The notes under the pieces: generated by a model
Told to the model about the DNA's origin: nothing
The model's input: only the letters and a program-made list of their open reading frames with translations
Database searches by the model: none
Translations under genes and position numbers: made by a program
Origin: an uncultured Roseobacter sp.
GTDB lineage: Bacteria; Pseudomonadota; Alphaproteobacteria; Rhodobacterales; Rhodobacteraceae
Direction of reading: 5' to 3'
NCBI RefSeq assembly: GCF_947496515.1
Contig: NZ_CANMDB010000009.1
Span: forward strand, 1-64,000
DNA: 64,000 bases
Part shown: positions 1-64,000 of the stretch, one piece after another
Position numbering within the stretch: position 1 is the stretch's first letter
How the letters are laid out: every line of letters begins with the position of its first letter

Positions 1-116
1 CAGATCTGCCGCGGGGTCAGATCCCAACTCGTCAAATCCCCCGCCTCCAACTTCAGCTTCTGAGCCGAATCAGAGGAGATATAAAGTTCGGGGATCGGCG
101 CCAGGTTGCCAAGCAT
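1..116 (-). CDS. Partial unknown protein, N-terminus only
   Basis: An open frame runs leftward off the window edge, so only the first 38 or so residues are visible (MLGNLAPIPELYISSDSAQ and onward). I chose the ATG at 116 because AAGGA lies eight bases upstream of it. An upstream in-frame ATG at 137 has no such site. The fragment has no signal peptide and no motif I recognise. It is transcribed away from the cyclodipeptide synthase cluster, so the two units are divergent. The call rests only on an open frame plus a ribosome-binding site at the window end. Confidence 0.4.
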   Translation of the reverse strand, partial: MLGNLAPIPELYISSDSAQKLKLEAGDLTSWDLTPRQI

Positions 117-684
117 CAGGAAAGTCCTTCGTATCATGTCGGATTGGGATCGGGGGCCATGCAAGCTCCGAAATTCAAGGCCAGATACACCGCAGGCGTG
201 AACAAAATCCAGTAAATCTTCGAAAAACCGGATGTTAGCCTTAATGCCACTTGGTAAACGCCGCCAAGCCTGTTTGGTTTTGCCAGTTTATCGCCCCGAA
301 AAGACGCCGACATAGCTTACCGGGCCAGATCCGAGGCTGCCCCGGAGCTGGCTGTCATCATCGGACGGTGCTGAAACCGGCCCGGGACGGTCACCTCGCC
401 GACGATGCCGGGAAAGATGGAGTTCGGATCTTGGCCTGAATGCTTAAATAATAGTCGCTCAGTGTACTATTTATGCGGGAAAGTCAGCCAGTTCCTTTTT
501 GATCGAAAACGTGGCCCTGCTCCCTCTTCCCGGAGCGTTTTTGTCGGCGAATAGACGCGCATAACGGGTACCTTCGGAGATCATAACGATTGACTTAAAA
601 AGACACCCGGAAGTATAACGTTAATGACTAAATTTTTTCTAAATCATTTCAGTAATTTATATTTGCCAGTATAAGGAATACCCG
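117..684. other. Gene-free intergenic region upstream of the CDPS cluster
   Basis: About 570 bases separate the truncated leftward gene from the cyclodipeptide synthase gene. The last 240 bases are much richer in A and T than the surrounding coding sequence. They hold a sigma70-like promoter at 590-619 and an AT-rich untranslated leader. A 62-codon open frame at 251-439 shows no coding features. Nothing else is recognisable. Confidence 0.6.
590..619 (+). promoter_or_regulatory. Sigma70-type promoter for the CDPS-NRPS unit
   Basis: TTGACT at 590-595 and TATAAC at 614-619 are separated by 18 bases, a good match to the -35/-10 consensus. They lie about 65 bases upstream of the ATG at 685, which is preceded by AAGGAA. 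This is the only convincing promoter before the four-gene unit and could drive all of it. Prediction from sequence only. Confidence 0.55.
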
Positions 685-1464
685 ATGTATAGCGCTCGTT
701 TAGTAAATTCCTCCATGTACACCGAAGCTGATCGTGCCAAAGTCTCCACGCTCTTGCCTGCGACCGAATGCACGCTGACCGGGATGGGGGGCGTGCTGTC
801 GAACCGGTCCGGCGATTTCGAGCTTGATGGCCGGGATGCCTGGATTTTCATCAGTATCAAAAACCGCAGCTTCAATCGCGGCTACATCGACCGCTTTATC
901 GACATGTGTGAGGCGCAGGGGCTGAACGGATACATCTGCCCGGTCGATGACCCTTACCGCTACAACAGCATGGCGGAATTGCGCCGCGATGATCTTCCCC
1001 AGCAGGAGGAGGACAAGATCGGGCGGCTGTCCACGGACATCACGCGCATGGTGCAGAAGGCGCTGAATGGTAAAAGATCCACGCGGGTCAGCATCGTCAA
1101 ATGGCGCGATCTCGAAGAGAAGACGCCCGCCGTCTACCGCGCCGAACTGACCAAGGCCTTCCACGACCGGACGGCGATCCGGGACATCCTCTACGATCAC
1201 ATCAGCTCCGTCAAACCTATCGAAACGGAACGGGATTTCGAGCGGTACGCCGAATTCTTCCTGTGCGAGGTACCGGTCCTGATGCACACCTACTACTGCA
1301 ACGGAGCCACTCTGGACATCTACCCCGGCCCGCAGCCCAAATTCTTCTGGCAGATCGAGCTGGGCGTGTTTGAGCGCGAGTTGCCCGAACTGACAGCGCT
1401 GACCCGCGGCCAGCGCCCCATGCTTTATCTGGATACGCATCACCGACCCAAACTCAAGGCGTGA
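685..1464 (+). CDS. tRNA-dependent cyclodipeptide synthase (CDPS) homologue
   Basis: CDPSs take two aminoacyl-tRNAs and form a cyclodipeptide through a seryl-enzyme intermediate. This 259-residue protein has the usual length. Compared with AlbC from memory, FISIKNRSFN at 55-64 matches the catalytic-serine motif, making Ser57 the probable nucleophile. The segment from about 133 to 172 (VSIVKWRDLEEKTP, then AFHDRTAIRDIL) follows the AlbC helical region. FFLCEVPVL at 191-199 matches the YxxxE(x)P motif, with Glu195 equivalent to Glu182 but Phe191 in place of Tyr178. DIYPG at 211-215 supplies the Tyr202-Pro203 equivalents. The ATG at 685 has AAGGAA six bases upstream. It is the first gene of a tightly coupled unit with a GNAT, a racemase and an A-T-TE enzyme. 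The family call is fairly sure; the product is unknown. Confidence 0.82.
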   Translation: MYSARLVNSSMYTEADRAKVSTLLPATECTLTGMGGVLSNRSGDFELDGRDAWIFISIKNRSFNRGYIDRFIDMCEAQGLNGYICPVDDPYRYNSMAELRRDDLPQQEEDKIGRLSTDITRMVQKALNGKRSTRVSIVKWRDLEEKTPAVYRAELTKAFHDRTAIRDILYDHISSVKPIETERDFERYAEFFLCEVPVLMHTYYCNGATLDIYPGPQPKFFWQIELGVFERELPELTALTRGQRPMLYLDTHHRPKLKA

Positions 1465-1469
1465 TCGGC

Positions 1470-2264
1470 ATGACAGTGAAAGAGAGAGCTGCGCTTTGCG
1501 CAGACGATGTGCTTGACGGTCACTTTACCCTGGTGTCGTTGCCCGGGATGATCGACGCGATCAGCCTTGAGGGTGCGCGCGGCTGGACCTCCCCCAATCC
1601 GCATCCGGTGCTCAGCCTGATGCAGTGGACGACGACCAATACCGATCTGGCCGCCGCGGCGCTCGACAGCGCGCTGGAGCGATTTCGCGAAAAGGGTCAC
1701 GGCTTCGATTGGATGACAGGCCCGAAATGCGCGCATCTTATCCCGCTGTTGCAGGGAAAGGGCTTCATTGAACCCTCGCTTGACGTCGCTGCGATGGTTT
1801 GTGCGATCCCCCGGGATGTGGAGGCGCCGGTCCCGGCTGGCATCCGTATTTCCAGGATCGACGACCCCGAGGATTTGCGCGTGGCACGGGTCATGGCGCG
1901 TGGTTTTGATGTCCCGGCAGAGGTCGGCATCATCTTTCACCATGCCTATCTGACGCCATCACCGGTGCAGACATCGGAGGTCTTCGCGGCTTTTGCCGAT
2001 GATGATGACGACCCCGTTGGCGTTGGCTACCTGTCCTATATGGCGGATGAACGCTCCGTGCTGCTGCGTGTGTCCAGTGTGCTCGAGAGCCACCGGGGCA
2101 GGGGCATCTACCGGGCGCTCGTCACCCACCGTCTGGCGGCAGCGGCGGCGCAGGGCAGGACGCAGATGTTTGTCCACGCCTATTCGGACGGCTCGCGCGC
2201 GGCCCTCGAAGACCTCGGGTTTGAACGTATTGGAACACTGCAGCTTCATCGCTGGAGGCCCTGA
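1470..2264 (+). CDS. GNAT-family N-acyltransferase of the CDPS cluster
   Basis: The protein has about 264 residues. Its C-terminal half has a GNAT fold signature: the strand VLLRVSSVL, then the acetyl-CoA pyrophosphate loop HRGRGIYRAL (the R/Q-x-x-G-x-G/A motif), and later ALEDLGFERIGTLQLH, the usual end of such domains. The N-terminal half may be a degenerate GNAT repeat, as in tandem GNATs. An in-frame GTG at 1461 overlaps the CDPS stop codon, but I prefer the ATG at 1470. The gene follows the CDPS without a gap and ends two bases before the racemase gene. It may acylate the cluster's product, confer self-protection, or act on a precursor. The substrate cannot be read from sequence. Confidence 0.75.
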   Translation: MTVKERAALCADDVLDGHFTLVSLPGMIDAISLEGARGWTSPNPHPVLSLMQWTTTNTDLAAAALDSALERFREKGHGFDWMTGPKCAHLIPLLQGKGFIEPSLDVAAMVCAIPRDVEAPVPAGIRISRIDDPEDLRVARVMARGFDVPAEVGIIFHHAYLTPSPVQTSEVFAAFADDDDDPVGVGYLSYMADERSVLLRVSSVLESHRGRGIYRALVTHRLAAAAAQGRTQMFVHAYSDGSRAALEDLGFERIGTLQLHRWRP

Positions 2265-2266
2265 CC

Positions 2267-3022
2267 ATGGCACATATCCGGGTGGTAACACCGGTCATTC
2301 CCACAGGTCTGACGAAGGCGGAGGATTTCGAGGGTATTCTTGCGACTGAGGATACCGTTGATTTCGTTGAGATCGACAGGGGGCCGGCCTCTATCGAATC
2401 CGGGTTTGACGAGATGTTGGCCTCCGCCGGGACGGTCGCAAAGATCATCGAGGCCGAAGCTGCGGGGGTCGATGCTGTGGTCATTGACTGTATGGATGAT
2501 CCCGGGTTGCGGGCAGGGCGCGAAAGCGTCTCCATCCCCGTGCTGGGGCCGGGCGAGGCGTCGATGAACCTCGCCTGCATGCTCGGGCATCGGTTCAGTG
2601 TTTTGTCGGTACTGGCCAACATGCGCGTCCTTTTCGAGACCCACGCGCGGCTCTATGGGGCGTGGGACAAATATGCCTCGACCCGCTCGGTGGAGATCCC
2701 AGTGCGGGATCTGCATGCCCAATCGGATCTGCTGAAATCCAACCTGCTGGAACAAGCCCTGCTGGCGCTGACGCAGGACGGTGCGGATACGATCATTCTG
2801 GGCTGTACCGGCATGCTCGGTGTGGCACACAACCTGCAGACAGATCTGCAACGCGCGGGATGGGATGTTCCGGTCATCGACCCGATCCCGGTGACGATCC
2901 GGCTGGCCAAGCTGCTTGTGCAAAGCGGGATCAGTCATTCCAAGGCGGTCTATCCCACGCCGCGAAAGAAACTGATGCAAGGGTACGACGGTTCTGCGTT
3001 GGAGGCGTTCCGTGGCTCATAG
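2267..3022 (+). CDS. Asp/Glu/hydantoin racemase-family enzyme
   Basis: This 251-residue protein belongs to the cofactor-independent two-cysteine racemase superfamily (aspartate, glutamate and hydantoin racemases, maleate isomerase). Both catalytic cysteines are visible: Cys75 in IDCMDDPGL and Cys180 in ILGCTGM. PVLGPGEA at 91-98 and the DPGL segment are more like hydantoin racemase (HyuE) than MurI. It starts two bases after the GNAT stop, and its last codons overlap the NRPS-like gene by 11 bases, so it is translationally coupled. Enzymes of this type invert a carbon next to a carbonyl. In this setting a cyclodipeptide, a cyclic diamide resembling a hydantoin, or a free amino acid are possible substrates (inference). 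Confidence 0.82.
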   Translation: MAHIRVVTPVIPTGLTKAEDFEGILATEDTVDFVEIDRGPASIESGFDEMLASAGTVAKIIEAEAAGVDAVVIDCMDDPGLRAGRESVSIPVLGPGEASMNLACMLGHRFSVLSVLANMRVLFETHARLYGAWDKYASTRSVEIPVRDLHAQSDLLKSNLLEQALLALTQDGADTIILGCTGMLGVAHNLQTDLQRAGWDVPVIDPIPVTIRLAKLLVQSGISHSKAVYPTPRKKLMQGYDGSALEAFRGS

Positions 3023-5570
3023 CGTGCAGGAACGGATCCCCGAAGCCTTTCCCTCCGAGGTGGGCCACGAAACACTTGGAGCGCTGGTACGCGCGGCGCT
3101 GTCAGTCTCTCCTGATCAGGTCGCACTACGGTATGCCGGTGCGGAAAAGACCTGTGGCGCCGTTCTTGCGGATGCGGACCGCGTGGCCGAGCGGCTCGCC
3201 GCGCTCGGCATTGGCGCGGGCGAACCCGTTGTGCTGGAGATGGAGCATTCCTTTGAGATGGTGGCCGCGCTCTGCGGTATCCTGCTTGCGGGCGGTGCGG
3301 CGGTGCCGGTGGATCCGAAACTGCCGGTCGAGCGGCGACGCGCCATCTTCTCCGATGTCGATCCAAGGCTCTATATCGAGTTGTCCGAGGACGGGCTCTC
3401 TCCGGAGATCAAGACTCGCAGCAGCCACATCGGAGCTCACCCGGGGCTGGCCTTCATCGTCTATACCTCCGGTTCCAGCGGTGGTCCGAAAGGTGTGGAA
3501 ATCACCCATGATGCCTATGTGGGGCGCCTGAAACATATCATCTCGTCCAACCCCACAGCCCCCGAGGATGTCGATCTGATCTGGACCCCGTCGAGCTTCA
3601 TCGGGATGCTGGACGAGGTTTTCTTTCCGTTTCTCAAGCACATTCCCGCGGTTATCGCGAGCCCTGCGGCGCGGTCCGATCCCCGTGCCTTTGCCGATCT
3701 TGTCGCCCGTGAGAAAATCACCACCTTCCGGATCACGCCCAGCCTTCTGGATGTGTTCCTGACCCCGGTGACCGCGGAAAAGCTGCAGGGCCTGCGCGCG
3801 ATCTATGCCAGCGGCGAGACGATGTCGGACGCCGTGCAAAAAAAGGTTCACGATCTCATACCGGCAACCATCATAGGGTTTTACGGCGCCACCGAAGCGC
3901 CGGGCATCGCCTATCACGTCTACGACCGGGATGCGGATCCGCTCACCTCGACGGTCTGTACGCCGCAGGATTTCACCCGGCTACGGTTTGTCGATGCGAC
4001 GGGTGCCGATGTCCCGACAGGGCAGACCGGGGAAATCTGGATCGGTGGTCTGGCCGTGGCGCAGGGCTACTGGCGCAAACCCGAGCTGACGGATGAGACC
4101 TTTGTGCAGGCGCAGGGTGTCTCATGGTACCGCACGGGTGATCTGGGCCGGCGGCTGGAGGACGGCCGCTTTGAGGTTCTGGGCCGCGCCAACCTGAACG
4201 AGGTCAACATCCTCGGGGTTCGCGTCAACATTCCAGAAGTCCGGGAGGTCCTGTGCGGGCTGGACGGGGTCACGGAAACCTGGGTTAGCATTGTGGAGAT
4301 GTCACCGGGCGAGGATCCGGTGCTCGTGGGTCATTGTGTGACGCAGGACATCGCGGGGTTTGATCCCGACGCGCTCAGGACAACGCTGGCCGCCCGTTTG
4401 CCAACGGCGGCGGTGCCACGGCTCTTGCTGGGTCGGGAGAGCTTTCCGCTGACCGCCAATGGCAAGCTGGATGCGATGGCGCTGAAGCAGGAGGCACACG
4501 ACCTTCTGACGACGCATCCCGCCCCAGCCGATGCAAATGCAGGGGATGTGCCCCTCTCCGATCAGGCCAATGTGCTGCTCCCACTGGTGCTTGAGGTCGC
4601 AGAGGAAACCCTGAAGACATCCGGTGTGACGGCGCGGGACAACTTCTTTGTGCTTGGCGGCAACTCCCTGCTCGCGGTTCAGTTCGCCCTGCTGATCAGC
4701 GAGCGGTTGGACCTCGAACTGACCAGCACGCTGATCTTCAACACCGCCAATTTCGGCGAGGTGGCCGAGACCATCGCCAGCGGGCGCTCCGAGAAAGTCT
4801 CGCCCCTGCGGCTGCTGCGGGCGGGTGCCGAGGGTGCGCCGCCGCTCTTCACCATCAACGCCATCGGCGCCTATGTCCGGCTCTCGCGGCAACTGCAGGC
4901 GCAGGGGACCGTCTATAACCTCAACCTCTTCGGCCTGACCAACGAGGTGGTCGACCGGATCGACAGGCTGACATTGCAGGACATCGCTCAGCGGTTTGCC
5001 GATGCGGTGCTGGAGGCGCATCCGACCGGCCCATGGCGGCTCATGGCCTTTTGTCAGGACGGGTGTCTGGCGGTTGAAATCGGGCGCATTCTGCAGGCAC
5101 GCAATCAGGGATCGTGCAGCCTGTTGTTGATCGATACCTTCTTTCTGGACCACAAGTTCAATTTCAGGATGCTGATCTCCCGCGCCATCGACATGGGCCC
5201 GTCCTATTTTTTCCAGAAGTTCAGAAACAGGTTCCTTGGCAAGCCGCCGGACCAGAAGCCAAAAGAAATCTCCGTCGAACAACGCGCCGCCCAGCTGGAG
5301 AAATCCCAGAATGACGGCCGCCTCTACCGACGGTACATGGAATTCTTCATGTCCTATCAGCCGACCTCTTTCGAGGGGCCGATCGTGCTGTTTGTCTCAA
5401 CCGAATGGCGGCACGTGCGGCTCGACGGGATCCGCGAGATGGCCAGGAACGGCCTTGTGGTCAAAGACCTGCCCGGTCGTCACGGCGCGATTTTCTCTCC
5501 ACAAACACTGCCCGTCCTGGCCAATGCCGTCGATGGCAGCCTGGAGGATTTATCGGCGCAGGGCCACTGA
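3012..5570 (+). CDS. NRPS-like A-T-TE tridomain synthetase
   Basis: This 852-residue enzyme lacks a condensation domain. Residues about 20-500 form an adenylation domain: A3 YTSGSSGGPKG, A5 GFYGATEAPG, A7 YRTGDLG and A10 PLTANGKLD. In A4 the Asp that normally holds the alpha-amine (Asp235 of GrsA) is Ile197 (SFIGMLDEV). A thiolation domain follows with phosphopantetheine Ser552 in GGNSLL. The thioesterase (about 600-845) has AFCQDG where GxSxG is expected, giving Cys681 with Asp708 and His824. The 27-residue Cys-Asp spacing matches SrfA-TE. The GTG start at 3012 has GGAGG six bases upstream and overlaps the racemase gene. Known A-T-TE enzymes such as TdiA, AtrA and RalA activate aromatic alpha-keto acids, and the lost Asp235 fits a keto or hydroxy acid here. 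The substrate is not known. Confidence 0.88.
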   Translation: MAHSVQERIPEAFPSEVGHETLGALVRAALSVSPDQVALRYAGAEKTCGAVLADADRVAERLAALGIGAGEPVVLEMEHSFEMVAALCGILLAGGAAVPVDPKLPVERRRAIFSDVDPRLYIELSEDGLSPEIKTRSSHIGAHPGLAFIVYTSGSSGGPKGVEITHDAYVGRLKHIISSNPTAPEDVDLIWTPSSFIGMLDEVFFPFLKHIPAVIASPAARSDPRAFADLVAREKITTFRITPSLLDVFLTPVTAEKLQGLRAIYASGETMSDAVQKKVHDLIPATIIGFYGATEAPGIAYHVYDRDADPLTSTVCTPQDFTRLRFVDATGADVPTGQTGEIWIGGLAVAQGYWRKPELTDETFVQAQGVSWYRTGDLGRRLEDGRFEVLGRANLNEVNILGVRVNIPEVREVLCGLDGVTETWVSIVEMSPGEDPVLVGHCVTQDIAGFDPDALRTTLAARLPTAAVPRLLLGRESFPLTANGKLDAMALKQEAHDLLTTHPAPADANAGDVPLSDQANVLLPLVLEVAEETLKTSGVTARDNFFVLGGNSLLAVQFALLISERLDLELTSTLIFNTANFGEVAETIASGRSEKVSPLRLLRAGAEGAPPLFTINAIGAYVRLSRQLQAQGTVYNLNLFGLTNEVVDRIDRLTLQDIAQRFADAVLEAHPTGPWRLMAFCQDGCLAVEIGRILQARNQGSCSLLLIDTFFLDHKFNFRMLISRAIDMGPSYFFQKFRNRFLGKPPDQKPKEISVEQRAAQLEKSQNDGRLYRRYMEFFMSYQPTSFEGPIVLFVSTEWRHVRLDGIREMARNGLVVKDLPGRHGAIFSPQTLPVLANAVDGSLEDLSAQGH

Positions 5571-5682
5571 TCCGGCAGGCCGCGATTTGATCACTGTGTG
5601 AGCGATACTTGAACGTACCGCTCGGATGTGTCGGGGGATCTGTCGGGAACGAACGCACCTGAGGTCTCGCAGTCTCAAACAC

Positions 5683-5715
5683 AAAAAAAGCGCGGCGCCC
5701 CGAGAGACGCCGCGC
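5683..5715 (-). terminator. Rho-independent terminator of the PA14/beta-helix gene
   Basis: Read on the minus strand, an 8-bp GC stem (5690-5697 paired with 5708-5715, GCGCGGCG with its complement) encloses a 10-base loop. Seven consecutive T residues (5683-5689 as A on the plus strand) follow it. It lies about 20 bases past the stop codon of the 1479-residue protein. It has the right polarity for that gene and not for the converging NRPS-like gene. Confidence 0.85.
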
Positions 5716-5736
5716 CATGGACCAGATTGTTTTCGA

Positions 5737-8700
5737 TCAGAACAGGAAGTTGAGTTCCGGCTCTTCGAGGACCAGAGGGGAGGTGCTGTTGAAGTCACCT
5801 TCTCCGGCGCGCAGCGCATCCCACATCGACCATGGCTCATCGCCCCGCTGACCGGGCTTGCCGATGATGTCATTTGCGGTATCACCGTTCCCGTTGGTGA
5901 TTTCCAGCATCAGCGTGTCCGTCTCGAAGTCGATCACGGTGCGGGCCTTGTAGGCATCGTCCAGACCAACGAAGACGATTTCATCGAACATACCCTGCAG
6001 GGCATCCACATTGATCAGCTCATGCGTGCCAACACCACCGGTGTAGTCGGACAGGTCGATGTTCAGCGTCCCGTCCAGCGAGATGCCGGACTGAACCGGG
6101 CTGCCGGACTGGTCCCAGTAACCGGAGCGGAATTCGCCCAGTGTCGAGAAGCCATCTTCATCGGCCACAAAGCTCAGCGTGGCATTGTCGGCCATCTGCA
6201 TAATGGCGCGGCCATCGCTGTCACCGTCAAACCCGACCCGGGCGTCAGAGCCCACGATGCGCAGCTCGCTGCCGTTCGACAGGATCATCGACGCATCGTC
6301 CGTGGCAAGAATGGCCTGACCGTTGTCGCCCACCTGAATGGTGACGTCACCGTCCACCACACCGGTGTTGGCAAAACGCCCACCTTCGATGTTGACCTCC
6401 AGACGTCCGGCGTCGCCGAAACCGTTGGTCCAGAACTGACCGGCGCCGTCGATGGAGACATGGCCATCGCCACCGCTGGTGGACAGGGTGCCTTTGACTT
6501 CCAGCAGACCGGAGGTCACCGCCAGTTTGCCACCGTCACCCAGATCCAGATCTTCGATCCGCGATGTCAGCGAGCCGTACTGAACCCAGTTGCTGCCAAG
6601 ATCAACCGTGTCGCCATCGGTGGGCAGCTCTTCACTGTCCCAGTTGATGCGGTTGTCCCAACGCACGCCACCGGCAAGGTCATTGGGGATGAAACGGTGC
6701 TCTTCCACCGCGGACCCGTTGTCCAGATCCTGACCGAAACCGGACTGGAAGTAGTTGACGATATCGCTGGCCGTAACCACGTCATCGTACTCGGTGTTGG
6801 ACAGACTCAGGATGTAGTCCATCAGACCTTCAATCGTGGCGGTTTGCCCACCGGTCAGCTCAGCGGCGTACCGCTGGATGGTGGTCTGCATCGCCTGATC
6901 GAAATCCACATCGTCCAGATTGCGATCCATGGCATCTTCTTTCCAGCGCTTGGGATCGGATGCGAGCCAGTTCAGAACCTTTGTATCTTCATAGAAGTAG
7001 GAGGCGTTCTCCTTCTGCGACGTCGCAAAGCGGGTCACTTCCTTGCCGTCCAGACCGTTCGGATCATCCGGATCGCCCAGATGTGCCACGATGTTGTCCA
7101 GCATGGTGCTTTCGTAGCCACCGTTGGTGGTGCCCCAGCCCTGGCCGCCGATGCTCTGCGCTTCCTTAAAGGCACCCGACGTAATCACGTTGTCCGCGAA
7201 ATACGTGAAGTTACCCACGTGGCCAAAGCTCTTGTAGTTGCCGCCCAGAAAGTTCACCGCGACGTTGTTGTCGAGGAAGAGGTTGTCCTCGGCAAAGGCA
7301 CCGCCACGCAGCTGCGCGCCGACGGAAGACGATTCCGACGAGATGTTGTCGCGGAAGGTCACATCACGGGTGTCCCACTGCAGATAGACGTTGTGGCTGA
7401 ACTGGTCAGGCGCACCGCCGGTCCCGTCCATGTTATAGCCGTCTTCCCAGCCGTTGTGGTGGAACACGTTGCCTTCCAGCAGGAGGCCGGTTGAATCCAC
7501 GCCCAGCAGACCCTGGGTGACACCACTACCGTCGTTAAAGTCGATCGTGGCGTAGCTGATCGAGGAATCGTGCAGCGTCACAAACTCACTGCTCCGGATA
7601 CCAAGACCGTCCGATACCAGATCGGTGTCAGTGATCAGAACGTTTTTGCTGTCCTTCACACCCATCCCGCCATGGACTTCGAGGTTTGAGATCACAATGT
7701 TCTCCGACGGCCGTTGCGAGATCGCAATGGTGTTGTCGAGGACGGGCGCAGGCCCCTCACCCCAGGAGGTGATGTGGATCGGATGCAGTTCGCTTTCACC
7801 CATGGCACCGCGACCCGTGACCTTGCCCAGATCGGTGTACTCATAGCCTGCTTCAAACAGCAGCCAGTGCGAGTTGGGATCCTGGTAGTCGGCAGTCAGC
7901 TCGTACCACAGGGTCATGCCCACATCGGTTGCCAGCGCCATATCTTCGCTGCCGCCATACTCGGGATGCTCCATCAGCCACTTGCCGTCGATGTCGCCAA
8001 CCGCAACGCCTTCGCGGGCCGCGATGTCCGACAATGTCAGCGCTTTTTCGTCTTCCGAGACATATACCTTGCGATGGTTGTCGCCGGTTTCCACCACAAC
8101 GTCGCCGTCGCTGTCACGTTCCAGCATGTAGTGCTGACCCATGCCCCAGCCCGCTTCCTGCGTTGGCGCCTGCACGTCAAGCTTCATCGTGCCGGTGGAC
8201 GTGCTGCCATCGGCATAGGTTGTCTTGTACTCCACGGCCAGGGGACCTTCGTGGTCCGTACCGGTCATCACCACGGCGATGGAGTTGTCGGGATTGACGG
8301 TCGCATTGCCGGCAGCGGGCCCTTCGACGATTTCCACCGACGTGATCTGCTTGGCGGTATTCAGCTCCAGCGTCGTGGTGCGCCCGCCGCTGACGGAAAC
8401 GGTTTCACCTGCGCTGTACTCCACTGCCTCAACCCGCACTGGGCCTTCGCCTGTGTCCGATGTGGGCAGACGCGGAGGCGTCGGCTCGGGATCAGTATCG
8501 GTATCGGTATCAGGTTTGGTGTCAGGGTCGGTATCTGTGTCGGTATCAGGTTTGGTGTCGGGATCCGTATCTGTGTCGGTGTCCGGTTTGGTATCGGGAT
8601 CTGTGTCGGTGTCTGTATCGGGTTTCGTTTCCGGCACAACCACGCTGTCGAGGCTGACCATCTCGAACTCGGTATCGGGCCCGGACCAGTCCAGATCCAG

Positions 8701-10176
8701 CGTCTGCGATCCGCGCGCCTCGAAGTACAGAACCTCAATCGGGTAAGACCCGGCTTCCAGCTTCAGCGTCACAGTCTTGGTGATGGCATCGTGCAAGCCG
8801 TCGTTGTCGATCACCACCTTGCCGCCGATGCTCAGCTGCGAGCCATCGTCAGAATTCAGGTTAAAGGTATAGGTACCCGCCTTTTCGATTTTGATGTCGG
8901 CTGTGAAGCGGGCTGCAAAAAAGTTGCCTTTCCCGCCATCGTAGAAGGCATCATACCCTTCGTAGCTCAGGTCGCTCACGACTTCTTCGTGCACGCTCGG
9001 TGCTGAGAAGTCGATCTCGGACAGGGATTTGATGTCACGATCGTCGTCGTGGATGTTGAAGAACTCAGCCAGAAACCCTGGCTTGGCCTCATCGCCAGGC
9101 GTCGGTTTCGGCTCGGCACCGCCACTGCCCGGCACGATCGCGCTATCGCCGTCGATGTTGACCATCTCAAAGCCTGTATCGGGACCCGACCATTCCAGAT
9201 CCAGCGTCTGCGTGCCGCGGATTTCGTAATACAGCAACTCAATGGGGTGCGACCCGGCCTCCAGTTCCAGCGTCACGGTCTGTTTCACCGCATCGTGCAG
9301 ACCGTCATTGTCGATGACAAGATTGCCGTCGAGCGTCAGCTGCGAACCGTGATCGGAATTGAGGCTGAATGTATAGGTGCCTGCTTTCTCAACGGTAATC
9401 TCCGATGTGAAACGGGCCGCGAAAAGATTGCCTTTGCCACCGTCCCAGAACGCTTCCTCACCGTAGTAGTTGACCTTGTCCACGACTGTCTTGTGTGCGG
9501 CGGGCGCATCAAAGTCGATTTCGGACAGCGATGTGATGTCGCTGCGGCCACGATCGAGGACGAAGAACTCCGCAAGGAAGCCCACCTCTTGTGCCGCCGC
9601 TTCGGGTGCGGGCTCTGGCTCGGGCTGGCTGACCGGCGCTGGGCCGGGCTCAGGCTGCACTTGCGGTGTCGTGTCTTGTGGCGGAGTTGCCGTGCTTGGT
9701 GTCATAGTGTTGCTGCCATTTATGTTGACCATTTCAAAGCCGGTATCAGGACCCGACCACTCAAGATCCAGCGTCTGCTCGCCGCGGATTTCGTAGTACA
9801 GCAACTCAATTGGGTGTGACCCGGCTTCCAGCTCCAGTGTCACCGTCTGTTTGACGGCATCAGTATCACCGTCGTTGTCGATGATCCGGTTGCCGCCGAG
9901 CGACAGCTGCGAGCCGTGGTCGGAATTGAGGCTGAACGTATAAGTGCCGGCGGTCTCAACAGTGATATCTGCTGTAAAACGCGCGGCGAAGAGGTTGCCT
10001 TTGCCACCATCCCAGAAGGCATCTTCTCCGTAGTAGTTCACCTCATCCACGACTTGTGTGTGCGCAGCTGGCGCAGTGAAATCGATCTCTGAAAGAGATT
10101 TGATCTCGCTGTCGGCGCGATCAAGGATGAAGAACTCCGCCAAGAGTCCGGGCTGGTTTTCCTGGTTCGTCGCCAT
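5737..10176 (-). CDS. Giant secreted-type protein: three PA14-like domains plus beta-helix
   Basis: The protein has 1479 residues and no signal peptide. Three homologous domains of about 145 residues (roughly 9-150, 196-350 and 365-512) each carry GLLAEFF-like starts, AFWDGGKGN, AGTYTF.LNSD.GSQL and LDLEWSGPDT, as in PA14 sugar-binding domains. A linker of four DTDTDTDPDTKP-like units (about 514-565) follows, then a small beta domain. A long Asn/Gly-rich region (about 670-1100) resembles a right-handed parallel beta-helix (NIVISNLEVHGGMGVKDSKN, VFHHNGWEDG), as in polysaccharide lyases and epimerases. The tail ends ELNFLF: acidic, then hydrophobic residues, like type I secretion signals. AGGAG lies eight bases before the ATG, and a terminator follows the gene. 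Probable role: extracellular glycan binding or processing (inference). Confidence 0.8.
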   Translation of the reverse strand: MATNQENQPGLLAEFFILDRADSEIKSLSEIDFTAPAAHTQVVDEVNYYGEDAFWDGGKGNLFAARFTADITVETAGTYTFSLNSDHGSQLSLGGNRIIDNDGDTDAVKQTVTLELEAGSHPIELLYYEIRGEQTLDLEWSGPDTGFEMVNINGSNTMTPSTATPPQDTTPQVQPEPGPAPVSQPEPEPAPEAAAQEVGFLAEFFVLDRGRSDITSLSEIDFDAPAAHKTVVDKVNYYGEEAFWDGGKGNLFAARFTSEITVEKAGTYTFSLNSDHGSQLTLDGNLVIDNDGLHDAVKQTVTLELEAGSHPIELLYYEIRGTQTLDLEWSGPDTGFEMVNIDGDSAIVPGSGGAEPKPTPGDEAKPGFLAEFFNIHDDDRDIKSLSEIDFSAPSVHEEVVSDLSYEGYDAFYDGGKGNFFAARFTADIKIEKAGTYTFNLNSDDGSQLSIGGKVVIDNDGLHDAITKTVTLKLEAGSYPIEVLYFEARGSQTLDLDWSGPDTEFEMVSLDSVVVPETKPDTDTDTDPDTKPDTDTDTDPDTKPDTDTDTDPDTKPDTDTDTDPEPTPPRLPTSDTGEGPVRVEAVEYSAGETVSVSGGRTTTLELNTAKQITSVEIVEGPAAGNATVNPDNSIAVVMTGTDHEGPLAVEYKTTYADGSTSTGTMKLDVQAPTQEAGWGMGQHYMLERDSDGDVVVETGDNHRKVYVSEDEKALTLSDIAAREGVAVGDIDGKWLMEHPEYGGSEDMALATDVGMTLWYELTADYQDPNSHWLLFEAGYEYTDLGKVTGRGAMGESELHPIHITSWGEGPAPVLDNTIAISQRPSENIVISNLEVHGGMGVKDSKNVLITDTDLVSDGLGIRSSEFVTLHDSSISYATIDFNDGSGVTQGLLGVDSTGLLLEGNVFHHNGWEDGYNMDGTGGAPDQFSHNVYLQWDTRDVTFRDNISSESSSVGAQLRGGAFAEDNLFLDNNVAVNFLGGNYKSFGHVGNFTYFADNVITSGAFKEAQSIGGQGWGTTNGGYESTMLDNIVAHLGDPDDPNGLDGKEVTRFATSQKENASYFYEDTKVLNWLASDPKRWKEDAMDRNLDDVDFDQAMQTTIQRYAAELTGGQTATIEGLMDYILSLSNTEYDDVVTASDIVNYFQSGFGQDLDNGSAVEEHRFIPNDLAGGVRWDNRINWDSEELPTDGDTVDLGSNWVQYGSLTSRIEDLDLGDGGKLAVTSGLLEVKGTLSTSGGDGHVSIDGAGQFWTNGFGDAGRLEVNIEGGRFANTGVVDGDVTIQVGDNGQAILATDDASMILSNGSELRIVGSDARVGFDGDSDGRAIMQMADNATLSFVADEDGFSTLGEFRSGYWDQSGSPVQSGISLDGTLNIDLSDYTGGVGTHELINVDALQGMFDEIVFVGLDDAYKARTVIDFETDTLMLEITNGNGDTANDIIGKPGQRGDEPWSMWDALRAGEGDFNSTSPLVLEEPELNFLF

Positions 10177-10751
10177 GTCTTATACTCCTAATAACTCTGC
10201 AACTAGACGTGCATTGGGTTAGCCGCGTCGGCCTCAGCTTTACTGAGAGCGTCAACGGCGCTAGGACCTAAGGAACCAAGGAAAACCCGCGTCTGGCGGG
10301 GAAACACAACTCAAGGTCACCGTTCGGCCGATGCTTGAGTTCTACGGGGGGAGTGGCACCGCAATGAGGTGCAATAGTGACCATTTCGTGGGCGGACGGA
10401 TGTGTACTACATCAACCCTGGTCGAATCGTTTTCGCTGCTAAAGGCCTCATTTCGTGTGCTTTTCAGCGGCTATGCTGCCGCTTGAATTGTGTCATAAAA
10501 CGCACATACGGGAATTGAATCAAAAGCAAAACGCCATCTGAACCAGAAGCGATAAAGAGGCAAATTCCCGCTCAGATAGGTGTTTCCGTCGGTGCCTTTA
10601 TGCCAGAAATACACGTGTTAACAATGTATTAGATCTTGTTTGCCTACTGTTCCATTCGTGCCCGAATGTTGGGCTGGGCTGCCTTCTGAGAGGATTTGCA
10701 TTCAATTCCGACTCAGCTTGCTCTAATCAAATCGACGAAAGAGACGGCAGG
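10177..10751. other. Divergent intergenic region, 575 bases
   Basis: This relatively AT-rich spacer lies between the leftward PA14/beta-helix gene and the rightward glycosyltransferase gene, and must hold both promoters. I see a small CCCGC/GCGGG hairpin (10286-10300). I see no convincing open frame and no insertion-sequence remnant. No single -35/-10 pair stands out. Confidence 0.55.
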
Positions 10752-11774
10752 TTGACTGATTTGAACGCCATGCAAGAGCAGATTATCGCGCCCTACCGAA
10801 CGGAGCCTGCATGGCTGGTCACCGCAGCATCGTTTCTGGTGGACCGGATCATACCGGATTGTGAGCGTGTTCAGCTTCCGGCGCATGAGGTAGCGGGCGG
10901 TACGCTGAGATACGGCAGGGGTCCCTTACCTGCGCCCTCTCTCCCGAAACGACAGCTGCGATCATGGCGCAAACCCAAACCGATTGCTGCGCCGCACGAG
11001 ACTGTCTTTGATCTGCGCCGAAACACACCAACGAACTGGGCGCATTTTCTCAACAACCATCTGCCCATTGTCTTCTCGGTTTGCGATCAGCTGGGCATAG
11101 ATCCGCAAGAGGTGCTGTTGGTGCTGCCCGACCAGACGCCGGGCTACATCCGCGGGGCCGCCGCCATGTTCGGCCTTGAGATCCTGACCACGGATGCGGC
11201 GGTGGACGGGACAGGGGTGCTCTTTGACGCGACCCCCTGGACGGGCATCCGGCCCCTGCGGCATGCCTGGGTGAATACCGCCCCGGTGCAGCAGGTGATG
11301 GCGCGCCTTGACGCCGCCGCCGATGACGCCGCACCGCGCAAGGTGTTCCTGTCCCGGCGTGACACCCGCGCGCCTCTCAACGAGGCAGAGGTCATGGCCT
11401 GGCTGGCGCCCCGGGGTTTCGTCAGGATCTACCCCGAAGACCTGACCCCGGAACAGCAGATCCAGCTGTTCCGGCAAACGGAGGTCATGGTCGCGGTGCA
11501 CGGCGCCGGCCTCGCACCTCTGCTCTACACACAAGCGGGTGGGCGCCTGCGCCAGTTGATCGAGGTGTTGCATGCGGGGCATATGACGGATGTCTACCGC
11601 GTCATGGCGCATCAGGTCGGGGTGCAGTGGACCGGTGTGCGCGGGCGGCTGACGCCAGAGCTGATCAAGGGCGCCTATGACCTTGGGGGGCGCTACCGGG
11701 CGCATTCGCTGGATAACTTTGAGATCGACATCACATCGCTGCAGGTCGCGTTCGAGATGGCCGGACTGGAATGA
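10752..11774 (+). CDS. Glycosyltransferase family 61 protein
   Basis: The protein has about 340 residues (TTG at 10752, or 334 from the ATG at 10770; neither has a strong ribosome-binding site). The segment FRQTEVMVAVHGAGLAPLLYTQ followed by LIEVLHAG is the hallmark of GT61 (DUF563) glycosyltransferases, whose conserved GAGL loop precedes a terminal strand. NWAHFLNNHLPIVF near residue 97 and KVFLSRRDTRAPLNEAEV also match the family. No membrane segment is obvious, so it is probably cytoplasmic. The sulfotransferase gene follows ten bases later. The pair probably builds or decorates an exported polysaccharide. Donor and acceptor are unknown. Confidence 0.8.
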   Translation: MTDLNAMQEQIIAPYRTEPAWLVTAASFLVDRIIPDCERVQLPAHEVAGGTLRYGRGPLPAPSLPKRQLRSWRKPKPIAAPHETVFDLRRNTPTNWAHFLNNHLPIVFSVCDQLGIDPQEVLLVLPDQTPGYIRGAAAMFGLEILTTDAAVDGTGVLFDATPWTGIRPLRHAWVNTAPVQQVMARLDAAADDAAPRKVFLSRRDTRAPLNEAEVMAWLAPRGFVRIYPEDLTPEQQIQLFRQTEVMVAVHGAGLAPLLYTQAGGRLRQLIEVLHAGHMTDVYRVMAHQVGVQWTGVRGRLTPELIKGAYDLGGRYRAHSLDNFEIDITSLQVAFEMAGLE

Positions 11775-11784
11775 GGGACACGGG

Positions 11785-12384
11785 ATGACAGCAAAACACA
11801 AGGTCTTCGGGATCGGGTTCCAGAAAACCGGCACCACCTCTCTGGGCACGATTTTCACCAAGCTGGGATATGATGTCGCCAGCTACCGCGATTTTCGCGA
11901 CTTCGCGCCGCACGACCGGGCCGACTGGGCCGAGGTGACCAGCCGCGCGCTGGAAATCGCCGCGCGCGTGGATGCGGCCAAGGATACGCCCTGGCCCTTG
12001 CTCTACCGCGAATTGGATGCCGCTTTCCCGGGATCGAAGTTCATCCACGTGACCCGTGATCCGGACGCCTGGATCGCCAGCGCGGTCAAGGATTTCGCGG
12101 CACACCCCAACGGGCTGCACCAGACGATCTACGGCTGCCCCTATCCCAAGGGGCACGAGGATACATGGCTGGCCCGCTACAACCGGCACAACGCGGAGGT
12201 CGCCGAATACTTCGCCGACCGCCCGGATGACTACCTGCACCTGCGGCTTGAGGACGGCGTGAGCTTTGAGGCCGTTTGCGATTTCCTCGGCGAGCCGCGC
12301 GTGGGGCAGGGGGTGCCTGTGGCCAACACCCGCGCGCGCAAGCGGCTGAAAATGATCTGGTGGCGGCTCTTTCGCAAGGGCTGA
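11785..12384 (+). CDS. Sulfotransferase family protein
   Basis: The protein has 199 residues from the ATG at 11785; the frame stays open upstream but overlaps the glycosyltransferase. GFQKTGTTSLG at residues 10-20 is the 5'-phosphosulfate-binding loop. FIHVTRDPDAWIASAVKDF near residue 80 is the 3'-phosphate-binding motif of PAPS-dependent sulfotransferases. The size and the lysine-rich C-terminal WWRLFRKG fit short bacterial sulfotransferases found near glycosyltransferases. It begins ten bases after the GT61 gene and is likely cotranscribed. It would move sulfate from PAPS to a sugar or other hydroxyl acceptor (inference from context). Confidence 0.82.
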   Translation: MTAKHKVFGIGFQKTGTTSLGTIFTKLGYDVASYRDFRDFAPHDRADWAEVTSRALEIAARVDAAKDTPWPLLYRELDAAFPGSKFIHVTRDPDAWIASAVKDFAAHPNGLHQTIYGCPYPKGHEDTWLARYNRHNAEVAEYFADRPDDYLHLRLEDGVSFEAVCDFLGEPRVGQGVPVANTRARKRLKMIWWRLFRKG

Positions 12385-12558
12385 GGGGGCTTCGCACCCA
12401 ACCCCCCCGCCGCATGGCGTGGTGTAACGGCCCGTCGCATCGCAATTCCTGACCACAGACAGCGGTTTGACCCCGGCGGATCAGGCCCGCTCTCGCCGCC
12501 ACGGCTCTCCTCCGTCTGCATACGTGGGAACAGACCCCCCAGCAGCCCGGACGGAACC

Positions 12559-13584
12559 CTACCGCTTTTTCAGGAAAAGCTCTTCAATCTCGCGATCACC
12601 CATGACGCCCACCGGGCGCAGCGCCATCGTCAACACAATCACCAGCCCCAGCATGACGCCAGAGAGGCCCAGCACCTCCGGCAGGTCGATGCCGATCACC
12701 ACGGGTCCCGTCTCAAGCCAGCGCACGACCTCCAGCCCGAAGGAGATGGCGAAGGTCCCCAGCACGGCCCCCGTCACCGTGCGCATACCGCCAAAGATCA
12801 GCATCGCGAGGGTCAGAAAGACGTGGTTGAAATAGAACGGCCGCGCCGAGATCGTCCCGAGGAAATAGGCATAGGCAATACCCGCGCAGGCAAGGATCAG
12901 CGCCGACAGCACCCATGCGATCAGCCTCAGGCGGACGACATGCACGCCCATCGCCGCAGCGCCGGTTTCATCGTCGGCAGAGGCGCGCAGCATCACGCCC
13001 CAGGCGCTCTCGCGAAAGCCGCGCACAACAAAGACCAGAACGACAGCCAGCACCACGATGGAGGTCAGGGAAAAGACCTGGGGGATGCCAAAGAACGCCT
13101 GATTGCCTTTGAAGATGTCGGTCCGGTAGAGAAAGATCGCATGCACGATCACGAGGATGGCGAGGGTTGCGATGGTGGCCCCCGTGCCGGTCATGCGCAC
13201 GATGAAGATGCCCACCAGACAGGCGATGACCCCGGTGATCACCAGTGCGACCAGCGCCGATGTCACCGGGTCCAGCGCAAAGGCATTGAGACCCCAGGGC
13301 GCGTCGGGAAGGGCGATCTGCTTCATCGCCACCGGCGTCACGCAGATGGCCGCCGCATAGGCGCCGATCCCCATAAAGGCGCTGTGGCTGAGGTTCGTGA
13401 GCCGCGAATTCCCCATGAAAACCTGCAGGCCCAGCACCACGATCAGGTTGACGAAGGTGCTGTACACAAGGCGGAGCTGATAGTTCGAGGCCAGGAATGT
13501 GGCCAGCACGCCGATGGCGATCAGGATCGCGGCCAGCATGCAGGCCCCCACGATCCCGCGCTTCTGGCTTCGGGTCAGGGTCAC
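12559..13584 (-). CDS. livM: Branched-chain-type ABC transporter permease LivM
   Basis: This 341-residue inner-membrane protein has about ten hydrophobic segments. It contains the LivM-family features LQVFMGNSRLTNLSHSAFMGIGAYAAA near residue 53 and the EAA-like region SADDETGAAAMGVHVVRLRLIAW near residue 200. It is the last gene of the leftward operon and overlaps livH by four bases (ATGA). Together with LivH, LivF, LivG and the binding protein it makes a complete HAAT-type importer. Such importers also carry amides, urea and aromatic compounds. Because the operon also encodes two amide hydrolases, the substrate may be an amide or modified amino acid instead of leucine. Confidence 0.9.
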   Translation of the reverse strand: MTLTRSQKRGIVGACMLAAILIAIGVLATFLASNYQLRLVYSTFVNLIVVLGLQVFMGNSRLTNLSHSAFMGIGAYAAAICVTPVAMKQIALPDAPWGLNAFALDPVTSALVALVITGVIACLVGIFIVRMTGTGATIATLAILVIVHAIFLYRTDIFKGNQAFFGIPQVFSLTSIVVLAVVLVFVVRGFRESAWGVMLRASADDETGAAAMGVHVVRLRLIAWVLSALILACAGIAYAYFLGTISARPFYFNHVFLTLAMLIFGGMRTVTGAVLGTFAISFGLEVVRWLETGPVVIGIDLPEVLGLSGVMLGLVIVLTMALRPVGVMGDREIEELFLKKR

Positions 13585-14477
13585 AGCTTGTCCCCCTTCT
13601 CCTTGGCGGGGCTCAGGATGCCGTCGGGTCGCCAGACCAGCACCAGCGCGATGATGCCAAAGACGAACGCATCCTTGAGCCCGCCGTATTCCTGCGGCAA
13701 CAGCACCAGCATGGCCACTTCGACCGCGCCCAGAAGAAAGCCGCCCAGCACCGCGCCCGGCAGGCTGCCAAAGCCGCCGACGACACAGGCGACAAAGGCC
13801 TTGAGCACCGGGTTGAACCCGAAATGCGGGTCCACCGATCCGCGGCGCGCCATGATGAAGATGCAGGCCAACCCCGCCAGAAGCCCGGAGATCAGAAAGG
13901 CCAGTGCAAAGACCCGGTTGGCGCGGATGCCGGTCAGGCGCACCATCTCGAAGTCGCGCGACGCTGCCCGCATGGCCAGCCCCAGCGTGGTTCTTTGCAA
14001 AAAGAGCACGAGTGCCATGATCACTACCACGGTCGTCACGGATTCGAAGATCTGCAAGGACGAAATCTGTACACCGAAAAGCATCACCGGCGTGTCCAGG
14101 AAATAGAGCGACGTCACCGCAATGGGGCGCGGTGAGATGAACAGCAAAAAGAGGTTTTGCAACACGATGGAGACGCCAAAGGCGGTCAGCAGGCCGGTTG
14201 TGGGGTCGGCGTAGCGCACAGGCCGGAAGGCGACCCGTTCCAGCGCGACCGACGTCAGAGCGGTTGCCGCCACGGCGCCGACGATGATGATCAGCGGATT
14301 GGCCGTGACCAGCGCGGCAAAGGCGACCATCGTATAGCCGCCTACCGCGATCACCTCGCCATGGGCGAAGTTGACCAGCCCCATGACCGAGAAGACGATC
14401 GCAAGGCCAAGCGCCAGCAGCGCGTATTCGGCGCCAAAGGACAGGGCATTGATGATCTGCTGCGCTGCATAGTCCAT
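13581..14477 (-). CDS. livH: Branched-chain-type ABC transporter permease LivH
   Basis: This 298-residue polytopic membrane protein has the conserved LivH start (INALSFGAEYALLALGLAIVF, VNFAHGEVIAVGGY). The cytoplasmic loop MRAASRDFEMVRLTGIRANRVF near residue 175 is the ATPase-coupling segment of the family. Its ATG lies one base after the stop of livF, and its end overlaps livM by four bases. It should pair with LivM as the translocation pore of the importer in this operon. Substrate identity cannot be read from the permease. Confidence 0.92.
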   Translation of the reverse strand: MDYAAQQIINALSFGAEYALLALGLAIVFSVMGLVNFAHGEVIAVGGYTMVAFAALVTANPLIIIVGAVAATALTSVALERVAFRPVRYADPTTGLLTAFGVSIVLQNLFLLFISPRPIAVTSLYFLDTPVMLFGVQISSLQIFESVTTVVVIMALVLFLQRTTLGLAMRAASRDFEMVRLTGIRANRVFALAFLISGLLAGLACIFIMARRGSVDPHFGFNPVLKAFVACVVGGFGSLPGAVLGGFLLGAVEVAMLVLLPQEYGGLKDAFVFGIIALVLVWRPDGILSPAKEKGDKL

Positions 14478-14478
14478 C

Positions 14479-15183
14479 TCAGCCCAGCCCCGTCAGTTTT
14501 GCCATCATATCGGTACTTTCGCCCAGCTCCTCGGCAGTGCCCTCGGCCTGAATGCGGCCGCTGTTCAGCAGATACGCATAGTCCGAAATCTGCAGCGCCT
14601 GACGTGCGTTCTGCTCCACCAGCAGGATCGTCATGCCGTCGGCGCGCAGCTGCGCGATCATCTGAAACACCTGTGCGACGATCCGCGGTGCCAGCCCAAG
14701 GCTAGGTTCGTCCAGCAGCAGGATCTTCGGCTTCGACATCAGGGCGCGCGCAATGGCGAGCATCTGTTGCTCTCCGCCTGACAGGGTGCCGCCGGGCTGG
14801 TCCCGGCGCTCGCCCAAAATAGGGAAGGTATCGAACCACCGCTCAATATCGGCCTGCACGTTTTCGCGGTCGGCCCGGATCCCACCCCCGAGCCGCAGAT
14901 TTGCCTCGACGCTGAGATTGCTGAAGATCCGCCGCCCTTCGGGCGAGACGGCAATGCCGCGCCCGATACGGTCCTCAACCGTCACCCGCGTCAGATCGGT
15001 GCCCTCCAGCGCGATGGTGCCACTGGCCCGTGCAATGCCGCAGATCGCCGAGATCGTGGAGGTCTTCCCGGCCCCGTTTGGTCCAAGAAGCGCCACGCAT
15101 TGCCCTGCGCCCACACGCAGAGAGATGCCGTGGACGGCCTCGATGGGCCCGTGAAAAACACGGAGGTTTTCGATGCTCAGCAT
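14479..15183 (-). CDS. livF: Branched-chain-type ABC transporter ATP-binding protein LivF
   Basis: This 234-residue ABC ATPase has Walker A GPNGAGKTS near residue 34, signature TLSGGEQQM near 135, Walker B ILLLDEPSLGLAP near 155, and the H-loop region replaced by LLVEQN, which is typical of LivF. RRIFSNLSVEANLRLG is also characteristic of LivF as opposed to LivG. It forms the asymmetric ATPase pair with LivG encoded two genes upstream. The gap to the upstream binding-protein gene is 42 bases. Confidence 0.92.
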   Translation of the reverse strand: MLSIENLRVFHGPIEAVHGISLRVGAGQCVALLGPNGAGKTSTISAICGIARASGTIALEGTDLTRVTVEDRIGRGIAVSPEGRRIFSNLSVEANLRLGGGIRADRENVQADIERWFDTFPILGERRDQPGGTLSGGEQQMLAIARALMSKPKILLLDEPSLGLAPRIVAQVFQMIAQLRADGMTILLVEQNARQALQISDYAYLLNSGRIQAEGTAEELGESTDMMAKLTGLG

Positions 15184-15225
15184 GAGGTCAACAGGGCGCG
15201 ACAGGCTGGCCGCGCCCCGGCTGAG

Positions 15226-16377
15226 TTACCAGTCCGTAGGGACATTTTCTGGAATTTCGTTCGAGACGAGCACCCGCTCGCCGTCCTTGTAGCCAATGAC
15301 GGGGATCGTGCGCTGGGCGTAGGTCTTGGTCTCCTTGAACGAAATGCTGTCAACCGTCAGGACCGGGATGCTGTCAGCCTCGCGGATCGTCTGGGCGATG
15401 GTTGCGGGATCCGTGCTGCCCGACTGCTCAATGGCCCAGGCGACGGCTTTCACCGTGTCGGCACCGGTCGCGGGAAAGAGGCCCGGCACATCCACACCCA
15501 GTTCCTTGCAGTCGTTGATGAAGCTCACCACCGCACTGTCGGCGTGACTGGGGGCAAGGGTCGCAAAAAAGACCTTGTCCAGCAGCGATGGATCATCCGT
15601 GCCGATCGCATCCAGCGACGGATCGTCAAATCCGTCCGATCCCACGACCCAGGCGTCGATGCCAGCGCTGCGCAACTGGCGGACCAGCACGCCCACATCG
15701 GGCATGATGGAGGAAATATAAACCGCGTCGATCTCTTCGCCGAGCGCCCGCATCTCGGCGATCTGCGGTGACCAGTCAGAGGTGCCAAAGCTGAAATTCA
15801 ATGTCTCAAGCACCGTGCCGCCGGCTGCCTCGATCGCCTCTCCGAACCACAGGGGCGTCTTGGCCGACCAGCTGCCGCCCTCGTCCGAGGTCATCAGGAC
15901 CACATTCTGGACACCGTTTTCCAAGGCATAGTTGGCGGCCGCCGTGGCGGTGAACGGGTCCGGCGAGACGCCGGTAAAGAAGTTGTCGACGATGCCCGCG
16001 TGCATTTCAACCTGTGTGGACTGGGGTTGGAAGATCGACACGCCATAGCTCTGCGCGACCTGAGCCACCGGGATCATCGTGTCTGAGAACGGGATCGTGC
16101 CCAGCATGACCGCGCCCTCGTCCAGAAACTTCTGCGCCAATGAGATCGCGGTCTGCGTGTCGGCCCCGGCGTCCTGCACCAGCACCTCGATCATCTTGCC
16201 GTCCACACCGCCGTCGGCGTTGATCATCTCGGCCATGCAGCGCGCGCCCTGCCATTCGGCATAGGGCGCGTAGTCGCCAGTCATGGGCACGCCCAGACCG
16301 ATCTTGATGGTCTCCTGTGCAAAGGCGGCGGGTGTCAGGGCGGTGCAGGCCAGCGCCGCGAGGATGGATTTTTTCAT
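15226..16377 (-). CDS. Periplasmic substrate-binding protein of the HAAT importer
   Basis: The protein has 383 residues, starting MKKSILAALACTALTPAAFA, a clear Sec signal peptide ending AFA-QE. The mature part begins ETIKIGLGVPMTGDYAPYAEW, the Peripla_BP_6 (LivJ/K) fold. I chose the ATG at 16377 because AAGGAG lies six bases upstream; the longer open frame adds an implausible leader. ALENGVQNVVLMTSDEGGSW and IDAVYISSIMPDVGVLVRQL fit the two Rossmann lobes. It sits between the two ATPase genes. The ligand is unknown; the neighbouring amidohydrolases suggest an amide or N-substituted amino acid. Confidence 0.9.
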   Translation of the reverse strand: MKKSILAALACTALTPAAFAQETIKIGLGVPMTGDYAPYAEWQGARCMAEMINADGGVDGKMIEVLVQDAGADTQTAISLAQKFLDEGAVMLGTIPFSDTMIPVAQVAQSYGVSIFQPQSTQVEMHAGIVDNFFTGVSPDPFTATAAANYALENGVQNVVLMTSDEGGSWSAKTPLWFGEAIEAAGGTVLETLNFSFGTSDWSPQIAEMRALGEEIDAVYISSIMPDVGVLVRQLRSAGIDAWVVGSDGFDDPSLDAIGTDDPSLLDKVFFATLAPSHADSAVVSFINDCKELGVDVPGLFPATGADTVKAVAWAIEQSGSTDPATIAQTIREADSIPVLTVDSISFKETKTYAQRTIPVIGYKDGERVLVSNEIPENVPTDW

Positions 16378-16405
16378 GGTCGTCTCCTTGTTGGTGGTTT
16401 TTTGT

Positions 16406-17116
16406 TCAGGCAACGGCGCTCGCGTCTTCTCCGAGATAGGCGCTGATGACTTTCGGGTTCTTGGTGATCTCCTGCGGTGTGCCCTCGGCGATGATGGCCC
16501 CCATGTCGAGCACGGTAATCCGCTCGCAAAGGGTCATGATGAATTTCAGATCGTGATCAATGACGAACAGCGCGCAGTCTGCCTCCGCCTGCACCCATGT
16601 CAGGGCGCGTCCAAGCGCGTCGGTCTCTTCCTCGTTCATGCCCGCCGCCGGTTCGTCCAGCATCAGAACCTTCGGTCTGAGTGCGAGACCGCGCACAATC
16701 TCCAGCCTGCGCTGATCCCCGTAGGACAGGGCATTCGCCGCCAGTGTCAGCTTGTCGCGCAGGCCGAATTCCTCGATTGCCGCCTCGGGCAGGGCCGCGC
16801 CACCCCCTGCGTAGCGGGCAACATCTATGTTCTGCTCGACGCTGAGGCTGGGAAAGACGCGCAGGTTCTGAAAGGTGCGCGCAATACCTTGCCGCGCGCG
16901 CTGGTGGGCGCTTTGACCGGTTAGGGAGGCACCATCGAGTGTCATGGTGCCCGACGAGGCCGTCAAAAGCCCCGAGATCAGGTTGACGAGCGTGGACTTG
17001 CCCGCGCCGTTCGGTCCGATCAGCCCGCGCACCTCTCCGGCGCGCAGCACAAAGGAGACATCGCGCACCGCCTGCACACCGCCGAAGGATTTGCTGACGC
17101 CGCTCAACTCCAGCAT
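16406..17116 (-). CDS. livG: Branched-chain-type ABC transporter ATP-binding protein LivG
   Basis: This 236-residue ABC ATPase has Walker A GPNGAGKST near residue 34, the LivG-typical segment GIARTFQNLRVFPSLSVEQN near 76, a signature degenerated to LSYGDQRRLE, Walker B VLMLDEPAAGMN, and H-loop FVIDHDLKFI. These features distinguish it from LivF. It begins 34 bases after the cysteine hydrolase stop and ends 28 bases before the binding-protein gene. It would energise uptake with LivF. Confidence 0.92.
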   Translation of the reverse strand: MLELSGVSKSFGGVQAVRDVSFVLRAGEVRGLIGPNGAGKSTLVNLISGLLTASSGTMTLDGASLTGQSAHQRARQGIARTFQNLRVFPSLSVEQNIDVARYAGGGAALPEAAIEEFGLRDKLTLAANALSYGDQRRLEIVRGLALRPKVLMLDEPAAGMNEEETDALGRALTWVQAEADCALFVIDHDLKFIMTLCERITVLDMGAIIAEGTPQEITKNPKVISAYLGEDASAVA

Positions 17117-17150
17117 CGCGGCCTCCCCTCGTTCTGGCGGACGGCATCTC

Positions 17151-17792
17151 TCACAGGGCGTCCAGTTCTTCGATCAACGCGGCGGTGGTGACCTGCCTGC
17201 AATAGCCCTTGATCGTCCTCAGCGAGTTTTCGTGCCGCTCGGGCGTGTAGGTCAGGCAGGCATCCGTCACCTGCGTCACCAGATACCCCAGATCACAGGC
17301 ATCGCGGATCGCACTTTCCACGCATTGATCCGTGATCAGCCCCGAAATCACCAGCTGCCGGACGCCCAGATTGCGCAGCACGTAATCGATATGGGTGGAG
17401 ATGAAGACAGAGGAGGAGGATTTGGGCAGCACCATCTCGTCGCCCTCGGGCGCGATCTGGTCGATCACCTTGCCGTCCCATGACCCTTTGGGCACGTTGA
17501 ACCCGGTGATCTTGTAATCCAGCGACCGGTCCCGCCCGTCGAGCGTCAGGCTCTCGATCGTGGTATACATCACCTCGACCTCCGCCCTGCGGCAGGCGGC
17601 CTGGAGGGCCTGCATATTCGGGATCACGCGGGCGTCCAGCTCCTCAAAGAACCAGCCATATGTCTCGTTGAAGTCTGCCTCGGGCATATCCTTGAACTCG
17701 CCGCCGTCGCGGTGCGCGGCAAAGTTCTGTACATCCACGAACAGCAGGGCAGAGGCTTCGGGCACCAGCGGGACAGCGCGGGTCAGCGTCAT
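17151..17792 (-). CDS. Isochorismatase-like cysteine hydrolase
   Basis: The protein has 213 residues and all three catalytic residues of the isochorismatase-like amidase fold: Asp20 in LLFVDVQNFA, Lys124 in VLPKSSSSVF and Cys157 in GLITDQCVES. This family includes N-carbamoylsarcosine amidase, nicotinamidase, ureidoacrylate hydrolase and related C-N hydrolases; the cysteine makes this an amidohydrolase and not isochorismatase. The ATG at 17792 has GGAG just upstream and overlaps the preceding gene by four bases. It sits in the importer operon with an N-formylglutamate amidohydrolase-like gene, so it probably cleaves an imported amide or carbamoyl compound. Confidence 0.85.
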   Translation of the reverse strand: MTLTRAVPLVPEASALLFVDVQNFAAHRDGGEFKDMPEADFNETYGWFFEELDARVIPNMQALQAACRRAEVEVMYTTIESLTLDGRDRSLDYKITGFNVPKGSWDGKVIDQIAPEGDEMVLPKSSSSVFISTHIDYVLRNLGVRQLVISGLITDQCVESAIRDACDLGYLVTQVTDACLTYTPERHENSLRTIKGYCRQVTTAALIEELDAL

Positions 17793-18592
17793 GGCGTCTC
17801 CTCCAGCACCGACCCGATGGCGGCAGCCAGCAGGTCCGCCCACCGCGCGACACCGGCCGCATCCGCCAGATGATCGTTGCGCACCTCGATTAGGCTGTGA
17901 CGCACGCCGCGAGCCTCCGCGTGGCGCGGAATGAACCAGTCGCTGGCATCGTCGATCTGATAAGGCTCGTTCAGCGCCAGCGTCAGCTCCGGCGCATCCG
18001 CCGACATCCTGTTGATGAGACGCCGTGCCGTGTCCATGTCCCGCCGCACCAGAAAGCCCGCATCCCACGGACGTGCCCGCCCCTGAAAATGCGGGGTAAA
18101 GCTGTGGATGGAGAACACGGCCCGACGCGGATGCGCCTCGAACGCCGCGGTGATCGCATCGTTCATCGGATCGAAAATCGCCTGCCTGCGTGCGGCGTGA
18201 TCCGCTGCGCTGAGACCGATATTGCCCGGCACCCGTGTGCTATCGCTGACCTCGGGGATGGACTCCTCGGATCCCGGCGGGCGGTTGCAGTCCATCACCA
18301 GCCGGCTGTAGCGCTGCAGGATCAGCGGGCAGCGCAGGCGGTCCGCCAGACGGCACGCCAGATCCTCCGCCCCGATGTCCCAGCCGATATGCCGATCAAT
18401 CGCGCCATCGGGCAGCCCCAACCCGTTTAGCGCCTCCGGCACGGCCCGGCCCGCGTGTTCGCACAGCAAGAGCACCGGTGAGGCCGCCTGCCCATGGCGC
18501 AGCGTCACGGGCGCCGGATCGTTCGCGCGCAGCAGGCCGCCATGGGCAGCGCGCCCGTTTTCCCCGGCATCCATCACATTTGATCTTGTCAC
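17789..18592 (-). CDS. N-formylglutamate amidohydrolase-family enzyme
   Basis: The protein has about 267 residues from a GTG at 18592; an ATG at 18574 is an alternative. It shows the FGase family pattern: LLLCEHAGRAVPEAL, IDRHIGWDIGAEDLA, YSRLVMDCNRPPGS and AVFSIHSFTPHFQGRARPWD. The conserved Glu, His, Asp and Arg residues would form the zinc and substrate site. It is the first gene of the leftward operon, divergent from the RpiR regulator. Relatives hydrolyse N-formylglutamate or other N-acyl amino acids. No histidine-utilisation genes are nearby, so the hut role is not implied. Confidence 0.82.
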   Translation of the reverse strand: MTRSNVMDAGENGRAAHGGLLRANDPAPVTLRHGQAASPVLLLCEHAGRAVPEALNGLGLPDGAIDRHIGWDIGAEDLACRLADRLRCPLILQRYSRLVMDCNRPPGSEESIPEVSDSTRVPGNIGLSAADHAARRQAIFDPMNDAITAAFEAHPRRAVFSIHSFTPHFQGRARPWDAGFLVRRDMDTARRLINRMSADAPELTLALNEPYQIDDASDWFIPRHAEARGVRHSLIEVRNDHLADAAGVARWADLLAAAIGSVLEETP

Positions 18593-18624
18593 AGCTGTTC
18601 CCCGATCCTGCCGGAAGTAGACGA

Positions 18625-18676
18625 ATGAAATTTTCCAGAGTCAAGTATTTCAAGTTGACTGAAAGAAAATTTTCAT
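18625..18676. promoter_or_regulatory. Nested palindromes, candidate RpiR operator
   Basis: The 113-base spacer between the divergent operons holds three inverted-repeat elements. ATGAAATTTTC at 18625-18635 is inverted relative to GAAAATTTTCAT at 18665-18676, whose core GAAAATTTTC is itself a perfect palindrome. Between them AGTCAA (18639-18644) and TTGACT (18655-18660) form another inverted pair. The position between the importer operon and the murR/rpiR-type regulator gene suggests a shared operator controlling both directions. The symmetry is directly visible; the binding protein is inferred. Confidence 0.55.
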
Positions 18677-18705
18677 AAACGCTGGACCGGCAAAGGGGCC
18701 GGGGC

Positions 18706-19563
18706 GTGAAAACCGTGCAGATCAGACAGAAGATTGAAAAGGCATCCGACGGCTTCACAACCGGCGAGCGCAAGCTCGCGGCGGCCATCCTGTCGGATTA
18801 CCCCTATGCGGGCCTGTCCTCCATTCAGGATCTTGCCTCCCGGTCCGAGGTGTCGGCACCGTCGATCTCCCGCTTCATGACAAAGATCGGGCTCACCGGG
18901 TATCAGCAGTTCCAGCGGCTGCTCATTGCCGAACTGAAAGACGGGGACCGCAGCCCGGTGGAGGTGCACGAGCGCGGCCGCCATATCGAGGGCGACTATC
19001 TGGCGGATTTCCTCGCCAAGGCCAGCGCCCAGATGGCCATCGCGGGCGACGCCATCACCGACGAGCAGTTCAACCGCGTCTGCACACTGCTCTCGAACCC
19101 CAAACACAGCGTCTACGTCCTCGGCGGGCGGATCAGCGACACGATCGCGGCGCATCTGTCGTTTCACCTGCGGCAGGCGCGGGCGGGCGTGTTTCATTTG
19201 CCCTCCGACCCGGAAACCTGGCCGGAGTATCTGTTGCGGATGAAAGCGGGCGACATCTTCTTCGTGGTCGATTTCCGCCGCTACCAGACCTCGCTTGCCA
19301 GCCTCGCGGCACTGGCCCGGGACGACCGCGGCGCGCGCGTGATGGTGATGACCGACAAATGGATCTCCCCCGTCGCGCGGCATGCCTCTGACGTTCTGCC
19401 GGTTCCGATCAAATCCGGCACCCTCTGGGACACCTATTCCTCCGCCCTCGCCGTGATCGAGGCCATCGTGACCCGGATCGCCGAAGACACCTGGGAGCTG
19501 ACCCGCGACAGGATCGAGAGTTGGGACAGCCTCCGCGTGACCACAAAGGACAGCCCCCAATGA
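18706..19563 (+). CDS. MurR/RpiR-family transcriptional regulator
   Basis: This 285-residue regulator has an N-terminal HTH_6 domain (KIEKASDGFTTGERKLAAAIL, then IQDLASRSEVSAPSISRFMTKIGLTGYQQF, about residues 8-70) and a C-terminal SIS domain (about 120-260, including YVLGGRISDTIAAHLSFHL). The SIS domain usually binds a phosphosugar or another metabolite. The start is a GTG at 18706. The gene overlaps the glutamine-synthetase-like gene by four bases, so regulator and enzymes are one transcript. It probably controls both divergent operons through the palindromes just upstream. Confidence 0.88.
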   Translation: MKTVQIRQKIEKASDGFTTGERKLAAAILSDYPYAGLSSIQDLASRSEVSAPSISRFMTKIGLTGYQQFQRLLIAELKDGDRSPVEVHERGRHIEGDYLADFLAKASAQMAIAGDAITDEQFNRVCTLLSNPKHSVYVLGGRISDTIAAHLSFHLRQARAGVFHLPSDPETWPEYLLRMKAGDIFFVVDFRRYQTSLASLAALARDDRGARVMVMTDKWISPVARHASDVLPVPIKSGTLWDTYSSALAVIEAIVTRIAEDTWELTRDRIESWDSLRVTTKDSPQ

Positions 19564-20867
19564 CGCCGATGCCCCTGATCTTTGCCGCCACCTGCGATAT
19601 TGCCGGCAAGGTGCGCGGCAAGGCATTTCCCGCCGACCAGCTTGAAAAGCGTCTCAGCCGCGGGGTGGGCTGGGTGCCCACCAACGTGCAGATCACCTGT
19701 TTCGACAGCATCGCGGAGAGCCCCTTCGGCTCTCTGGGGGATCTTCTGCTGGTGCCCGATCCGTCCTGCGAAGTGAACGTGGCCTTTGGCGAGGGTGCGC
19801 CGGAGCATTTCATGCTCGGCGATATCGTCACGCTCGATGGGGACCCTTGGGCTTTCTGCACGCGGCGGCTGTTGCGCGATGCGCTGGACCGGTTGCACCG
19901 CCTGACCGATGCACGGCTGTTCTCCGCCTTTGAGCACGAGTTCCAGCTCAAGGGCACCGGCCTGCCCAACGAAGGCTTCGGGCGCCGGGCGTTTGAAGAC
20001 CAGCGCGGGCTGCTGGAAACCCTGATGGGCGCGCTCAAGGCGGCTGGCCTCACACCCGACAGCATCATGAAGGAATACGGGCCCAACCAGTTCGAGGTTG
20101 TGCTCGCCCCGGAGATCGGGGTGAGATCCGCCGATGCTGCCGTGATCCTGCGCGAACTGACCCGCTCTGCCGCGCGGGCCGCGGGGGAGGAGGCGACCTT
20201 TGCCCCGATCCTCGATACCGCCTCCGTCGGGAACGGTGTCCACATCCACCTGAGCTTTCAGGACGCGGATGGCACGCCGCTCACCCACGATGAAGATGGC
20301 CCCTGCGGCATGTCGGATCTGACGGCGGGTTTCGCCGCGGGTGTTCTGAAATACATGGCGTCCATTCTGGCGCTCACGGCACCGTCCGTGGTCTCCTACG
20401 AACGGCTCACACCGCATCGCTGGTCGGCGGCCTACAACAATCTGGGCTTTCGCGACCGCGAGGCATCGCTGCGGGTCTGCCCCGTTACGGCCCGGGATCC
20501 TGCCTCCATCGCGCGGCAGTTCAACATCGAATACCGCGCGGCGGATGCGGCGGCCTGCCCGCATCTGGCGCTGGCGGCGGTCGTCCATGCAGGCTGTCAG
20601 GGGATCGAGGACGGGCTGCGCGCCCCGACGGCGACGGAGGATGACCTGTCCCTCCTCTCCCCCGAAGAGCTGACCGCCCGCGGCTTTACCCGCCTGCCCG
20701 AAACACTGGTATCGGCGCTGGACGCTTTCACCGGAAACGACACGGTCACCGGCTGGTTCCCCGATCCATTCGCAGCCGTCTACCGTGCCCACAAAGAGGC
20801 CGAGATCGCGCATCTCGATGGCATGGATACCCCTGCCAAATGTGCCGCCTATGCGACGACCTACTAG
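19560..20867 (+). CDS. Glutamine synthetase-like ligase
   Basis: The protein has 435 residues with the GS catalytic barrel: FSAFEHEFQLKG (metal glutamates) near residue 120, MKEYGPNQFEVVLAP near 168, NGVHIHLSFQDADG near 222, RLTPHRWSAAYNNLGFRDREASLRVCP near 280 and FNIEYRAADAAACPHLALAA near 320. It is shorter than GlnA (about 470) and lacks the adenylylation-site neighbourhood of housekeeping GS. It is therefore more like gamma-glutamylamide or gamma-glutamyl-polyamine synthetases such as PuuA. The ATG at 19560 overlaps the regulator stop by four bases. In this locus it could glutamylate an amine or capture released ammonia. Confidence 0.82.
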   Translation: MTPMPLIFAATCDIAGKVRGKAFPADQLEKRLSRGVGWVPTNVQITCFDSIAESPFGSLGDLLLVPDPSCEVNVAFGEGAPEHFMLGDIVTLDGDPWAFCTRRLLRDALDRLHRLTDARLFSAFEHEFQLKGTGLPNEGFGRRAFEDQRGLLETLMGALKAAGLTPDSIMKEYGPNQFEVVLAPEIGVRSADAAVILRELTRSAARAAGEEATFAPILDTASVGNGVHIHLSFQDADGTPLTHDEDGPCGMSDLTAGFAAGVLKYMASILALTAPSVVSYERLTPHRWSAAYNNLGFRDREASLRVCPVTARDPASIARQFNIEYRAADAAACPHLALAAVVHAGCQGIEDGLRAPTATEDDLSLLSPEELTARGFTRLPETLVSALDAFTGNDTVTGWFPDPFAAVYRAHKEAEIAHLDGMDTPAKCAAYATTY

Positions 20868-20877
20868 GGAAAAACCG

Positions 20878-21030
20878 ATGACGCGCCCGCACTGGCCCAC
20901 CGGACCCAACACCGCCCTGCCGGACCAACGCCGCGGCATCGCCGGTGACAGGGCGAAAGGGGATGTCGCCCGCCGCCACCCGCCGCCTCGGGCAGTTGGC
21001 CTGCCCCACCCTTGCGGAGACACACCATGA
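20878..21030 (+). CDS. Possible 50-codon small ORF
   Basis: A 50-codon frame starts with ATG at 20878, eleven bases after the GS-like stop codon, and ends overlapping the next ATG at 21027. Its product is rich in Pro, Arg and Gly and resembles no family I know. The 160-base spacer is long for this operon and the frame fills it exactly, which is the only argument for it. It may simply be untranslated spacer. Confidence 0.2.
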   Translation: MTRPHWPTGPNTALPDQRRGIAGDRAKGDVARRHPPPRAVGLPHPCGDTP

Positions 21031-22676
21031 CACCCGTCACCGTCTTCGGCCCGGATTTTCCCTTTGCCTACGACGACTGGCTCAAACACCCCGCGGGGCT
21101 GGGATCCGTGCCCGCCGAAGCCCACGGCGCCAGGGTCGCCATCATCGGTGCCGGTGCTGCGGGTGTCATCGCGGGATATGAGCTGATGAAACTTGGCCTC
21201 TGCCCGGTCCTTTTCGAATCCGGGCACTTCGGCGGACGCCTGCGGTCGCAACCCTTTCAGGGCGCCGATGGCGTGATTGCGGAGCTGGGCGGCATGCGCT
21301 TTCCCGTCTCCGGCACCGGGTTCTATCACTACGTCGATCTGCTCGGGCTGGAGAGCCGCCCCTTTCCCAACCCGCTGACCCCCGCCGCGCGCTCAACCGT
21401 CATCGACCTGCTGGGCAAGACCTACTACGCCGAGACACTGCAGGATCTGCCGCCCCTCTTTCAGGACGTGGCCCGGGCCTACGATGCGGCGCTCGAAGAG
21501 GGGGCGAATTTCGCCGCCCTCAAACACGCCATCCGGGCGCGCGACATCCCACGCATCAAGGAGATCTGGAACCCGCTCGTCGCCGCCTGGGACGAACGCA
21601 CGTTCTATGATTTCGTGGTCTCGTCACAGGCCTTCCGAAAGCTTTCCTTCCACCACCGCGAGGTCTTCGGTCAGGTCGGTTTCGGCACCGGCGGCTGGGA
21701 CAGTGACTTTCCCAATTCGATGCTGGAAATCCTGCGTGTCAACGTCACGGAATGCGACGACCACCAGCGCTACATCCTCGGCGGTGTCGAACAACTGCCC
21801 CGGCGGCTGTGGGCGCATACCCCCCACAGGCTCACCCACTGGCCCGCCAGCACCAGCCTGCGCAGCCTGAACACCGGGGCGACCCGCGCCGGGGCCAAAC
21901 GCCTCAGGCGGCTGCCCGACCACCGGATCGAGGTCACGGACAGCTGGGGCCAGGCGGAGGCCTTCGATGCGGTGCTCGTCACCTGTCAGACACATCTTCT
22001 GACCACGCAGATCGACACCGAAGAAGCGCTCTTTTCGCAAGAGCTGTGGATGGCGCTGGATCGCACCCGCTACATGCAATCGGCCAAGACATTCGTGATG
22101 GTGGATCGCCCCTTCTGGAAAGACCCCGATCCCGCAACGGGCCGCGATACCATGTCCATGACCCTGACCGACCGGATGACGCGGGGCACATATCTGTTCG
22201 ACAACGGGCCGGACAAACCCTCCGTGATCTGCCTCAGCTACGCCTGGATGACCGACGCCCTCAAGGTCCTGCCGCTGCCGGTCGAAAAACGGGTGGAGCT
22301 TGCGCTCTCCGCCCTCGCCAAGATCTATCCGTCGGTCGACATCCGCAGCCACATCCTGGGCGATCCGATCACGGTCAGCTGGGAGACGGATCAGAACTTC
22401 CTCGGGGCCTTCAAAGGAGCACTCCCGGGGCATTACCGCTACAACCACCGCATGTTCGGGCACTTCATGCAGGGCGAGATGCCGCCCGGCCAGCGCGGGA
22501 TCTTCATCGCGGGCGACAGCGTCAGCTGGACGCCCGCGTGGGTCGAAGGGGCGGTCCAGACCTCCCTGAACGCGGTCGCGGGCATCATTGCGCATTTCGG
22601 TGGCCGTGCGGCACCGGAGAACCCCTCACCGGTCGATGCCTATGCCGCGCATGGACCGATCCGTCTGAGCGTCTAA
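21027..22676 (+). CDS. Tryptophan/phenylalanine 2-monooxygenase-like FAD amine oxidase
   Basis: The protein has 549 residues. The ATG at 21027 follows GGAGA by six bases. RVAIIGAGAAGVIAGYELMKLG near residue 36 is the FAD-binding Rossmann motif, followed by VLFESGHFGGRLRSQPF. AELGGMRFPVSGTGFYHYVDLLGL is the substrate-domain motif seen in IaaM-type tryptophan 2-monooxygenase and phenylalanine 2-monooxygenase. GIFIAGDSVSWTPAWVEGAVQTSLNAV near the end is the second FAD contact. IaaM enzymes oxidatively decarboxylate an L-amino acid to the amide. The next gene encodes an acetamidase/formamidase that could hydrolyse that amide, making a two-step route. An ordinary L-amino-acid oxidase is the alternative. 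Confidence 0.78.
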   Translation: MTPVTVFGPDFPFAYDDWLKHPAGLGSVPAEAHGARVAIIGAGAAGVIAGYELMKLGLCPVLFESGHFGGRLRSQPFQGADGVIAELGGMRFPVSGTGFYHYVDLLGLESRPFPNPLTPAARSTVIDLLGKTYYAETLQDLPPLFQDVARAYDAALEEGANFAALKHAIRARDIPRIKEIWNPLVAAWDERTFYDFVVSSQAFRKLSFHHREVFGQVGFGTGGWDSDFPNSMLEILRVNVTECDDHQRYILGGVEQLPRRLWAHTPHRLTHWPASTSLRSLNTGATRAGAKRLRRLPDHRIEVTDSWGQAEAFDAVLVTCQTHLLTTQIDTEEALFSQELWMALDRTRYMQSAKTFVMVDRPFWKDPDPATGRDTMSMTLTDRMTRGTYLFDNGPDKPSVICLSYAWMTDALKVLPLPVEKRVELALSALAKIYPSVDIRSHILGDPITVSWETDQNFLGAFKGALPGHYRYNHRMFGHFMQGEMPPGQRGIFIAGDSVSWTPAWVEGAVQTSLNAVAGIIAHFGGRAAPENPSPVDAYAAHGPIRLSV

Positions 22677-22721
22677 GATGGGCAGACCACCGGGCGGCAC
22701 ACCACACAAGCGGAGAGACCC

Positions 22722-23660
22722 ATGAGCTGCACTCACACGATCCACAAGCATCACTACCATCTGGGATGGGACAACACGATCGAGCCCGCGCTCAGCGTTG
22801 CGCCGGGTGAGACAATCGCGGTGGAGACGATCGACGCCTCGGGTGGCCAGCTCCACGCCAAATCCACGCTGGAGGATCTCACCGCACTGGATTTCGACCA
22901 AGTGAACCCCGTCACCGGACCGATCTATGTCGAAGGGGCGGAACCGGGCGACGCGGTGGCGATCACCTTCAAGGCGTTTCACGCTTCTGGCTGGGGGTGG
23001 ACGGCCAATATTCCGGGCTTCGGGCTGCTCGCGGATGAGTTTCCCGACCCCGCCCTGCATGTCTGGAGCTACGATACAGGGCTGGCCAAACCTGCCGTCT
23101 TCTCGCCTTTCGGGCAGGTGGCGCTCAAGCCGTTCGTGGGCACCATCGGGCTGGCCTTGGCCGAGCCGGGACAGCACAGTGTCGTGCCGCCGCGCCGGGT
23201 GGGCGGGAACCTCGATATTCGGGACAACTGCCTCGGCACCACGCTCTATCTGCCGGTCGAGGTCACGGGTGGCCTGCTCTCGCTCGGCGATACGCACGCA
23301 GCCCAGGGCGACGGCGAGATTTGCGGCACGGCCATCGAAAGCCCGATGGACGTGGAGATCAAGGTGGATCTGATCAAACACGCCCAGTTCCCGTTCCCCC
23401 GGCTGGAGACCGATGGCCCGGTTTCGACCCACATCGACCGGCAGGGCTACCGTATCACAACGGGGATCGGCCCCGATCTGATGCAATCCGCACGCGATTC
23501 CGTGCGCCAGATGATCGACTGGATCTGTGCCAGAACAAAAATCTCCCCTGTGGAGGCCTACATGCTGTGCAGCATCTCCGGCGACCTGCGGATTTCCGAG
23601 ATCGTGGACATGCCCAACTGGGTCGTGAGCTTCTACTTTCCGAAATCCGTTCTGGGATAG
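22722..23660 (+). CDS. Acetamidase/formamidase family amidase
   Basis: This 312-residue protein is of the FmdA/AmdA family: DNTIEPALSVAPGETIAVETIDASGGQL near the start, GPIYVEGAEPGDAVAITF near 65, GGNLDIRDNCLGTTLYLPV near 165, LLSLGDTHAAQGDGEICGTAIE near 185 and AYMLCSISGDLRISEIVD near 280. The family hydrolyses simple amides to the acid and ammonia. It lies 45 bases after the amine oxidase stop and ends the operon. Its likely substrate is the amide made by the preceding flavoenzyme (inference). No signal peptide, so cytoplasmic. Confidence 0.88.
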   Translation: MSCTHTIHKHHYHLGWDNTIEPALSVAPGETIAVETIDASGGQLHAKSTLEDLTALDFDQVNPVTGPIYVEGAEPGDAVAITFKAFHASGWGWTANIPGFGLLADEFPDPALHVWSYDTGLAKPAVFSPFGQVALKPFVGTIGLALAEPGQHSVVPPRRVGGNLDIRDNCLGTTLYLPVEVTGGLLSLGDTHAAQGDGEICGTAIESPMDVEIKVDLIKHAQFPFPRLETDGPVSTHIDRQGYRITTGIGPDLMQSARDSVRQMIDWICARTKISPVEAYMLCSISGDLRISEIVDMPNWVVSFYFPKSVLG

Positions 23661-24536
23661 GGGCATGATCCATGTGTCAGATCCCCCCGATCTGCCAGCC
23701 TGAAGCGTCCCGCGAAAAACCCGAACCGCGTAACGCTGCCTGAAATCAAAGATGTCGACGCGCTGCGTGATGCGTCAGGCCCCGGCATTTCGTCAGATGC
23801 CATGAACGCAACGGCTTTCAAAGCCAATCAGCTCGATCGTCGACCGCCTGAGGGGCGGTGCAGTCGTAAACCCCGTCTTCGATCTGCCTGCCGCAGGGTG
23901 ACAATCGATCCCGCGATCTGATGTCCGGCGCCTCGCTTCACCGGATCCCACGTCCGCGGTACCCTCTCTGGTAACACGACGCCAGGTGTCGGAACCCATC
24001 GGCCTCACCTCATCAGTACAGATGTCCTAAAACATCGCGGATTTCCGCCACGCTGGAGAGAAAGCGCGCTCCCCAAGCGATGCAAATGCCCGCTTTGACG
24101 TCATATAGCCGCCCCCGGTAGTCGACCGGCGGTGCCCAACGGACGGCTCCGCCTTCCGCGATCCCTGCACCCGGACCCCGCGTCCCGGCACGTGCGCTCA
24201 AGGAGGATCCCAGATCGTCCCCTCGGTGTAGATTTGCGATGCCGATGGGTCGGCACAGGAGGATCCACCGGAGCCGGGTCTCCCGCGGACATCAGATCGA
24301 CCCCAGTGCCCGTGTTTTTCCGTCGGCCTGACGCATCCCGCCCGGACGTCAGGCCGGGCAGCGGCCGAGCCCCCTCGATGGGGGCGAGGGCGCTTGCCTC
24401 CTCCCGATCACGCCCGCCCGCTCGTCCAACGGGTTGCGACCGGCTTGTCCCCGTCCTGCGGGTAAGTTTCCGTCAAAACCGGCAGCGTCAGATGTGACGC
24501 TGACTTCACACAGGTCTCTGCCCGCACCAACACGGC
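23661..24536. other. Gene-free region, 876 bases
   Basis: This is the longest stretch without a supported gene. Several short frames exist on both strands, the longest 121 codons, but their products are Arg/Pro/Ser-rich with no motif, and none has a ribosome-binding site. The minus frame at 24013-24201 ends in a more protein-like sequence (DYRGRLYDVKAGICIAWG), which could be the tail of a decayed gene. It separates the amidase operon from the converging crotonase gene. Confidence 0.5.
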
Positions 24537-25313
24537 TCACTTGTCGCGAAACTGCGCCTCGCGTTTCTCCAGAAAGGCGGACATCCCCTCGGCCTGATCT
24601 TCCGTCGCGAAAAGCGCGTGGAACATGCGCCGCTCGAAGAGGATCCCCTCGCGCAGCGGCACCTCATAGGCGCGGTTGACCGCTTCCTTGACGACCATCG
24701 TGGTGATCATGGATTTCTCCGCGATCTTCTGGGCGGCCGCATGGGCCTCCTCCAAGAGCTTCTTGCAGGAGACGACCCGGCTGACCAGTCCTGCGCGTTC
24801 GGCTTCCTCCGCATCCATGAACCTGCCCGTCAGATGCATATCCATCGCCTTGGACTTGCCCACCACGCGGGTCAGCCGCTGGGTCCCGCCAATCCCCGCC
24901 ACCACGCCGAGGTTGATCTCTGGCTGGCCGAATTTCGCCGTGTCCGAGCAGATGATGAAATCGCACATCATCGCCAGCTCACACCCGCCGCCCAGCGCAT
25001 AGCCGGAGACCGCCGCGATAATGGGCTTGCGCACCGCGGTGATCTGGTCCGCCTCGGATGCAAACAGATCGCTCGTGAACACCTCGACAAAGCCCTTGTC
25101 CTTCATCATCGCGATGTCGGCCCCGGCGGCAAAGGCCTTCTCGGAGCCGGTGATGATGATGCAGCGCACCTTCTCGTTGGCCTGCGCCTCGCCCAGCGCC
25201 TGCGCCAGTTCCCGCATCAGCGCGTCGTTCAGCGCGTTGAGCGCATCCGGCCGGTTGAGCGTGATTTGCGCCACGTGGTTCTCCACATCGACGATGATCG
25301 TTTCATAGGCCAT
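24537..25313 (-). CDS. Enoyl-CoA hydratase (crotonase)
   Basis: This 258-residue crotonase begins [22 protein letters not shown], the usual short-chain enoyl-CoA hydratase N-terminus. The oxyanion-hole segments are [11 protein letters not shown] near residue 63 and [14 protein letters not shown] near 106. The two catalytic glutamates lie in GGGCELA and in [20 protein letters not shown]. It hydrates short-chain trans-2-enoyl-CoA in fatty-acid or amino-acid degradation. The ATG at 25313 has GGAGAG eight bases upstream; the longer frame adds a leader without family similarity. It follows mutM by 64 bases on the same strand. Confidence 0.9.
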
Positions 25314-25377
25314 GAAGAATGCTCTCCGGTTGTGCTCCCAACCATCGACACAATACCATGCCGCGACGGTGTTCAAG

Positions 25378-26229
25378 CTATCTTTGGCACCGCGGGCAGA
25401 AGAATGTGGACCGCCCTGACTGCACGATACGTCCTATGACACCCCCGCAGCCGTCGGTGCGGCAGGGCGCGCCTTCGCGCCCGTAGACGTCGAAACTGTG
25501 CTGGAAATACCCCAGCTCGCCGCCGGTCTGCCGGTAGTCGCGCAGGGACGAGCCGCCCGCCGCGATGGCCGCCGCCAGCACCTCACGGATGACCGGCACC
25601 AGCCGCGCGACCCGCGCAGCACCGATCCGCCCCGCCTTGCGGGTGGGCCGGATCCCCGCCCGGAAAAGCGCCTCGCAAACGTAGATATTGCCCAGACCGG
25701 CGACCAGCCGCTGGTCCAGCAGTGCGGATTTCACCGGCGTCATGCGCCCCCGGAAGGCCGCGATCAGATGGTCCTCGTGAAAGTCATTGCCCAGTGGCTC
25801 GGGCCCCAGCACCGCCAGCAGCTTGTGCGCCTCCGCGCCTCTCGTGGCCATCAGGTCCATCGCCCCGAACCGCCGCGGATCGTTAAAGGTGATCCGCGCA
25901 CCGTTGCCCATGTGCAGCACCACATGATCGTGCTTTTCCGGCGCCGGATGGGCGTGCACGAAATCGCCCACCTGATCGCCCGACACCAGCATCCGCCCCG
26001 ACATCCCCAGATGCACCAGCAACGTCTCATCTGTGTCCAGATCGGCCAAAAGATACTTCGACCGCCGCCGCAACCCCAGCACGCGCGCCCCCGTCAGCCG
26101 GGCCGCCATCCGCGCGGGAAAGGGCCAGCGGAGATCAGGCCGGTTCACGTCCGCCCGCGCGATCACCGCACCTTCCATGGCAGGCGCCAGCCCGCGCATC
26201 ACGGTTTCAACTTCGGGGAGTTCGGGCAT
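25378..26229 (-). CDS. mutM: Formamidopyrimidine-DNA glycosylase (Fpg/MutM)
   Basis: The protein has 283 residues starting [14 protein letters not shown], where Pro2 is the Schiff-base nucleophile and Glu3 the acid catalyst. [24 protein letters not shown] and [20 protein letters not shown] (helix-two-turn-helix) are family landmarks. The C-terminal zinc finger is complete: CRTDGC then FFCPRCQR. It removes 8-oxoguanine and formamidopyrimidines and cuts the abasic site. I set the start at 26229 because the proline must follow the initiator methionine. It is divergent from ubiE. Confidence 0.97.
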
Positions 26230-26317
26230 TCCGCTGTCCTGTGACCAAAGGGCCGCATTGTGGTCCGCAGCCAGAGCCTTATAACAAAACCTGACGCCGA
26301 AAGGACCACAAGACCCC

Positions 26318-27070
26318 ATGACCGATCACAGCGACAAAACCACCCATTTCGGCTATCAGACGGTGCCCGAAGGCGAAAAGGCCGGGCGCGTGCAAGGTGT
26401 CTTTTCCTCCGTTGCCAGCCGGTATGACGTGATGAACGACGTGATGTCGGGCGGCATCCACCGGCTGTGGAAAGACGCCATGATGGACTGGCTCGCCCCG
26501 CGCGCAGGCCAGCGTCTGCTCGATGTCGCGGGCGGCACCGGCGACATCGCCTTTCGCTTTCTCAAACGGGCAGGCGCGGCGCATGCCACTGTGCTCGACC
26601 TGACAGAACCCATGCTGACCGAAGGCCGCGCCCGCGCCGAGGCCGCGCAGATGGGCGACAGCCTCGACTGGATCGTGGGCGACGCCATGGCGCTGCCGTT
26701 CGACGACGCCAGCTTTGACGTCTACACCATCTCCTTTGGCATCCGGAACGTCACCCGCCCGCAGGAAGCGCTGGCGGAGGCCTACCGCGTCCTCAAACCC
26801 GGCGGCCGCCTGATGGTGCTGGAATTCAGCCAGTTACCCAACCCGGCGATGCAGCGCGCCTACGATCTCTACAGCTTCAACGTGATCCCCCGCATGGGCC
26901 AGATCATCGCCAAGGACCGTGACAGCTATCAATATCTGGTGGAATCGATCCGCAACTTCCCCGATCAGGAGACGTTTCTCGGCATGATCCGCAGCGCAGG
27001 CTTCGGCAACGCCAAGTACCGCAACCTGACCATGGGCGTCGCCTGCCTGCATTCCGGGTGGAAGCTGTGA
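26318..27070 (+). CDS. ubiE: Ubiquinone biosynthesis C-methyltransferase UbiE
   Basis: The protein has 250 residues with the UbiE/COQ5 features [43 protein letters not shown]-binding [15 protein letters not shown] near residue 67, [20 protein letters not shown] near 130, and C-terminal [11 protein letters not shown]. It methylates the C2 position of the demethoxyquinol in ubiquinone synthesis (and demethylmenaquinone where present). It is followed after 26 bases by ubiB, so the two probably form an operon. Confidence 0.97.
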
Positions 27071-27096
27071 CGCGCTTACCCGGGCAGGCCTGACCG

Positions 27097-28644
27097 TTGC
27101 GGGGCCCTCACAACATCTGGCGGCTGGCCGTGACCGGTGCCACGTTCGAACGCACGGGTGCCATGAACGTGGTGCTCGATGCGCTCGACACGCCGCCCGC
27201 GCTGCGTGTCGCCGCGCGCACGCTGGCGCTGCCTTTCAAATGGCTGGGCTACCGCGGCGATCCCGCCATGCCGCCCGTCCCCCGTGCGCTCACGGCGCTG
27301 GGGCCCGCCTACATCAAATTTGGCCAGATCCTCTCCACAAGGCCGGACGTGGTGGGCGACGAGCTCGCGACGCAGATGCGCGTGCTGCAGGACAAGCTGC
27401 CGCCCTTCTCCATCGAAGAGGCCAAGGCCGAGGTGGAGCGGGAACTGGGCCAGCCCGTCGATGCGCTCTTTTCCAGCTTCAGTGCGCCGGTCGCCGCCGC
27501 CTCCATTGCGCAGGTCCACAAGGCCACGCTGGCTGCCACGGGTCAGGCCGTTGCCGTCAAGGTCCTGCGCCCGGGGATCGAACGCGCCTTTCGCAAGGAC
27601 GTGGATGCCTTCTATCTCGCGGCCAAGATGATCAGCATCCTGTCGCCGTCCTCGCGCCGCCTGCGCCCGATGGATGTGGTCGAGCATTTCGACGGCGTGG
27701 TGCAGGGCGAACTGGATCTGAGGCTGGAATCCTCCGCCGCGTCGGAATTTGCCGCCAACACCAAGGATGATCCGGGCTTTCAGCTGCCCCAGATGAAATG
27801 GGAATACTCCGCCCGGCGGGTGATGACGCTGGGCTGGGCCGATGGTGTGCCCATGGGCGATAACGACGCCATCGATGCGGCGGGTCACGACCGGGTGGCG
27901 CTGGGCGACCGGGTGCTGACGCTGTTTCTCAACCACGCGCTGCGCGACGGGTATTTCCACGCGGACATGCATCAGGGCAACCTCAAGGTCGCGCCCAACG
28001 GCGACATCATCGCCTATGACTTCGGGATCATGGGCCATATCGATGAATATACCCGCCGCGTCTACGCCGAGATCCTCTTTGGCTTCATCCGCAAGGACTA
28101 CAAGCGCGTGGCCGAAGTGCATTTCGAGGCAGGCTACGTTCCCGCCCACAAGGATGTGGACGAGTTCGCCCGCGCCCTGCGCGCCGTGGGAGAGCCGATT
28201 TTCGGCATGGACGCCACCAAGATCTCCATGGGGCGGCTGCTCAACTATCTCTTTGAAGTGACCGAGCGGTTCGGCATGGAAACGCGCACGGAGCTGATCC
28301 TGCTGCAGCGCACCATGGTCGTGGTCGAAGGGGTTGCCCGCTCGCTCAACCCGCAGATCAACATCTGGCAGGTCGCGGCACCGCTGGTCACGGATTACAT
28401 CTCGCAGTCCATCGGGCCCAAGGCGGTGATCCGCGATCTGACCAAGACCGCCCGGGTCGTCACCCGCTTCGGCCCGCGCCTGCCCGGTCTGGTGGAGACC
28501 GCGCTGGTACGCCAGAGCATGCCCGCCCCGCCACCGCCCCGGCGCAGTCTGGTGGAACGCCTGCTGCTCGCCGTGGTCTTCGGTTTTGCCATCGGCGCGG
28601 GCGGCGCGCTGACGCTGCTGGTGATCGATCTGACCATTTTCTAG
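27097..28644 (+). CDS. ubiB: Ubiquinone biosynthesis atypical kinase UbiB
   Basis: The protein has 515 residues from a TTG start, giving MRGPHNIWRLAVTGATFERTGAM, the usual alphaproteobacterial UbiB N-terminus. KxGQ-type motif YIKFGQILSTRPD near residue 70, Ala-rich nucleotide loop SAPVAAASIAQVHKATL near 130, FHADMHQGNLKVAPNGDIIAYDFGIMG near 287 and two C-terminal hydrophobic segments are present. UbiB is a COQ8-like ATPase required for aerobic ubiquinone synthesis. It is located at the membrane through its C-terminal helices. It sits downstream of ubiE. Confidence 0.96.
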   Translation: MRGPHNIWRLAVTGATFERTGAMNVVLDALDTPPALRVAARTLALPFKWLGYRGDPAMPPVPRALTALGPAYIKFGQILSTRPDVVGDELATQMRVLQDKLPPFSIEEAKAEVERELGQPVDALFSSFSAPVAAASIAQVHKATLAATGQAVAVKVLRPGIERAFRKDVDAFYLAAKMISILSPSSRRLRPMDVVEHFDGVVQGELDLRLESSAASEFAANTKDDPGFQLPQMKWEYSARRVMTLGWADGVPMGDNDAIDAAGHDRVALGDRVLTLFLNHALRDGYFHADMHQGNLKVAPNGDIIAYDFGIMGHIDEYTRRVYAEILFGFIRKDYKRVAEVHFEAGYVPAHKDVDEFARALRAVGEPIFGMDATKISMGRLLNYLFEVTERFGMETRTELILLQRTMVVVEGVARSLNPQINIWQVAAPLVTDYISQSIGPKAVIRDLTKTARVVTRFGPRLPGLVETALVRQSMPAPPPPRRSLVERLLLAVVFGFAIGAGGALTLLVIDLTIF

Positions 28645-29054
28645 CGCGCGCCAGTTCTGTCCAGCGATGACCGCTTTGACCAAATCGGTGCCAAAACGCG
28701 CGTGCACGTGAGCTGGCGTGAACGGAATTTCGAAATTCCGTTCAGATTTCCTTACGGAAATCGGAGGATACCAGGGTCCTTTCCAGTGCTTTTTGACGCG
28801 CGACGGGTCGGGATCCGTGCCCCACGCGGCGCGCGCCGCGTGCCAGCGCGCCGCTGCGAGGTCGTCTTAAGGTTTACCGACCGTGCGCTGTCAAAACGGC
28901 GCAAAGCGTCGTGAATGCCGTCATTGCACCGATAAAATACCGACGTACCACCGACGCCATACCGACACGCCGATGCCCCTTGTTTCCAAGAAGCACAGCC
29001 CTTTTCGATGGTCCCCCGGAGAAAGGGTCCCGAACCGTTGCGCGTGCGCTCCGG
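28645..29054. other. Intergenic region with two adjacent palindromes
   Basis: These 410 bases between ubiB and the converging thiolase gene hold no convincing gene. They contain a perfect 26-bp palindrome at 28719-28744 and, directly abutting it, a second hairpin at 28745-28762. A GC-rich low-complexity stretch follows at about 28800-28860. Confidence 0.6.
28719..28762. repeat. Perfect 26-bp palindrome plus adjoining hairpin
   Basis: The half-site TGAACGGAATTTC (28719-28731) is followed at once by its exact reverse complement (28732-28744), centred on TTTCGAAA. Immediately after it, GATTTCC (28745-28751) and GGAAATC (28756-28762) form a second 7-bp stem with a TTAC loop. There is no T-run, so it is not a standard intrinsic terminator, though it lies about 75 bases past the ubiB stop. 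It may be a dispersed palindromic element or a bidirectional transcription end. Confidence 0.7.
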
Positions 29055-30233
29055 TCACATCCGCTCAATCGCCAGCGCGATGCCCTGACCGCCGCCGATG
29101 CACATGGTGATCAGCGCCTTGGAGCCGCCGGTGCGTTCCAGCTCATAGAGCGCCTTGACGGTGATGATCGCCCCCGTCGCACCCACCGGATGGCCAAGGG
29201 CGATGGCCCCGCCGTTGGGGTTCACCTTCGCCGGATCAAACCCCAGTGACCTGCTGACCGCGAGGGCTTGTGCGGCAAAGGCCTCATTGCTCTCGATCAC
29301 GTCGAAATCATCCGCAGAGAGCCCCGTCCGCGCCAGCAGCGATTGCACCGCGGGCACCGGCCCGATGCCCATCACCTCGGGTCGCACGCCCGCGTGCGCA
29401 TAGCCCAAGATCCGGGCCTTCGGGGTCAGCCCCGCGGCCGCGGCCGCCTCCGCTGTGGCCAGCACGACAGCGGCGGCGCCATCGTTGAGTCCACTGGCAT
29501 TTCCGGCTGTAACAGTGCCCTCCTTCTCGAACACCGCCCGCAATCCGCCGAGCGTTTCCAGCGTGGTTTCCTTGGGGTGTTCATCAACCTCAAAGGCGCG
29601 CGTCTCGCGCCGCACCCGCACCTCCACCGGTGCGATCTGGCTGGCGAAATGCCCCGCTTTCTGGGCGGCGGCGGCGCGGGTCTGGCTCTGCACGGCAAAG
29701 GCATCCTGATCCGCTCGGCTGATGCCTTCCTCGCGCGCGACATTCTCCGCCGTCACGCCCATATGGCCCGTGCCAAACGGACAGTTGAGCGCGCCCAGCA
29801 TCATGTCGAGACTGCGCACGTCACCCATCTTGGCGCCCCACCGCTGGTCCGGCTGGATGAAGGGCGAGCGGGACATGTTCTCCGCCCCACCGGCCAGCCC
29901 GAACGCGGCATCCCCCAGCATAAGCGACTGAATAACAGAGACAATCGCCTGCACACCGGAGCCGCACAGCCGGTTCACGTTCATCGCGGGCACGCTGTCG
30001 GGCACCCCGGCCTGCATCGCCGCAACCCGGCTGAGGTACATGTCCCGCGGCTCGGTATTGATCACATGGCCAAAGGCCACATGCCCGATCTGCGCGCCCT
30101 CCACACCGGCGCGCGCCATGGCCGCCGTGCTGGCCACGGTGGCCAGCTCGATGGGTGGTACACCCGCCAAGGCGCCGCCGAAAGTGCCGATCGCAGTGCG
30201 TGCGCCGTCCAGAATTACGATGTCGTTGGTCAT
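29055..30233 (-). CDS. Acetyl-CoA C-acyltransferase (thiolase)
   Basis: This 392-residue thiolase has all catalytic residues: nucleophile Cys90 in [11 protein letters not shown], His348 in GHPVGATGA and Cys378 in CIGGGQGIA. Length and the start [22 protein letters not shown] fit the PhaA/BktB-like and acetoacetyl-CoA thiolase group. It interconverts 3-ketoacyl-CoA plus CoA with acetyl-CoA plus a shorter acyl-CoA. It stands alone, divergent from tdh. It could serve fatty-acid, PHB or aromatic beta-oxidation; the sequence alone does not decide. Confidence 0.93.
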
Positions 30234-30385
30234 GCTGGCCTCCCTTGCCGTGCCCGTGCATAGGCCATGTCATGCTGCGCCAGATCCGTCCCGTGGGCAA
30301 CGCTCACGCCACGTCCCGGGGGTGGTTTTCGTTTCCCCTCCGGCAGCGTATATCACCGGTGAAACCGGCCAAGGGGGCATATCCG

Positions 30386-31432
30386 ATGCACAATGACATG
30401 ATGGCCTTGTCCAAGCTGCACGCCCGCGAGGGGCTGTGGATGACCCGCGCGCCCGTGCCGGACATCGGCCCGGACGACGTGCTGATCAGGATCGCAAAGA
30501 CCGGTATCTGCGGCACGGATGTGCACATCTGGAACTGGGACAACTGGGCTGCCGCGACGGTGCCCGTGCCGCTGATCACAGGCCATGAATTTGCGGGCGA
30601 GATCGTGGAGATGGGCCGCAATGTCACAGGTCTGACGATCGGGCAGCGCTGCTCGGGCGAGGGGCATCTGATCGGCCGTGCATCGCGGCAAAGCCGTGCG
30701 GGCCGGTTCCACCTCGACCCTGCGACCCGCGGCATCGGCGTGCACGAGCCCGGCGCCTTCGCCGAATACCTGCGGCTGCCCGCCTTCAACGTGGTGCCCC
30801 TGCCGGATGAAATCTCCGACGACATCGGTGCCATCCTCGACCCGCTGGGCAACGCTGTGCACACCGCGCTCAGCTTTGATCTGGTGGGCGAGGATGTGCT
30901 GATCACCGGTGCTGGTCCCATCGGGATCATGGCCGCCGCCGTTGCCCGACATGTGGGCGCACGCCACGTGGTGATTACCGACATCAACCCGACCCGTCTG
31001 GCGCTGGCTGCCGCGGTCGCGGATGTGGTCCCCGTCAATGTGGCACAGGTGGATCTGGCGCAGGTCATCGCGGATCTCGGGATGAAGCAAGGCTTTGATA
31101 TCGGGTTGGAAATGTCCGGCAACCAGCGCGCCTTCGATCAGATGGTCGAGGCCATGACCATGGGCGGGCGCGTCGCCATGCTCGGTATCCCGCCCGGTAA
31201 AAGCCCCGTCGACTGGAGCCGAGTTGTCTTCAAGGCGATCACCATCAAGGGCGTCTACGGGCGGGAGATCTTCGAGACCTGGTATAAGATGATCGCCATG
31301 CTTCAGAACGGTCTCGACGTGAGCGGCGTGATCACCCACCGCTTTTCGGCAACTGCCTTCGAGGACGGCTTTGCTGCCATGAAATCCGGCCATTCCGGCA
31401 AGGTCGTACTGGACTGGAGCGCGCCCGCTTAG
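30386..31432 (+). CDS. tdh: L-threonine 3-dehydrogenase lacking structural zinc ligands
   Basis: This medium-chain dehydrogenase has 348 residues, very close to E. coli Tdh throughout (ALSKL, EGxWMT, [14 protein letters not shown], [41 protein letters not shown]). It oxidises threonine to 2-amino-3-ketobutyrate with NAD+. Catalytic-zinc residues are kept: Cys42, Thr44, His47, His67, Glu68. The structural-zinc lobe is rewritten: the positions of E. coli Cys93, 96, 99 and 107 are Gly97, Ser100, Ser103 and Asp111. The start is ATG 30386 with AGGGGG upstream; ATG 30398 is possible and aligns better with E. coli. No kbl gene is adjacent. Confidence 0.93.
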
Positions 31433-32214
31433 GGCATCAGCGGCACGCGCCCGTCTTCACTCAGCAGCCAGCAGTTTCGCCCCTGAAAGACAGCCGCATG
31501 CAGCGGTCGGAAGTAGCCCGCCCCGCCATCGAGGTTGACCCGGTTGCCCGCATGCTCCGGATAATCCAGCGCCGTGTGCCCGTGCACCACCAGAGGACCG
31601 AAGGATTTGCGGTATTGCAGGAACGGATCACGGATCCAGATCACGTCATCCTCGACCTGCTGATCGAGCGGGATACCGGGACGGATCCCGGCGTGCACGA
31701 AGAGCAGCTCTCCCTCCCGGTGCATCAGCGGCAGCCCCGCCAGAAAATCCCGATGCCGCTCAGGCACCGCCGCACGGGCCGCGGTCTGGATCGGCTGGAG
31801 CGGCGCTCCTTCCTCCGCCGTCACCCCGTAGGAGGCAAGCGTCTTGTCGCCTCCGAGGCGCGGGTTGAACCATGTCAGATCACCGCGCGTCGCCGGATCC
31901 TGCACGATCATCTCATCGAGAAAACGGCTCAGATAGCGGTCGTGATTGCCTTTGAGCATCACCCAGTTGCGGCCCGCGTCCTGTGCGCCGCTCAGCAGGT
32001 CAAGCACGCCGCGGCTGTCGGGCCCGCGATCCACATAGTCACCGACAAGCACCACCCGCGCGTCAGGCCCGCCGTCCGCCTCGATCAGTGCCAGCACGCG
32101 GCGGAGCTCGTCCAGCTGACCGTGCACATCGCCGATGGCATAGACGGGCGGGCCGGAACTGGGCTCCGGCACGGGCTGTTGCGCGCCGAAGCGTTTGAGG
32201 ATGTTACGCCACAT
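31429..32214 (-). CDS. Calcineurin-like metallophosphoesterase
   Basis: This 261-residue protein of the bacterial PPP-type phosphatase group has the metal motifs [13 protein letters not shown] near residue 25, [21 protein letters not shown] near 53 and [13 protein letters not shown] near 83. Later histidines are in [11 protein letters not shown] and [13 protein letters not shown]. Relatives include serine/threonine phosphatases PrpA/PrpB and ApaH-like enzymes. Its ATG at 32214 lies inside the last codons of serA (11-base overlap), so it is translationally coupled to serA. Its tail overlaps the tdh stop region on the other strand by four bases. Substrate unknown. Confidence 0.88.
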
Positions 32215-33799
32215 CGAAGGCCAGAGGCTTGATCTGGGTAAACAAATCCGTCTCTGCCAGTTTGGCACGGGCCTCTGCCGGGACCGCGTCATCGACATAG
32301 AGCAGCGCGATGGCTTCGCCCCCCGCTGCCGCCCGGCCAAGGGTAAAGTTGGCGATGTTCACGCCGAAATCACCCATGGTCTGGCCCAGCGTGCCGATGA
32401 TCCCCGGCACATCCACATTGGTGGTGTAGAGCATGTGCGATCCGATCTCTGCGTCGATGTTGATGCCCTTGATCTGGATGAACCGCGGTTTCCCGTCGGA
32501 GAAAACCGTACCCCCGATGGAGCGTTCGCGCTTGGCCGTGACCACCGTCACCTTGATATAGCCATCGAAGGCGCCCGATTTGTCCTGACTGGTCGTGGAG
32601 ATCTGGATGCCGCGTTCCTTGGCGATCACCGGGGCGGAGACCATGTTCACATCCGGATTGGCCTTTTTCATGATGCCCGCCATCACCGCGCAGTTCAGCG
32701 CGTCGAGGTTCATGCCTGCTGCGACACCGTCATAGAGGATGTTGACGGCCTGAATGGGCTCATCCGTCATCTGGCCCGTAAAGCTGCCCAGATGACCCGC
32801 GAGCTTGACCCAGGGGCCCATGACCTGCGCCTCCTCGGCGGTGACCGATGGCATGTTGAGCGCGTTGGAGACGGCCCCTGTCAGCAGGTAGTCGGACATC
32901 TGCTCTGCCACCTGAAGAGCCACGTTTTCCTGTGCCTCGGTGGTGGCCGCGCCCAGATGCGGTGTGCATACGACGTTGGGCAGGTGAAAAAGCGCGTTGT
33001 CTGTCGCGGGTTCCTTGGCAAAGACGTCAAAGGCCGCACCGGCCACGTGGCCCGACTTCAAGGCTTCGGCGAGCGCGTCCTCATCGACCAGACCGCCGCG
33101 CGCGCAGTTGATGATCCGCACGCCTTTCTTGGTCTTGGCGATGGCCTCGGCGCTGAGAATATTGGCCGTCTGATCCGTATAAGGCACGTGCAGGGTGATG
33201 AAATCAGCGCGCCCCAGCAGATCGTCCAGTTCGACCTTCTCGACACCCATCTTCTGGGCCTTCTCCTCGCCCAGGAAGGGGTCGTAGGCCAGCACCTTCA
33301 TTTTGAGCGCCCTCGCCCGATCACAGACGATACCGCCGATATTGCCTGCGCCGATCACGCCCAGTGTCTTGCCCGTGAGCTCCACCCCCATGAAGCGGGA
33401 TTTCTCCCATTTGCCAGCGTGGGTGGAGGCGGAGGCTTCAGGGATCTGCCGCGCGACGGCGAACATCATTGCAATCGCGTGCTCGGCTGTGGTGATCATG
33501 TTGCCGAAGGGTGTGTTCATCACGATGATCCCCTTCTTGGAGGCGGCGTCCTTATCGATGTTATCGGTGCCGATCCCGGCCCGCCCGATGACCTTGAGAT
33601 TGCTGGCGGCCGCGATGATTTTCTCGGTCACTTTGGTGGCCGAGCGGATGGCGAGGCCGTCGTAGTTGCCGATGATCTGGGCCAGTTTGTCCTTGTCCTT
33701 GCCCAGATCGGGCTGGAAATCCACCTCGATGCCGCGGTCCTTGAAGATCTGGACGGCGGCGGGCGACAGCTTGTCGGAGATGAGTACTTTGGGAGCCAT
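32204..33799 (-). CDS. serA: D-3-phosphoglycerate dehydrogenase
   Basis: The protein has 531 residues beginning MAPKVLISDKLSPAAVQIFKD. It has the long (type I) SerA layout: substrate and NAD domains with GVIGAGNIGGIVCDRA near residue 147, RIINCARGGLVDEDAL near 229 and HLGAATTEAQENVA near 280. An intervening domain and a C-terminal ACT domain (HMLYTTNVDVPGIIGTLGQTMGDFGVNIANFTLGR) follow. It starts the phosphorylated serine pathway. The start at 33799 removes an 11-residue leader without family similarity. serC lies upstream on the same strand across a 119-base gap with paired palindromes. Confidence 0.96.
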   Translation of the reverse strand: MAPKVLISDKLSPAAVQIFKDRGIEVDFQPDLGKDKDKLAQIIGNYDGLAIRSATKVTEKIIAAASNLKVIGRAGIGTDNIDKDAASKKGIIVMNTPFGNMITTAEHAIAMMFAVARQIPEASASTHAGKWEKSRFMGVELTGKTLGVIGAGNIGGIVCDRARALKMKVLAYDPFLGEEKAQKMGVEKVELDDLLGRADFITLHVPYTDQTANILSAEAIAKTKKGVRIINCARGGLVDEDALAEALKSGHVAGAAFDVFAKEPATDNALFHLPNVVCTPHLGAATTEAQENVALQVAEQMSDYLLTGAVSNALNMPSVTAEEAQVMGPWVKLAGHLGSFTGQMTDEPIQAVNILYDGVAAGMNLDALNCAVMAGIMKKANPDVNMVSAPVIAKERGIQISTTSQDKSGAFDGYIKVTVVTAKRERSIGGTVFSDGKPRFIQIKGINIDAEIGSHMLYTTNVDVPGIIGTLGQTMGDFGVNIANFTLGRAAAGGEAIALLYVDDAVPAEARAKLAETDLFTQIKPLAFDVA

Positions 33800-33830
33800 T
33801 GCTTTGGTCCTTTTGAAGAAGCGATGTGTC

Positions 33831-33913
33831 ACCCTCGGGCCTGACCCGAGGGTCTCTGTGTCAATGTCGGGGAGGGTGGGCAGGCAGGAGATCCTCGGGT
33901 CAGGCCCGAGGAT
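33831..33913. repeat. Pair of inverted REP-like palindromes between serC and serA
   Basis: Two hairpins with 9-bp perfect stems flank a 37-base spacer: ACCCTCGGG/CCCGAGGGT (33831-33853, loop CCTGA) and ATCCTCGGG/CCCGAGGAT (33891-33913, loop TCAGG). The two units are reverse complements of each other apart from the outer base pairs, so the whole block is itself an inverted repeat. They fill the serC-serA spacer and resemble dispersed intergenic palindromes of alphaproteobacteria. They could weaken read-through from serC to serA or stabilise the serC mRNA end. Confidence 0.75.
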
Positions 33914-33918
33914 GTCGG

Positions 33919-35085
33919 TTACCCGGCGATCTCGGTTTCAAATGCCCAGGCAAGCCAGGGCAACATGGCCTCGATATCCGCGGTTTCGACCGTGGCACCG
34001 CACCAGATCCGCAAGCCGGGGGGCGCGTCGCGGTAACCGCCGATGTCGAATGCCACACCTTCGTCCGCAAGACGTTTGGCGACAGATTTGGCAAAGGCGG
34101 CACCGTCGGTGATCCGGGGGTCGGTGAATTTCAGACAGACGGATGTGTTTGACCGGGTCGCGGGGTCAGACGCCAGAAAGTCGATCCAAGGCTGCGCGGC
34201 CACGAACCGCGTCACGGCGGCGGTGTTGGCATCGGCGCGGGCGATCAACCCTTCCAGGCCGCCTACGGAGTGTGCCCAATCGAGTGCCTGTAGGTAGTCT
34301 TCCACACAGAGCATCGATGGCGTGTTGATCGTCTCTCCTCGAAAGATCCCCTCGATCAGATTGCCGCCTTTGGTCAGGCGAAAGATCTTTGGAAGCGGCC
34401 AGGCGGGCGTGTAGCTCTCCAGCCGCTCCACCGCACGCGGGCTCAGGATCAGCATGCCATGCGCTGCCTCGCCGCCCAGCACCTTTTGCCAGCTGTAGGT
34501 GGTCACATCGAGCTTGTCCCAGGGTAGATCGACCGCAAAGGCCGCCGATGTCGCATCGCAGAGCGTCAGCCCGGTCCGGTCCGCGGGGATCACATCGCCC
34601 GTAGGGACCCGCACGCCGGAGGTCGTGCCATTCCAGGTGAAACAGACGTCCTGAGTGTAGTCGAGCGTGGCAAGATCCACGATCTCACCGTACCCGGCTG
34701 TGTGCACGGAATGGTCGATCTTGAGCTGCTTAACCACATCTGTCACCCAGCCCGCGCCAAAGCTCTCCCAGGCGACCATTTGCACCGGGCGTTCGCCCAG
34801 CAGGGTCCACATCGCCATCTCAAACGCGCCGGTGTCGGAGGCGGGTACGATCCCGATCCGGTAATCGTCGGGGATCCGCAGGATCTCGCGCGTGGTCTCG
34901 ATGGCAGCTTTGAGCTTTGTCTTGCCTTCGGTCGCGCGGTGAGACCGGCCAAGCGGTGCACCCGCAAGCTTTGACAGATCAAAAGAGGGGGGTTTGGCAC
35001 AGGGGCCGGAGGAGAACCGCGGATTGGTGGGTCGCGCGGATGGTCGTGCTGCCACGTCCTGCGGCAGGGTCGTTTGCATAGCCAT
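33919..35085 (-). CDS. serC: Phosphoserine aminotransferase
   Basis: The protein has 388 residues, of the alphaproteobacterial/Methanosarcina-type SerC subgroup: [36 protein letters not shown] and [21 protein letters not shown]. The PLP lysine lies in [18 protein letters not shown]. It transaminates 3-phosphohydroxypyruvate to phosphoserine. Of two in-frame ATGs, 35085 has GGAAGGA eight bases upstream and is preferred over 35079. A structured leader precedes it. serA follows on the same strand, giving the usual serCA order. Confidence 0.96.
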
Positions 35086-35730
35086 TGTTGCTATCCTTCC
35101 AGATATGCGCCCTTCGTTGGGGAAGGGTGTCCCACCGCCGGACATACGGAAACGCGGCCAAGACAGCAACAGCCAAAGCTACTCCCAATATCGGCACAGC
35201 AAGACTTTTGCGGGCCGATGCAGGCACGCATGTTTCCGATAGGCATAAACCTGAGACAAGGAACCCCGGATTTGGGACTCGATTGAAGAACCGGGCCACA
35301 GGCGGCCTACGGTGTCGAAACAGGCGGTGGAAGGGCGTTGGCAAAGAAAACGGGCGAGAGAGCGGGCGTTCGCCTCAACGACCATGCCGAAAGGTCAGTA
35401 TTTCCGGTCATGCGCTCGGGCTGCCTCCGTGTGGCAAGGCAGGTGCGGTTGCATCTACGGCTTCATCGTCAGGTAGCGCGCCGTTGGGCGCCATATCTGC
35501 GCAACTTACTGAGCGCATGGCCTCGGTTACCGAACAAGCACCTGAGCCGCGGGCGGAGTACGACGACACCAGCAGACCGCATGCGTCTTGCGGCGATCCA
35601 CCATCCGTACAGCCGCGGCGCGCTTGCTCAAAGCGAAACCTAGAACTCTAAAACCACGATACCCAAACTGTCATCATGAACGAGTAAGCCTGTGGGGGCC
35701 GAGCGGGTGAACCGGTTGGCTTGCGCTGCG
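35086..35730. other. Intergenic region upstream of serC, 645 bases
   Basis: The serC-proximal 60 bases hold the paired hairpins listed separately. The remaining sequence has only short Arg/Pro-rich frames on both strands without ribosome-binding sites or family motifs. It must contain the serC promoter and the end of the leftward FAD-oxidoreductase transcript. I see no further gene. Confidence 0.5.
35108..35146 (-). ncRNA. Structured 5' leader of serC, candidate serC RNA motif
   Basis: Read on the minus strand, two abutting hairpins lie about 25 bases before the serC start: TGTCC/GGACA (35144-35128, 7-base loop), then CCCTTC/GAAGGG (35127-35110, 6-base loop). The ribosome-binding site GGAAGGA follows shortly after. 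A conserved structured element upstream of serC in alphaproteobacteria has been described as the serC RNA motif. Position and general form agree, but I cannot test the consensus without a covariance model. Confidence 0.4.
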
Positions 35731-36942
35731 TCAGATCACGGCTTTCTCGACAATCGGCTGGTCCGCAGTGATACGCGCGTAGTTGAAGGGTGTCATATCC
35801 AGTGCGCGGTATTCTCCGTAGGTCAGCCATTCAGCGGTTCCGCGGCCCATGGCGGGCGACTGCTGCAGGCCGTGCCCCGAGAACCCGTTGAGAAAGATGA
35901 AGTTCGACAGCTCGGTATGCGGCCCCATGATCGCGTTGTGATCAAAGGTGTTCATGGCATAATGACCGGCCCATTCGCTTTGAACCTTGATCGCTTCGAA
36001 TTGCGGAATCCTTGTCGCGAGGATCGGCCAGATGTGGTTCTCCCAGAGGGAATGATCCATCGTGTGATCGTCGTAATCTACCGCCGGGTCATGATCGGAA
36101 TGCCCGCCGCATTGATAGGTCCCGCTGCCGTTTTCGCGGACGTGTACGCCCGACGGGTCGATGGTGAGCGGCAGATCCCGGTCGAGCGGCTGCGCGGCCT
36201 TGAAGATCCAGGTGTAGCGTTTGCGCGGCTCCACCGGCACGTCGATCCCCGCCATTTTCGCGGTTCGGGCGGCCCTCGGTCCGGAGGCATTGACCACCTG
36301 ACCGCAGGCAATCACGTCGCCTGACGCCAGGGTGACGCTTTCTACCCTTGTCCCGGCGGCGTCGGAGGAAATGGCGACCACCTCGTTCTGGATCCATTCC
36401 ACCCCGCGCTCACGGCTTTGACGCCGCCACCAATCGTTGACGGCTGCGCCATCCCAGTACCCCTCATCCACGAGGTTGATCGATCCCAGCACGATGTCAT
36501 CGACATTGTAGAACGGGTATGCCTCTTTGATCTGCGCTGCCGTCATCAACTGGGTTGCTGCGCCTGCGGCCAGTTGCACGCGCTGGTTCTGTCGCAAGAC
36601 ATCGGCAAAAGCGTCGGTATCGGCGAGATACATATAGCCGAAAGAGCGAATGCCGAGGTCGGGAACCCGCTCGTCCCCGCCCATGTAGCTGCGGATGTTC
36701 TTGACGAAATCGGCGGCAAACTGGCTGATCCGAACGTTCAGCTCTGTTGAAAACTGCTGCCGCATGCAGGAGTTCGTGTGCGCGGTGGAACAGGATTCGT
36801 ATGTCATGTCGCGCTCAACGACGAGCACGGAGCCGTTGAAATCCTCGTTGTCCGAGAGAAACCACGCGGTCGAGGCGCCCATGATGGCGCCCCCGATGAT
36901 GACAACGTCGTAGCTCTGCCGGGTTGGGCTTTGTCGGCTCAT
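35731..36942 (-). CDS. FAD-dependent oxidoreductase of the DAO (sarcosine oxidase-like) family
   Basis: The protein has 403 residues. SYDVVIIGGAIMGASTAWFLS at residues 10-30 is the FAD dinucleotide motif, followed by VLVVERDMTYESCSTAHTNSCMRQQF. The C-terminal part has FIFLNGFSGHGLQQSPAMGR, the second flavin contact of DAO enzymes such as sarcosine, glycine and dimethylglycine oxidases. It overlaps hyuB by four bases and ends the hyuA-hyuB-oxidase operon. Hydantoinase products of N-methylhydantoin type lead to sarcosine or another N-substituted amino acid, which such an oxidase could demethylate (inference). Confidence 0.85.
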   Translation of the reverse strand: MSRQSPTRQSYDVVIIGGAIMGASTAWFLSDNEDFNGSVLVVERDMTYESCSTAHTNSCMRQQFSTELNVRISQFAADFVKNIRSYMGGDERVPDLGIRSFGYMYLADTDAFADVLRQNQRVQLAAGAATQLMTAAQIKEAYPFYNVDDIVLGSINLVDEGYWDGAAVNDWWRRQSRERGVEWIQNEVVAISSDAAGTRVESVTLASGDVIACGQVVNASGPRAARTAKMAGIDVPVEPRKRYTWIFKAAQPLDRDLPLTIDPSGVHVRENGSGTYQCGGHSDHDPAVDYDDHTMDHSLWENHIWPILATRIPQFEAIKVQSEWAGHYAMNTFDHNAIMGPHTELSNFIFLNGFSGHGLQQSPAMGRGTAEWLTYGEYRALDMTPFNYARITADQPIVEKAVI

Positions 36943-38648
36943 ATTTCTTCCCCCTGTGCGACGGTTGAATGGACCGCTGCGATGTCATCGGCTGTCAGGC
37001 CATAGTCTCGCTGTGCTGTCTCTTCGGAAATATACCCTTGTGCCAGATCGCGTCTCACCAGTTCTTTCGGGCGCTCGGCCGGATCGCCGTAGCCAGCGCC
37101 GCCCGGGAAGGCCATCATCACCTTGCGACCATGAGGCACGAATTGCTTGCCTTTGGTCTGCATGACCGACCCGTCATCTTGTGCAATCGTTGTCGGCGCA
37201 CCGTTGTGTCCACCGCGACGGCCCCGTGCGGGGTACTGGCTGCGGTCAAACATGGCTTGAATATCAAACTCATGTCCTTCCTGCGCCCCGACCTCCATGT
37301 ATTGACCAAGGCCGCCGCGCGTCTTTCCCGCGCCGCCGCTGTCCGGGCGCAGCTCTTTGCGCCAGATGATGACCGGGCCTGCGTGTTCGGTCGCCTCAAT
37401 CGGCATGGTCATGACGCCCGATGGAAAGGCCGTGGCGTTCATACCATCGTGCTCTGGCCGCGCCCCGCTGCCGCCGGAGTTGAAGGTGAGGACTTCGGAC
37501 CGCTGCGCATCAGACGGTGCAGGAGCATCACTGCGGGGCCGCAAACTCACTTGAAAGTTGCACAGGCATCCGGCCCCTTCAGCGGGCACCAGTCCCGGCA
37601 CGATCTTGTCAAAGGCATCATAGACGGCGTCCGGCACGAAATGCCCGACGATATGTCGCAGCGCCACCGGTGCAGGGTGGAGGGCATTCACGATGGAATT
37701 CTCGGGCGCAATGATCTCGAAAGGCGCAAGCGAGGCTGCGTTGTTCGGAATATCGGGTGCGATCGCGAGTTTGAGCGCATAGCAGGCATAGGCTTTGGTA
37801 TAGACAAGCGGGCAGTTGATCCCCTTTTTGTCGAGACCGGAGGTGCCGGTAAAGTCGGCAACGATGCGGTCGCCCTCGACGCGGACCGTGACCTTCAGCG
37901 TGATTGGCACGTCGAAACCGTCCATGGTCATCTCGCCCGTCGCAGAGGTCTGCGGCAGGGCTGCGATCGCCTCGATCGTGGCGCGGCGCGAGTTTTCCAG
38001 AATGAATTCTGCAATACCGTTCAGATGATCGAGGTTGAACTCATCCATCATGTCGATCAGACGTCTGTGGCCGATTTCATTGCAGGTGGCCAGCGCATAG
38101 ATGTCGCCGATCAACTGGTCCGGCTCTCGGACATTGCCGCGGATGATGCGGATGAGTGTTTCGTCCACATTGCCGCGGTCGGCGAATTTCATGATCGGGA
38201 TGTAGAGCCCTTCCTCATACACACTTTGCGCATCTGCCCCAAATCCACGCCCCCCGATGTCAACGATATGGGCCGTGCAGGCGAAAAAACCGACCAAGGT
38301 GCCTTTGTGAAACGAGGGTGTGACCATGGTGATGTCATGAAGATGCCCGGTACCCTCCCACGGATCATTGGTGATGTAGACGTCGCCCTGGGACATGTTC
38401 TGCCGACCGATACGGCGGATGAAATGCGCTACCGCATCAGCCATGGCGTTCACATGACCGGGGGTGCCGGTCACAGCCTGGGCCAGCATATTCCCGTGTT
38501 TGTCATAGACGCCCGCTGACAGGTCCCCGGCCTCGCGGACAGAGGTCGAAAATGCCGTGCGCACCAGCGCCTGCGCCTGTTCTTCCACGACCGAGATCAG
38601 GCGGTTCCACATAATCTGATAGGCAACGTTCGACGGTTCTTGGGTCAT
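36939..38648 (-). CDS. hyuB: Hydantoinase B / oxoprolinase family protein
   Basis: This 569-residue HyuB-type subunit has YQIMWNRLISVVEEQAQALVRTAFSTSVREAGDLSAGVYD, GHVNAMADAVAHFIRR, GDVYITNDPWEGTGHLHDITMVTP and, near the C-terminus, LRPDSGGAGKTRGGLG, all family landmarks. The usual length is 520-600. With HyuA it forms an ATP-dependent ring-opening hydrolase for N-methylhydantoin, 5-oxoproline or related cyclic amides. The ATG at 38648 has GGGAG upstream and overlaps hyuA by four bases. Confidence 0.92.
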   Translation of the reverse strand: MTQEPSNVAYQIMWNRLISVVEEQAQALVRTAFSTSVREAGDLSAGVYDKHGNMLAQAVTGTPGHVNAMADAVAHFIRRIGRQNMSQGDVYITNDPWEGTGHLHDITMVTPSFHKGTLVGFFACTAHIVDIGGRGFGADAQSVYEEGLYIPIMKFADRGNVDETLIRIIRGNVREPDQLIGDIYALATCNEIGHRRLIDMMDEFNLDHLNGIAEFILENSRRATIEAIAALPQTSATGEMTMDGFDVPITLKVTVRVEGDRIVADFTGTSGLDKKGINCPLVYTKAYACYALKLAIAPDIPNNAASLAPFEIIAPENSIVNALHPAPVALRHIVGHFVPDAVYDAFDKIVPGLVPAEGAGCLCNFQVSLRPRSDAPAPSDAQRSEVLTFNSGGSGARPEHDGMNATAFPSGVMTMPIEATEHAGPVIIWRKELRPDSGGAGKTRGGLGQYMEVGAQEGHEFDIQAMFDRSQYPARGRRGGHNGAPTTIAQDDGSVMQTKGKQFVPHGRKVMMAFPGGAGYGDPAERPKELVRRDLAQGYISEETAQRDYGLTADDIAAVHSTVAQGEEI

Positions 38649-40771
38649 TGGGCTGCTCCCTTCGTTACCACGTCGATACATCCGTCGGGCTGGCAGATGG
38701 CATCGCGGCCACTGGGCACGATGATGGTGGTCTCAGCCTCGGTCAGAGCTGCTGGTCCTGTTGCCCGCTGTCCCGTCGTCATGGTGTTCCGGTCGATCAC
38801 CTGCGCGTCGATATAGGTGTTTGAGGCCGGATCAAAAAGCTGCCTCCGACCGCTCGCCACAGCCGGTGCGGTGCCGTAAATGGCCATAACCCGCGCCACC
38901 TTTTCGGGCGGTGTCGTGGCATTCACAGACCAAACGGTAATTTCTATATCCATCCCGGCGACCGGGCGACCAAAGAGCTTGGCGTAGTCTTCCTCGAACC
39001 GGGCTTTAAAGGTTGCAGCATCGGGGTTCATGGCCTGCGCTTTGGTCAGCTCAACGGGAATTTCCCAACCCTGGCCGCTGTACCGCATGTAGACTTTGAA
39101 TTCCGAGAGGATCGGGCTGACCGCGTCGCAGGTGCGCACGAATCCGGTGGCCTCCGCCTCCAGGTCTGACAAAAGATCCGTGATCCTCTGAGCGTTGAAA
39201 TCGCTGAGCTTCATGTAAACCGAACGATTGGCCTCAAAGCTGAAGGGCGCGCGCAAGAACCCGATGGCAGAGCCGACACCCGCTCCGGGCGGGACCAGAA
39301 AGCGTTGGATACCCAGTTTTTCGCACAGACGACCGGCATGAAGGGGAGCCGCGCCCCCAAAAGCGATCATCGTGTAGTCGCCCAGATCCTCACCATTCTC
39401 GACCGCGTGAACGCGGGCCGCGTTGGCCATCGTCTCATCAACCACTTCGGCGACGCCGAAAGCCGCCTCGACCGTGGTCATGTCTAACCTGTCACCAACC
39501 TGTGCGGTCAGCGCCGCCTCCGCGCTTTCGGGATGCAGGGCGATGGATCCACCGGCAAAGCTGTCGGGATCCAACTTGCCAAGTACCAGATCAGCGTCTG
39601 TTACCGCCGGGCGTTCACCCCCGCGGCCGTAGCACGCGGGTCCCGGTTCGGATCCGGCGCTTTCCGGGCCCACACGGATTTGCCGCATGCTGTCTACATG
39701 CGCGAGACTGCCGCCGCCCGCGCCGATCTCCACCATATCGATCACAGGTATCGAGATCGGCATGCCGGAGCCCTTCTTGAACCGGTAGCTGCGTGCGACC
39801 TCAAAGACACGTCTGGTCTTGGGCGTCTCGTTCTTGATCAGACAGATCTTGGCGGTGGTCCCGCCCATGTCAAAAGAAAGCACCTTGTCCAAGCCGTAGC
39901 GGGCCGCGACATGTGCCGCGAAGACAGCACCCCCTGCCGGTCCGCTCTCGACAAGACGCACGGGAAAATCAGCGGCATTCCGGATCGAGATGATCCCGCC
40001 GCCTGAATGCATCAGGAAGATGCGGCACCTCACACCTTCATCGCTCAAACGGTCTTCGAGCCGTCCCAGGTAGGAGGCCATCAGTGGCTTGATGTAGGCA
40101 TTGGCAACCACGGTATTGAACCGCTCGTATTCACGCATCTGAGGCGAGACCTCGGACGAGATCGACACCGACACGGTCGGACACCGTTCGGCGAGAACGT
40201 CGCGTACCAAGAACTCGTGCTTTGGATTGAGGTAGGAGTGGATCAGGCCAACCGCGACGCTTTCAAATCCCGCCTTGGCGATACGATCAACCACGACTTC
40301 GATGTCAGCGCGGTCGAGATCGACCAGAATTTCGCCCTTGGCGTTCACCCGGCCCGGCACCGTGAACCGCATCTGGCGCGGCAAGAGGGGCTTCGGCAAG
40401 TTAAGGTTGAGGTCATATTGCTCAAACCGGCTTTCGGTGCGCATCTCGATCACGTCCCGGAACCCTTGGGTGGTAATCAGCGCTGTTTTGGCGCCGCGCC
40501 GCTCGATCAGCGCGTTGGTCGCCAGCGTGGTGCCGTGAATGATCTGGTCGATCTCGGCGGGTTTGACACCCGCCTTGGCGCAAACCTGGTGCATCCCGTC
40601 GATGATGGCATTTTCGGGTGCCGCGTAGGTGGTCAGCACCTTGACGGAATACTGCTGCTCGGCTTTCTCAAGCACAACGTCTGTGAACGTGCCGCCGATG
40701 TCGACGCCCAGTCGAATGGAATTGGACTTCACGGGTATCTCCATATCGACGAACGGTTCATCCGTCGACAT
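38645..40771 (-). CDS. hyuA: Hydantoinase A / oxoprolinase family protein
   Basis: The protein has 708 residues. SIRLGVDIGGTFTDVVLEK near residue 18 and VLSFDMGGTTAKICLIK near 310 are the two halves of the HyuA ATP-binding actin-like fold. GTTLATNALIERRGAKTALITTQGF near 85, SGPAGGAVFAAHVAAR and GAGGGSLAHVDSMRQIRVGPESAG are further landmarks. Together with HyuB it catalyses ATP-dependent opening of a hydantoin-like or oxoproline ring. It is the first gene of a three-gene operon. A start at residue 10 (MEIPVKSNS) is also possible, since neither start has a clear ribosome-binding site. Confidence 0.92.
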   Translation of the reverse strand: MSTDEPFVDMEIPVKSNSIRLGVDIGGTFTDVVLEKAEQQYSVKVLTTYAAPENAIIDGMHQVCAKAGVKPAEIDQIIHGTTLATNALIERRGAKTALITTQGFRDVIEMRTESRFEQYDLNLNLPKPLLPRQMRFTVPGRVNAKGEILVDLDRADIEVVVDRIAKAGFESVAVGLIHSYLNPKHEFLVRDVLAERCPTVSVSISSEVSPQMREYERFNTVVANAYIKPLMASYLGRLEDRLSDEGVRCRIFLMHSGGGIISIRNAADFPVRLVESGPAGGAVFAAHVAARYGLDKVLSFDMGGTTAKICLIKNETPKTRRVFEVARSYRFKKGSGMPISIPVIDMVEIGAGGGSLAHVDSMRQIRVGPESAGSEPGPACYGRGGERPAVTDADLVLGKLDPDSFAGGSIALHPESAEAALTAQVGDRLDMTTVEAAFGVAEVVDETMANAARVHAVENGEDLGDYTMIAFGGAAPLHAGRLCEKLGIQRFLVPPGAGVGSAIGFLRAPFSFEANRSVYMKLSDFNAQRITDLLSDLEAEATGFVRTCDAVSPILSEFKVYMRYSGQGWEIPVELTKAQAMNPDAATFKARFEEDYAKLFGRPVAGMDIEITVWSVNATTPPEKVARVMAIYGTAPAVASGRRQLFDPASNTYIDAQVIDRNTMTTGQRATGPAALTEAETTIIVPSGRDAICQPDGCIDVVTKGAAQ

Positions 40772-41393
40772 GGGACCACAGCGCGCGAGAATTCAAATCA
40801 AATGATTTCCTTCACTCCAAAGATCTTCGTTTTCGAGGCTCTGGACCTGTCACCAACAGATGATGGTTGCTGCGCCTGCAATGGCGGAGAGGAGGACGCG
40901 GGACATCTGCCCTAGCCTGTTGCGGGGTACCGCCAGTCCATCCTCCTGCCGGACATGATCTCGATCCGGCTGGGTCGTTTGTATCTGTGTTTGCCGTACC
41001 GCGCAGGTTTTGGACGAACCTTCCCGCCCGGCACGTAGGCGCGTCCCGCCTTGTTATGCAGAGCTTTCCTGAGACGGGCTCATGCGGTTTCTTTTTCGCC
41101 ACGTCCGGTGCCCAGGCCTATCATGATCCGGGCAAAAACGCCCTTACCGCCGCGCCGCGTCTCGCGACCGCAAGCCACTGCGATGGACGCAGATCATTCC
41201 GGTCGATTTTTGACCGATGCAACGAGCCGCAACCCGAGTCTATTGATCACGATCCAGAGCCACCACGGGTTCGGGCCTTCTCTTTGAAAGGAGACCCTAC
41301 GCGGGTCGCTCTGGCGCGGCGTTGAAAACGCCGCTAGAACGCCGCAACACCGCATTTTCGCGATACCCGCGACACCACTCGGAAACCAGATCC
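40772..41393. other. Intergenic region between divergent hyuA and serB, 622 bases
   Basis: No supported gene. The part next to hyuA is AT-richer and probably contains its promoter. Near serB lies a hairpin with an 8-bp stem GCGGCGTT (41316-41323) paired to 41327-41334, preceded by a small GACCC/GGGTC hairpin, about 60-100 bases upstream of the serB start. Short frames in the region have no family features. Confidence 0.5.
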
Positions 41394-42269
41394 ATGTTGA
41401 TGGCCACCTTGCTGAGCGCCCCCACCGCGCGCACTCTCGACGCCGCACTCGTCACCGCGTTGCGCGATGCCTGGGGTGGCGGAGAGATCCGCTGGCTCGC
41501 CCCGCAGGAGGCAGCCGAGTTTGCCCTGCCTCACATGCCCGACAACCGTTGGGAGGTTTGGGAGAGCCTGCAAACGCAGGGCGTCGATCTGGCGGTGCAG
41601 CCTGCGGAGGGACGGCGCAAGGCGATGTTGCTGGCGGATATGGACAGCACCATGATCCAGCAGGAATGCATCGACGAGCTTGCGGAGGAGGCCGGCGTCG
41701 GCGAACGGGTCAAGGACATCACCGCCCGTGCCATGGACGGCGCACTCAATTTCGAGGAGGCGCTGCGGGCGCGGGTCGGGCTGCTCAAGGGGCTGGCCTC
41801 CGATACCATCCAGAAGGTGCTGGCAGAACGGATCACCTATATGCCCGGCGGCTCCGTACTGCTGGCGACGATGAAGGCGGCGGGCGCCCATGCGGCGCTG
41901 GTCTCGGGCGGGTTTACCGATTTCACCGCAACGGTCGCGGCGACGCTCGGGTTTGACGAGCACCGGGCCAATACGCTGCTGCACGATGGCCGCGCGCTGT
42001 CGGGCGACGTCGGTCTGCCGATCCTCGGCAAGCAGGCCAAGGTCACCGCGCTGGAAGAGATCACCGCGCGGTTGGGTCTCTCAGATGAGGACGTGCTGGC
42101 CGTCGGCGATGGTGCCAATGATCTCGGTATGCTGCACCGCGCGGGGATGGGCGTCGCCCTGCACGCCAAACCCAGCGTGGCCGCGCAATGCGAGTTGCGG
42201 ATCAACCACGGTGACCTGACGGCTCTGCTGTTTTTGCAGGGCTACTCAGCGGCGGAATTCGCTGCCTGA
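41394..42269 (+). CDS. serB: Phosphoserine phosphatase
   Basis: The protein has 291 residues. The HAD motifs are in order: LLADMDSTMIQQECIDELA with nucleophile Asp82, LVSGGFTDFTA (motif II), and VLAVGDGANDLGMLHRAGMGVA (motif IV) after the conserved lysine GKQAKV. An N-terminal extension of about 75 residues is usual for SerB. It completes the phosphorylated serine pathway started by serA and serC eight kilobases to the left. The ATG at 41394 or 41400 starts the family-like part. It ends immediately next to the converging asparaginase stop. Confidence 0.95.
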   Translation: MLMATLLSAPTARTLDAALVTALRDAWGGGEIRWLAPQEAAEFALPHMPDNRWEVWESLQTQGVDLAVQPAEGRRKAMLLADMDSTMIQQECIDELAEEAGVGERVKDITARAMDGALNFEEALRARVGLLKGLASDTIQKVLAERITYMPGGSVLLATMKAAGAHAALVSGGFTDFTATVAATLGFDEHRANTLLHDGRALSGDVGLPILGKQAKVTALEEITARLGLSDEDVLAVGDGANDLGMLHRAGMGVALHAKPSVAAQCELRINHGDLTALLFLQGYSAAEFAA

Positions 42270-43250
42270 TCAGCTGAGCGTGACGGCGGGCCGGACCCAC
42301 CCTGTGCGCACATCCCGGCGGTTGGTGATCGGCGCGTTCATGCGTTTCAGCGTCGCGGGATGCGTCGCCTCCAGCGCGCCAAGCTTCACGAGGATCGCCG
42401 CCATGGCACATTCGGACGCGCGGGTCGTACCATCGGTGATCTTGAGCGCGACACCCAGCCCGCGCTCGGGCAGGATGGCGGTAAAGAACCCCTCCGCCCC
42501 GGTCTTGATCGCCACACGCCCGTCCATCGCCTGCATCAGCTCGGTACAGGCACGCCCGTCACCCGCCACCAGATCAGGGTGCAGGCGCATGGCTTCGTGC
42601 AACTGAGCCTCCGGGCTGCCCTCGGGTGCGGCAGCGAAATGCGCCATCGCGCGGGCCATCGCCCGGAGAGTTGTCGCGTAATTGGGGGCAGAGCAGCCGT
42701 CGATGCCGAACCCGGGGCTGCTCTCTCCCGTGACCGTCTCGAACGCCTCCAGACAGGCGCGCTGCACGGGATGATCCGCCTCGATGTATTCGGATCCTGC
42801 GTTCAGGTGCCGGGCCAGCGTCAGGAACCCAGTGTGCTTGCCCGAGCAGTTGTTGTGCATCTGGCAGGGCGGCGCATCGCCCCGGATCAGCGCCTCGCGC
42901 GCGGGGCGGTTGTCAGGCATCTGAGGGCCGCAGCGCAGGGCATCGTCCGCACGACCGAGCGTTTTCAGCCATGTCTCTACCCGGTCCGTATGGATCGCTG
43001 CCCCATTGTGCGATGCGCAGGCCAGCGCCAGTTGCTCGGTCGAGAGCCGCGCCGCCCTCGCCGCACCGGAGGTGATCAGCGGCAGCGCCTGGATCATCTT
43101 GGCCGAACTGCGCGGCAGCACCACCGCCTCCGGATCCCCCCATGCGTGCAGGATCTGCCCGGCCGCATCGCAGACCACCGCATGACCGCTGTGCATGCTT
43201 TCCAGAAAATCGCCGCGCCAGATTTCGACCATGGGAGCAGGCTGCGTCAT
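42270..43250 (-). CDS. Rhizobial-type (class 3) L-asparaginase
   Basis: This 326-residue asparaginase is unrelated to the E. coli enzymes. Its key residues have the numbers I recall for Rhizobium etli ReAV: Ser48 and Lys51 in RSSAKMIQ, Ser80 in LACASHNGAA, and Cys135 and Lys138 in NNCSGKHTG (the zinc-site pair). GFGIDGCSAPNY and the C-terminal DGTTRASECAMAAIL are further landmarks. It hydrolyses asparagine to aspartate and ammonia in the cytoplasm. The start at 43250 has GAGGA five bases upstream. Its stop codon abuts the serB stop codon tail to tail. Confidence 0.9.
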   Translation of the reverse strand: MTQPAPMVEIWRGDFLESMHSGHAVVCDAAGQILHAWGDPEAVVLPRSSAKMIQALPLITSGAARAARLSTEQLALACASHNGAAIHTDRVETWLKTLGRADDALRCGPQMPDNRPAREALIRGDAPPCQMHNNCSGKHTGFLTLARHLNAGSEYIEADHPVQRACLEAFETVTGESSPGFGIDGCSAPNYATTLRAMARAMAHFAAAPEGSPEAQLHEAMRLHPDLVAGDGRACTELMQAMDGRVAIKTGAEGFFTAILPERGLGVALKITDGTTRASECAMAAILVKLGALEATHPATLKRMNAPITNRRDVRTGWVRPAVTLS

Positions 43251-43427
43251 CTCGTTCCTCAATTATCTGGCAGAAACCTGCTAATCAGCCTTTCGGGCCT
43301 CGCGGCTTTTGCGCTATTATGCCACTTGTCGAGAACAAAGACGGGTCTTGCAAGAGAGCGGGTCGAAAAAGACGCGCCGGGCGGGAACACCGCGAATTGA
43401 GGTCACATACGGCTGGAGGCTGTAGGC

Positions 43428-43964
43428 ATGCGAATTTTACAAAAATGGATGGCGGGCATTTCCGCTCTGGCGCTGGCCGGGATGACAACGCAGGCACTCG
43501 CCCAGGCAGAGAGCAGCAATCTAGTCGCGGAAAAGACGGATTGGGCCGTCTACGAGGACAGCGACCCCAAGGAATGCTGGGCGGTTTCGGTGCCTACGCA
43601 GTCAGTCATAACAGTCGACGGGCGCGTGGAAGACCGGTCCCGGGGAGATGTTCTGTTGATGGTTTTTTACCGTCCGGACGCGGGAGCGAATGCTCAGGTC
43701 ACGTTCACCGGTGGGTACCCATTCGCAGATTCCTCTAACGTCAGAGTGGCGATCAGCGGCAGCACCTATGAGATGTTCGTCGATGGCGAATGGGCCTGGC
43801 CTGCCGACACGTCAGCGGATGCGCAGATTGTCACGGCCATGCGCCGGGGTGCGCAGGCAGTGGTGACCGGGCAGTCGAGCCGTGGGGCCACAACCACAGA
43901 CACGTTTTCGCTGTTGGGCTTTACCGCAGCGCTGGAAGAGGCACAGACCCGCTGCGCCAGCTGA
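43428..43964 (+). CDS. Invasion-associated locus B (IalB)-family periplasmic protein
   Basis: This 178-residue protein has a Sec signal peptide (MRILQKWMAGISALALAGMTTQALAQ, cleavage after ALA). The mature part starts with TDWAVYEDSDPKECWAVSVP and contains a Phe/Tyr-rich beta pattern and ALEEAQTRCAS at the end, matching IalB-like proteins common in alphaproteobacteria. Two cysteines near the two ends probably form a disulfide. Function is poorly known; a cell-envelope role is assumed from the family. Stand-alone gene upstream of rlmN. Confidence 0.85.
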   Translation: MRILQKWMAGISALALAGMTTQALAQAESSNLVAEKTDWAVYEDSDPKECWAVSVPTQSVITVDGRVEDRSRGDVLLMVFYRPDAGANAQVTFTGGYPFADSSNVRVAISGSTYEMFVDGEWAWPADTSADAQIVTAMRRGAQAVVTGQSSRGATTTDTFSLLGFTAALEEAQTRCAS

Positions 43965-43992
43965 CCCCTTAACGCTGGTCCGCCTTTCTCTT

Positions 43993-44020
43993 TTGATCCT
44001 GACACAATCCCCTATATAGA
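43993..44020 (+). promoter_or_regulatory. Candidate rlmN promoter
   Basis: TTGATC (43993-43998) and TATAGA (44015-44020) are spaced by 16 bases, about 100 bases before the rlmN start. The intervening leader is GC-rich. A modest match to the sigma70 consensus; no other candidate is visible in the 158-base spacer. Confidence 0.35.
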
Positions 44021-44122
44021 GCGCGGGCAGCGCACCCTCCGGGGCGCGCGCGCCCGTGCCCTATGGTTCGGGCCGCCACCGGACGCGCTGGTCGCGTCTT
44101 TTCGCACTGTCAGGAGCTTTTC

Positions 44123-45307
44123 ATGTCTGCCCAGGCGCCGATCACGCAAGACGTACATACGATCCCGCGTAAACTGCCCGAGGGACCGGTCAACCTCGTC
44201 GGTCTGACGCGCGAGGCGATGCGGGACGCCTTGATTGACGCAGGTGTGCCCGAGAAACAGGCGCGCATGCGCACGGGTCAGATCTGGCAGTGGATCTATC
44301 AATGGGGCGTGCGCGACTTCGACGCAATGACCAACCTCGCCAAAGGCCTGCGCGCGGATCTGCGAGAGCGCTTTGTCATCGAGATCCCGGAGGTCGTTTC
44401 CAAACAGGTGAGCAGCGACGGCACCCGCAAATACCTCGTGCGCATCGCGGGCGGTCATGAGGTGGAGGTCGTCTATATCCCCGAGGAGGGGCGCGGCACG
44501 CTCTGTGTCTCCAGCCAGGTCGGCTGTACGCTGACCTGCTCATTCTGCCACACGGGCACCCAGAAATTGGTCCGCAACCTGACGGCGGCAGAGATCATCG
44601 GCCAGGTCATGATGGCCCGAGACGATCTGGGCGAATGGCCCGAGATGGGCGCGCCAAAGGACGAAACGCGGTTGCTCAGCAACATCGTTCTGATGGGGAT
44701 GGGCGAGCCGCTATATAACTTCGAGAACGTGCGCGACGCAATGAAGATCGCCATGGACGCGGAAGGCATCCAGCTGAGCCGCCGCCGCATCACACTCTCA
44801 ACGTCGGGTGTCGTGCCGGAGATCGCGCGCACCGCACAGGAAATCGGCTGCCAGCTGGCGGTGAGCTTTCACGCGACCACGGATGATGTCCGTGACAAGC
44901 TCGTCCCCATCAACAAGCGCTGGAACATCGCGGAGTTGCTGGACGCCCTGCGCAGCTACCCCAAAGTGTCGAACTCAGAGCGGATCACCTTTGAGTATGT
45001 GATGCTCGACGGTGTGAATGACAGTGACGTGGACGCGCACCGGCTGATCAAGCTGATCGAGGGCATCCCGGCGAAGATCAACCTGATCCCGTTTAACGAA
45101 TGGCCCGGCGCGCCCTACAAACGGTCGTCGAACAACCGCATCCGCGCATTCGCCAACATCATCTATCAGGCGGGCTACGCATCGCCAATCCGCACGCCGC
45201 GGGGCGAAGACATCATGGCCGCCTGCGGTCAATTGAAGTCTGCCACAGAGCGGTCGCGCAAGTCCCGCCGCCAGATCGAGGCCGAAGCGGGCATCGGCTC
45301 CAGCTGA
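44123..45307 (+). CDS. rlmN: Dual-specificity 23S rRNA/tRNA methyltransferase RlmN
   Basis: This 394-residue radical SAM enzyme has the Fe-S motif [11 protein letters not shown] with Cys135, Cys139 and Cys142, preceded by [12 protein letters not shown]. The methyl-carrying Cys368 is in the C-terminal [11 protein letters not shown]. It makes 2-methyladenine in 23S rRNA (A2503) and in certain tRNAs (A37). The ATG at 44123 has AGGAG six bases upstream. Its stop codon overlaps the ATG of the DsbA-like gene by one base. Confidence 0.97.
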
Positions 45308-46041
45308 TGAAGCGACGGGATCTTCTGATCTTGGGCGGGGCCGTGGGACTGACAATGGCGGTACCGCCCCTGCTGAGACGCGACCCGCCGTTGCAGTTCG
45401 AGGAAATTCCCGGCGCTCCGGGCTTTCGTCGTCTGGTTCGTGATAACGTTCCCGCGGCCCCTGATCTATTCGCAGGCATCGTGACCCCGACGGAAGAAGC
45501 TGCGATGGTCGATCTGCCCGAAGACATCTGCCCGCTGATCTTCGGTGAATTGGCCGATGTGGCACAAGTGCCCGTCGCGGTCTTCAGCGATTATTACTGT
45601 CCCTATTGTTCAGTTTTGGATGCACGGCTTGCCCGGATGAAGGCCGAGGGGTCTCCCATCCGACTGATGTTCCATGAATTACCGATGCTGGGCGATCGTT
45701 CCATTCGTGCGGCGCGACTGGCGCTTGCCGCGGCGCGTCAGGGTGATCACACGACCCTGCATCTCGATCTGATGAAACGTACAATCAAACCGGGCGCGGC
45801 TGGTGTGGCGGATATCGCCCGTCGGCACAATCTCGATGAGGCGCGTCTTCGGAAAGATATTGTCAGTGAAGATGTTGAGCAGCAGCTTCAGACGTCTCTC
45901 GCCCTCGGACGCCGACTTGAGATCCCGGCGACACCCGGGATGGTCATCGGACGCACCGTGGTGATCGGTGCGCTGCCGGAGGAGGTCTTGGCCAATATCA
46001 TCGAGCTTGAAAGTGACCGACCTACATCGGTCTGTGCCTGA
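45307..46041 (+). CDS. DsbA-like thioredoxin-fold disulfide protein
   Basis: The protein has 244 residues. [21 protein letters not shown] is an export signal with a twin-arginine-like start, so the protein probably acts outside the cytoplasm. The thioredoxin domain has VFSDYYCPYCSVLDARL with Cys98-Pro-Tyr-Cys101, and the cis-proline region IPATPGMVIG. It resembles Com1/BdbD-type DsbA proteins that oxidise or handle thiols in secreted proteins. Its ATG shares a base with the rlmN stop (TGATG), so translation is coupled. The pairing with rlmN has no known functional reason. Confidence 0.85.
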   Translation: MKRRDLLILGGAVGLTMAVPPLLRRDPPLQFEEIPGAPGFRRLVRDNVPAAPDLFAGIVTPTEEAAMVDLPEDICPLIFGELADVAQVPVAVFSDYYCPYCSVLDARLARMKAEGSPIRLMFHELPMLGDRSIRAARLALAAARQGDHTTLHLDLMKRTIKPGAAGVADIARRHNLDEARLRKDIVSEDVEQQLQTSLALGRRLEIPATPGMVIGRTVVIGALPEEVLANIIELESDRPTSVCA

Positions 46042-46094
46042 CGGCTATTCAGTCCGACCGGGGCACACTCAACCGTTTGCCGCGATAAATCGCG

Positions 46095-46439
46095 TCAGTG
46101 ACGCCGCCCCTCGGCCATTCCCTGCGCCATACCGTGCATGAACGCAGCTGCTAGTGGGGGCATGTCGCGCGTATCAGGCGCTTCTGGCACTTTCTGCGAT
46201 GAAGTCTGCGTGGTCTCGCTGGTCGTTCCGCGAGCGGCGACCATAAAGATCAGACCAAGACCCAGATACCCTCCGCCCATGATTGCACTGGCGGTGATTG
46301 CGTCCGTCACGGTCAGTAGAAACATGAGTAAGGACGCGCTGAAAAAGCCCAGCCCGACGATACTCATCAATGCGCCGAGACCACCCAGTGCAAAGCGTTG
46401 GGCCGTCTCGCGCAGCTTTGTTCGAAATCGCGTCAGCAT
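46095..46439 (-). CDS. YqjE/holin-X-like small membrane protein
   Basis: This 114-residue protein starts MLTRFRTKLRETAQRFALGG and has two hydrophobic segments (about 20-45 and 50-75), a hairpin-like membrane anchor as in phage_holin_3_6 / YqjE proteins. The C-terminal tail is hydrophilic. It begins one base after the YqjD/ElaB-like gene, the same order as yqjD-yqjE of enterobacteria. The start at 46439 drops an unlikely 20-residue leader. Role unknown, probably at the inner membrane. Confidence 0.7.
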   Translation of the reverse strand: MLTRFRTKLRETAQRFALGGLGALMSIVGLGFFSASLLMFLLTVTDAITASAIMGGGYLGLGLIFMVAARGTTSETTQTSSQKVPEAPDTRDMPPLAAAFMHGMAQGMAEGRRH

Positions 46440-46440
46440 C

Positions 46441-46797
46441 TCAGTGACGACGTGCTGCCAGCAATCCGACAAGAAAACCAACGCCAGCGGCAATCCCAAC
46501 CGACATTGCAGGTTGCTGCCGCACCGTGTCCTCGGCCTTAAGATACGCCATCTCCGCTTCGTTGCGGATCTGATGGGCGGTATCTGACGCTTTGGCTTGC
46601 GCCGTCTTGGCGGCGGCCTCAGCCGATGCGCTCATGTCCTTGACCGAACCGGCCGCCCGCTTCTTTGCTTCGTCTGTTTTGTCCTTGGCAAGATCGGCCA
46701 TCAGATTTGTCAGCGCTGCGATGTCCTGTTTGATGGTGTCGATCTGTGCCGTGACGTCGGTGAGTTCGGTTTTCCCGTTTGTGCGTGCCTGTGCCAT
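46441..46797 (-). CDS. YqjD/ElaB (DUF883)-like membrane-anchored protein
   Basis: The protein has 118 residues. An Ala/Lys-rich amphipathic or coiled-coil region (about 5-85) is followed by RQQPAMSVGIAAGVGFLVGLLAARRH, the typical single C-terminal membrane anchor of the YqjD/ElaB/YgaM family. Those proteins bind ribosomes and tether them to the membrane in stationary phase in E. coli. GGAGA lies five bases before the ATG. It is the first gene of a two-gene unit with the YqjE-like gene. Confidence 0.82.
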   Translation of the reverse strand: MAQARTNGKTELTDVTAQIDTIKQDIAALTNLMADLAKDKTDEAKKRAAGSVKDMSASAEAAAKTAQAKASDTAHQIRNEAEMAYLKAEDTVRQQPAMSVGIAAGVGFLVGLLAARRH

Positions 46798-46894
46798 GCG
46801 GTTCTCCTATCTGTTTGCTAAGCCCCCGGGGCTCAATGGATGTGGCTGACCATCAAACGCCGTCGTCCGGGGATTGGTTCCGCAATTGGTACTG

Positions 46895-47296
46895 CTATGT
46901 GGATGGAATCACCGCCGTCGCCTCGATCTCGACCAGTGCCGCGTCTTCGATCAGGTCGGCGACGACGACCATGGTCATGGCCGGATAGTGTCGCCCCAGC
47001 AGCTCTCGGTAAGCGGCTCCGATCTCACTTTGCCGGGCGAGGTAGTCGCGTTTGTCCGTCACGTACCAGGTCAGCCGGGTGATATCCTGCGGCTGTCCGC
47101 CTGCTTCCTCTACCACTGCCACGATATTGCGCAGCGCCTGGGTCATCTGGCCGATGAAATCATGGCTTTCAAACACCTGCTGCGCGTTCCAGCCGATCTG
47201 ACCGCCCACGAAAAGATGCCCCTCGGGTGTCAGAACGCCGTTGGCATAGCCCTTTGCAGGGGCCCATCCGTCTGGTGCGATGATGCGGTGTGACAT
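46895..47296 (-). CDS. RidA-family enamine/imine deaminase
   Basis: This 133-residue protein of the YjgF/YER057c/RidA family has APAKGYANGVLTPEGHLFVGGQIGWN, QMTQALRNIVAVVEEAGGQPQDITRLTWYVTDK and PAMTMVVVADLIEDAALVEIEATAV. Members hydrolyse reactive enamine/imine intermediates. It is the last gene of the 2-aminobenzoate operon, 11 bases after the CoA ligase. The ring-reduced product of the monooxygenase/reductase is an enamine or ketimine, so a RidA protein releasing ammonia from it would fit the pathway (inference). Confidence 0.88.
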   Translation of the reverse strand: MSHRIIAPDGWAPAKGYANGVLTPEGHLFVGGQIGWNAQQVFESHDFIGQMTQALRNIVAVVEEAGGQPQDITRLTWYVTDKRDYLARQSEIGAAYRELLGRHYPAMTMVVVADLIEDAALVEIEATAVIPST

Positions 47297-47307
47297 GACG
47301 GGTCCCT

Positions 47308-48930
47308 TCAGCTGTGGCCTGCGCGCAGACGAAAGCGCTGGATCTTGCCGGTCTGGGTCTTCGGAAGACCGTCGGTGAACCGGATGGAGCGCGGATATTT
47401 GTAAGGCGCGATGGTGGCCTTGACGTGCTCTTGCAGGCTCTGGGCGGTCGTGACATCCGCAGGCCAGCCCTCTGCCAGCACCACATGGGCCTCAACGATG
47501 TGGCCGCGCGCGTCGTCCGGCACACCGATGACGGCGCATTCGACCACCGCCGCATGGGCGAGCAACGCCGCCTCAACTTCGGGCCCCGCGATGTTGTAGC
47601 CCGCCGAGACGATCATATCGTCGTTGCGCGCGGCAAAGTGCAGATACCCATCGTCGTCCATCACAAAGGTATCGCCGGTGATGTTCCAGCCGTTCTGCAC
47701 ATACGCTCCCTGCCTGTCGTCGGCCAGATAGCGACACCCGGTCGGCCCCCGCACCGCGAGCCGTCCGGGGCTGCCGCGCGGCACCTCCGCGCCCGCTTCG
47801 TCCAGCAAGCGCACCTCGTAGCCCGCGACTGGCTTGCCCGTACAGGCAGGTTTGTGATCATCAAAGCGGTTGGAAATGAAGATATGCAGCATTTCCGTCG
47901 CGCCGATCCCGTCGAGCATGGGCTTGCCGGTGCGGTCCATCCACTCGTCATAGACCGGGCCGGGCAGCGTCTCTCCGGCAGAGACGGCGGCCCTTAGGCT
48001 GCTGAGATCGGCGCCCTCATCCATCGCCCGCATCATCGCGCGGTAGGCCGTGGGCGCGGTAAAACAGACCGTTGCGCGGTATTTCTCGATGATCTCGACC
48101 ATATTGGGAGGCGAGGCCGCCTCCAGCAGTGTCGCCGCCGCCCCGAACCTCAGGGGAAAGATCGCAAGGCCCCCCAGCCCGAACGTAAAGGCGAGGGGTG
48201 GCGAGCCGACAAAGACATCCTCGGGCGTGACCTTCAGCACCTCGCGCGCATAGCCATCCGCAATAATCAGCAGATCGCGGTGAAAATGCATCGTGGCCTT
48301 GGGGCTGCCCGTGGTGCCGGAGGTAAAGCCCAAAAGCGCCACATCGTCCCGCCCCGTCGGTACCGCCTCGAACTGCACGGGCTTTTCCAGCGCCAGCCGA
48401 TCCAGTTCCGCATGGTGGTTGGAGGTGCCGTCGAACCCCACCACAGATGTCAGAAAGGCTGATCCCTTGGCGCAGGCCACCATCTCCTCCATCAGCCGCG
48501 TATCGCAAAGCGCGTGGGCGATCTCTGCCTTGTCCACGATCTGGGAAAGCTCGCCAGCGCGCAGCATCGGCATTGTGTTGACCACGACGGCGCCCGCCTT
48601 GGTCGCGGCCAGCCAGCAGGCCACCATCGCAGGATTGTTGGCCGAGCGGATCAGGACGCGGTTGCCGGGTTGGACCTTCAGATCTTCCGTCAGCACATGG
48701 GCCAGACGGTTCGTCCAGTCCGACAGCTCCTTGTAGGTGCGCCTGCGCCCGTTCCCGATAAGCGCGGTGCGGTCGCCAAACCCCCGTTCGACCATCGCGT
48801 CAGTCAACTCGACGCCCGCGTTCAGCCGTTCGGGGTAGTCGAAGCCCTTCAGCAGAAAGTCGGGTTGCGCCGCGGCGGGTGGCAGATTGTCCCGCGTGAA
48901 GCTGTCGATATGTGCGCTCGGGCCCAGCAT
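47308..48930 (-). CDS. 2-Aminobenzoate (anthranilate)-CoA ligase
   Basis: This 540-residue acyl-CoA synthetase of the benzoate-CoA ligase group starts with HIDSFTRDNLPPAAAQPDFLL, a typical N-terminus of benzoate and 2-aminobenzoate ligases. Motifs: LLGFTSGTTGSPKATMHFH (P-loop), DGIGATEMLHIFISN, NITGDTF and the catalytic lysine in GLPKTQTGKIQRF. It would convert anthranilate, CoA and ATP to 2-aminobenzoyl-CoA. Its place in an operon with the two-domain monooxygenase/reductase, and next to kynureninase, supports anthranilate over benzoate as substrate. Confidence 0.85.
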   Translation of the reverse strand: MLGPSAHIDSFTRDNLPPAAAQPDFLLKGFDYPERLNAGVELTDAMVERGFGDRTALIGNGRRRTYKELSDWTNRLAHVLTEDLKVQPGNRVLIRSANNPAMVACWLAATKAGAVVVNTMPMLRAGELSQIVDKAEIAHALCDTRLMEEMVACAKGSAFLTSVVGFDGTSNHHAELDRLALEKPVQFEAVPTGRDDVALLGFTSGTTGSPKATMHFHRDLLIIADGYAREVLKVTPEDVFVGSPPLAFTFGLGGLAIFPLRFGAAATLLEAASPPNMVEIIEKYRATVCFTAPTAYRAMMRAMDEGADLSSLRAAVSAGETLPGPVYDEWMDRTGKPMLDGIGATEMLHIFISNRFDDHKPACTGKPVAGYEVRLLDEAGAEVPRGSPGRLAVRGPTGCRYLADDRQGAYVQNGWNITGDTFVMDDDGYLHFAARNDDMIVSAGYNIAGPEVEAALLAHAAVVECAVIGVPDDARGHIVEAHVVLAEGWPADVTTAQSLQEHVKATIAPYKYPRSIRFTDGLPKTQTGKIQRFRLRAGHS

Positions 48931-48933
48931 GGC

Positions 48934-49383
48934 TCAGTCATTGGCCTCGGGCGGCAGGAAGTCGACGTCATGCTGGGCGGAGATACGCGCGGCTTCTTCG
49001 GGATCGCTGAGGTTGTGCAGCTGATCAAAGAGATCCTTGAGCTTGCCCATCGGCGATACCCAGAAGAGCGCGCGGCACGGTTTGTCGGATTTGTTGAAAT
49101 AGCCGTGCGGCACGCCGCGGGGCATGCGGACCACATCTCCGGGGTAGGCCTTGCTCCACACTCCGTCGAGTTTCAGGTCCAGCTCACCTTCCTGCACGAG
49201 GATGAATTCATCCTGAGTGGCATGGACATGAACGGGCACGAAATCGCCCGGTTTGGAATTGGTCTCAAAGGCAAAGCTGCTGTCGCATATGCTTTTGGGG
49301 AAGTACGCCTGCCCGAGGATGTTCCATTCGGTGCCGTCAAAGCCTGTGCCGTTCTGCGTGATGCCTTTTTCGAGGTCTGTCAT
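48934..49383 (-). CDS. Small cupin-domain protein of the anthranilate operon
   Basis: The protein has 149 residues with a single cupin barrel. The metal-ligand motifs are VPVHVHATQDEFILVQEGELDL (HxHxxxxE) and MPRGVPHGYFNKSD. The tail LFDQLHNLSDPEEAARISAQHDVDFLPPE is seen in other cupins with this layout. ATG 49383 has AGGGAG seven bases upstream. It sits between the acyl-CoA dehydrogenase and the CoA ligase. It is not a clear 3-hydroxyanthranilate dioxygenase; a metal-dependent step or sensor role in the pathway is possible. Confidence 0.75.
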   Translation of the reverse strand: MTDLEKGITQNGTGFDGTEWNILGQAYFPKSICDSSFAFETNSKPGDFVPVHVHATQDEFILVQEGELDLKLDGVWSKAYPGDVVRMPRGVPHGYFNKSDKPCRALFWVSPMGKLKDLFDQLHNLSDPEEAARISAQHDVDFLPPEAND

Positions 49384-49385
49384 GG

Positions 49386-50555
49386 TCAACTCCCTTTGGG
49401 TTCGGTGGTATGGGCGCCCATGGTCTGGCGCGCGATGATCACCCGCTGCACGTCGGAGGCACCTTCGTAGATACGTAGCGCGCGGATGTCTCGGTAGAGC
49501 TCTTCGACCTTCTGACCCTTGCGCACGCCGTCACCGCCGTGCAGCTGGACGGCCGTGTCGATGACCCGCTGCGCCTGATCGGTGGAGAAGAGCTTGGCCA
49601 TCGCGGCCTCTCGGGTGACACGCGCGTCGCCGCTGTCCTTGGCCCAGGCGGCGCGGTAGATGAGCAGCGCGCTTGCATCCACATCCACTGCCATATCCGC
49701 GATGTGCCCCTGCACCATCTGCAGATCAAAGAGCGGCGCGCCCTGAACATGGCGTTCCGTGACCCGGGTCAGCGCCTCGTCCAGCGCCCGGCGGGCAAAG
49801 CCCAGTGCCGCCGCTGCCACGGACGTCCGGAACACATCGAGCACCGACATGGCGATGCGAAAACCCGCACCGCTTTCGCCGAGAAGGGCGGTATCGGGGA
49901 TGCGGCAATCGTCGAAGCGCAGGGTGGCCAACGGATGCGGCGCGATGGTTTCAAGCCTCTTTGTCACCGTCAGCCCGGGCGTGTCCGCGGGCACGACGAA
50001 GGCCGAAAGCCCCTTGGCCCCCGGCGCGTTCCCGGTGCGGGCAAAGACGGTGTAGACATCCGCGATACCGCCATTGGATATCCAGGTCTTTTCGCCCTGC
50101 AGCAGGTAGTCATCCCTGTCGCGCGTCGCCGTCATGGTCGCGTTGGCCACGTCCGAACCAGAGGCTGGTTCGGTCAGGGCAAAGGCGGAGATCGCCTCGC
50201 CCCGCCGCACTTTGGGCAGCCATTCCGCCTGTTGCTCCGCCGTGCCGAAAAGCGAGATCGCGCCGGTCCCCAGCCCCTGCATGGCAAAAGCGAAGTCAGC
50301 CAGACCGTCGTGGCGCGCCAGCGTTTCCCGAATGAGGCAGAGCGTCCTCACATCAAGCCTGCCCCCAGATCCGGGCGCAACTGCCGCATGTTCGAGCCAG
50401 CCGCCCGCACCAAGGGCCGTGACCAGATCCCGGCAGGCCTGATCGGTGTCGGTATGATTGACACTCAGCCCCGCGGCGAAATCCTCCAGCCGTTCGGCCA
50501 GCGCACGGTGGCTGTCGTCAAAAAACGGCCATGTCAGGAACGTGCGGTCCGCCAT
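49386..50555 (-). CDS. Acyl-CoA dehydrogenase of the anthranilate operon
   Basis: This 389-residue flavoprotein has [21 protein letters not shown] near residue 125, the FAD-binding [17 protein letters not shown], the dehydrogenase helix region, and the C-terminal [43 protein letters not shown]. The latter holds the catalytic-base region of the family (ExYEGASD-like). The start shares one base with the upstream crotonase stop (TGATG). It likely oxidises the alicyclic acyl-CoA formed after ring reduction in this pathway. Confidence 0.9.
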
Positions 50556-51349
50556 CAATCCCCCTCGAACACCGGTTTTTCCTTGGCGACAAAGGCGTGA
50601 TACGCCCGTTCGAAATCGCCAGTCTGCATGCAGATCGCCTGCGCCTGTGCTTCTGCCTCGATGGCCTGTTCGATGCTCATCGACCATTCTTGCGCCAGCA
50701 TTGTCTTGGTCATCATATGGCCAAAGGTCGGACCGGCGGCGAGCCGTTCGGCCAGAGCGCGCGCGTCAGTGTCCAGATCATCGGTCAGGGAATTGTAGAA
50801 GCCCCAGGCGTGGCCTTCCTGTGCCGTCATCGAGCGCCCGGTATAGAGCAGTTCCGCCGCACGACCCTGCCCGATGATCCGCGGCAGGATCGCGCAGGCA
50901 CCCATGTCACAGCCCGCGAGCCCCACGCGGGTGAACAGGAACGCCGTTTTCGCGGTGGGGGTGGCGATGCGCAAATCAGCGGCCATGGCGATGATCGCGC
51001 CCGCGCCGACGCAGATGCCATCGACCGCGGCGATGACGGGCTTGCCGCAATTCACCATCGCCTTGACCAGATCTCCGGTCATCCGGGTAAAGCGCAACAG
51101 CTCCTTCATGTTCATGCCGACCAAGGGCCCGATGATGTCGTGCACATCACCCCCGGAGGAGAAATTGCCTCCGTTCGAGGCGAAGACAACGACGTCGATG
51201 TCCTCGGCATAAGCCAGATCGCGGAACCAGTCGCGCAACTCGGCGTAGCTGTCGAAGGTCAGAGGGTTCTTGCGGTCGGGCCGGTCCAGCGACACTGTGG
51301 CGATGCGCCCCGTGATCTCGCAGCGGAAATGTTCCGGTGTGCTACCCAT
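50555..51349 (-). CDS. Enoyl-CoA hydratase of the anthranilate operon
   Basis: This 264-residue crotonase has [20 protein letters not shown], oxyanion-hole [15 protein letters not shown] near residue 63, and [23 protein letters not shown]. The canonical second glutamate region reads [19 protein letters not shown], so one of the two usual catalytic glutamates is not obvious. This is common in ring-hydrolysing or divergent crotonases. It starts eight bases inside the MarR gene end and overlaps the acyl-CoA dehydrogenase by one base. It may hydrate the alicyclic enoyl-CoA or open the ring. Confidence 0.88.
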
Positions 51350-51821
51350 GGTCGGCGCCCTCCTCCCGCACGGTCAACGCAACCTCCAGCGTATCGGCCA
51401 GCTGGCGGCTGTCGCAGGCGTCCAGACCGCCCAAAAGCTCGCTGACCCATTGCTCGTGAACGCAGGCTTGCCGTTCGAACTCCGCCACCCCTGCCTTGGT
51501 CAGCCGCACCCGGGCCGCACGCCGGTCACCGGGCACGGCCTCGCGCAGCACGAGCGCATCCTCGGTCAGCCGGTCGATGATGCCGGTGACATTGCCATTG
51601 GAGACCATCAGCATCCGTGACAGCTCGCTCATCTTCATGCCCTTAGGATTGCGGTGCAACGCCGCCATCACGTCGAACCGCGGCAGCGTCGTGCCGAACT
51701 GAACCCGCAGGCGTTCGCGTAACTCCGCCTCTATCAGGCGGTTGGTCTTGAGCAGCCGCAACCAGAGCCGCAGATGCGCTTTGGAGGCAGGGATTTCGTC
51801 TGGCAGATCCTGCGGTCTCAT
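51342..51821 (-). CDS. MarR-family transcriptional regulator
   Basis: This 159-residue winged-helix regulator has [74 protein letters not shown], with the recognition helix in [12 protein letters not shown] and the wing in DRRAARVRL. It is encoded inside the operon, overlapping its neighbours by four and eight bases. It probably represses the operon from the palindromes at 54874-54903 and responds to an aromatic CoA ester, as other CoA-sensing MarR proteins do (inference). Confidence 0.9.
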
Positions 51822-52537
51822 ATCTCGCCCCCCGATACCGACAGCGCGTGGCCGTTGACCATCGCCGCCCCGGGCGAGGCCAGAAACAGCGCGGTGGCCG
51901 CGACTTCTTCGGTGCTGATCAGGCGCCCGACGGGATTGTTTGACACGACCATGGCCTGCGCCGCCTCAGCATCCAGGCCCCGGTTTGCCATGACACTTTG
52001 CACCGCAGCTTCGGCCATCGGTGTGTCCACGAACCCAGGACAGATGGCGTTGCAGGTGATGTCTTTGTGCGCGACCTCCTGCGCCACCGACCGCACCAGC
52101 CCCAGCACACCGTGCTTGGACGCCGCATAGGCCGCGATGCGCCCGCCACCCTTGAGCGCCTGGGTAGAGGCGATGGCAATCAGGCGACCGCCCGCTGGCA
52201 TGTCGCGCAGCGCCGCGCGAAAGGTCAAAAACGTGCCGGTGAGGTTGATGGCCAGCGTATTGTTCCACTCCGCCAGACTGACCTCTGCGAGCGGGGCCGC
52301 ACGGCCCACACCTGCATTGGCGATCACCACGTCGAACGGCCGATCAAAGAGCGCCTCCACCGCCGCTTCATCGGTCACATCGGCGGTCTTGCAGATCATG
52401 CCGTGTGCGCCACTGGTTTCCTCCAGCGCGTCCATACGCCGTCCGGTGATCGTCACCTCCGCACCGTCCTGCGCAAAGGCACGCGCGATACCCCGCCCGA
52501 TGCCGGAGCCGCCGCCGGTAACCAGAATCCGCCTCAT
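51818..52537 (-). CDS. SDR-family dehydrogenase of the anthranilate operon
   Basis: This 239-residue classical short-chain dehydrogenase has NAD(P) motif [19 protein letters not shown] at the start, [13 protein letters not shown] near 85, catalytic Ser in [14 protein letters not shown], and [10 protein letters not shown] with the Tyr-x3-Lys pair. It likely acts as a 3-hydroxyacyl-CoA dehydrogenase in the modified beta-oxidation of the reduced 2-aminobenzoyl-CoA ring. It overlaps both neighbours by four bases. Confidence 0.88.
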
Positions 52538-54819
52538 ACCCCGGCCTCCGCGTCGCGATCCGCCAGCCGCCAGAGTTGGTCGCGCCCGGCCTCATAGGGC
52601 AGGGGCCAGCGCTGGTGCCGGTCGCCGATCTGCGCGCCGGCTCGGAGGGTCCAGTAGGGGTCCGTCAGATGCGGGCGGGCGAGGCAGACCAGATCGGCGC
52701 GCCCCGCCATCAGGATGGAGTTCACGTGATCCGCCTCGAAGATGTTGCCCACCGCCATGGTCGCGATGCCCGCCTCGTTGCGGATCCGGTCCGAGAAGGG
52801 CGTCTGAAACATGCGCCCGTAGACGGGTTTGGCCAGCGTGGAGGTCTGCCCGGCGGAGACGTCGATGATGTCCGCACCCGCCGCCTGGAAGGCACGCGCA
52901 ATCTCCACCGCATCCTCGGGGGTGATGCCGCTCTCGCCCACCCAGTCATTGGCGGAGATGCGCACGGACATCGGTTTTGCCTTGGGCCAGATCGCGCGCA
53001 CGGCCCCGAACACCTCCAGCGGATAGCGCAGACGGTTTTCTAATGTGCCGCCATAAGCGTCCGTCCGGATGTTCGACAGCGGAGAGATGAAGGACGACAG
53101 CAGATACCCATGTGCAGCGTGTAGTTCGATCATATCGAAGCCTGCCCTGTCGGCCATTTGGGCTGCTGCAACGAAATCCTCGCGCACTGCGTCCATGTCG
53201 TCCCGCGTCATGGCGCGAGGCGTTGCGTTTTCCTCCGACCATGGGAGGGCGGAGGCTGAGATCAGATCCCAGTTGCCCTCCGCCAGCGGTGTATCCATCC
53301 CCTCCCAGCCGAGGTTGGTGGACCCTTTCCGCCCGGCATGACCGATCTGGCAACAGATCTTTGCGCCCGTCTCGCGGTGCACGAATGCCGTCAGTCGTCG
53401 CCATGCGGCCTCATGCTCCGGCGCGTAGAGTCCGGGGCAGCCCGGCGTGATCCGCCCGGTCGCCGATATGCAGGTCATTTCCGTATAGATGAGCCCCGCG
53501 CCGCCCTTTGCCCGCTCGGCGTAATGGGCGAAATGCCAGTCCGTGGGGCAACCATCCTCGGCTTTGTACTGCGCCATGGGTGAGACCACGATGCGGTTCT
53601 CCAGCGTCATCTCGCGCAACTTGAAGGGTGCGAACATGGGCGCGCGCACTGGCTCTGGCGCAGCACCCGCCTGAACCTGGAGCCATTGCTCGGCGCTCCG
53701 CAGCCAATCGGGATCGCGCAGGCGCAGGTTCTCGTGGCTGATGCGCTGGCTGCGGGTGAGCAGGGAATAGTTGAACTGCACCGGATCCAGCCCGAGATAG
53801 CGCTGCACGTCCTCGAACCACTCCAGCGAGTTGCGGGCCGCCGATTGCAGGCGCAGCACCTCGACGCGGCGGTCCTCCTGATAACGCGCGAAGGCCTGTG
53901 GCAGATCGGCCTCCTCTGTCACGCAATCGGCCAGTGCGATGGCACTTTCCAGCGCGAGCTTGGTGCCAGACCCAATGGAGAAATGCGCCGAGGCCGCCGC
54001 ATCGCCCATCAGCACGATATTCTCGTGGCTCCAGGTCTCGCAGAGCACGCGGGGGAAGTTGATCCACGCAGAGCCGCGAATATGATTGGCGTTGCTCATC
54101 AGCGCATGACCGCCCAGATGCTCTGCAAAGATCTCCTCGCAAACCGCGATGCTGTCGGCCTGGCTCATCTCTCCGAAACCGTAAGCGTTCCACGTCTTCT
54201 CATCGGTCTCCACGATGAAGGTCGCCGTATCTGCATCGAACTGATAAGCGTGCGCCCAAAGCCAGCCCTTGTCTGTCTCCTCGAAGATGAAGGTGAAGGC
54301 GTCGTCGAATTTCTGGTGCGTGCCCAGCCAGACGAACTTGCAGGCGCGCATGTCGATCTGTGGTTTGAAGCGGTCCTCGAACGCCCCCCGCGCGACGGAG
54401 TTCAGCCCGTCCGAGGCGACCACGATACCATAGTTCGCCGCAAACGCCGCGACGCTGTCCACGGTATGCTCGAACACCAGTTTCACACCCAGTTCGCGCG
54501 CGCGGTCCTGCAAGAGCAACAGCAGCGTCTTGCGCCCGATCCCGCAGAACCCATGGCCCGTCGACAGCTGCCGCGACCCCCGGTAATGCACGGCGATATC
54601 GTCCCAGTAGGCAAAGTGATCTCGGATCGCCTTGGCGCTCACAGGATCGTTCTGCATCAGCCGGTCGAGCGTTTCGTCCGACAGCACGACACCCCAGCCA
54701 AAGGTATCGTCGGGCTTGTTCCGCTCGAACACGGTCACATCCACGTCAGGCTGCCGCAGTTTCAGGGAAATCGCGCAGTAAAGGCCTGCCGGTCCGCCCC
54801 CCAGACATGCAACGCGCAT
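52534..54819 (-). CDS. 2-Aminobenzoyl-CoA monooxygenase/reductase-type fusion
   Basis: This 761-residue two-domain flavoenzyme has residues 1 to about 375 as a FAD monooxygenase ([55 protein letters not shown]). Residues about 395-740 are an Old-Yellow-Enzyme FMN domain ([51 protein letters not shown]). This fusion is known as 2-aminobenzoyl-CoA monooxygenase/reductase (ACMR) and as salicylyl-CoA 5-hydroxylase. The nearby CoA ligase and kynureninase favour ACMR, which hydroxylates and reduces 2-aminobenzoyl-CoA to a non-aromatic ring. It is the first gene of the leftward operon. Confidence 0.9.
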
Positions 54820-54873
54820 TCGCAGAGTCTCCCGTTGATTGCTTTCCTGACAGCCTATGAGGGCACCTAAACT

Positions 54874-54903
54874 ATTTCAAGTCTGAAATTTTAAGCTTGA
54901 AAT
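54874..54903. promoter_or_regulatory. Palindromic operator between the anthranilate operon and the Trp dioxygenase gene
   Basis: ATTTCAAG (54874-54881) is inverted in CTTGAAAT (54896-54903) with a 14-base spacer. Overlapping it, ATTTCA (54874-54879) pairs with TGAAAT (54884-54889) around AGTC. The block sits in the only AT-rich part of the 169-base divergent spacer. Size and symmetry suit a MarR dimer. The MarR encoded in the leftward operon is the obvious candidate, controlling both directions. Confidence 0.6.
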
Positions 54904-54988
54904 ATATAGCCAGTCGCTCTTGAATGCCGGCACACAGTGGGCCACCGTGGTCAGCGCGGGCGAGCCCAGCCTCAGCAAGAGTAAACCG

Positions 54989-55822
54989 ATGACCGATGCC
55001 TTTGATCCCGAAGAAGACGGCGCGCAGATGTCCTTTGCCAAGGACATGACATACGGTGATTACCTCGGCATGGATGGCCTGCTGGCTGCGGCACAACCGT
55101 TGTCGAACGCCCATGACGAGATGCTCTTTATCGTGCAGCACCAGACCTCCGAGCTGTGGATGCGGCTCGTGCTGCACGAGCTGACCTCCGCCCGGGTGCT
55201 GATGCTGGAGGGGCGCACCCAGGAGGTTTTCAAGATGCTGTCTCGGGTCGCGCGGATCTTTGAGCAACTGAACAACGCATGGGATGTTCTGAGGACCATG
55301 ACGCCGAGCGACTACACCGCCTTTCGCGACGATCTGGGGCAGTCATCGGGGTTTCAGTCGCACCAGTATCGGCTGATCGAGTTCATTCTGGGCAACCGCA
55401 ACCGGGCCATGATGAAAGTGCACGAGCACCGGACAGAGCTGCACCGCATGCTCACCCATGAGCTGACGCAGCCCTCGCTCTACCACGCGGCACTGCGCCT
55501 GCTGGAGACGGAGACAGACAGCCGGTTCGATCCCGCGTGCTATCGCATGGACGCGCCGCATCAGGCGGACCCCGCGATCATGGAGGCCTGGAGCCACATC
55601 TACCGCGACCCGCAGGCGCATTGGACCCTCTATGATCTGGCGGAAAAGCTGGTGGATCTGGAAGACTACTTTCGCCGCTGGCGGTTCAATCACGTCACCA
55701 CGGTCGAGCGGATCATCGGTTTCAAACGGGGCACTGGCGGGACCAGCGGCGTGACTTATCTGCGACGGATGCTGGAGGTCGAGCTATTCCCGGAACTATG
55801 GCACCTGCGCGGAGGACTGTGA
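54989..55822 (+). CDS. kynA: Tryptophan 2,3-dioxygenase
   Basis: The protein has 277 residues, the usual length for bacterial TDO. MTYGDYLGMDGLLAAAQPLSNAHDEMLFIVQHQTSELWMRLVLHEL holds the distal haem-pocket histidine region. GFQSHQYRLIEFILGNRN and YFRRWRFNHVTTVERIIGFKRGTGGTSGVTYLRR (proximal histidine and substrate loop) complete the family pattern. It opens the indole ring of tryptophan to N-formylkynurenine. I chose ATG 54989. The stop shares a base with the kynureninase start. Divergent from the anthranilate operon. Confidence 0.96.
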   Translation: MTDAFDPEEDGAQMSFAKDMTYGDYLGMDGLLAAAQPLSNAHDEMLFIVQHQTSELWMRLVLHELTSARVLMLEGRTQEVFKMLSRVARIFEQLNNAWDVLRTMTPSDYTAFRDDLGQSSGFQSHQYRLIEFILGNRNRAMMKVHEHRTELHRMLTHELTQPSLYHAALRLLETETDSRFDPACYRMDAPHQADPAIMEAWSHIYRDPQAHWTLYDLAEKLVDLEDYFRRWRFNHVTTVERIIGFKRGTGGTSGVTYLRRMLEVELFPELWHLRGGL

Positions 55823-57009
55823 TGACCCTGCCCCTCAAACATTTTTTCGAGCTGCCCGAGGGTATCTTGTACCTCGACGGAAACTCTCTGGGCCCGTTGC
55901 CGAAAGGGGTCGCCGAAAAGGTGCAGGCGGCCGTCATGCAGGAATGGGGCGAGACGCTCATCGGTGGCTGGAACCAGTGTGGCTGGATGGCGCAGCCCGG
56001 TCGGGTCGGCGACCGGGTGGGCCGTCTGATCGGCGCGCCTGAGGGCAGTGTGGTGATGGGCGATACGCTCTCGATCAAGGTGTTTCAGGCGTTGGCAGCC
56101 GCCTTGGCGATGCGCCCGGATCGGCGGGTGATCCTGTCGGATACGGGCAACTTTCCCACAGATCTCTATATGGCCGAGGGGCTGATCGCCCTGAAGAACG
56201 CGGGCTACACGCTGCGGACGGTCGCCCCGGAGGACGTGGCGGATGCCATAGACCACCAAACCGCCGCCGTGATGCTGACGGAAGTCGATTACCGCACCGG
56301 GCGCAAACATGACATGACAGAGATCACCCGCCGGGCGCAGGACGCGGGCGCTGTGATGATCTGGGATCTGGCCCATAGCGCCGGGGCGCTGGAGGTCGAT
56401 CTGACCGCTGCCGGATGCGAGTTCGCCGTGGGCTGCACCTACAAGTACCTCAACGGTGGACCGGGCGCGCCTGCGTTCATCTACGTGCGCCCGGATCTGA
56501 CCTTGAAGGTGGAACCGGCGCTGGCGGGCTGGCTGGGACATCGCGCGCCCTTCGACTTTGATCCCAGCTACACGCCCGCGCCTTCTGTCGAGCGGATGCG
56601 CGTCGGCACACCGCCCGTGTTGCAGATGACCGCGCTGGAAGAGGCGCTGAAGCTCTGGGACGATGTGGATATGGCGGAACTCCGCCAGACCTCACTGGCA
56701 CTGTCGGAGATGTTCATCGCAGAGGTCGAGGCCGGTTGCCCGGACCTGCAGCTGGTCAGCCCCCGGGATGGCGCGCAGCGCGGCTCTCAGGTGTCCTTTG
56801 CGTTTGAGCATGGCTACGCGGCCATGCAGGCGCTCATCGCGCGCGGCGTGATCGGGGACTTTCGCGCGCCGGACGTGATGCGCTTTGGCTTCACGCCGCT
56901 CTATCTGGATGAAAACGACGTCCGCGCTGCCGCCGCGATTCTGACAGAGGTGATCCGCGACGGCCTGTGGGATGACCCGGCCTATCAGCGGAAAGGCGCG
57001 GTGACGTGA
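55822..57009 (+). CDS. kynU: Kynureninase
   Basis: This 395-residue PLP enzyme has YLDGNSLGPLPKGVAEKV near the start, VLSDTGNFPTDLYMAEGL near 105, DLAHSAGALEVDL near 190, and the PLP lysine Lys208 in CTYKYLNGGPGAPAFIYV. It splits kynurenine to anthranilate and alanine. The ATG at 55822 overlaps the dioxygenase stop (TGATG). Its product anthranilate is the substrate of the CoA ligase in the divergent operon. The formamidase needed between the two encoded steps is not in the window. Confidence 0.96.
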   Translation: MTLPLKHFFELPEGILYLDGNSLGPLPKGVAEKVQAAVMQEWGETLIGGWNQCGWMAQPGRVGDRVGRLIGAPEGSVVMGDTLSIKVFQALAAALAMRPDRRVILSDTGNFPTDLYMAEGLIALKNAGYTLRTVAPEDVADAIDHQTAAVMLTEVDYRTGRKHDMTEITRRAQDAGAVMIWDLAHSAGALEVDLTAAGCEFAVGCTYKYLNGGPGAPAFIYVRPDLTLKVEPALAGWLGHRAPFDFDPSYTPAPSVERMRVGTPPVLQMTALEEALKLWDDVDMAELRQTSLALSEMFIAEVEAGCPDLQLVSPRDGAQRGSQVSFAFEHGYAAMQALIARGVIGDFRAPDVMRFGFTPLYLDENDVRAAAAILTEVIRDGLWDDPAYQRKGAVT

Positions 57010-57225
57010 AACGGCGCCTCTGCATTGATGGGAATTCTCTCTATTGTTAACTTGATCACATATTGTACGACGGCTTTTGATTACCAGAGACATTCCAGGC
57101 CAGAACGGCCTTCATTGACCAGTATCGGCAAAACAGCTTAAGCCGGGCCCGATGGGGCCTTAGGGTGTGGGCAACAGACCGTGTTGGCACGCTGTGCCGG
57201 CGCATCGAACGGACGGGTGAGACGG

Positions 57226-58956
57226 ATGCAGACTTCGATCATAAAAGCGGGCCGCAAAGAGCTGCGCCGCGTGCGCAAGCGCAGCCGTGGGCTTTACTGG
57301 GCAGTGGGGCTGTTCAGCCTCTTTGCCAACCTGCTGATGTTGACCGGGCCGCTCTACATGCTGCAGGTCTACGACCGGGTGCTGTCTTCGGGGTCGCAGG
57401 AAACGCTGCTGGCGCTCTCGATGATCGTGATTTTCATGTACGCGATCATGGGGCTGATGGAATATGTCCGAGGCCGGGTGATGGCCCGTGTGGGTGCGCG
57501 GTTCCAGGATGCGCTGGATCGCCGGGTGTTCGACGCGGTGGTCCGCAAGTCGGTTGTCGCTCCGGACGTGAAAACAGAAACCGGGCTGGCGGATCTGGAA
57601 TCGGTGCAGCGGCTGATGACCTCGCCGGTGCTGATGGCTGCATTTGATCTGCCGTGGACACCGGTGTTCTTTGCCGGAATTTTTCTGTTTCACCCACTGT
57701 TGGGCTATTTTGCGGTCTGCGGTGCTGTGGCACTGATCCTGATCGCGCTGGCCAACCAGCTGCTGTCGCGCGAGCCGCAGGCCAGCGCCAGCCACGCGGG
57801 CCATGTGGCCACGCAGATGTCCGATCAGATCCGCAAGGAATCCGAGATGGTGCAGGCCATGGGCATGCGCGATGCAGCCTTCGCCCGCTGGCAAAAGGCC
57901 CGCGGGCATTCCCTCAGCCGTCAGATGGAGGCGACGGATGTTACCGGTGTGTTCACCTCCCTCACCAAGACACTGCGGCTTTTGCTGCAATCGGCCATGC
58001 TGGGCATCGGTGCCTATCTGGTGCTACAGGGCGAGATGACGGCCGGTGCGATGATCGCGGGCTCTATCCTGCTGGGCCGCGCGTTGGCCCCGGTGGAACT
58101 GGCGCTCAATCAATGGCCGATCGTGCAACGCGCGATGAAGGGCTGGGAAAACCTCAGCGAGCTGCTGGGAGCCGTCCCCGAAGAACAGGAGCGCACGCCG
58201 CTGCCAGTGCCCAAGGCAAACCTCTCCGTCAAAGTGCTGAGCGTGGTGCCGCCGGGTGAGCGTACGCCGTCGCTCAAATCCCTGTCGTTCGAGGTAAAGC
58301 CCGGGCAGGCGGTGGGTGTCATTGGTCCCTCCGGTGCGGGTAAATCGACCCTCGCGCGGGCGCTCACCGGCGTGTGGGCACCTACCGCGGGGTCCATCCG
58401 GCTCGACGGGGCGACGTTGGCGCAATACCCGCCGCATGTGCTGGGTAAGCACATCGGGTATCTGCCCCAGCGGGTGCAGCTGTTTGATGGTACGATCGCC
58501 GACAACATCGCCCGGCTTGAAGGCACACCGGATCCGGCAAAAGTGGTGGAGGCTGCTCAAAAGGCGGCAGCGCACCAGATGATCCTCGATCTGCCCAACG
58601 GCTATGACACCATCGTGTCGGCGGCCCAGTCACGGCTGTCGGGCGGTCAGATGCAGCGCATTGGCCTTGCGCGCGCGCTCTACAGCGATCCGGTTCTGGT
58701 GGTGCTGGATGAGCCGAACTCCAACCTCGACAACGATGGCAGCAACGCGCTGAATGCCGCCATCCGGGGTTTGAAGCAAAAAGGCAGCTCCGTCTTGATC
58801 ATGGCCCACCGGCCCGCCGCCATTCAGGAGTGTGACACGCTGCTGGTGCTGGATCAGGGCGCGCGCACCGCGTTCGGGCCCAAGGATGAGGTGCTGAAAG
58901 GCATGGTCAAGAACCACAAGCAGATCAAGAAAGCCACCGCAGGAGGTGTGTCATGA
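57226..58956 (+). CDS. Type I secretion ABC permease/ATPase (PrtD/HlyB type)
   Basis: This 576-residue exporter half has an N-terminal membrane domain of about six helices starting [31 protein letters not shown], a hallmark of PrtD-type transporters. There is no N-terminal C39 peptidase or C39-like domain. The nucleotide-binding domain has Walker [10 protein letters not shown] near 375, signature [16 protein letters not shown] near 480 and Walker [17 protein letters not shown]. The start ATG 57226 follows GGTGAG. It overlaps the membrane-fusion gene by four bases. No substrate or TolC gene is adjacent. Confidence 0.92.
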
Positions 58957-60257
58957 GCGAGACATCCGATTGGTCCGCCCGCAAACCGCTGATCCTGGGG
59001 TTTCTGGGGCTTATCGCGCTGGTGGGTGGCTTTGGAACCTGGGCGGTCCTGTCTCAGATCTCGGGCGCCGTGGTCTCCTCCGGCCGGTTCGAGGTGGATC
59101 GCAACCGCCAGATCGTCCAGCACGAAACGGGCGGGACGGTGGCCGACATTCTGGTGGATGAAGGCGATACCGTCGCCGCCGGTGACCTGCTGCTGCAGCT
59201 CGACGGTGCTCAGCTAACCTCTCGTCTGGTGATCGTGGAGGACCAGCTTTATGAGCTGAAGGCCCGCCGTGCCCGGCTGGAAGCGGAGCGTGACGAGGCG
59301 GACGCCCTGGACCTTGACGATGATCTTCTGGAGGCGGGCAAGCTCGATGTGGATGTGCAGGAGCTGATCACCGGGCAACGGAACCTCTTCAACGCGCGCC
59401 GCGATTCGGTCGCGCAGGAAATCGACCAGCTCTCCAAACGTGCCAGCCAGATCCGCAGTCAGATCGTCGGCATTGAGGCGCAGGAAGTATCGCTGTCCAA
59501 GCAGCTCGACCTGATTGAACTGGAACTGGCAAACCAGCAGTCGCTGCTGGAACGCCAGCTGACCCAGGCGGGCACGGTCCTCAGCCTGCAGCGCGAATCC
59601 GCACGGCTCAACGGTCAGCTGGGAGAGCTGGCGGCCTCCAAGGCGCAGGCGGAGGGGCGCATCACCGAGATCGACATCGAACGGCTCAAGCTGTCCACCG
59701 GCACGCGCGAGGAGGCGATCACGCAGCTGAGGGATCTGCGCGCGCGCGAGCTGGAACTGGCGGAGCAAAGCAATGCCCTGCGGGAGGAAATCGACCGCCT
59801 GGGCATCCGAGCGCCTGTCTCTGGCGTGATCTACGGGATGCAGGTGCGCACACCACGCTCGGTCATTCGTGCTGCGGAACCGGTGATGTTCCTCGTGCCG
59901 CAGGATCGGCCTCTGGTGATCGCGGCGCGGGTCGATCTCATCCATATTGACCAGCTGGTGGCGGGTCAGGACGTTACCTTGCGGCTCTCGGCACTGGATC
60001 AGCGCACCACGCCGGAGCTCTTCGGCAGTGTGACCCAAATCTCCGCCGATGCGTTTGAGGATGAGGCAACAGGACAAAGCTATTACCGCGCCGAAATCGT
60101 GCTGAACGAGGGCGAGGCCGACAAGCTGGCCGAAGGTACCGTGCTGATCCCCGGCATGCCGGTGGAAGCCTATATCAAGACGGGTGACCGTACGCCGCTC
60201 GCGTATCTGGTCAAACCGCTGACCGACTACTTCGTCCGGGCCTTTCGCGAAAGCTGA
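58953..60257 (+). CDS. Type I secretion membrane-fusion protein (HlyD/PrtE family)
   Basis: The protein has 434 residues. One N-terminal membrane helix ([32 protein letters not shown]) is followed by a lipoyl half-motif ([27 protein letters not shown]). A long coiled coil (about 85-285, Leu/Gln/Glu-rich) and the C-terminal beta-barrel with [21 protein letters not shown] complete the adaptor architecture. It links the ABC exporter to an outer-membrane TolC-type channel. Overlaps the ATPase gene by four bases (ATGA). Confidence 0.92.
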
Positions 60258-60274
60258 GCAGCGCTTCGGCGATG

Positions 60275-60388
60275 CAGGGTTTTTCGAAAACCCTGTTGTA
60301 ACCCCCGCTCGAGCGGGGGTGGCTGCCTGGCAGCGTCAGCGCTGACTATCCCGTAGGCGCTGACACAAGGTTTTTCGAAAAACCTTGT
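60275..60388. repeat. Cluster of four perfect palindromes after the secretion operon
   Basis: Within 114 bases lie: CAGGGTTTT with a 3-base TCG loop and its complement (60275-60295), a 20-bp palindrome built on ACCCCCGCTC (60301-60320), GTCAGCGCTGAC (60335-60346), and a 24-bp perfect palindrome with half-site ACAAGGTTTTTC (60365-60388). The first and last share the GGTTTTTCGAAAA core and could be two copies of one dispersed element. They lie between the plus-strand secretion operon and the converging LOG-family gene, where both transcripts must end. Confidence 0.75.
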
Positions 60389-60446
60389 TCCGCGCGCCGT
60401 GATCGCAGTCAAACGGATCCTTCTCGCTGGCTTAGCCTTATTAACT

Positions 60447-61286
60447 TTACCGACCCGGAATGCTGTCGCGTGCCGGAAGGTCCTGCCAAGTCTCGATGAG
60501 CCGCACTGCCTCGGCAGCGTCATCGACAAAACGGAACAGCGACAGATCCTCCTGCGAGATGGTGCCCGCATCGGCCAGTGCGTCCCAGTCGAGGATCCAT
60601 TCCCAGAACGCCTTGCCAAAAAGCAGGACAGGCACCGGCTGCATCCGCCCGGTCTGGATCAGCGTCAGCGTTTCGAAAAGCTCGTCCAAGGTCCCGAACC
60701 CGCCGGGAAAGACGCAAATCGCCCGCGCCCGCATCAGGAAGTGCATCTTGCGCAGGGCAAAGTAGTGGAAGTTGAAACATAGCTCGGGCGTGACATAAGC
60801 GTTGGGCGCCTGCTCGTGGGGTAGCACGATGTTCAGCCCGATGGACTTGCCGCCTGCCTCCTGTGCGCCGCGGTTGCCGGCCTCCATCACGCCGGGCCCG
60901 CCGCCGGTGACGACGACGTTCTCGCGCCCGCCGGTCTCCAGGCTCTGGAGCGTCATCAGCCGCGAGAATTCCTGCGCGACGGTGTAGAACCGCGACAGAT
61001 CCGCCAATGTCTTTGTGCGCGCCTCGTCCTTTCGGTCGGGTGCGGGGATCCGTGCGCCGCCGAACAGGACGATGGTGCTGGTGATCCCTTGGGCGTCCAG
61101 CATCATCTCTGGCTTGAGCAACTCCAGCTGCAGCCGGACAGGGCGCAGCTCCTCCCGGCACAGGAAATCCTCATCGGCAAAGGCCAGACGGTAGGCCGGT
61201 GCGCGGGTTTGCGGCGTATCGGGAACCTCTCGCGTTGCCGCACGGTCGGTCGGCGCATCGCGCAGGGGATGGCGGGGTCGGTTCAT
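60447..61286 (-). CDS. LOG-family nucleotide 5'-monophosphate phosphoribohydrolase
   Basis: The protein has 279 residues. STIVLFGGARIPAP near residue 70, NVVVTGGGPGVMEAGNRGAQEAGGKSIGLNIVLPHE near 122, YFALRKMHFLMRARAICVFPGGFGTLDELFETLTLIQTG near 175 (the RK...PGGxGTxxE signature) and LFGKAFWEWILDW match the TIGR00730/LOG family. The annotation 'lysine decarboxylase' often attached to it is wrong; characterised members release the base from cytokinin or purine nucleoside monophosphates. The N-terminal extension of about 60 residues is of the longer type. Stand-alone gene, divergent from dapD. Confidence 0.9.
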   Translation of the reverse strand: MNRPRHPLRDAPTDRAATREVPDTPQTRAPAYRLAFADEDFLCREELRPVRLQLELLKPEMMLDAQGITSTIVLFGGARIPAPDRKDEARTKTLADLSRFYTVAQEFSRLMTLQSLETGGRENVVVTGGGPGVMEAGNRGAQEAGGKSIGLNIVLPHEQAPNAYVTPELCFNFHYFALRKMHFLMRARAICVFPGGFGTLDELFETLTLIQTGRMQPVPVLLFGKAFWEWILDWDALADAGTISQEDLSLFRFVDDAAEAVRLIETWQDLPARDSIPGR

Positions 61287-61464
61287 CTGACAGTCTCCGA
61301 TTGGCTCTTTTCCGGCAGGGGCGCATGTTGTGGCACAAGTTGCAATTGAATTGATTTAGATTTCACGAAAGGCGTGTGCATTTCGCGGCACCTCAAGCCA
61401 ACGCCGTTGAAGCTTTGGCCCGGCGAGGATAGAAGCGGCAAAATCATTTCGGATCGGAGCCATC

Positions 61465-62292
61465 ATGTCCAACGCCCAGCTTGAAACCGCCATCGAAGCC
61501 GCATGGGACGCGCGCGACACCATCACGCCGACCACAGGCGGCGAAACACGCGAGGCCATCGAGGAGACGCTGGCAGCGCTCGACAGCGGGACACTCCGCG
61601 TGGCGGAGCCTCGCGACGGCGGGGATTGGCACGTGAACCAATGGGCCAAAAAGGCGGTGCTCTTGGGGTTCCGGATCAAGGACATGGAGATCCAGCCCGG
61701 TGGCCCGCAGGGTGGCGGCTGGTGGGACAAGGTGGACAGCAAGTTCGCGGGCTGGGGTGACAATCAGTGGAAGGCCGCCGGTTTCCGGGCCGTGCCCAAC
61801 TGCGTGGTGCGCAAATCGGCCTATATCGCGCCGGGCGTGGTGCTGATGCCCTCCTTTGTGAACCTCGGCGCCTATGTGGACAGCGGCACCATGGTGGACA
61901 CTTGGGCGACGGTTGGTTCCTGTGCCCAGATCGGCAAGAACGTGCACCTGTCGGGCGGTGTCGGCATCGGTGGCGTGCTGGAGCCGATGCAGGCTGGCCC
62001 CACCATCATCGAGGACGATTGTTTTATCGGTGCGCGGTCCGAAGTGGTCGAAGGGTGCATCGTGCGCGAAGGCTCGGTGCTGGGCATGGGTGTTTTCATC
62101 GGCAAATCCACCAAGATCGTGGACCGTGAGACGGGCGAGTTCACCTATGGCGAAGTGCCCGCAGGCTCGGTCGTGGTGGCAGGATCCATGCCGTCGAAGA
62201 ACGGCGTGAACCTTTACTGCGCGGTGATCGTCAAGAAGGTGGATGCGCAGACCCGTTCCAAGACCTCGATCAACGAACTGTTGCGCGACTGA
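61465..62292 (+). CDS. dapD: 2,3,4,5-Tetrahydropyridine-2,6-dicarboxylate N-succinyltransferase
   Basis: This 275-residue left-handed beta-helix acyltransferase has the usual length. [36 protein letters not shown], then hexapeptide repeats ([46 protein letters not shown]) and [24 protein letters not shown] at the end are all family landmarks. It transfers succinyl from succinyl-CoA to tetrahydrodipicolinate in lysine/diaminopimelate synthesis. It begins the dapD-small gene-dapE operon. Confidence 0.97.
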
Positions 62293-62298
62293 CGGGCG

Positions 62299-62658
62299 AT
62301 GGCCAACCCGAAAAAACCCTCTCGCCAGCAGGTCTATACGCTGGTCGTACAGATCGGTCGCAAGGCCGGGGATGGCCTGCCCGAGGGGGCGAGCGGTGCG
62401 GGGCTCGTGGTTTTTGCCAGCGGTGTGGACGAGGCCGAAGCCGTGCGCGAGACGGTCGCCGTGCTGAAACAGGCGGAGACGGCGCCGCTGGATGTCACGG
62501 GCTATGGCACGCTGGCCGAACGGCAGGCCGAAGGTCATGAGATCAGCGAAGAAGAACAGGGTCTGATGCAGCGCGCGCTTGATGAAAACGCCGTCATAAT
62601 CGCGCAGATGGAGCCCTTTTACGGCGACGCGCCCGACCCGGACGCGACCCTTCAGTGA
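62299..62658 (+). CDS. Uncharacterised 119-residue protein between dapD and dapE
   Basis: The gene starts seven bases after dapD and ends 16 bases before dapE. The product ([72 protein letters not shown]) is a small soluble alpha/beta protein without signal peptide, membrane segment or cysteine. I do not recognise a characterised family. Position suggests a link to diaminopimelate synthesis or only shared transcription. The clean frame, spacing and codon use support a real gene. Confidence 0.75.
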
Positions 62659-62674
62659 ACCGAAAGGCAGCGAT

Positions 62675-63820
62675 ATGACCTCGACAGACCCTGTGAGCCT
62701 GACAGCTGATCTGGTGCGCTGCGCCTCGGTCACTCCCGCGGACGAAGGGGCGCTCGATGTTCTGCATGATCTGTTGAGCGGCGCCGGGTTCGACTGCGCC
62801 TGGGCCGATCGGGGCGGTATCCGCAACCTCTTTGCCCGTTGGGGGCCGAAGGGTCACGCGCGGACCTTCGGGTTCAACGGTCACACGGATGTGGTGCCCG
62901 TGGGAGATGAGGCCGCCTGGACCAAGCCGCCCTTTGGGGCCGAGATCCACGATGGTGTGCTCTACGGGCGCGGGGCCACGGATATGAAATCAGGTGTTGC
63001 AGCATTCGCGGCGGCTGCTGTCGATCTGGTGACGCTGTCGCCCCCCGATGGTGCCGTGATCCTCGCAATCACCGGTGATGAGGAAGGCGACGCGACCGAT
63101 GGTACCACCGCTCTGCTGGCGCATATGGAGGATATGGGCGAACGGATGGACGTCTGCCTGGTGGGTGAGCCGACCTGCCCCGACACCATGGGCGAGATGA
63201 TCAAGATCGGGCGGCGCGGGTCGATGTCCGCCTGGATCCGGGTCATCGGGACGCAAGGCCACGCTGCCTACCCGCACCGGGCGCTTAATCCGCTGCCCGC
63301 GATGATGCGGCTGATGGACCGGCTGGCAAGCCACCAGCTGGATCAGGGCACGGAACACTTTGACCCGTCGACGCTGGCCGTTGTCACGGTCGACACCGGC
63401 AATCCAGCCACCAACGTCATCCCGGCGGAGTGTCGCGCGACCGTCAACATCCGCTTTAACGATACCCATAGCGGTGCCTCGTTGACCACGTGGATCGAGC
63501 AGGAGATCGCCCGGATAGAGGCAGAGTTCGGTGTGCGTACCGAGCTCAAGGTCAAGATCTCCGGTGAGAGCTTCCTGACCCCGCCCGGCGCGCTTTCGAC
63601 CCGCGTTGCAGACGCGATCAAGGCCGAGCTGGGCGTGACACCGGTACTGTCCACCAGCGGCGGTACGTCGGATGCACGCTTCGTCAAGGACCACTGCCCT
63701 GTGGTGGAGTTTGGCCTTGTCGGGCGGTCGATGCATCAGGTGGACGAACATGTGGAGATCGCCCATATCCGGCAGTTGAAAGCCGTCTACGGGCGCATTC
63801 TGGCCGATTATTTCGCGTGA
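62675..63820 (+). CDS. dapE: Succinyl-diaminopimelate desuccinylase
   Basis: This 381-residue M20-family metallopeptidase-like enzyme has [23 protein letters not shown] (first metal His and Asp), [22 protein letters not shown] (bridging Asp), [14 protein letters not shown] (catalytic Glu pair), [38 protein letters not shown] (dimer-domain lid) and [21 protein letters not shown] (last metal His). It removes succinate to give LL-diaminopimelate. Its stop overlaps the start of the next gene by four bases. Confidence 0.96.
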
Positions 63821-64000
63821 GCTTGCGGATCGAACAGACCCGCGACATCGCGACCTGCCAGCGGTTACGCGCAGAGGTGTTCACCGGGGAACAAGGCGTG
63901 TCCGAGGCGGATGAGGTCGATGGGCGCGACGGCGACGCGCTGCATCTGTTGCTGTGGGAAGGCGACTGTGCCCAGGGCACGGCCCGTATGCTGATCCTGG
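63817..64000 (+). CDS. GNAT acetyltransferase, truncated at the window end
   Basis: The GTG at 63817 overlaps the dapE stop by four bases. The visible 61 residues ([59 protein letters not shown]) match the N-terminal half of ElaA-like GNATs, in which VFxxEQGVxxxxExDGxD precedes the strand with the RM/AR motif. The acetyl-CoA-binding part lies beyond the window. Function unknown; probably cotranscribed with dapE. Confidence 0.75.

What the first reader, a model, noticed from the sequence alone, without database searches (positions are those of the whole stretch)
590..5570. Compact CDPS + GNAT + racemase + A-T-TE cluster, a possible new hybrid biosynthetic system
Four genes follow one promoter with gaps or overlaps of at most about 11 bases: a tRNA-dependent cyclodipeptide synthase, a GNAT, a two-cysteine Asp/Glu/hydantoin racemase and an NRPS-like adenylation-thiolation-thioesterase enzyme without a condensation domain. 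CDPSs normally occur with oxidases, methyltransferases or prenyltransferases. I know of no characterised pathway that joins a CDPS to a stand-alone A-T-TE tridomain and a racemase. One reading: the CDPS builds a diketopiperazine or an aminoacyl intermediate, the racemase sets stereochemistry, the A-T-TE enzyme supplies a keto or hydroxy acid unit and its thioesterase joins it, and the GNAT caps or protects the product.
Basis: partly seen in the sequence, partly recalled or inferred. Interest (0 to 1): 0.88.

Follow-up and report, generated by a model that had tools for sequence, protein, structure and literature searches.

The report
Divergent CDPS with keto-acid A-T-TE cluster
A rare four-gene marine-bacterial cassette appears to pair a very unusual tRNA-using cyclic-dipeptide maker with a racemase, an acyltransferase and a small enzyme that probably activates an alpha-keto acid, suggesting an undescribed kind of small molecule.

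Summary
The four genes are real, tightly packed and under purifying selection. They recur together in 4 of 4 loci whose contigs are long enough; a fifth contig ends inside the racemase gene. More sensitive tests still place it in the CDPS superfamily: a five-member profile hits a P. gingivalis CDPS (E 8.7e-4); Foldseek ranks 1-9 are CDPSs, though from a weak model; S37, E182, Y202 and P203 are kept (XYP type), while Y178 is Phe. The racemase has the two-cysteine hydantoin/allantoin-racemase site; NozR, of the same family, isomerises a CDPS-made diketopiperazine. Best reading: a cyclodipeptide is made and epimerised, and the C-domain-free A-T-TE adds an alpha-keto acyl unit through its thioesterase (Cys in three of four). 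Product, joining step and GNAT role are inferred. No listed paper in my searches describes this combination; pacidamycin is a partial precedent. New variant of a known kind; interest 0.6.

The parts
590..619 (+). Promoter-like TTGACT-18-TATAAC ahead of gene 1
   Evidence: Read by eye; not reported by the scan, whose rule needs T at the last base. Weak.
685..1464 (+). Gene 1: divergent XYP-type cyclodipeptide synthase (CDPS) homologue, 259 aa; catalytic S57, E195, Y213-P214; F191 in place of AlbC Y178
   Evidence: No Pfam match. PDB profile hit 9gun E 8.7e-4; hhalign P 3.6e-5 to XYP-like CDPS homologues; Foldseek ranks 1-9 all CDPS; residue mapping; decoy control.
1461..2264 (+). Gene 2: GNAT acyltransferase, 267 aa, GTG start overlapping the stop of gene 1 (ATG at 1470 is an alternative); RGRGIY loop
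   Evidence: PF00583 26.3 bits; present in 5 of 5 loci.
2267..3022 (+). Gene 3: hydantoin/allantoin-racemase-like two-cysteine racemase, C75 and C180
   Evidence: PF01177 3.6e-39; 3qvj E 3.4e-30, 5lfd, OpaE 9qbx; cysteines in 4 of 4.
3012..5570 (+). Gene 4: stand-alone adenylation-thiolation-thioesterase (A-T-TE) protein, 852 aa, no condensation domain; GTG start not proven
3099..4496 (+). Adenylation domain, about residues 30-495; D235 replaced by Ile (SSFIGMLDEVF), A5 motif FYGATEA instead of YGPTE
   Evidence: meaning from PMC11253843 passages.
4587..4775 (+). Thiolation domain, residues 526-588, GGNSL attachment site
   Evidence: PF00550 35.6 bits; motif.
4869..5546 (+). Thioesterase domain, about residues 620-845; probable Cys nucleophile in AFCQDG
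   Evidence: Weak PF00975, over cut-off in 3 of 3 orthologues; 4zxh alignment with GGWCFGG.
5689..5716 (-). Terminator-like hairpin between the cluster and the convergent PA14 gene

Best explanation
A compact biosynthetic operon with a patchy distribution. Gene 1 is a divergent XYP-type CDPS that takes two aminoacyl-tRNAs through a Ser57-bound intermediate to a cyclic dipeptide (diketopiperazine). The two-cysteine racemase inverts an alpha-carbon of that ring, as NozR does. The A domain activates an acid without an alpha-amino group, most likely an alpha-keto acid, and loads it on the T domain. The TE moves that acyl group to a nucleophile, possibly a side chain of the cyclodipeptide, replacing a condensation domain. 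The GNAT adds an acyl group from acyl-CoA. Shown by sequence: gene order, co-occurrence, family membership of genes 2-4, motif states. Inferred: substrates, order of steps, the joining reaction, the product.
For: All four genes lie together in the window, L003, L004 and L005, 4 of 4 loci with enough contig; L006 ends 29 residues into the racemase match. The flanking genes scanned differ in each place. Gene 1 and close GNAT relatives fall in the same 2 of 295 family genomes (25 of 295 match the GNAT at E<=0.001, the other 23 at 2.7e-6 or weaker), and the A-T-TE at E<=1e-90 in the same 2 of 189; the window genome is one of the two. dN is 0.15-0.69 with dS 1.5 or higher or not computable in 14 of 14 comparisons. 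Gene 1. Racemase: with NozR and OpaE as precedents acting on cyclised peptides. Keto acid: Ile at the D235 place and Ala at the YGPTE Pro in 4 of 4 proteins; StsA has Ile and Met there. TIGR01733 (amino acid adenylation) scores 246.1 bits, below its cut-off of 317.4.
Against: No Pfam CDPS match in 5 of 5 members. The comparison with two canonical CDPSs gave hhalign probability 1.7%; the better one (71%) starts after Ser57. The fold model is poor (mean pLDDT 53.9) and no Foldseek hit reaches E 0.001. In the forward decoy test only 2 of 7 CDPS homologues beat all shuffles. Y178, which helps hold the first aminoacyl group in AlbC, is Phe in 5 of 5. Loss of Asp235 is not specific to keto acids: McyG, described as Phe-activating, has Val there and hydroxy-acid domains have Ala or Gly, while HcaB, proposed for a keto acid, keeps Asp. 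The L004 TE has Ser and a different sequence, so the release step may vary. No substrate was tested.
Confidence: 0.4

Rival explanations
1. The A-T-TE works alone like fungal quinone synthetases and bacterial RalA/EchA: the TE dimerises two alpha-keto acid units, and the CDPS, racemase and GNAT make or decorate a partner molecule or use the dimer.
For: Same A-T-TE architecture; Val as first code residue is said to indicate keto-acid enzymes, and RalA and EchA are called bacterial counterparts (PMC10316625 passages); non-reducing A-T-TE enzymes condense two identical aromatic keto acids (PMC9047271, abstract start in the listing, passages).
Against: R and D at code positions 278 and 239 do not, in my reading, suggest an aromatic pocket. 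The TE nucleophile looks like Cys in 3 of 4. Dimerisation gives the linked CDPS no obvious role.
Confidence: 0.2
2. Gene 1 no longer cyclises: it passes a tRNA-derived aminoacyl group to an acceptor on or off the T domain, acting as a stand-alone amide-bond former in place of a condensation domain.
For: Y178 to Phe in 5 of 5 members, strong divergence from PF16715, and constant pairing with a C-less A-T-TE where the contig allows. Aminoacyl-tRNA transfer onto a growing peptidyl chain is known from PacB in pacidamycin.
Against: S57, E195 and Y213 are kept, Y213 being the residue assigned to cyclisation (PMC5935735 passages). Two XYP-like relatives, L027 and L028, also have Phe.
Confidence: 0.15
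3. The GNAT is an aminoacyl-tRNA transferase of the FemX type rather than an acyl-CoA enzyme.
For: GNAT-fold transferases use aminoacyl-tRNA in several antibiotic pathways (PMC12945691 section 7).
Against: It keeps an RGRGIY-type loop in its C-terminal GNAT domain in 5 of 5 (that this loop binds acyl-CoA is recalled), matches PF00583 and has no PDB match at all at E 0.01.
Confidence: 0.07
4. Gene 1 is not a CDPS at all, but another Rossmann-like protein with a chance resemblance.
For: PF16715 fails, canonical CDPS comparison fails, low-confidence model, forward decoy test mixed.
Against: Sequence profile, profile-profile and fold search all point to CDPSs and the catalytic residues coincide. 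In the reverse profile test 5 of 5 members outscore 2000 shuffled decoys.
Confidence: 0.07

Closest known systems
XYP-subfamily cyclodipeptide synthases (Nbra-CDPS 5mlq; 7qat, of the series that includes ParcuCDPS 7qb8) and the P. gingivalis CDPS 9gun
   Same: Catalytic Ser, Glu and Tyr-Pro motif; weak near-full-length alignment to 7qat; fold-search ranks 1-9 are CDPSs. Subfamily names from PMC12945691 section 8.
   Different: No Pfam match; Y178 is Phe; longer N-terminal part (Ser at 57, against 37 in AlbC); constant neighbours.
NozR diketopiperazine D/L isomerase (nocardioazine pathway)
   Same: Asp/Glu racemase family, two catalytic Cys (75 and 179 in NozR, 75 and 180 here), works on a CDPS product (PMC10156859 passages).
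   Different: NozR was not aligned here; in Nocardiopsis it is encoded apart from the CDPS, here in the same operon; no A-T-TE partner.
Non-reducing NRPS-like A-T-TE keto-acid enzymes (quinone synthetases; bacterial RalA, EchA)
   Same: A-T-TE architecture without C domain; hydrophobic residue at D235.
   Different: Ile not Val at that place; Cys TE in three of four; linked to a CDPS. Sequences of RalA and EchA were not compared here.
StsA keto-acid adenylation domain (cereulide type)
   Same: Ile at D235 and loss of the conserved Pro (PMC11253843 passages).
   Different: StsA has Met where this has Ala, and belongs to a larger depsipeptide synthetase.
Pacidamycin assembly (PacP A-T-TE0, PacH, PacB)
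   Same: A tridomain A-T-TE-type protein and an aminoacyl-tRNA-dependent enzyme in one pathway.
   Different: PacP's TE is believed inactive and PacB is a FemX-like GNAT-fold enzyme, not a CDPS; no sequences compared here.

Membership tests
Cyclodipeptide synthase | Match to PF16715 | tested here: not met
Cyclodipeptide synthase | Catalytic Ser37, Glu182 and Tyr202 equivalents | tested here: met
   S57, E195, Y213 in 5 of 5; roles from PMC5935735 passages
Cyclodipeptide synthase | Tyr178 equivalent | tested here: not met
   F191 in 5 of 5; described as well conserved, not strict
Cyclodipeptide synthase | XYP or NYH subfamily motif | tested here: met
   Y213-P214 with N60; XYP-like
Cyclodipeptide synthase | Class I aaRS-like Rossmann fold of CDPSs | tested here: inconclusive
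   Ranks 1-9 of Foldseek are CDPSs (chains of three entries) but best E is 0.024 and the model has pLDDT 53.9
Cyclodipeptide synthase | Makes a cyclodipeptide from aminoacyl-tRNAs | not testable with these tools
   Needs expression or an in vitro assay
Asp/Glu/hydantoin racemase | PF01177 and two catalytic cysteines | tested here: met
Diketopiperazine isomerase (NozR-like) | Acts on a diketopiperazine | not testable with these tools
   Analogy only
GNAT acyltransferase | PF00583 over cut-off with acyl-CoA loop | tested here: met
   26.3 against 20.7 bits; RGRGIY or RGHGAY in 5 of 5; meaning of the loop recalled
Keto-acid A-T-TE (non-reducing NRPS-like) | A, T and TE domains with core motifs, no C domain | tested here: met
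Keto-acid A-T-TE (non-reducing NRPS-like) | Aliphatic residue in place of D235 | tested here: met
   Ile in 4 of 4; not a strict marker
Keto-acid A-T-TE (non-reducing NRPS-like) | TE dimerises two keto acids | not testable with these tools
   No assay

The most novel reading that the evidence does not exclude
A pathway type in which a new CDPS subfamily and a condensation-domain-free A-T-TE form one product: a tRNA-derived, enzymatically epimerised cyclodipeptide (or aminoacyl unit) joined to an alpha-keto acid by a Cys thioesterase acting as amide or ester synthase.
Probability: 0.3. Interest if true: 0.82.

Novelty: new variant of a known kind. Interest (0 to 1): 0.6.

Why it matters
Gene 1 escapes the curated CDPS profile, so clusters of this kind would be missed by searches that rely on it. 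If the A-T-TE joins a keto acid to a tRNA-derived cyclodipeptide, it links two peptide-making routes, tRNA-dependent and thiotemplated, in only four genes. That would give a small, easily expressed system for studying thioesterase-made bonds and ring epimerisation.

Tried and rejected
Relatives in plasmids (no match at E 0.01) and viral contigs (113 pattern hits, none a relative). Single-sequence fold of gene 1 (pLDDT 33.7), not used. PF16715 in 219 phylum genomes: no hit anywhere, the 14 controls included, so uninformative; the class search found 7 of 190, 5 over the cut-off. Forward profile test of A1 against 7 alphaproteobacterial CDPS homologues and 2000 shuffles: only 2 of 7 scored above all decoys; in the reverse test 5 of 5 did. 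GNAT search: 25 of 295 genomes matched, but apart from the window and G171 the best E is 2.7e-6 over the generic domain, so I count 2. Prediction of the exact amino acid or keto acid was not attempted beyond reading the code by hand. Ten paper searches in all. The statement that the combination is not described rests on the listings, open-licence PMC papers only: 2 papers and 4 hold the terms together and I opened none of those 6; one search lists 10 of 1,429, all with 0 occurrences of 'cyclodipeptide synthase'; the one paper I looked at in passages. No search was made for PacP-type proteins beyond what searches show.

Full report
Observation. The window begins at the start of contig C9 of a 4.93 Mb genome. 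Four plus-strand genes lie at 685-1464, 1461-2264, 2267-3022 and 3012-5570. The overlap of genes 1 and 2 is four bases, and the same four-base overlap is seen in L003 and L005, which suggests translational coupling. G+C of the cluster is 0.615 against 0.627 for the window. A promoter-like pair at 590-619 can be read by eye, but the scan gives no support beyond chance.

Conservation. One genome-collection scan with gene 1 found four relatives at 67-78% identity: Litoreibacter roseus, Roseovarius sp. MMSF_3359, L. meonggei and a Marinicaulis MAG. Litoreibacter is in Roseobacteraceae, Rhodobacterales; NCBI now files Marinicaulis under Hyphococcus, Parvularculales. All four genes are present in L003, L004 and L005; in L005 the racemase gene stands before gene 1. 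L006 ends inside the racemase gene after 29 matching residues, so its A-T-TE cannot be seen. The flanking genes that I scanned with Pfam (10 in the window, 10 in the four loci) are unrelated between places: a PA14 protein and branched-chain amino-acid transport proteins (window), a phenol hydroxylase-like protein, a MOSC protein, an amidase and a solute-binding protein (L003), a dehydrogenase and a stress protein (L004), a sulfotransferase, a CbiA/ParA-type ATPase and an MBOAT acyltransferase (L005), Lon protease (L006). The cluster is rare: gene 1 is in 2 of 295 genomes of the family, 3 of 390 of the order and 1 of 398 in a phylum sample, the window genome counted in each; the nine other same-genus genomes listed lack it. 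The A-T-TE at E<=1e-90 is in 2 of 189 family genomes, the same two that have gene 1. Amino-acid changes are strongly constrained: dN 0.15-0.69, dS 1.5 or more (10 comparisons) or not computable, which I take as saturation (4 comparisons), 14 in all.

Gene 1. It has no Pfam match (0 of 5 members at E<=10) and no NCBIfam match. phmmer against the PDB gives three hits, all CDPSs, at E 0.49-0.68. A profile of five members gives the P. gingivalis CDPS 9gun at E 8.7e-4, then four CDPS entries of the 7qa/7qb series (0.056-0.19); unrelated ion-channel chains begin at 0.4. Three alphaproteobacterial proteins found with PF16715 (L024, L026, L027; L027 itself is below the cut-off) make a profile that hits Nbra-CDPS at about 1e-31. 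That profile aligns with the gene 1 family at hhalign P 3.6e-5, probability 71%, over a stretch that starts after Ser57. Two canonical CDPSs gave only 1.7%. An AlphaFold model from the five sequences is poor (pLDDT 53.9), yet the first nine Foldseek hits are CDPSs (chains of 9j61, 3s7t and 6ez3), best E 0.024 and probability 0.99. In the alignment the equivalents of AlbC S37, N40, E182, Y202 and of the XYP Pro are S57, N60, E195, Y213 and P214, invariant in five members; Y178 is F191 in all five, and also Phe in L027 and L028. The HMMER alignment to 9gun pairs the same Ser, Glu and Tyr-Pro. PMC5935735 (passages) calls S37 and Y202 strictly conserved in active CDPSs and Y178 and E182 well conserved. 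As a control, a profile of L024-L028 scores all five members above 2000 shuffled decoys (window 12.0 bits, best decoy 7.1); the opposite direction is weaker, 2 of 7 above all decoys. I conclude that gene 1 is a divergent CDPS-superfamily protein, probably active, but not a member of the family as Pfam defines it.

Racemase. Best PDB matches are 3qvj (E 3.4e-30), allantoin racemase 5lfd and, weaker, the fungal epimerase OpaE (5.9e-7). C75 and C180 are kept in four of four. NozR of the nocardioazine pathway isomerises the CDPS product cyclo-Trp-Trp with the Cys75/Cys179 pair (PMC10156859 passages), and OpaE inverts a nonribosomal peptide derivative with Cys90/Cys199 (PMC12661438 passages). Inversion of the cyclodipeptide is therefore the simplest role here, by analogy; NozR was not aligned.

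A-T-TE. The A domain has its core motifs and the T domain its Ser. It scores below the cut-off of the amino acid adenylation model TIGR01733 (246.1 against 317.4 bits). In 4 of 4 proteins the residue that binds the amino group (D235 in GrsA) is Ile, read from the LgrA alignment and the conserved motif, and the Pro of YGPTE is Ala. [quoted passage not shown] In the 6mfz numbering the YGPTE Pro is 485; I take the two-residue shift to be a tag offset, an inference. PMC10949194 (passages) says keto-acid domains typically have an aliphatic residue for Asp235, and PMC10316625 (passages) that Val there indicates keto-acid enzymes. The marker is not strict: McyG (Phe) has Val, hydroxy-acid domains have Ala or Gly, and HcaB keeps Asp. 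The rest of the code, read by hand with recalled GrsA motifs, is G, D, R, Y, S, F, G, I and matches nothing I can name. The TE carries AFCQDG or AYCQDG in three proteins and GFSFHG in L004, whose TE is different; a Cys at this place is also seen in 4zxh.

GNAT. It matches PF00583 only modestly, keeps an RGRGIY-type loop in five of five and has no PDB relative at E 0.01. A capping role is plausible but open.

Known context. A survey of 721 CDPS clusters reports N-acetyltransferases and sulfotransferases as the commonest biosynthetic domains nearby and frequent association with NRPSs and type I PKSs (PMC5767969 section 9), so the individual associations are not unheard of. Hydantoin-racemase genes are also enriched in CDPS-free cyclodipeptide-oxidase clusters (PMC11055893 passages). 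Pacidamycin combines an A-T-TE0 protein with an aminoacyl-tRNA transferase. In the listings I saw no title or abstract start that describes a CDPS with a keto-acid A-T-TE; most of the listed papers were not opened, and only open-licence papers are held.

Verdict. A real, conserved and probably functional cluster. Its first gene belongs to a CDPS branch that the Pfam profile misses, and its A-T-TE probably uses an alpha-keto acid. The combined pathway is a reasonable but untested inference.

Noticed in passing
   Followed up: no
L004 12394-14913: The A-T-TE of the Roseovarius cluster has the same keto-acid A domain traits but a different T-TE part with a Ser nucleophile, as if the C-terminal part had been swapped.
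   Followed up: partly
L005 9008-9757: In Litoreibacter meonggei the racemase gene stands before gene 1 instead of after the GNAT gene, so gene order is not fixed; an MBOAT protein and a CbiA/ParA-type ATPase nearby hint at an exopolysaccharide locus.
   Followed up: partly
window 5737-10176: Convergent 1479-residue protein with three PA14 stretches and TDTDTDPDTKPD repeats, perhaps a secreted carbohydrate-binding protein.
   Followed up: partly
PDB 9gun: A Porphyromonas gingivalis CDPS structure is the closest solved relative by profile; the 2 papers listed do not look like papers on it.
   Followed up: no
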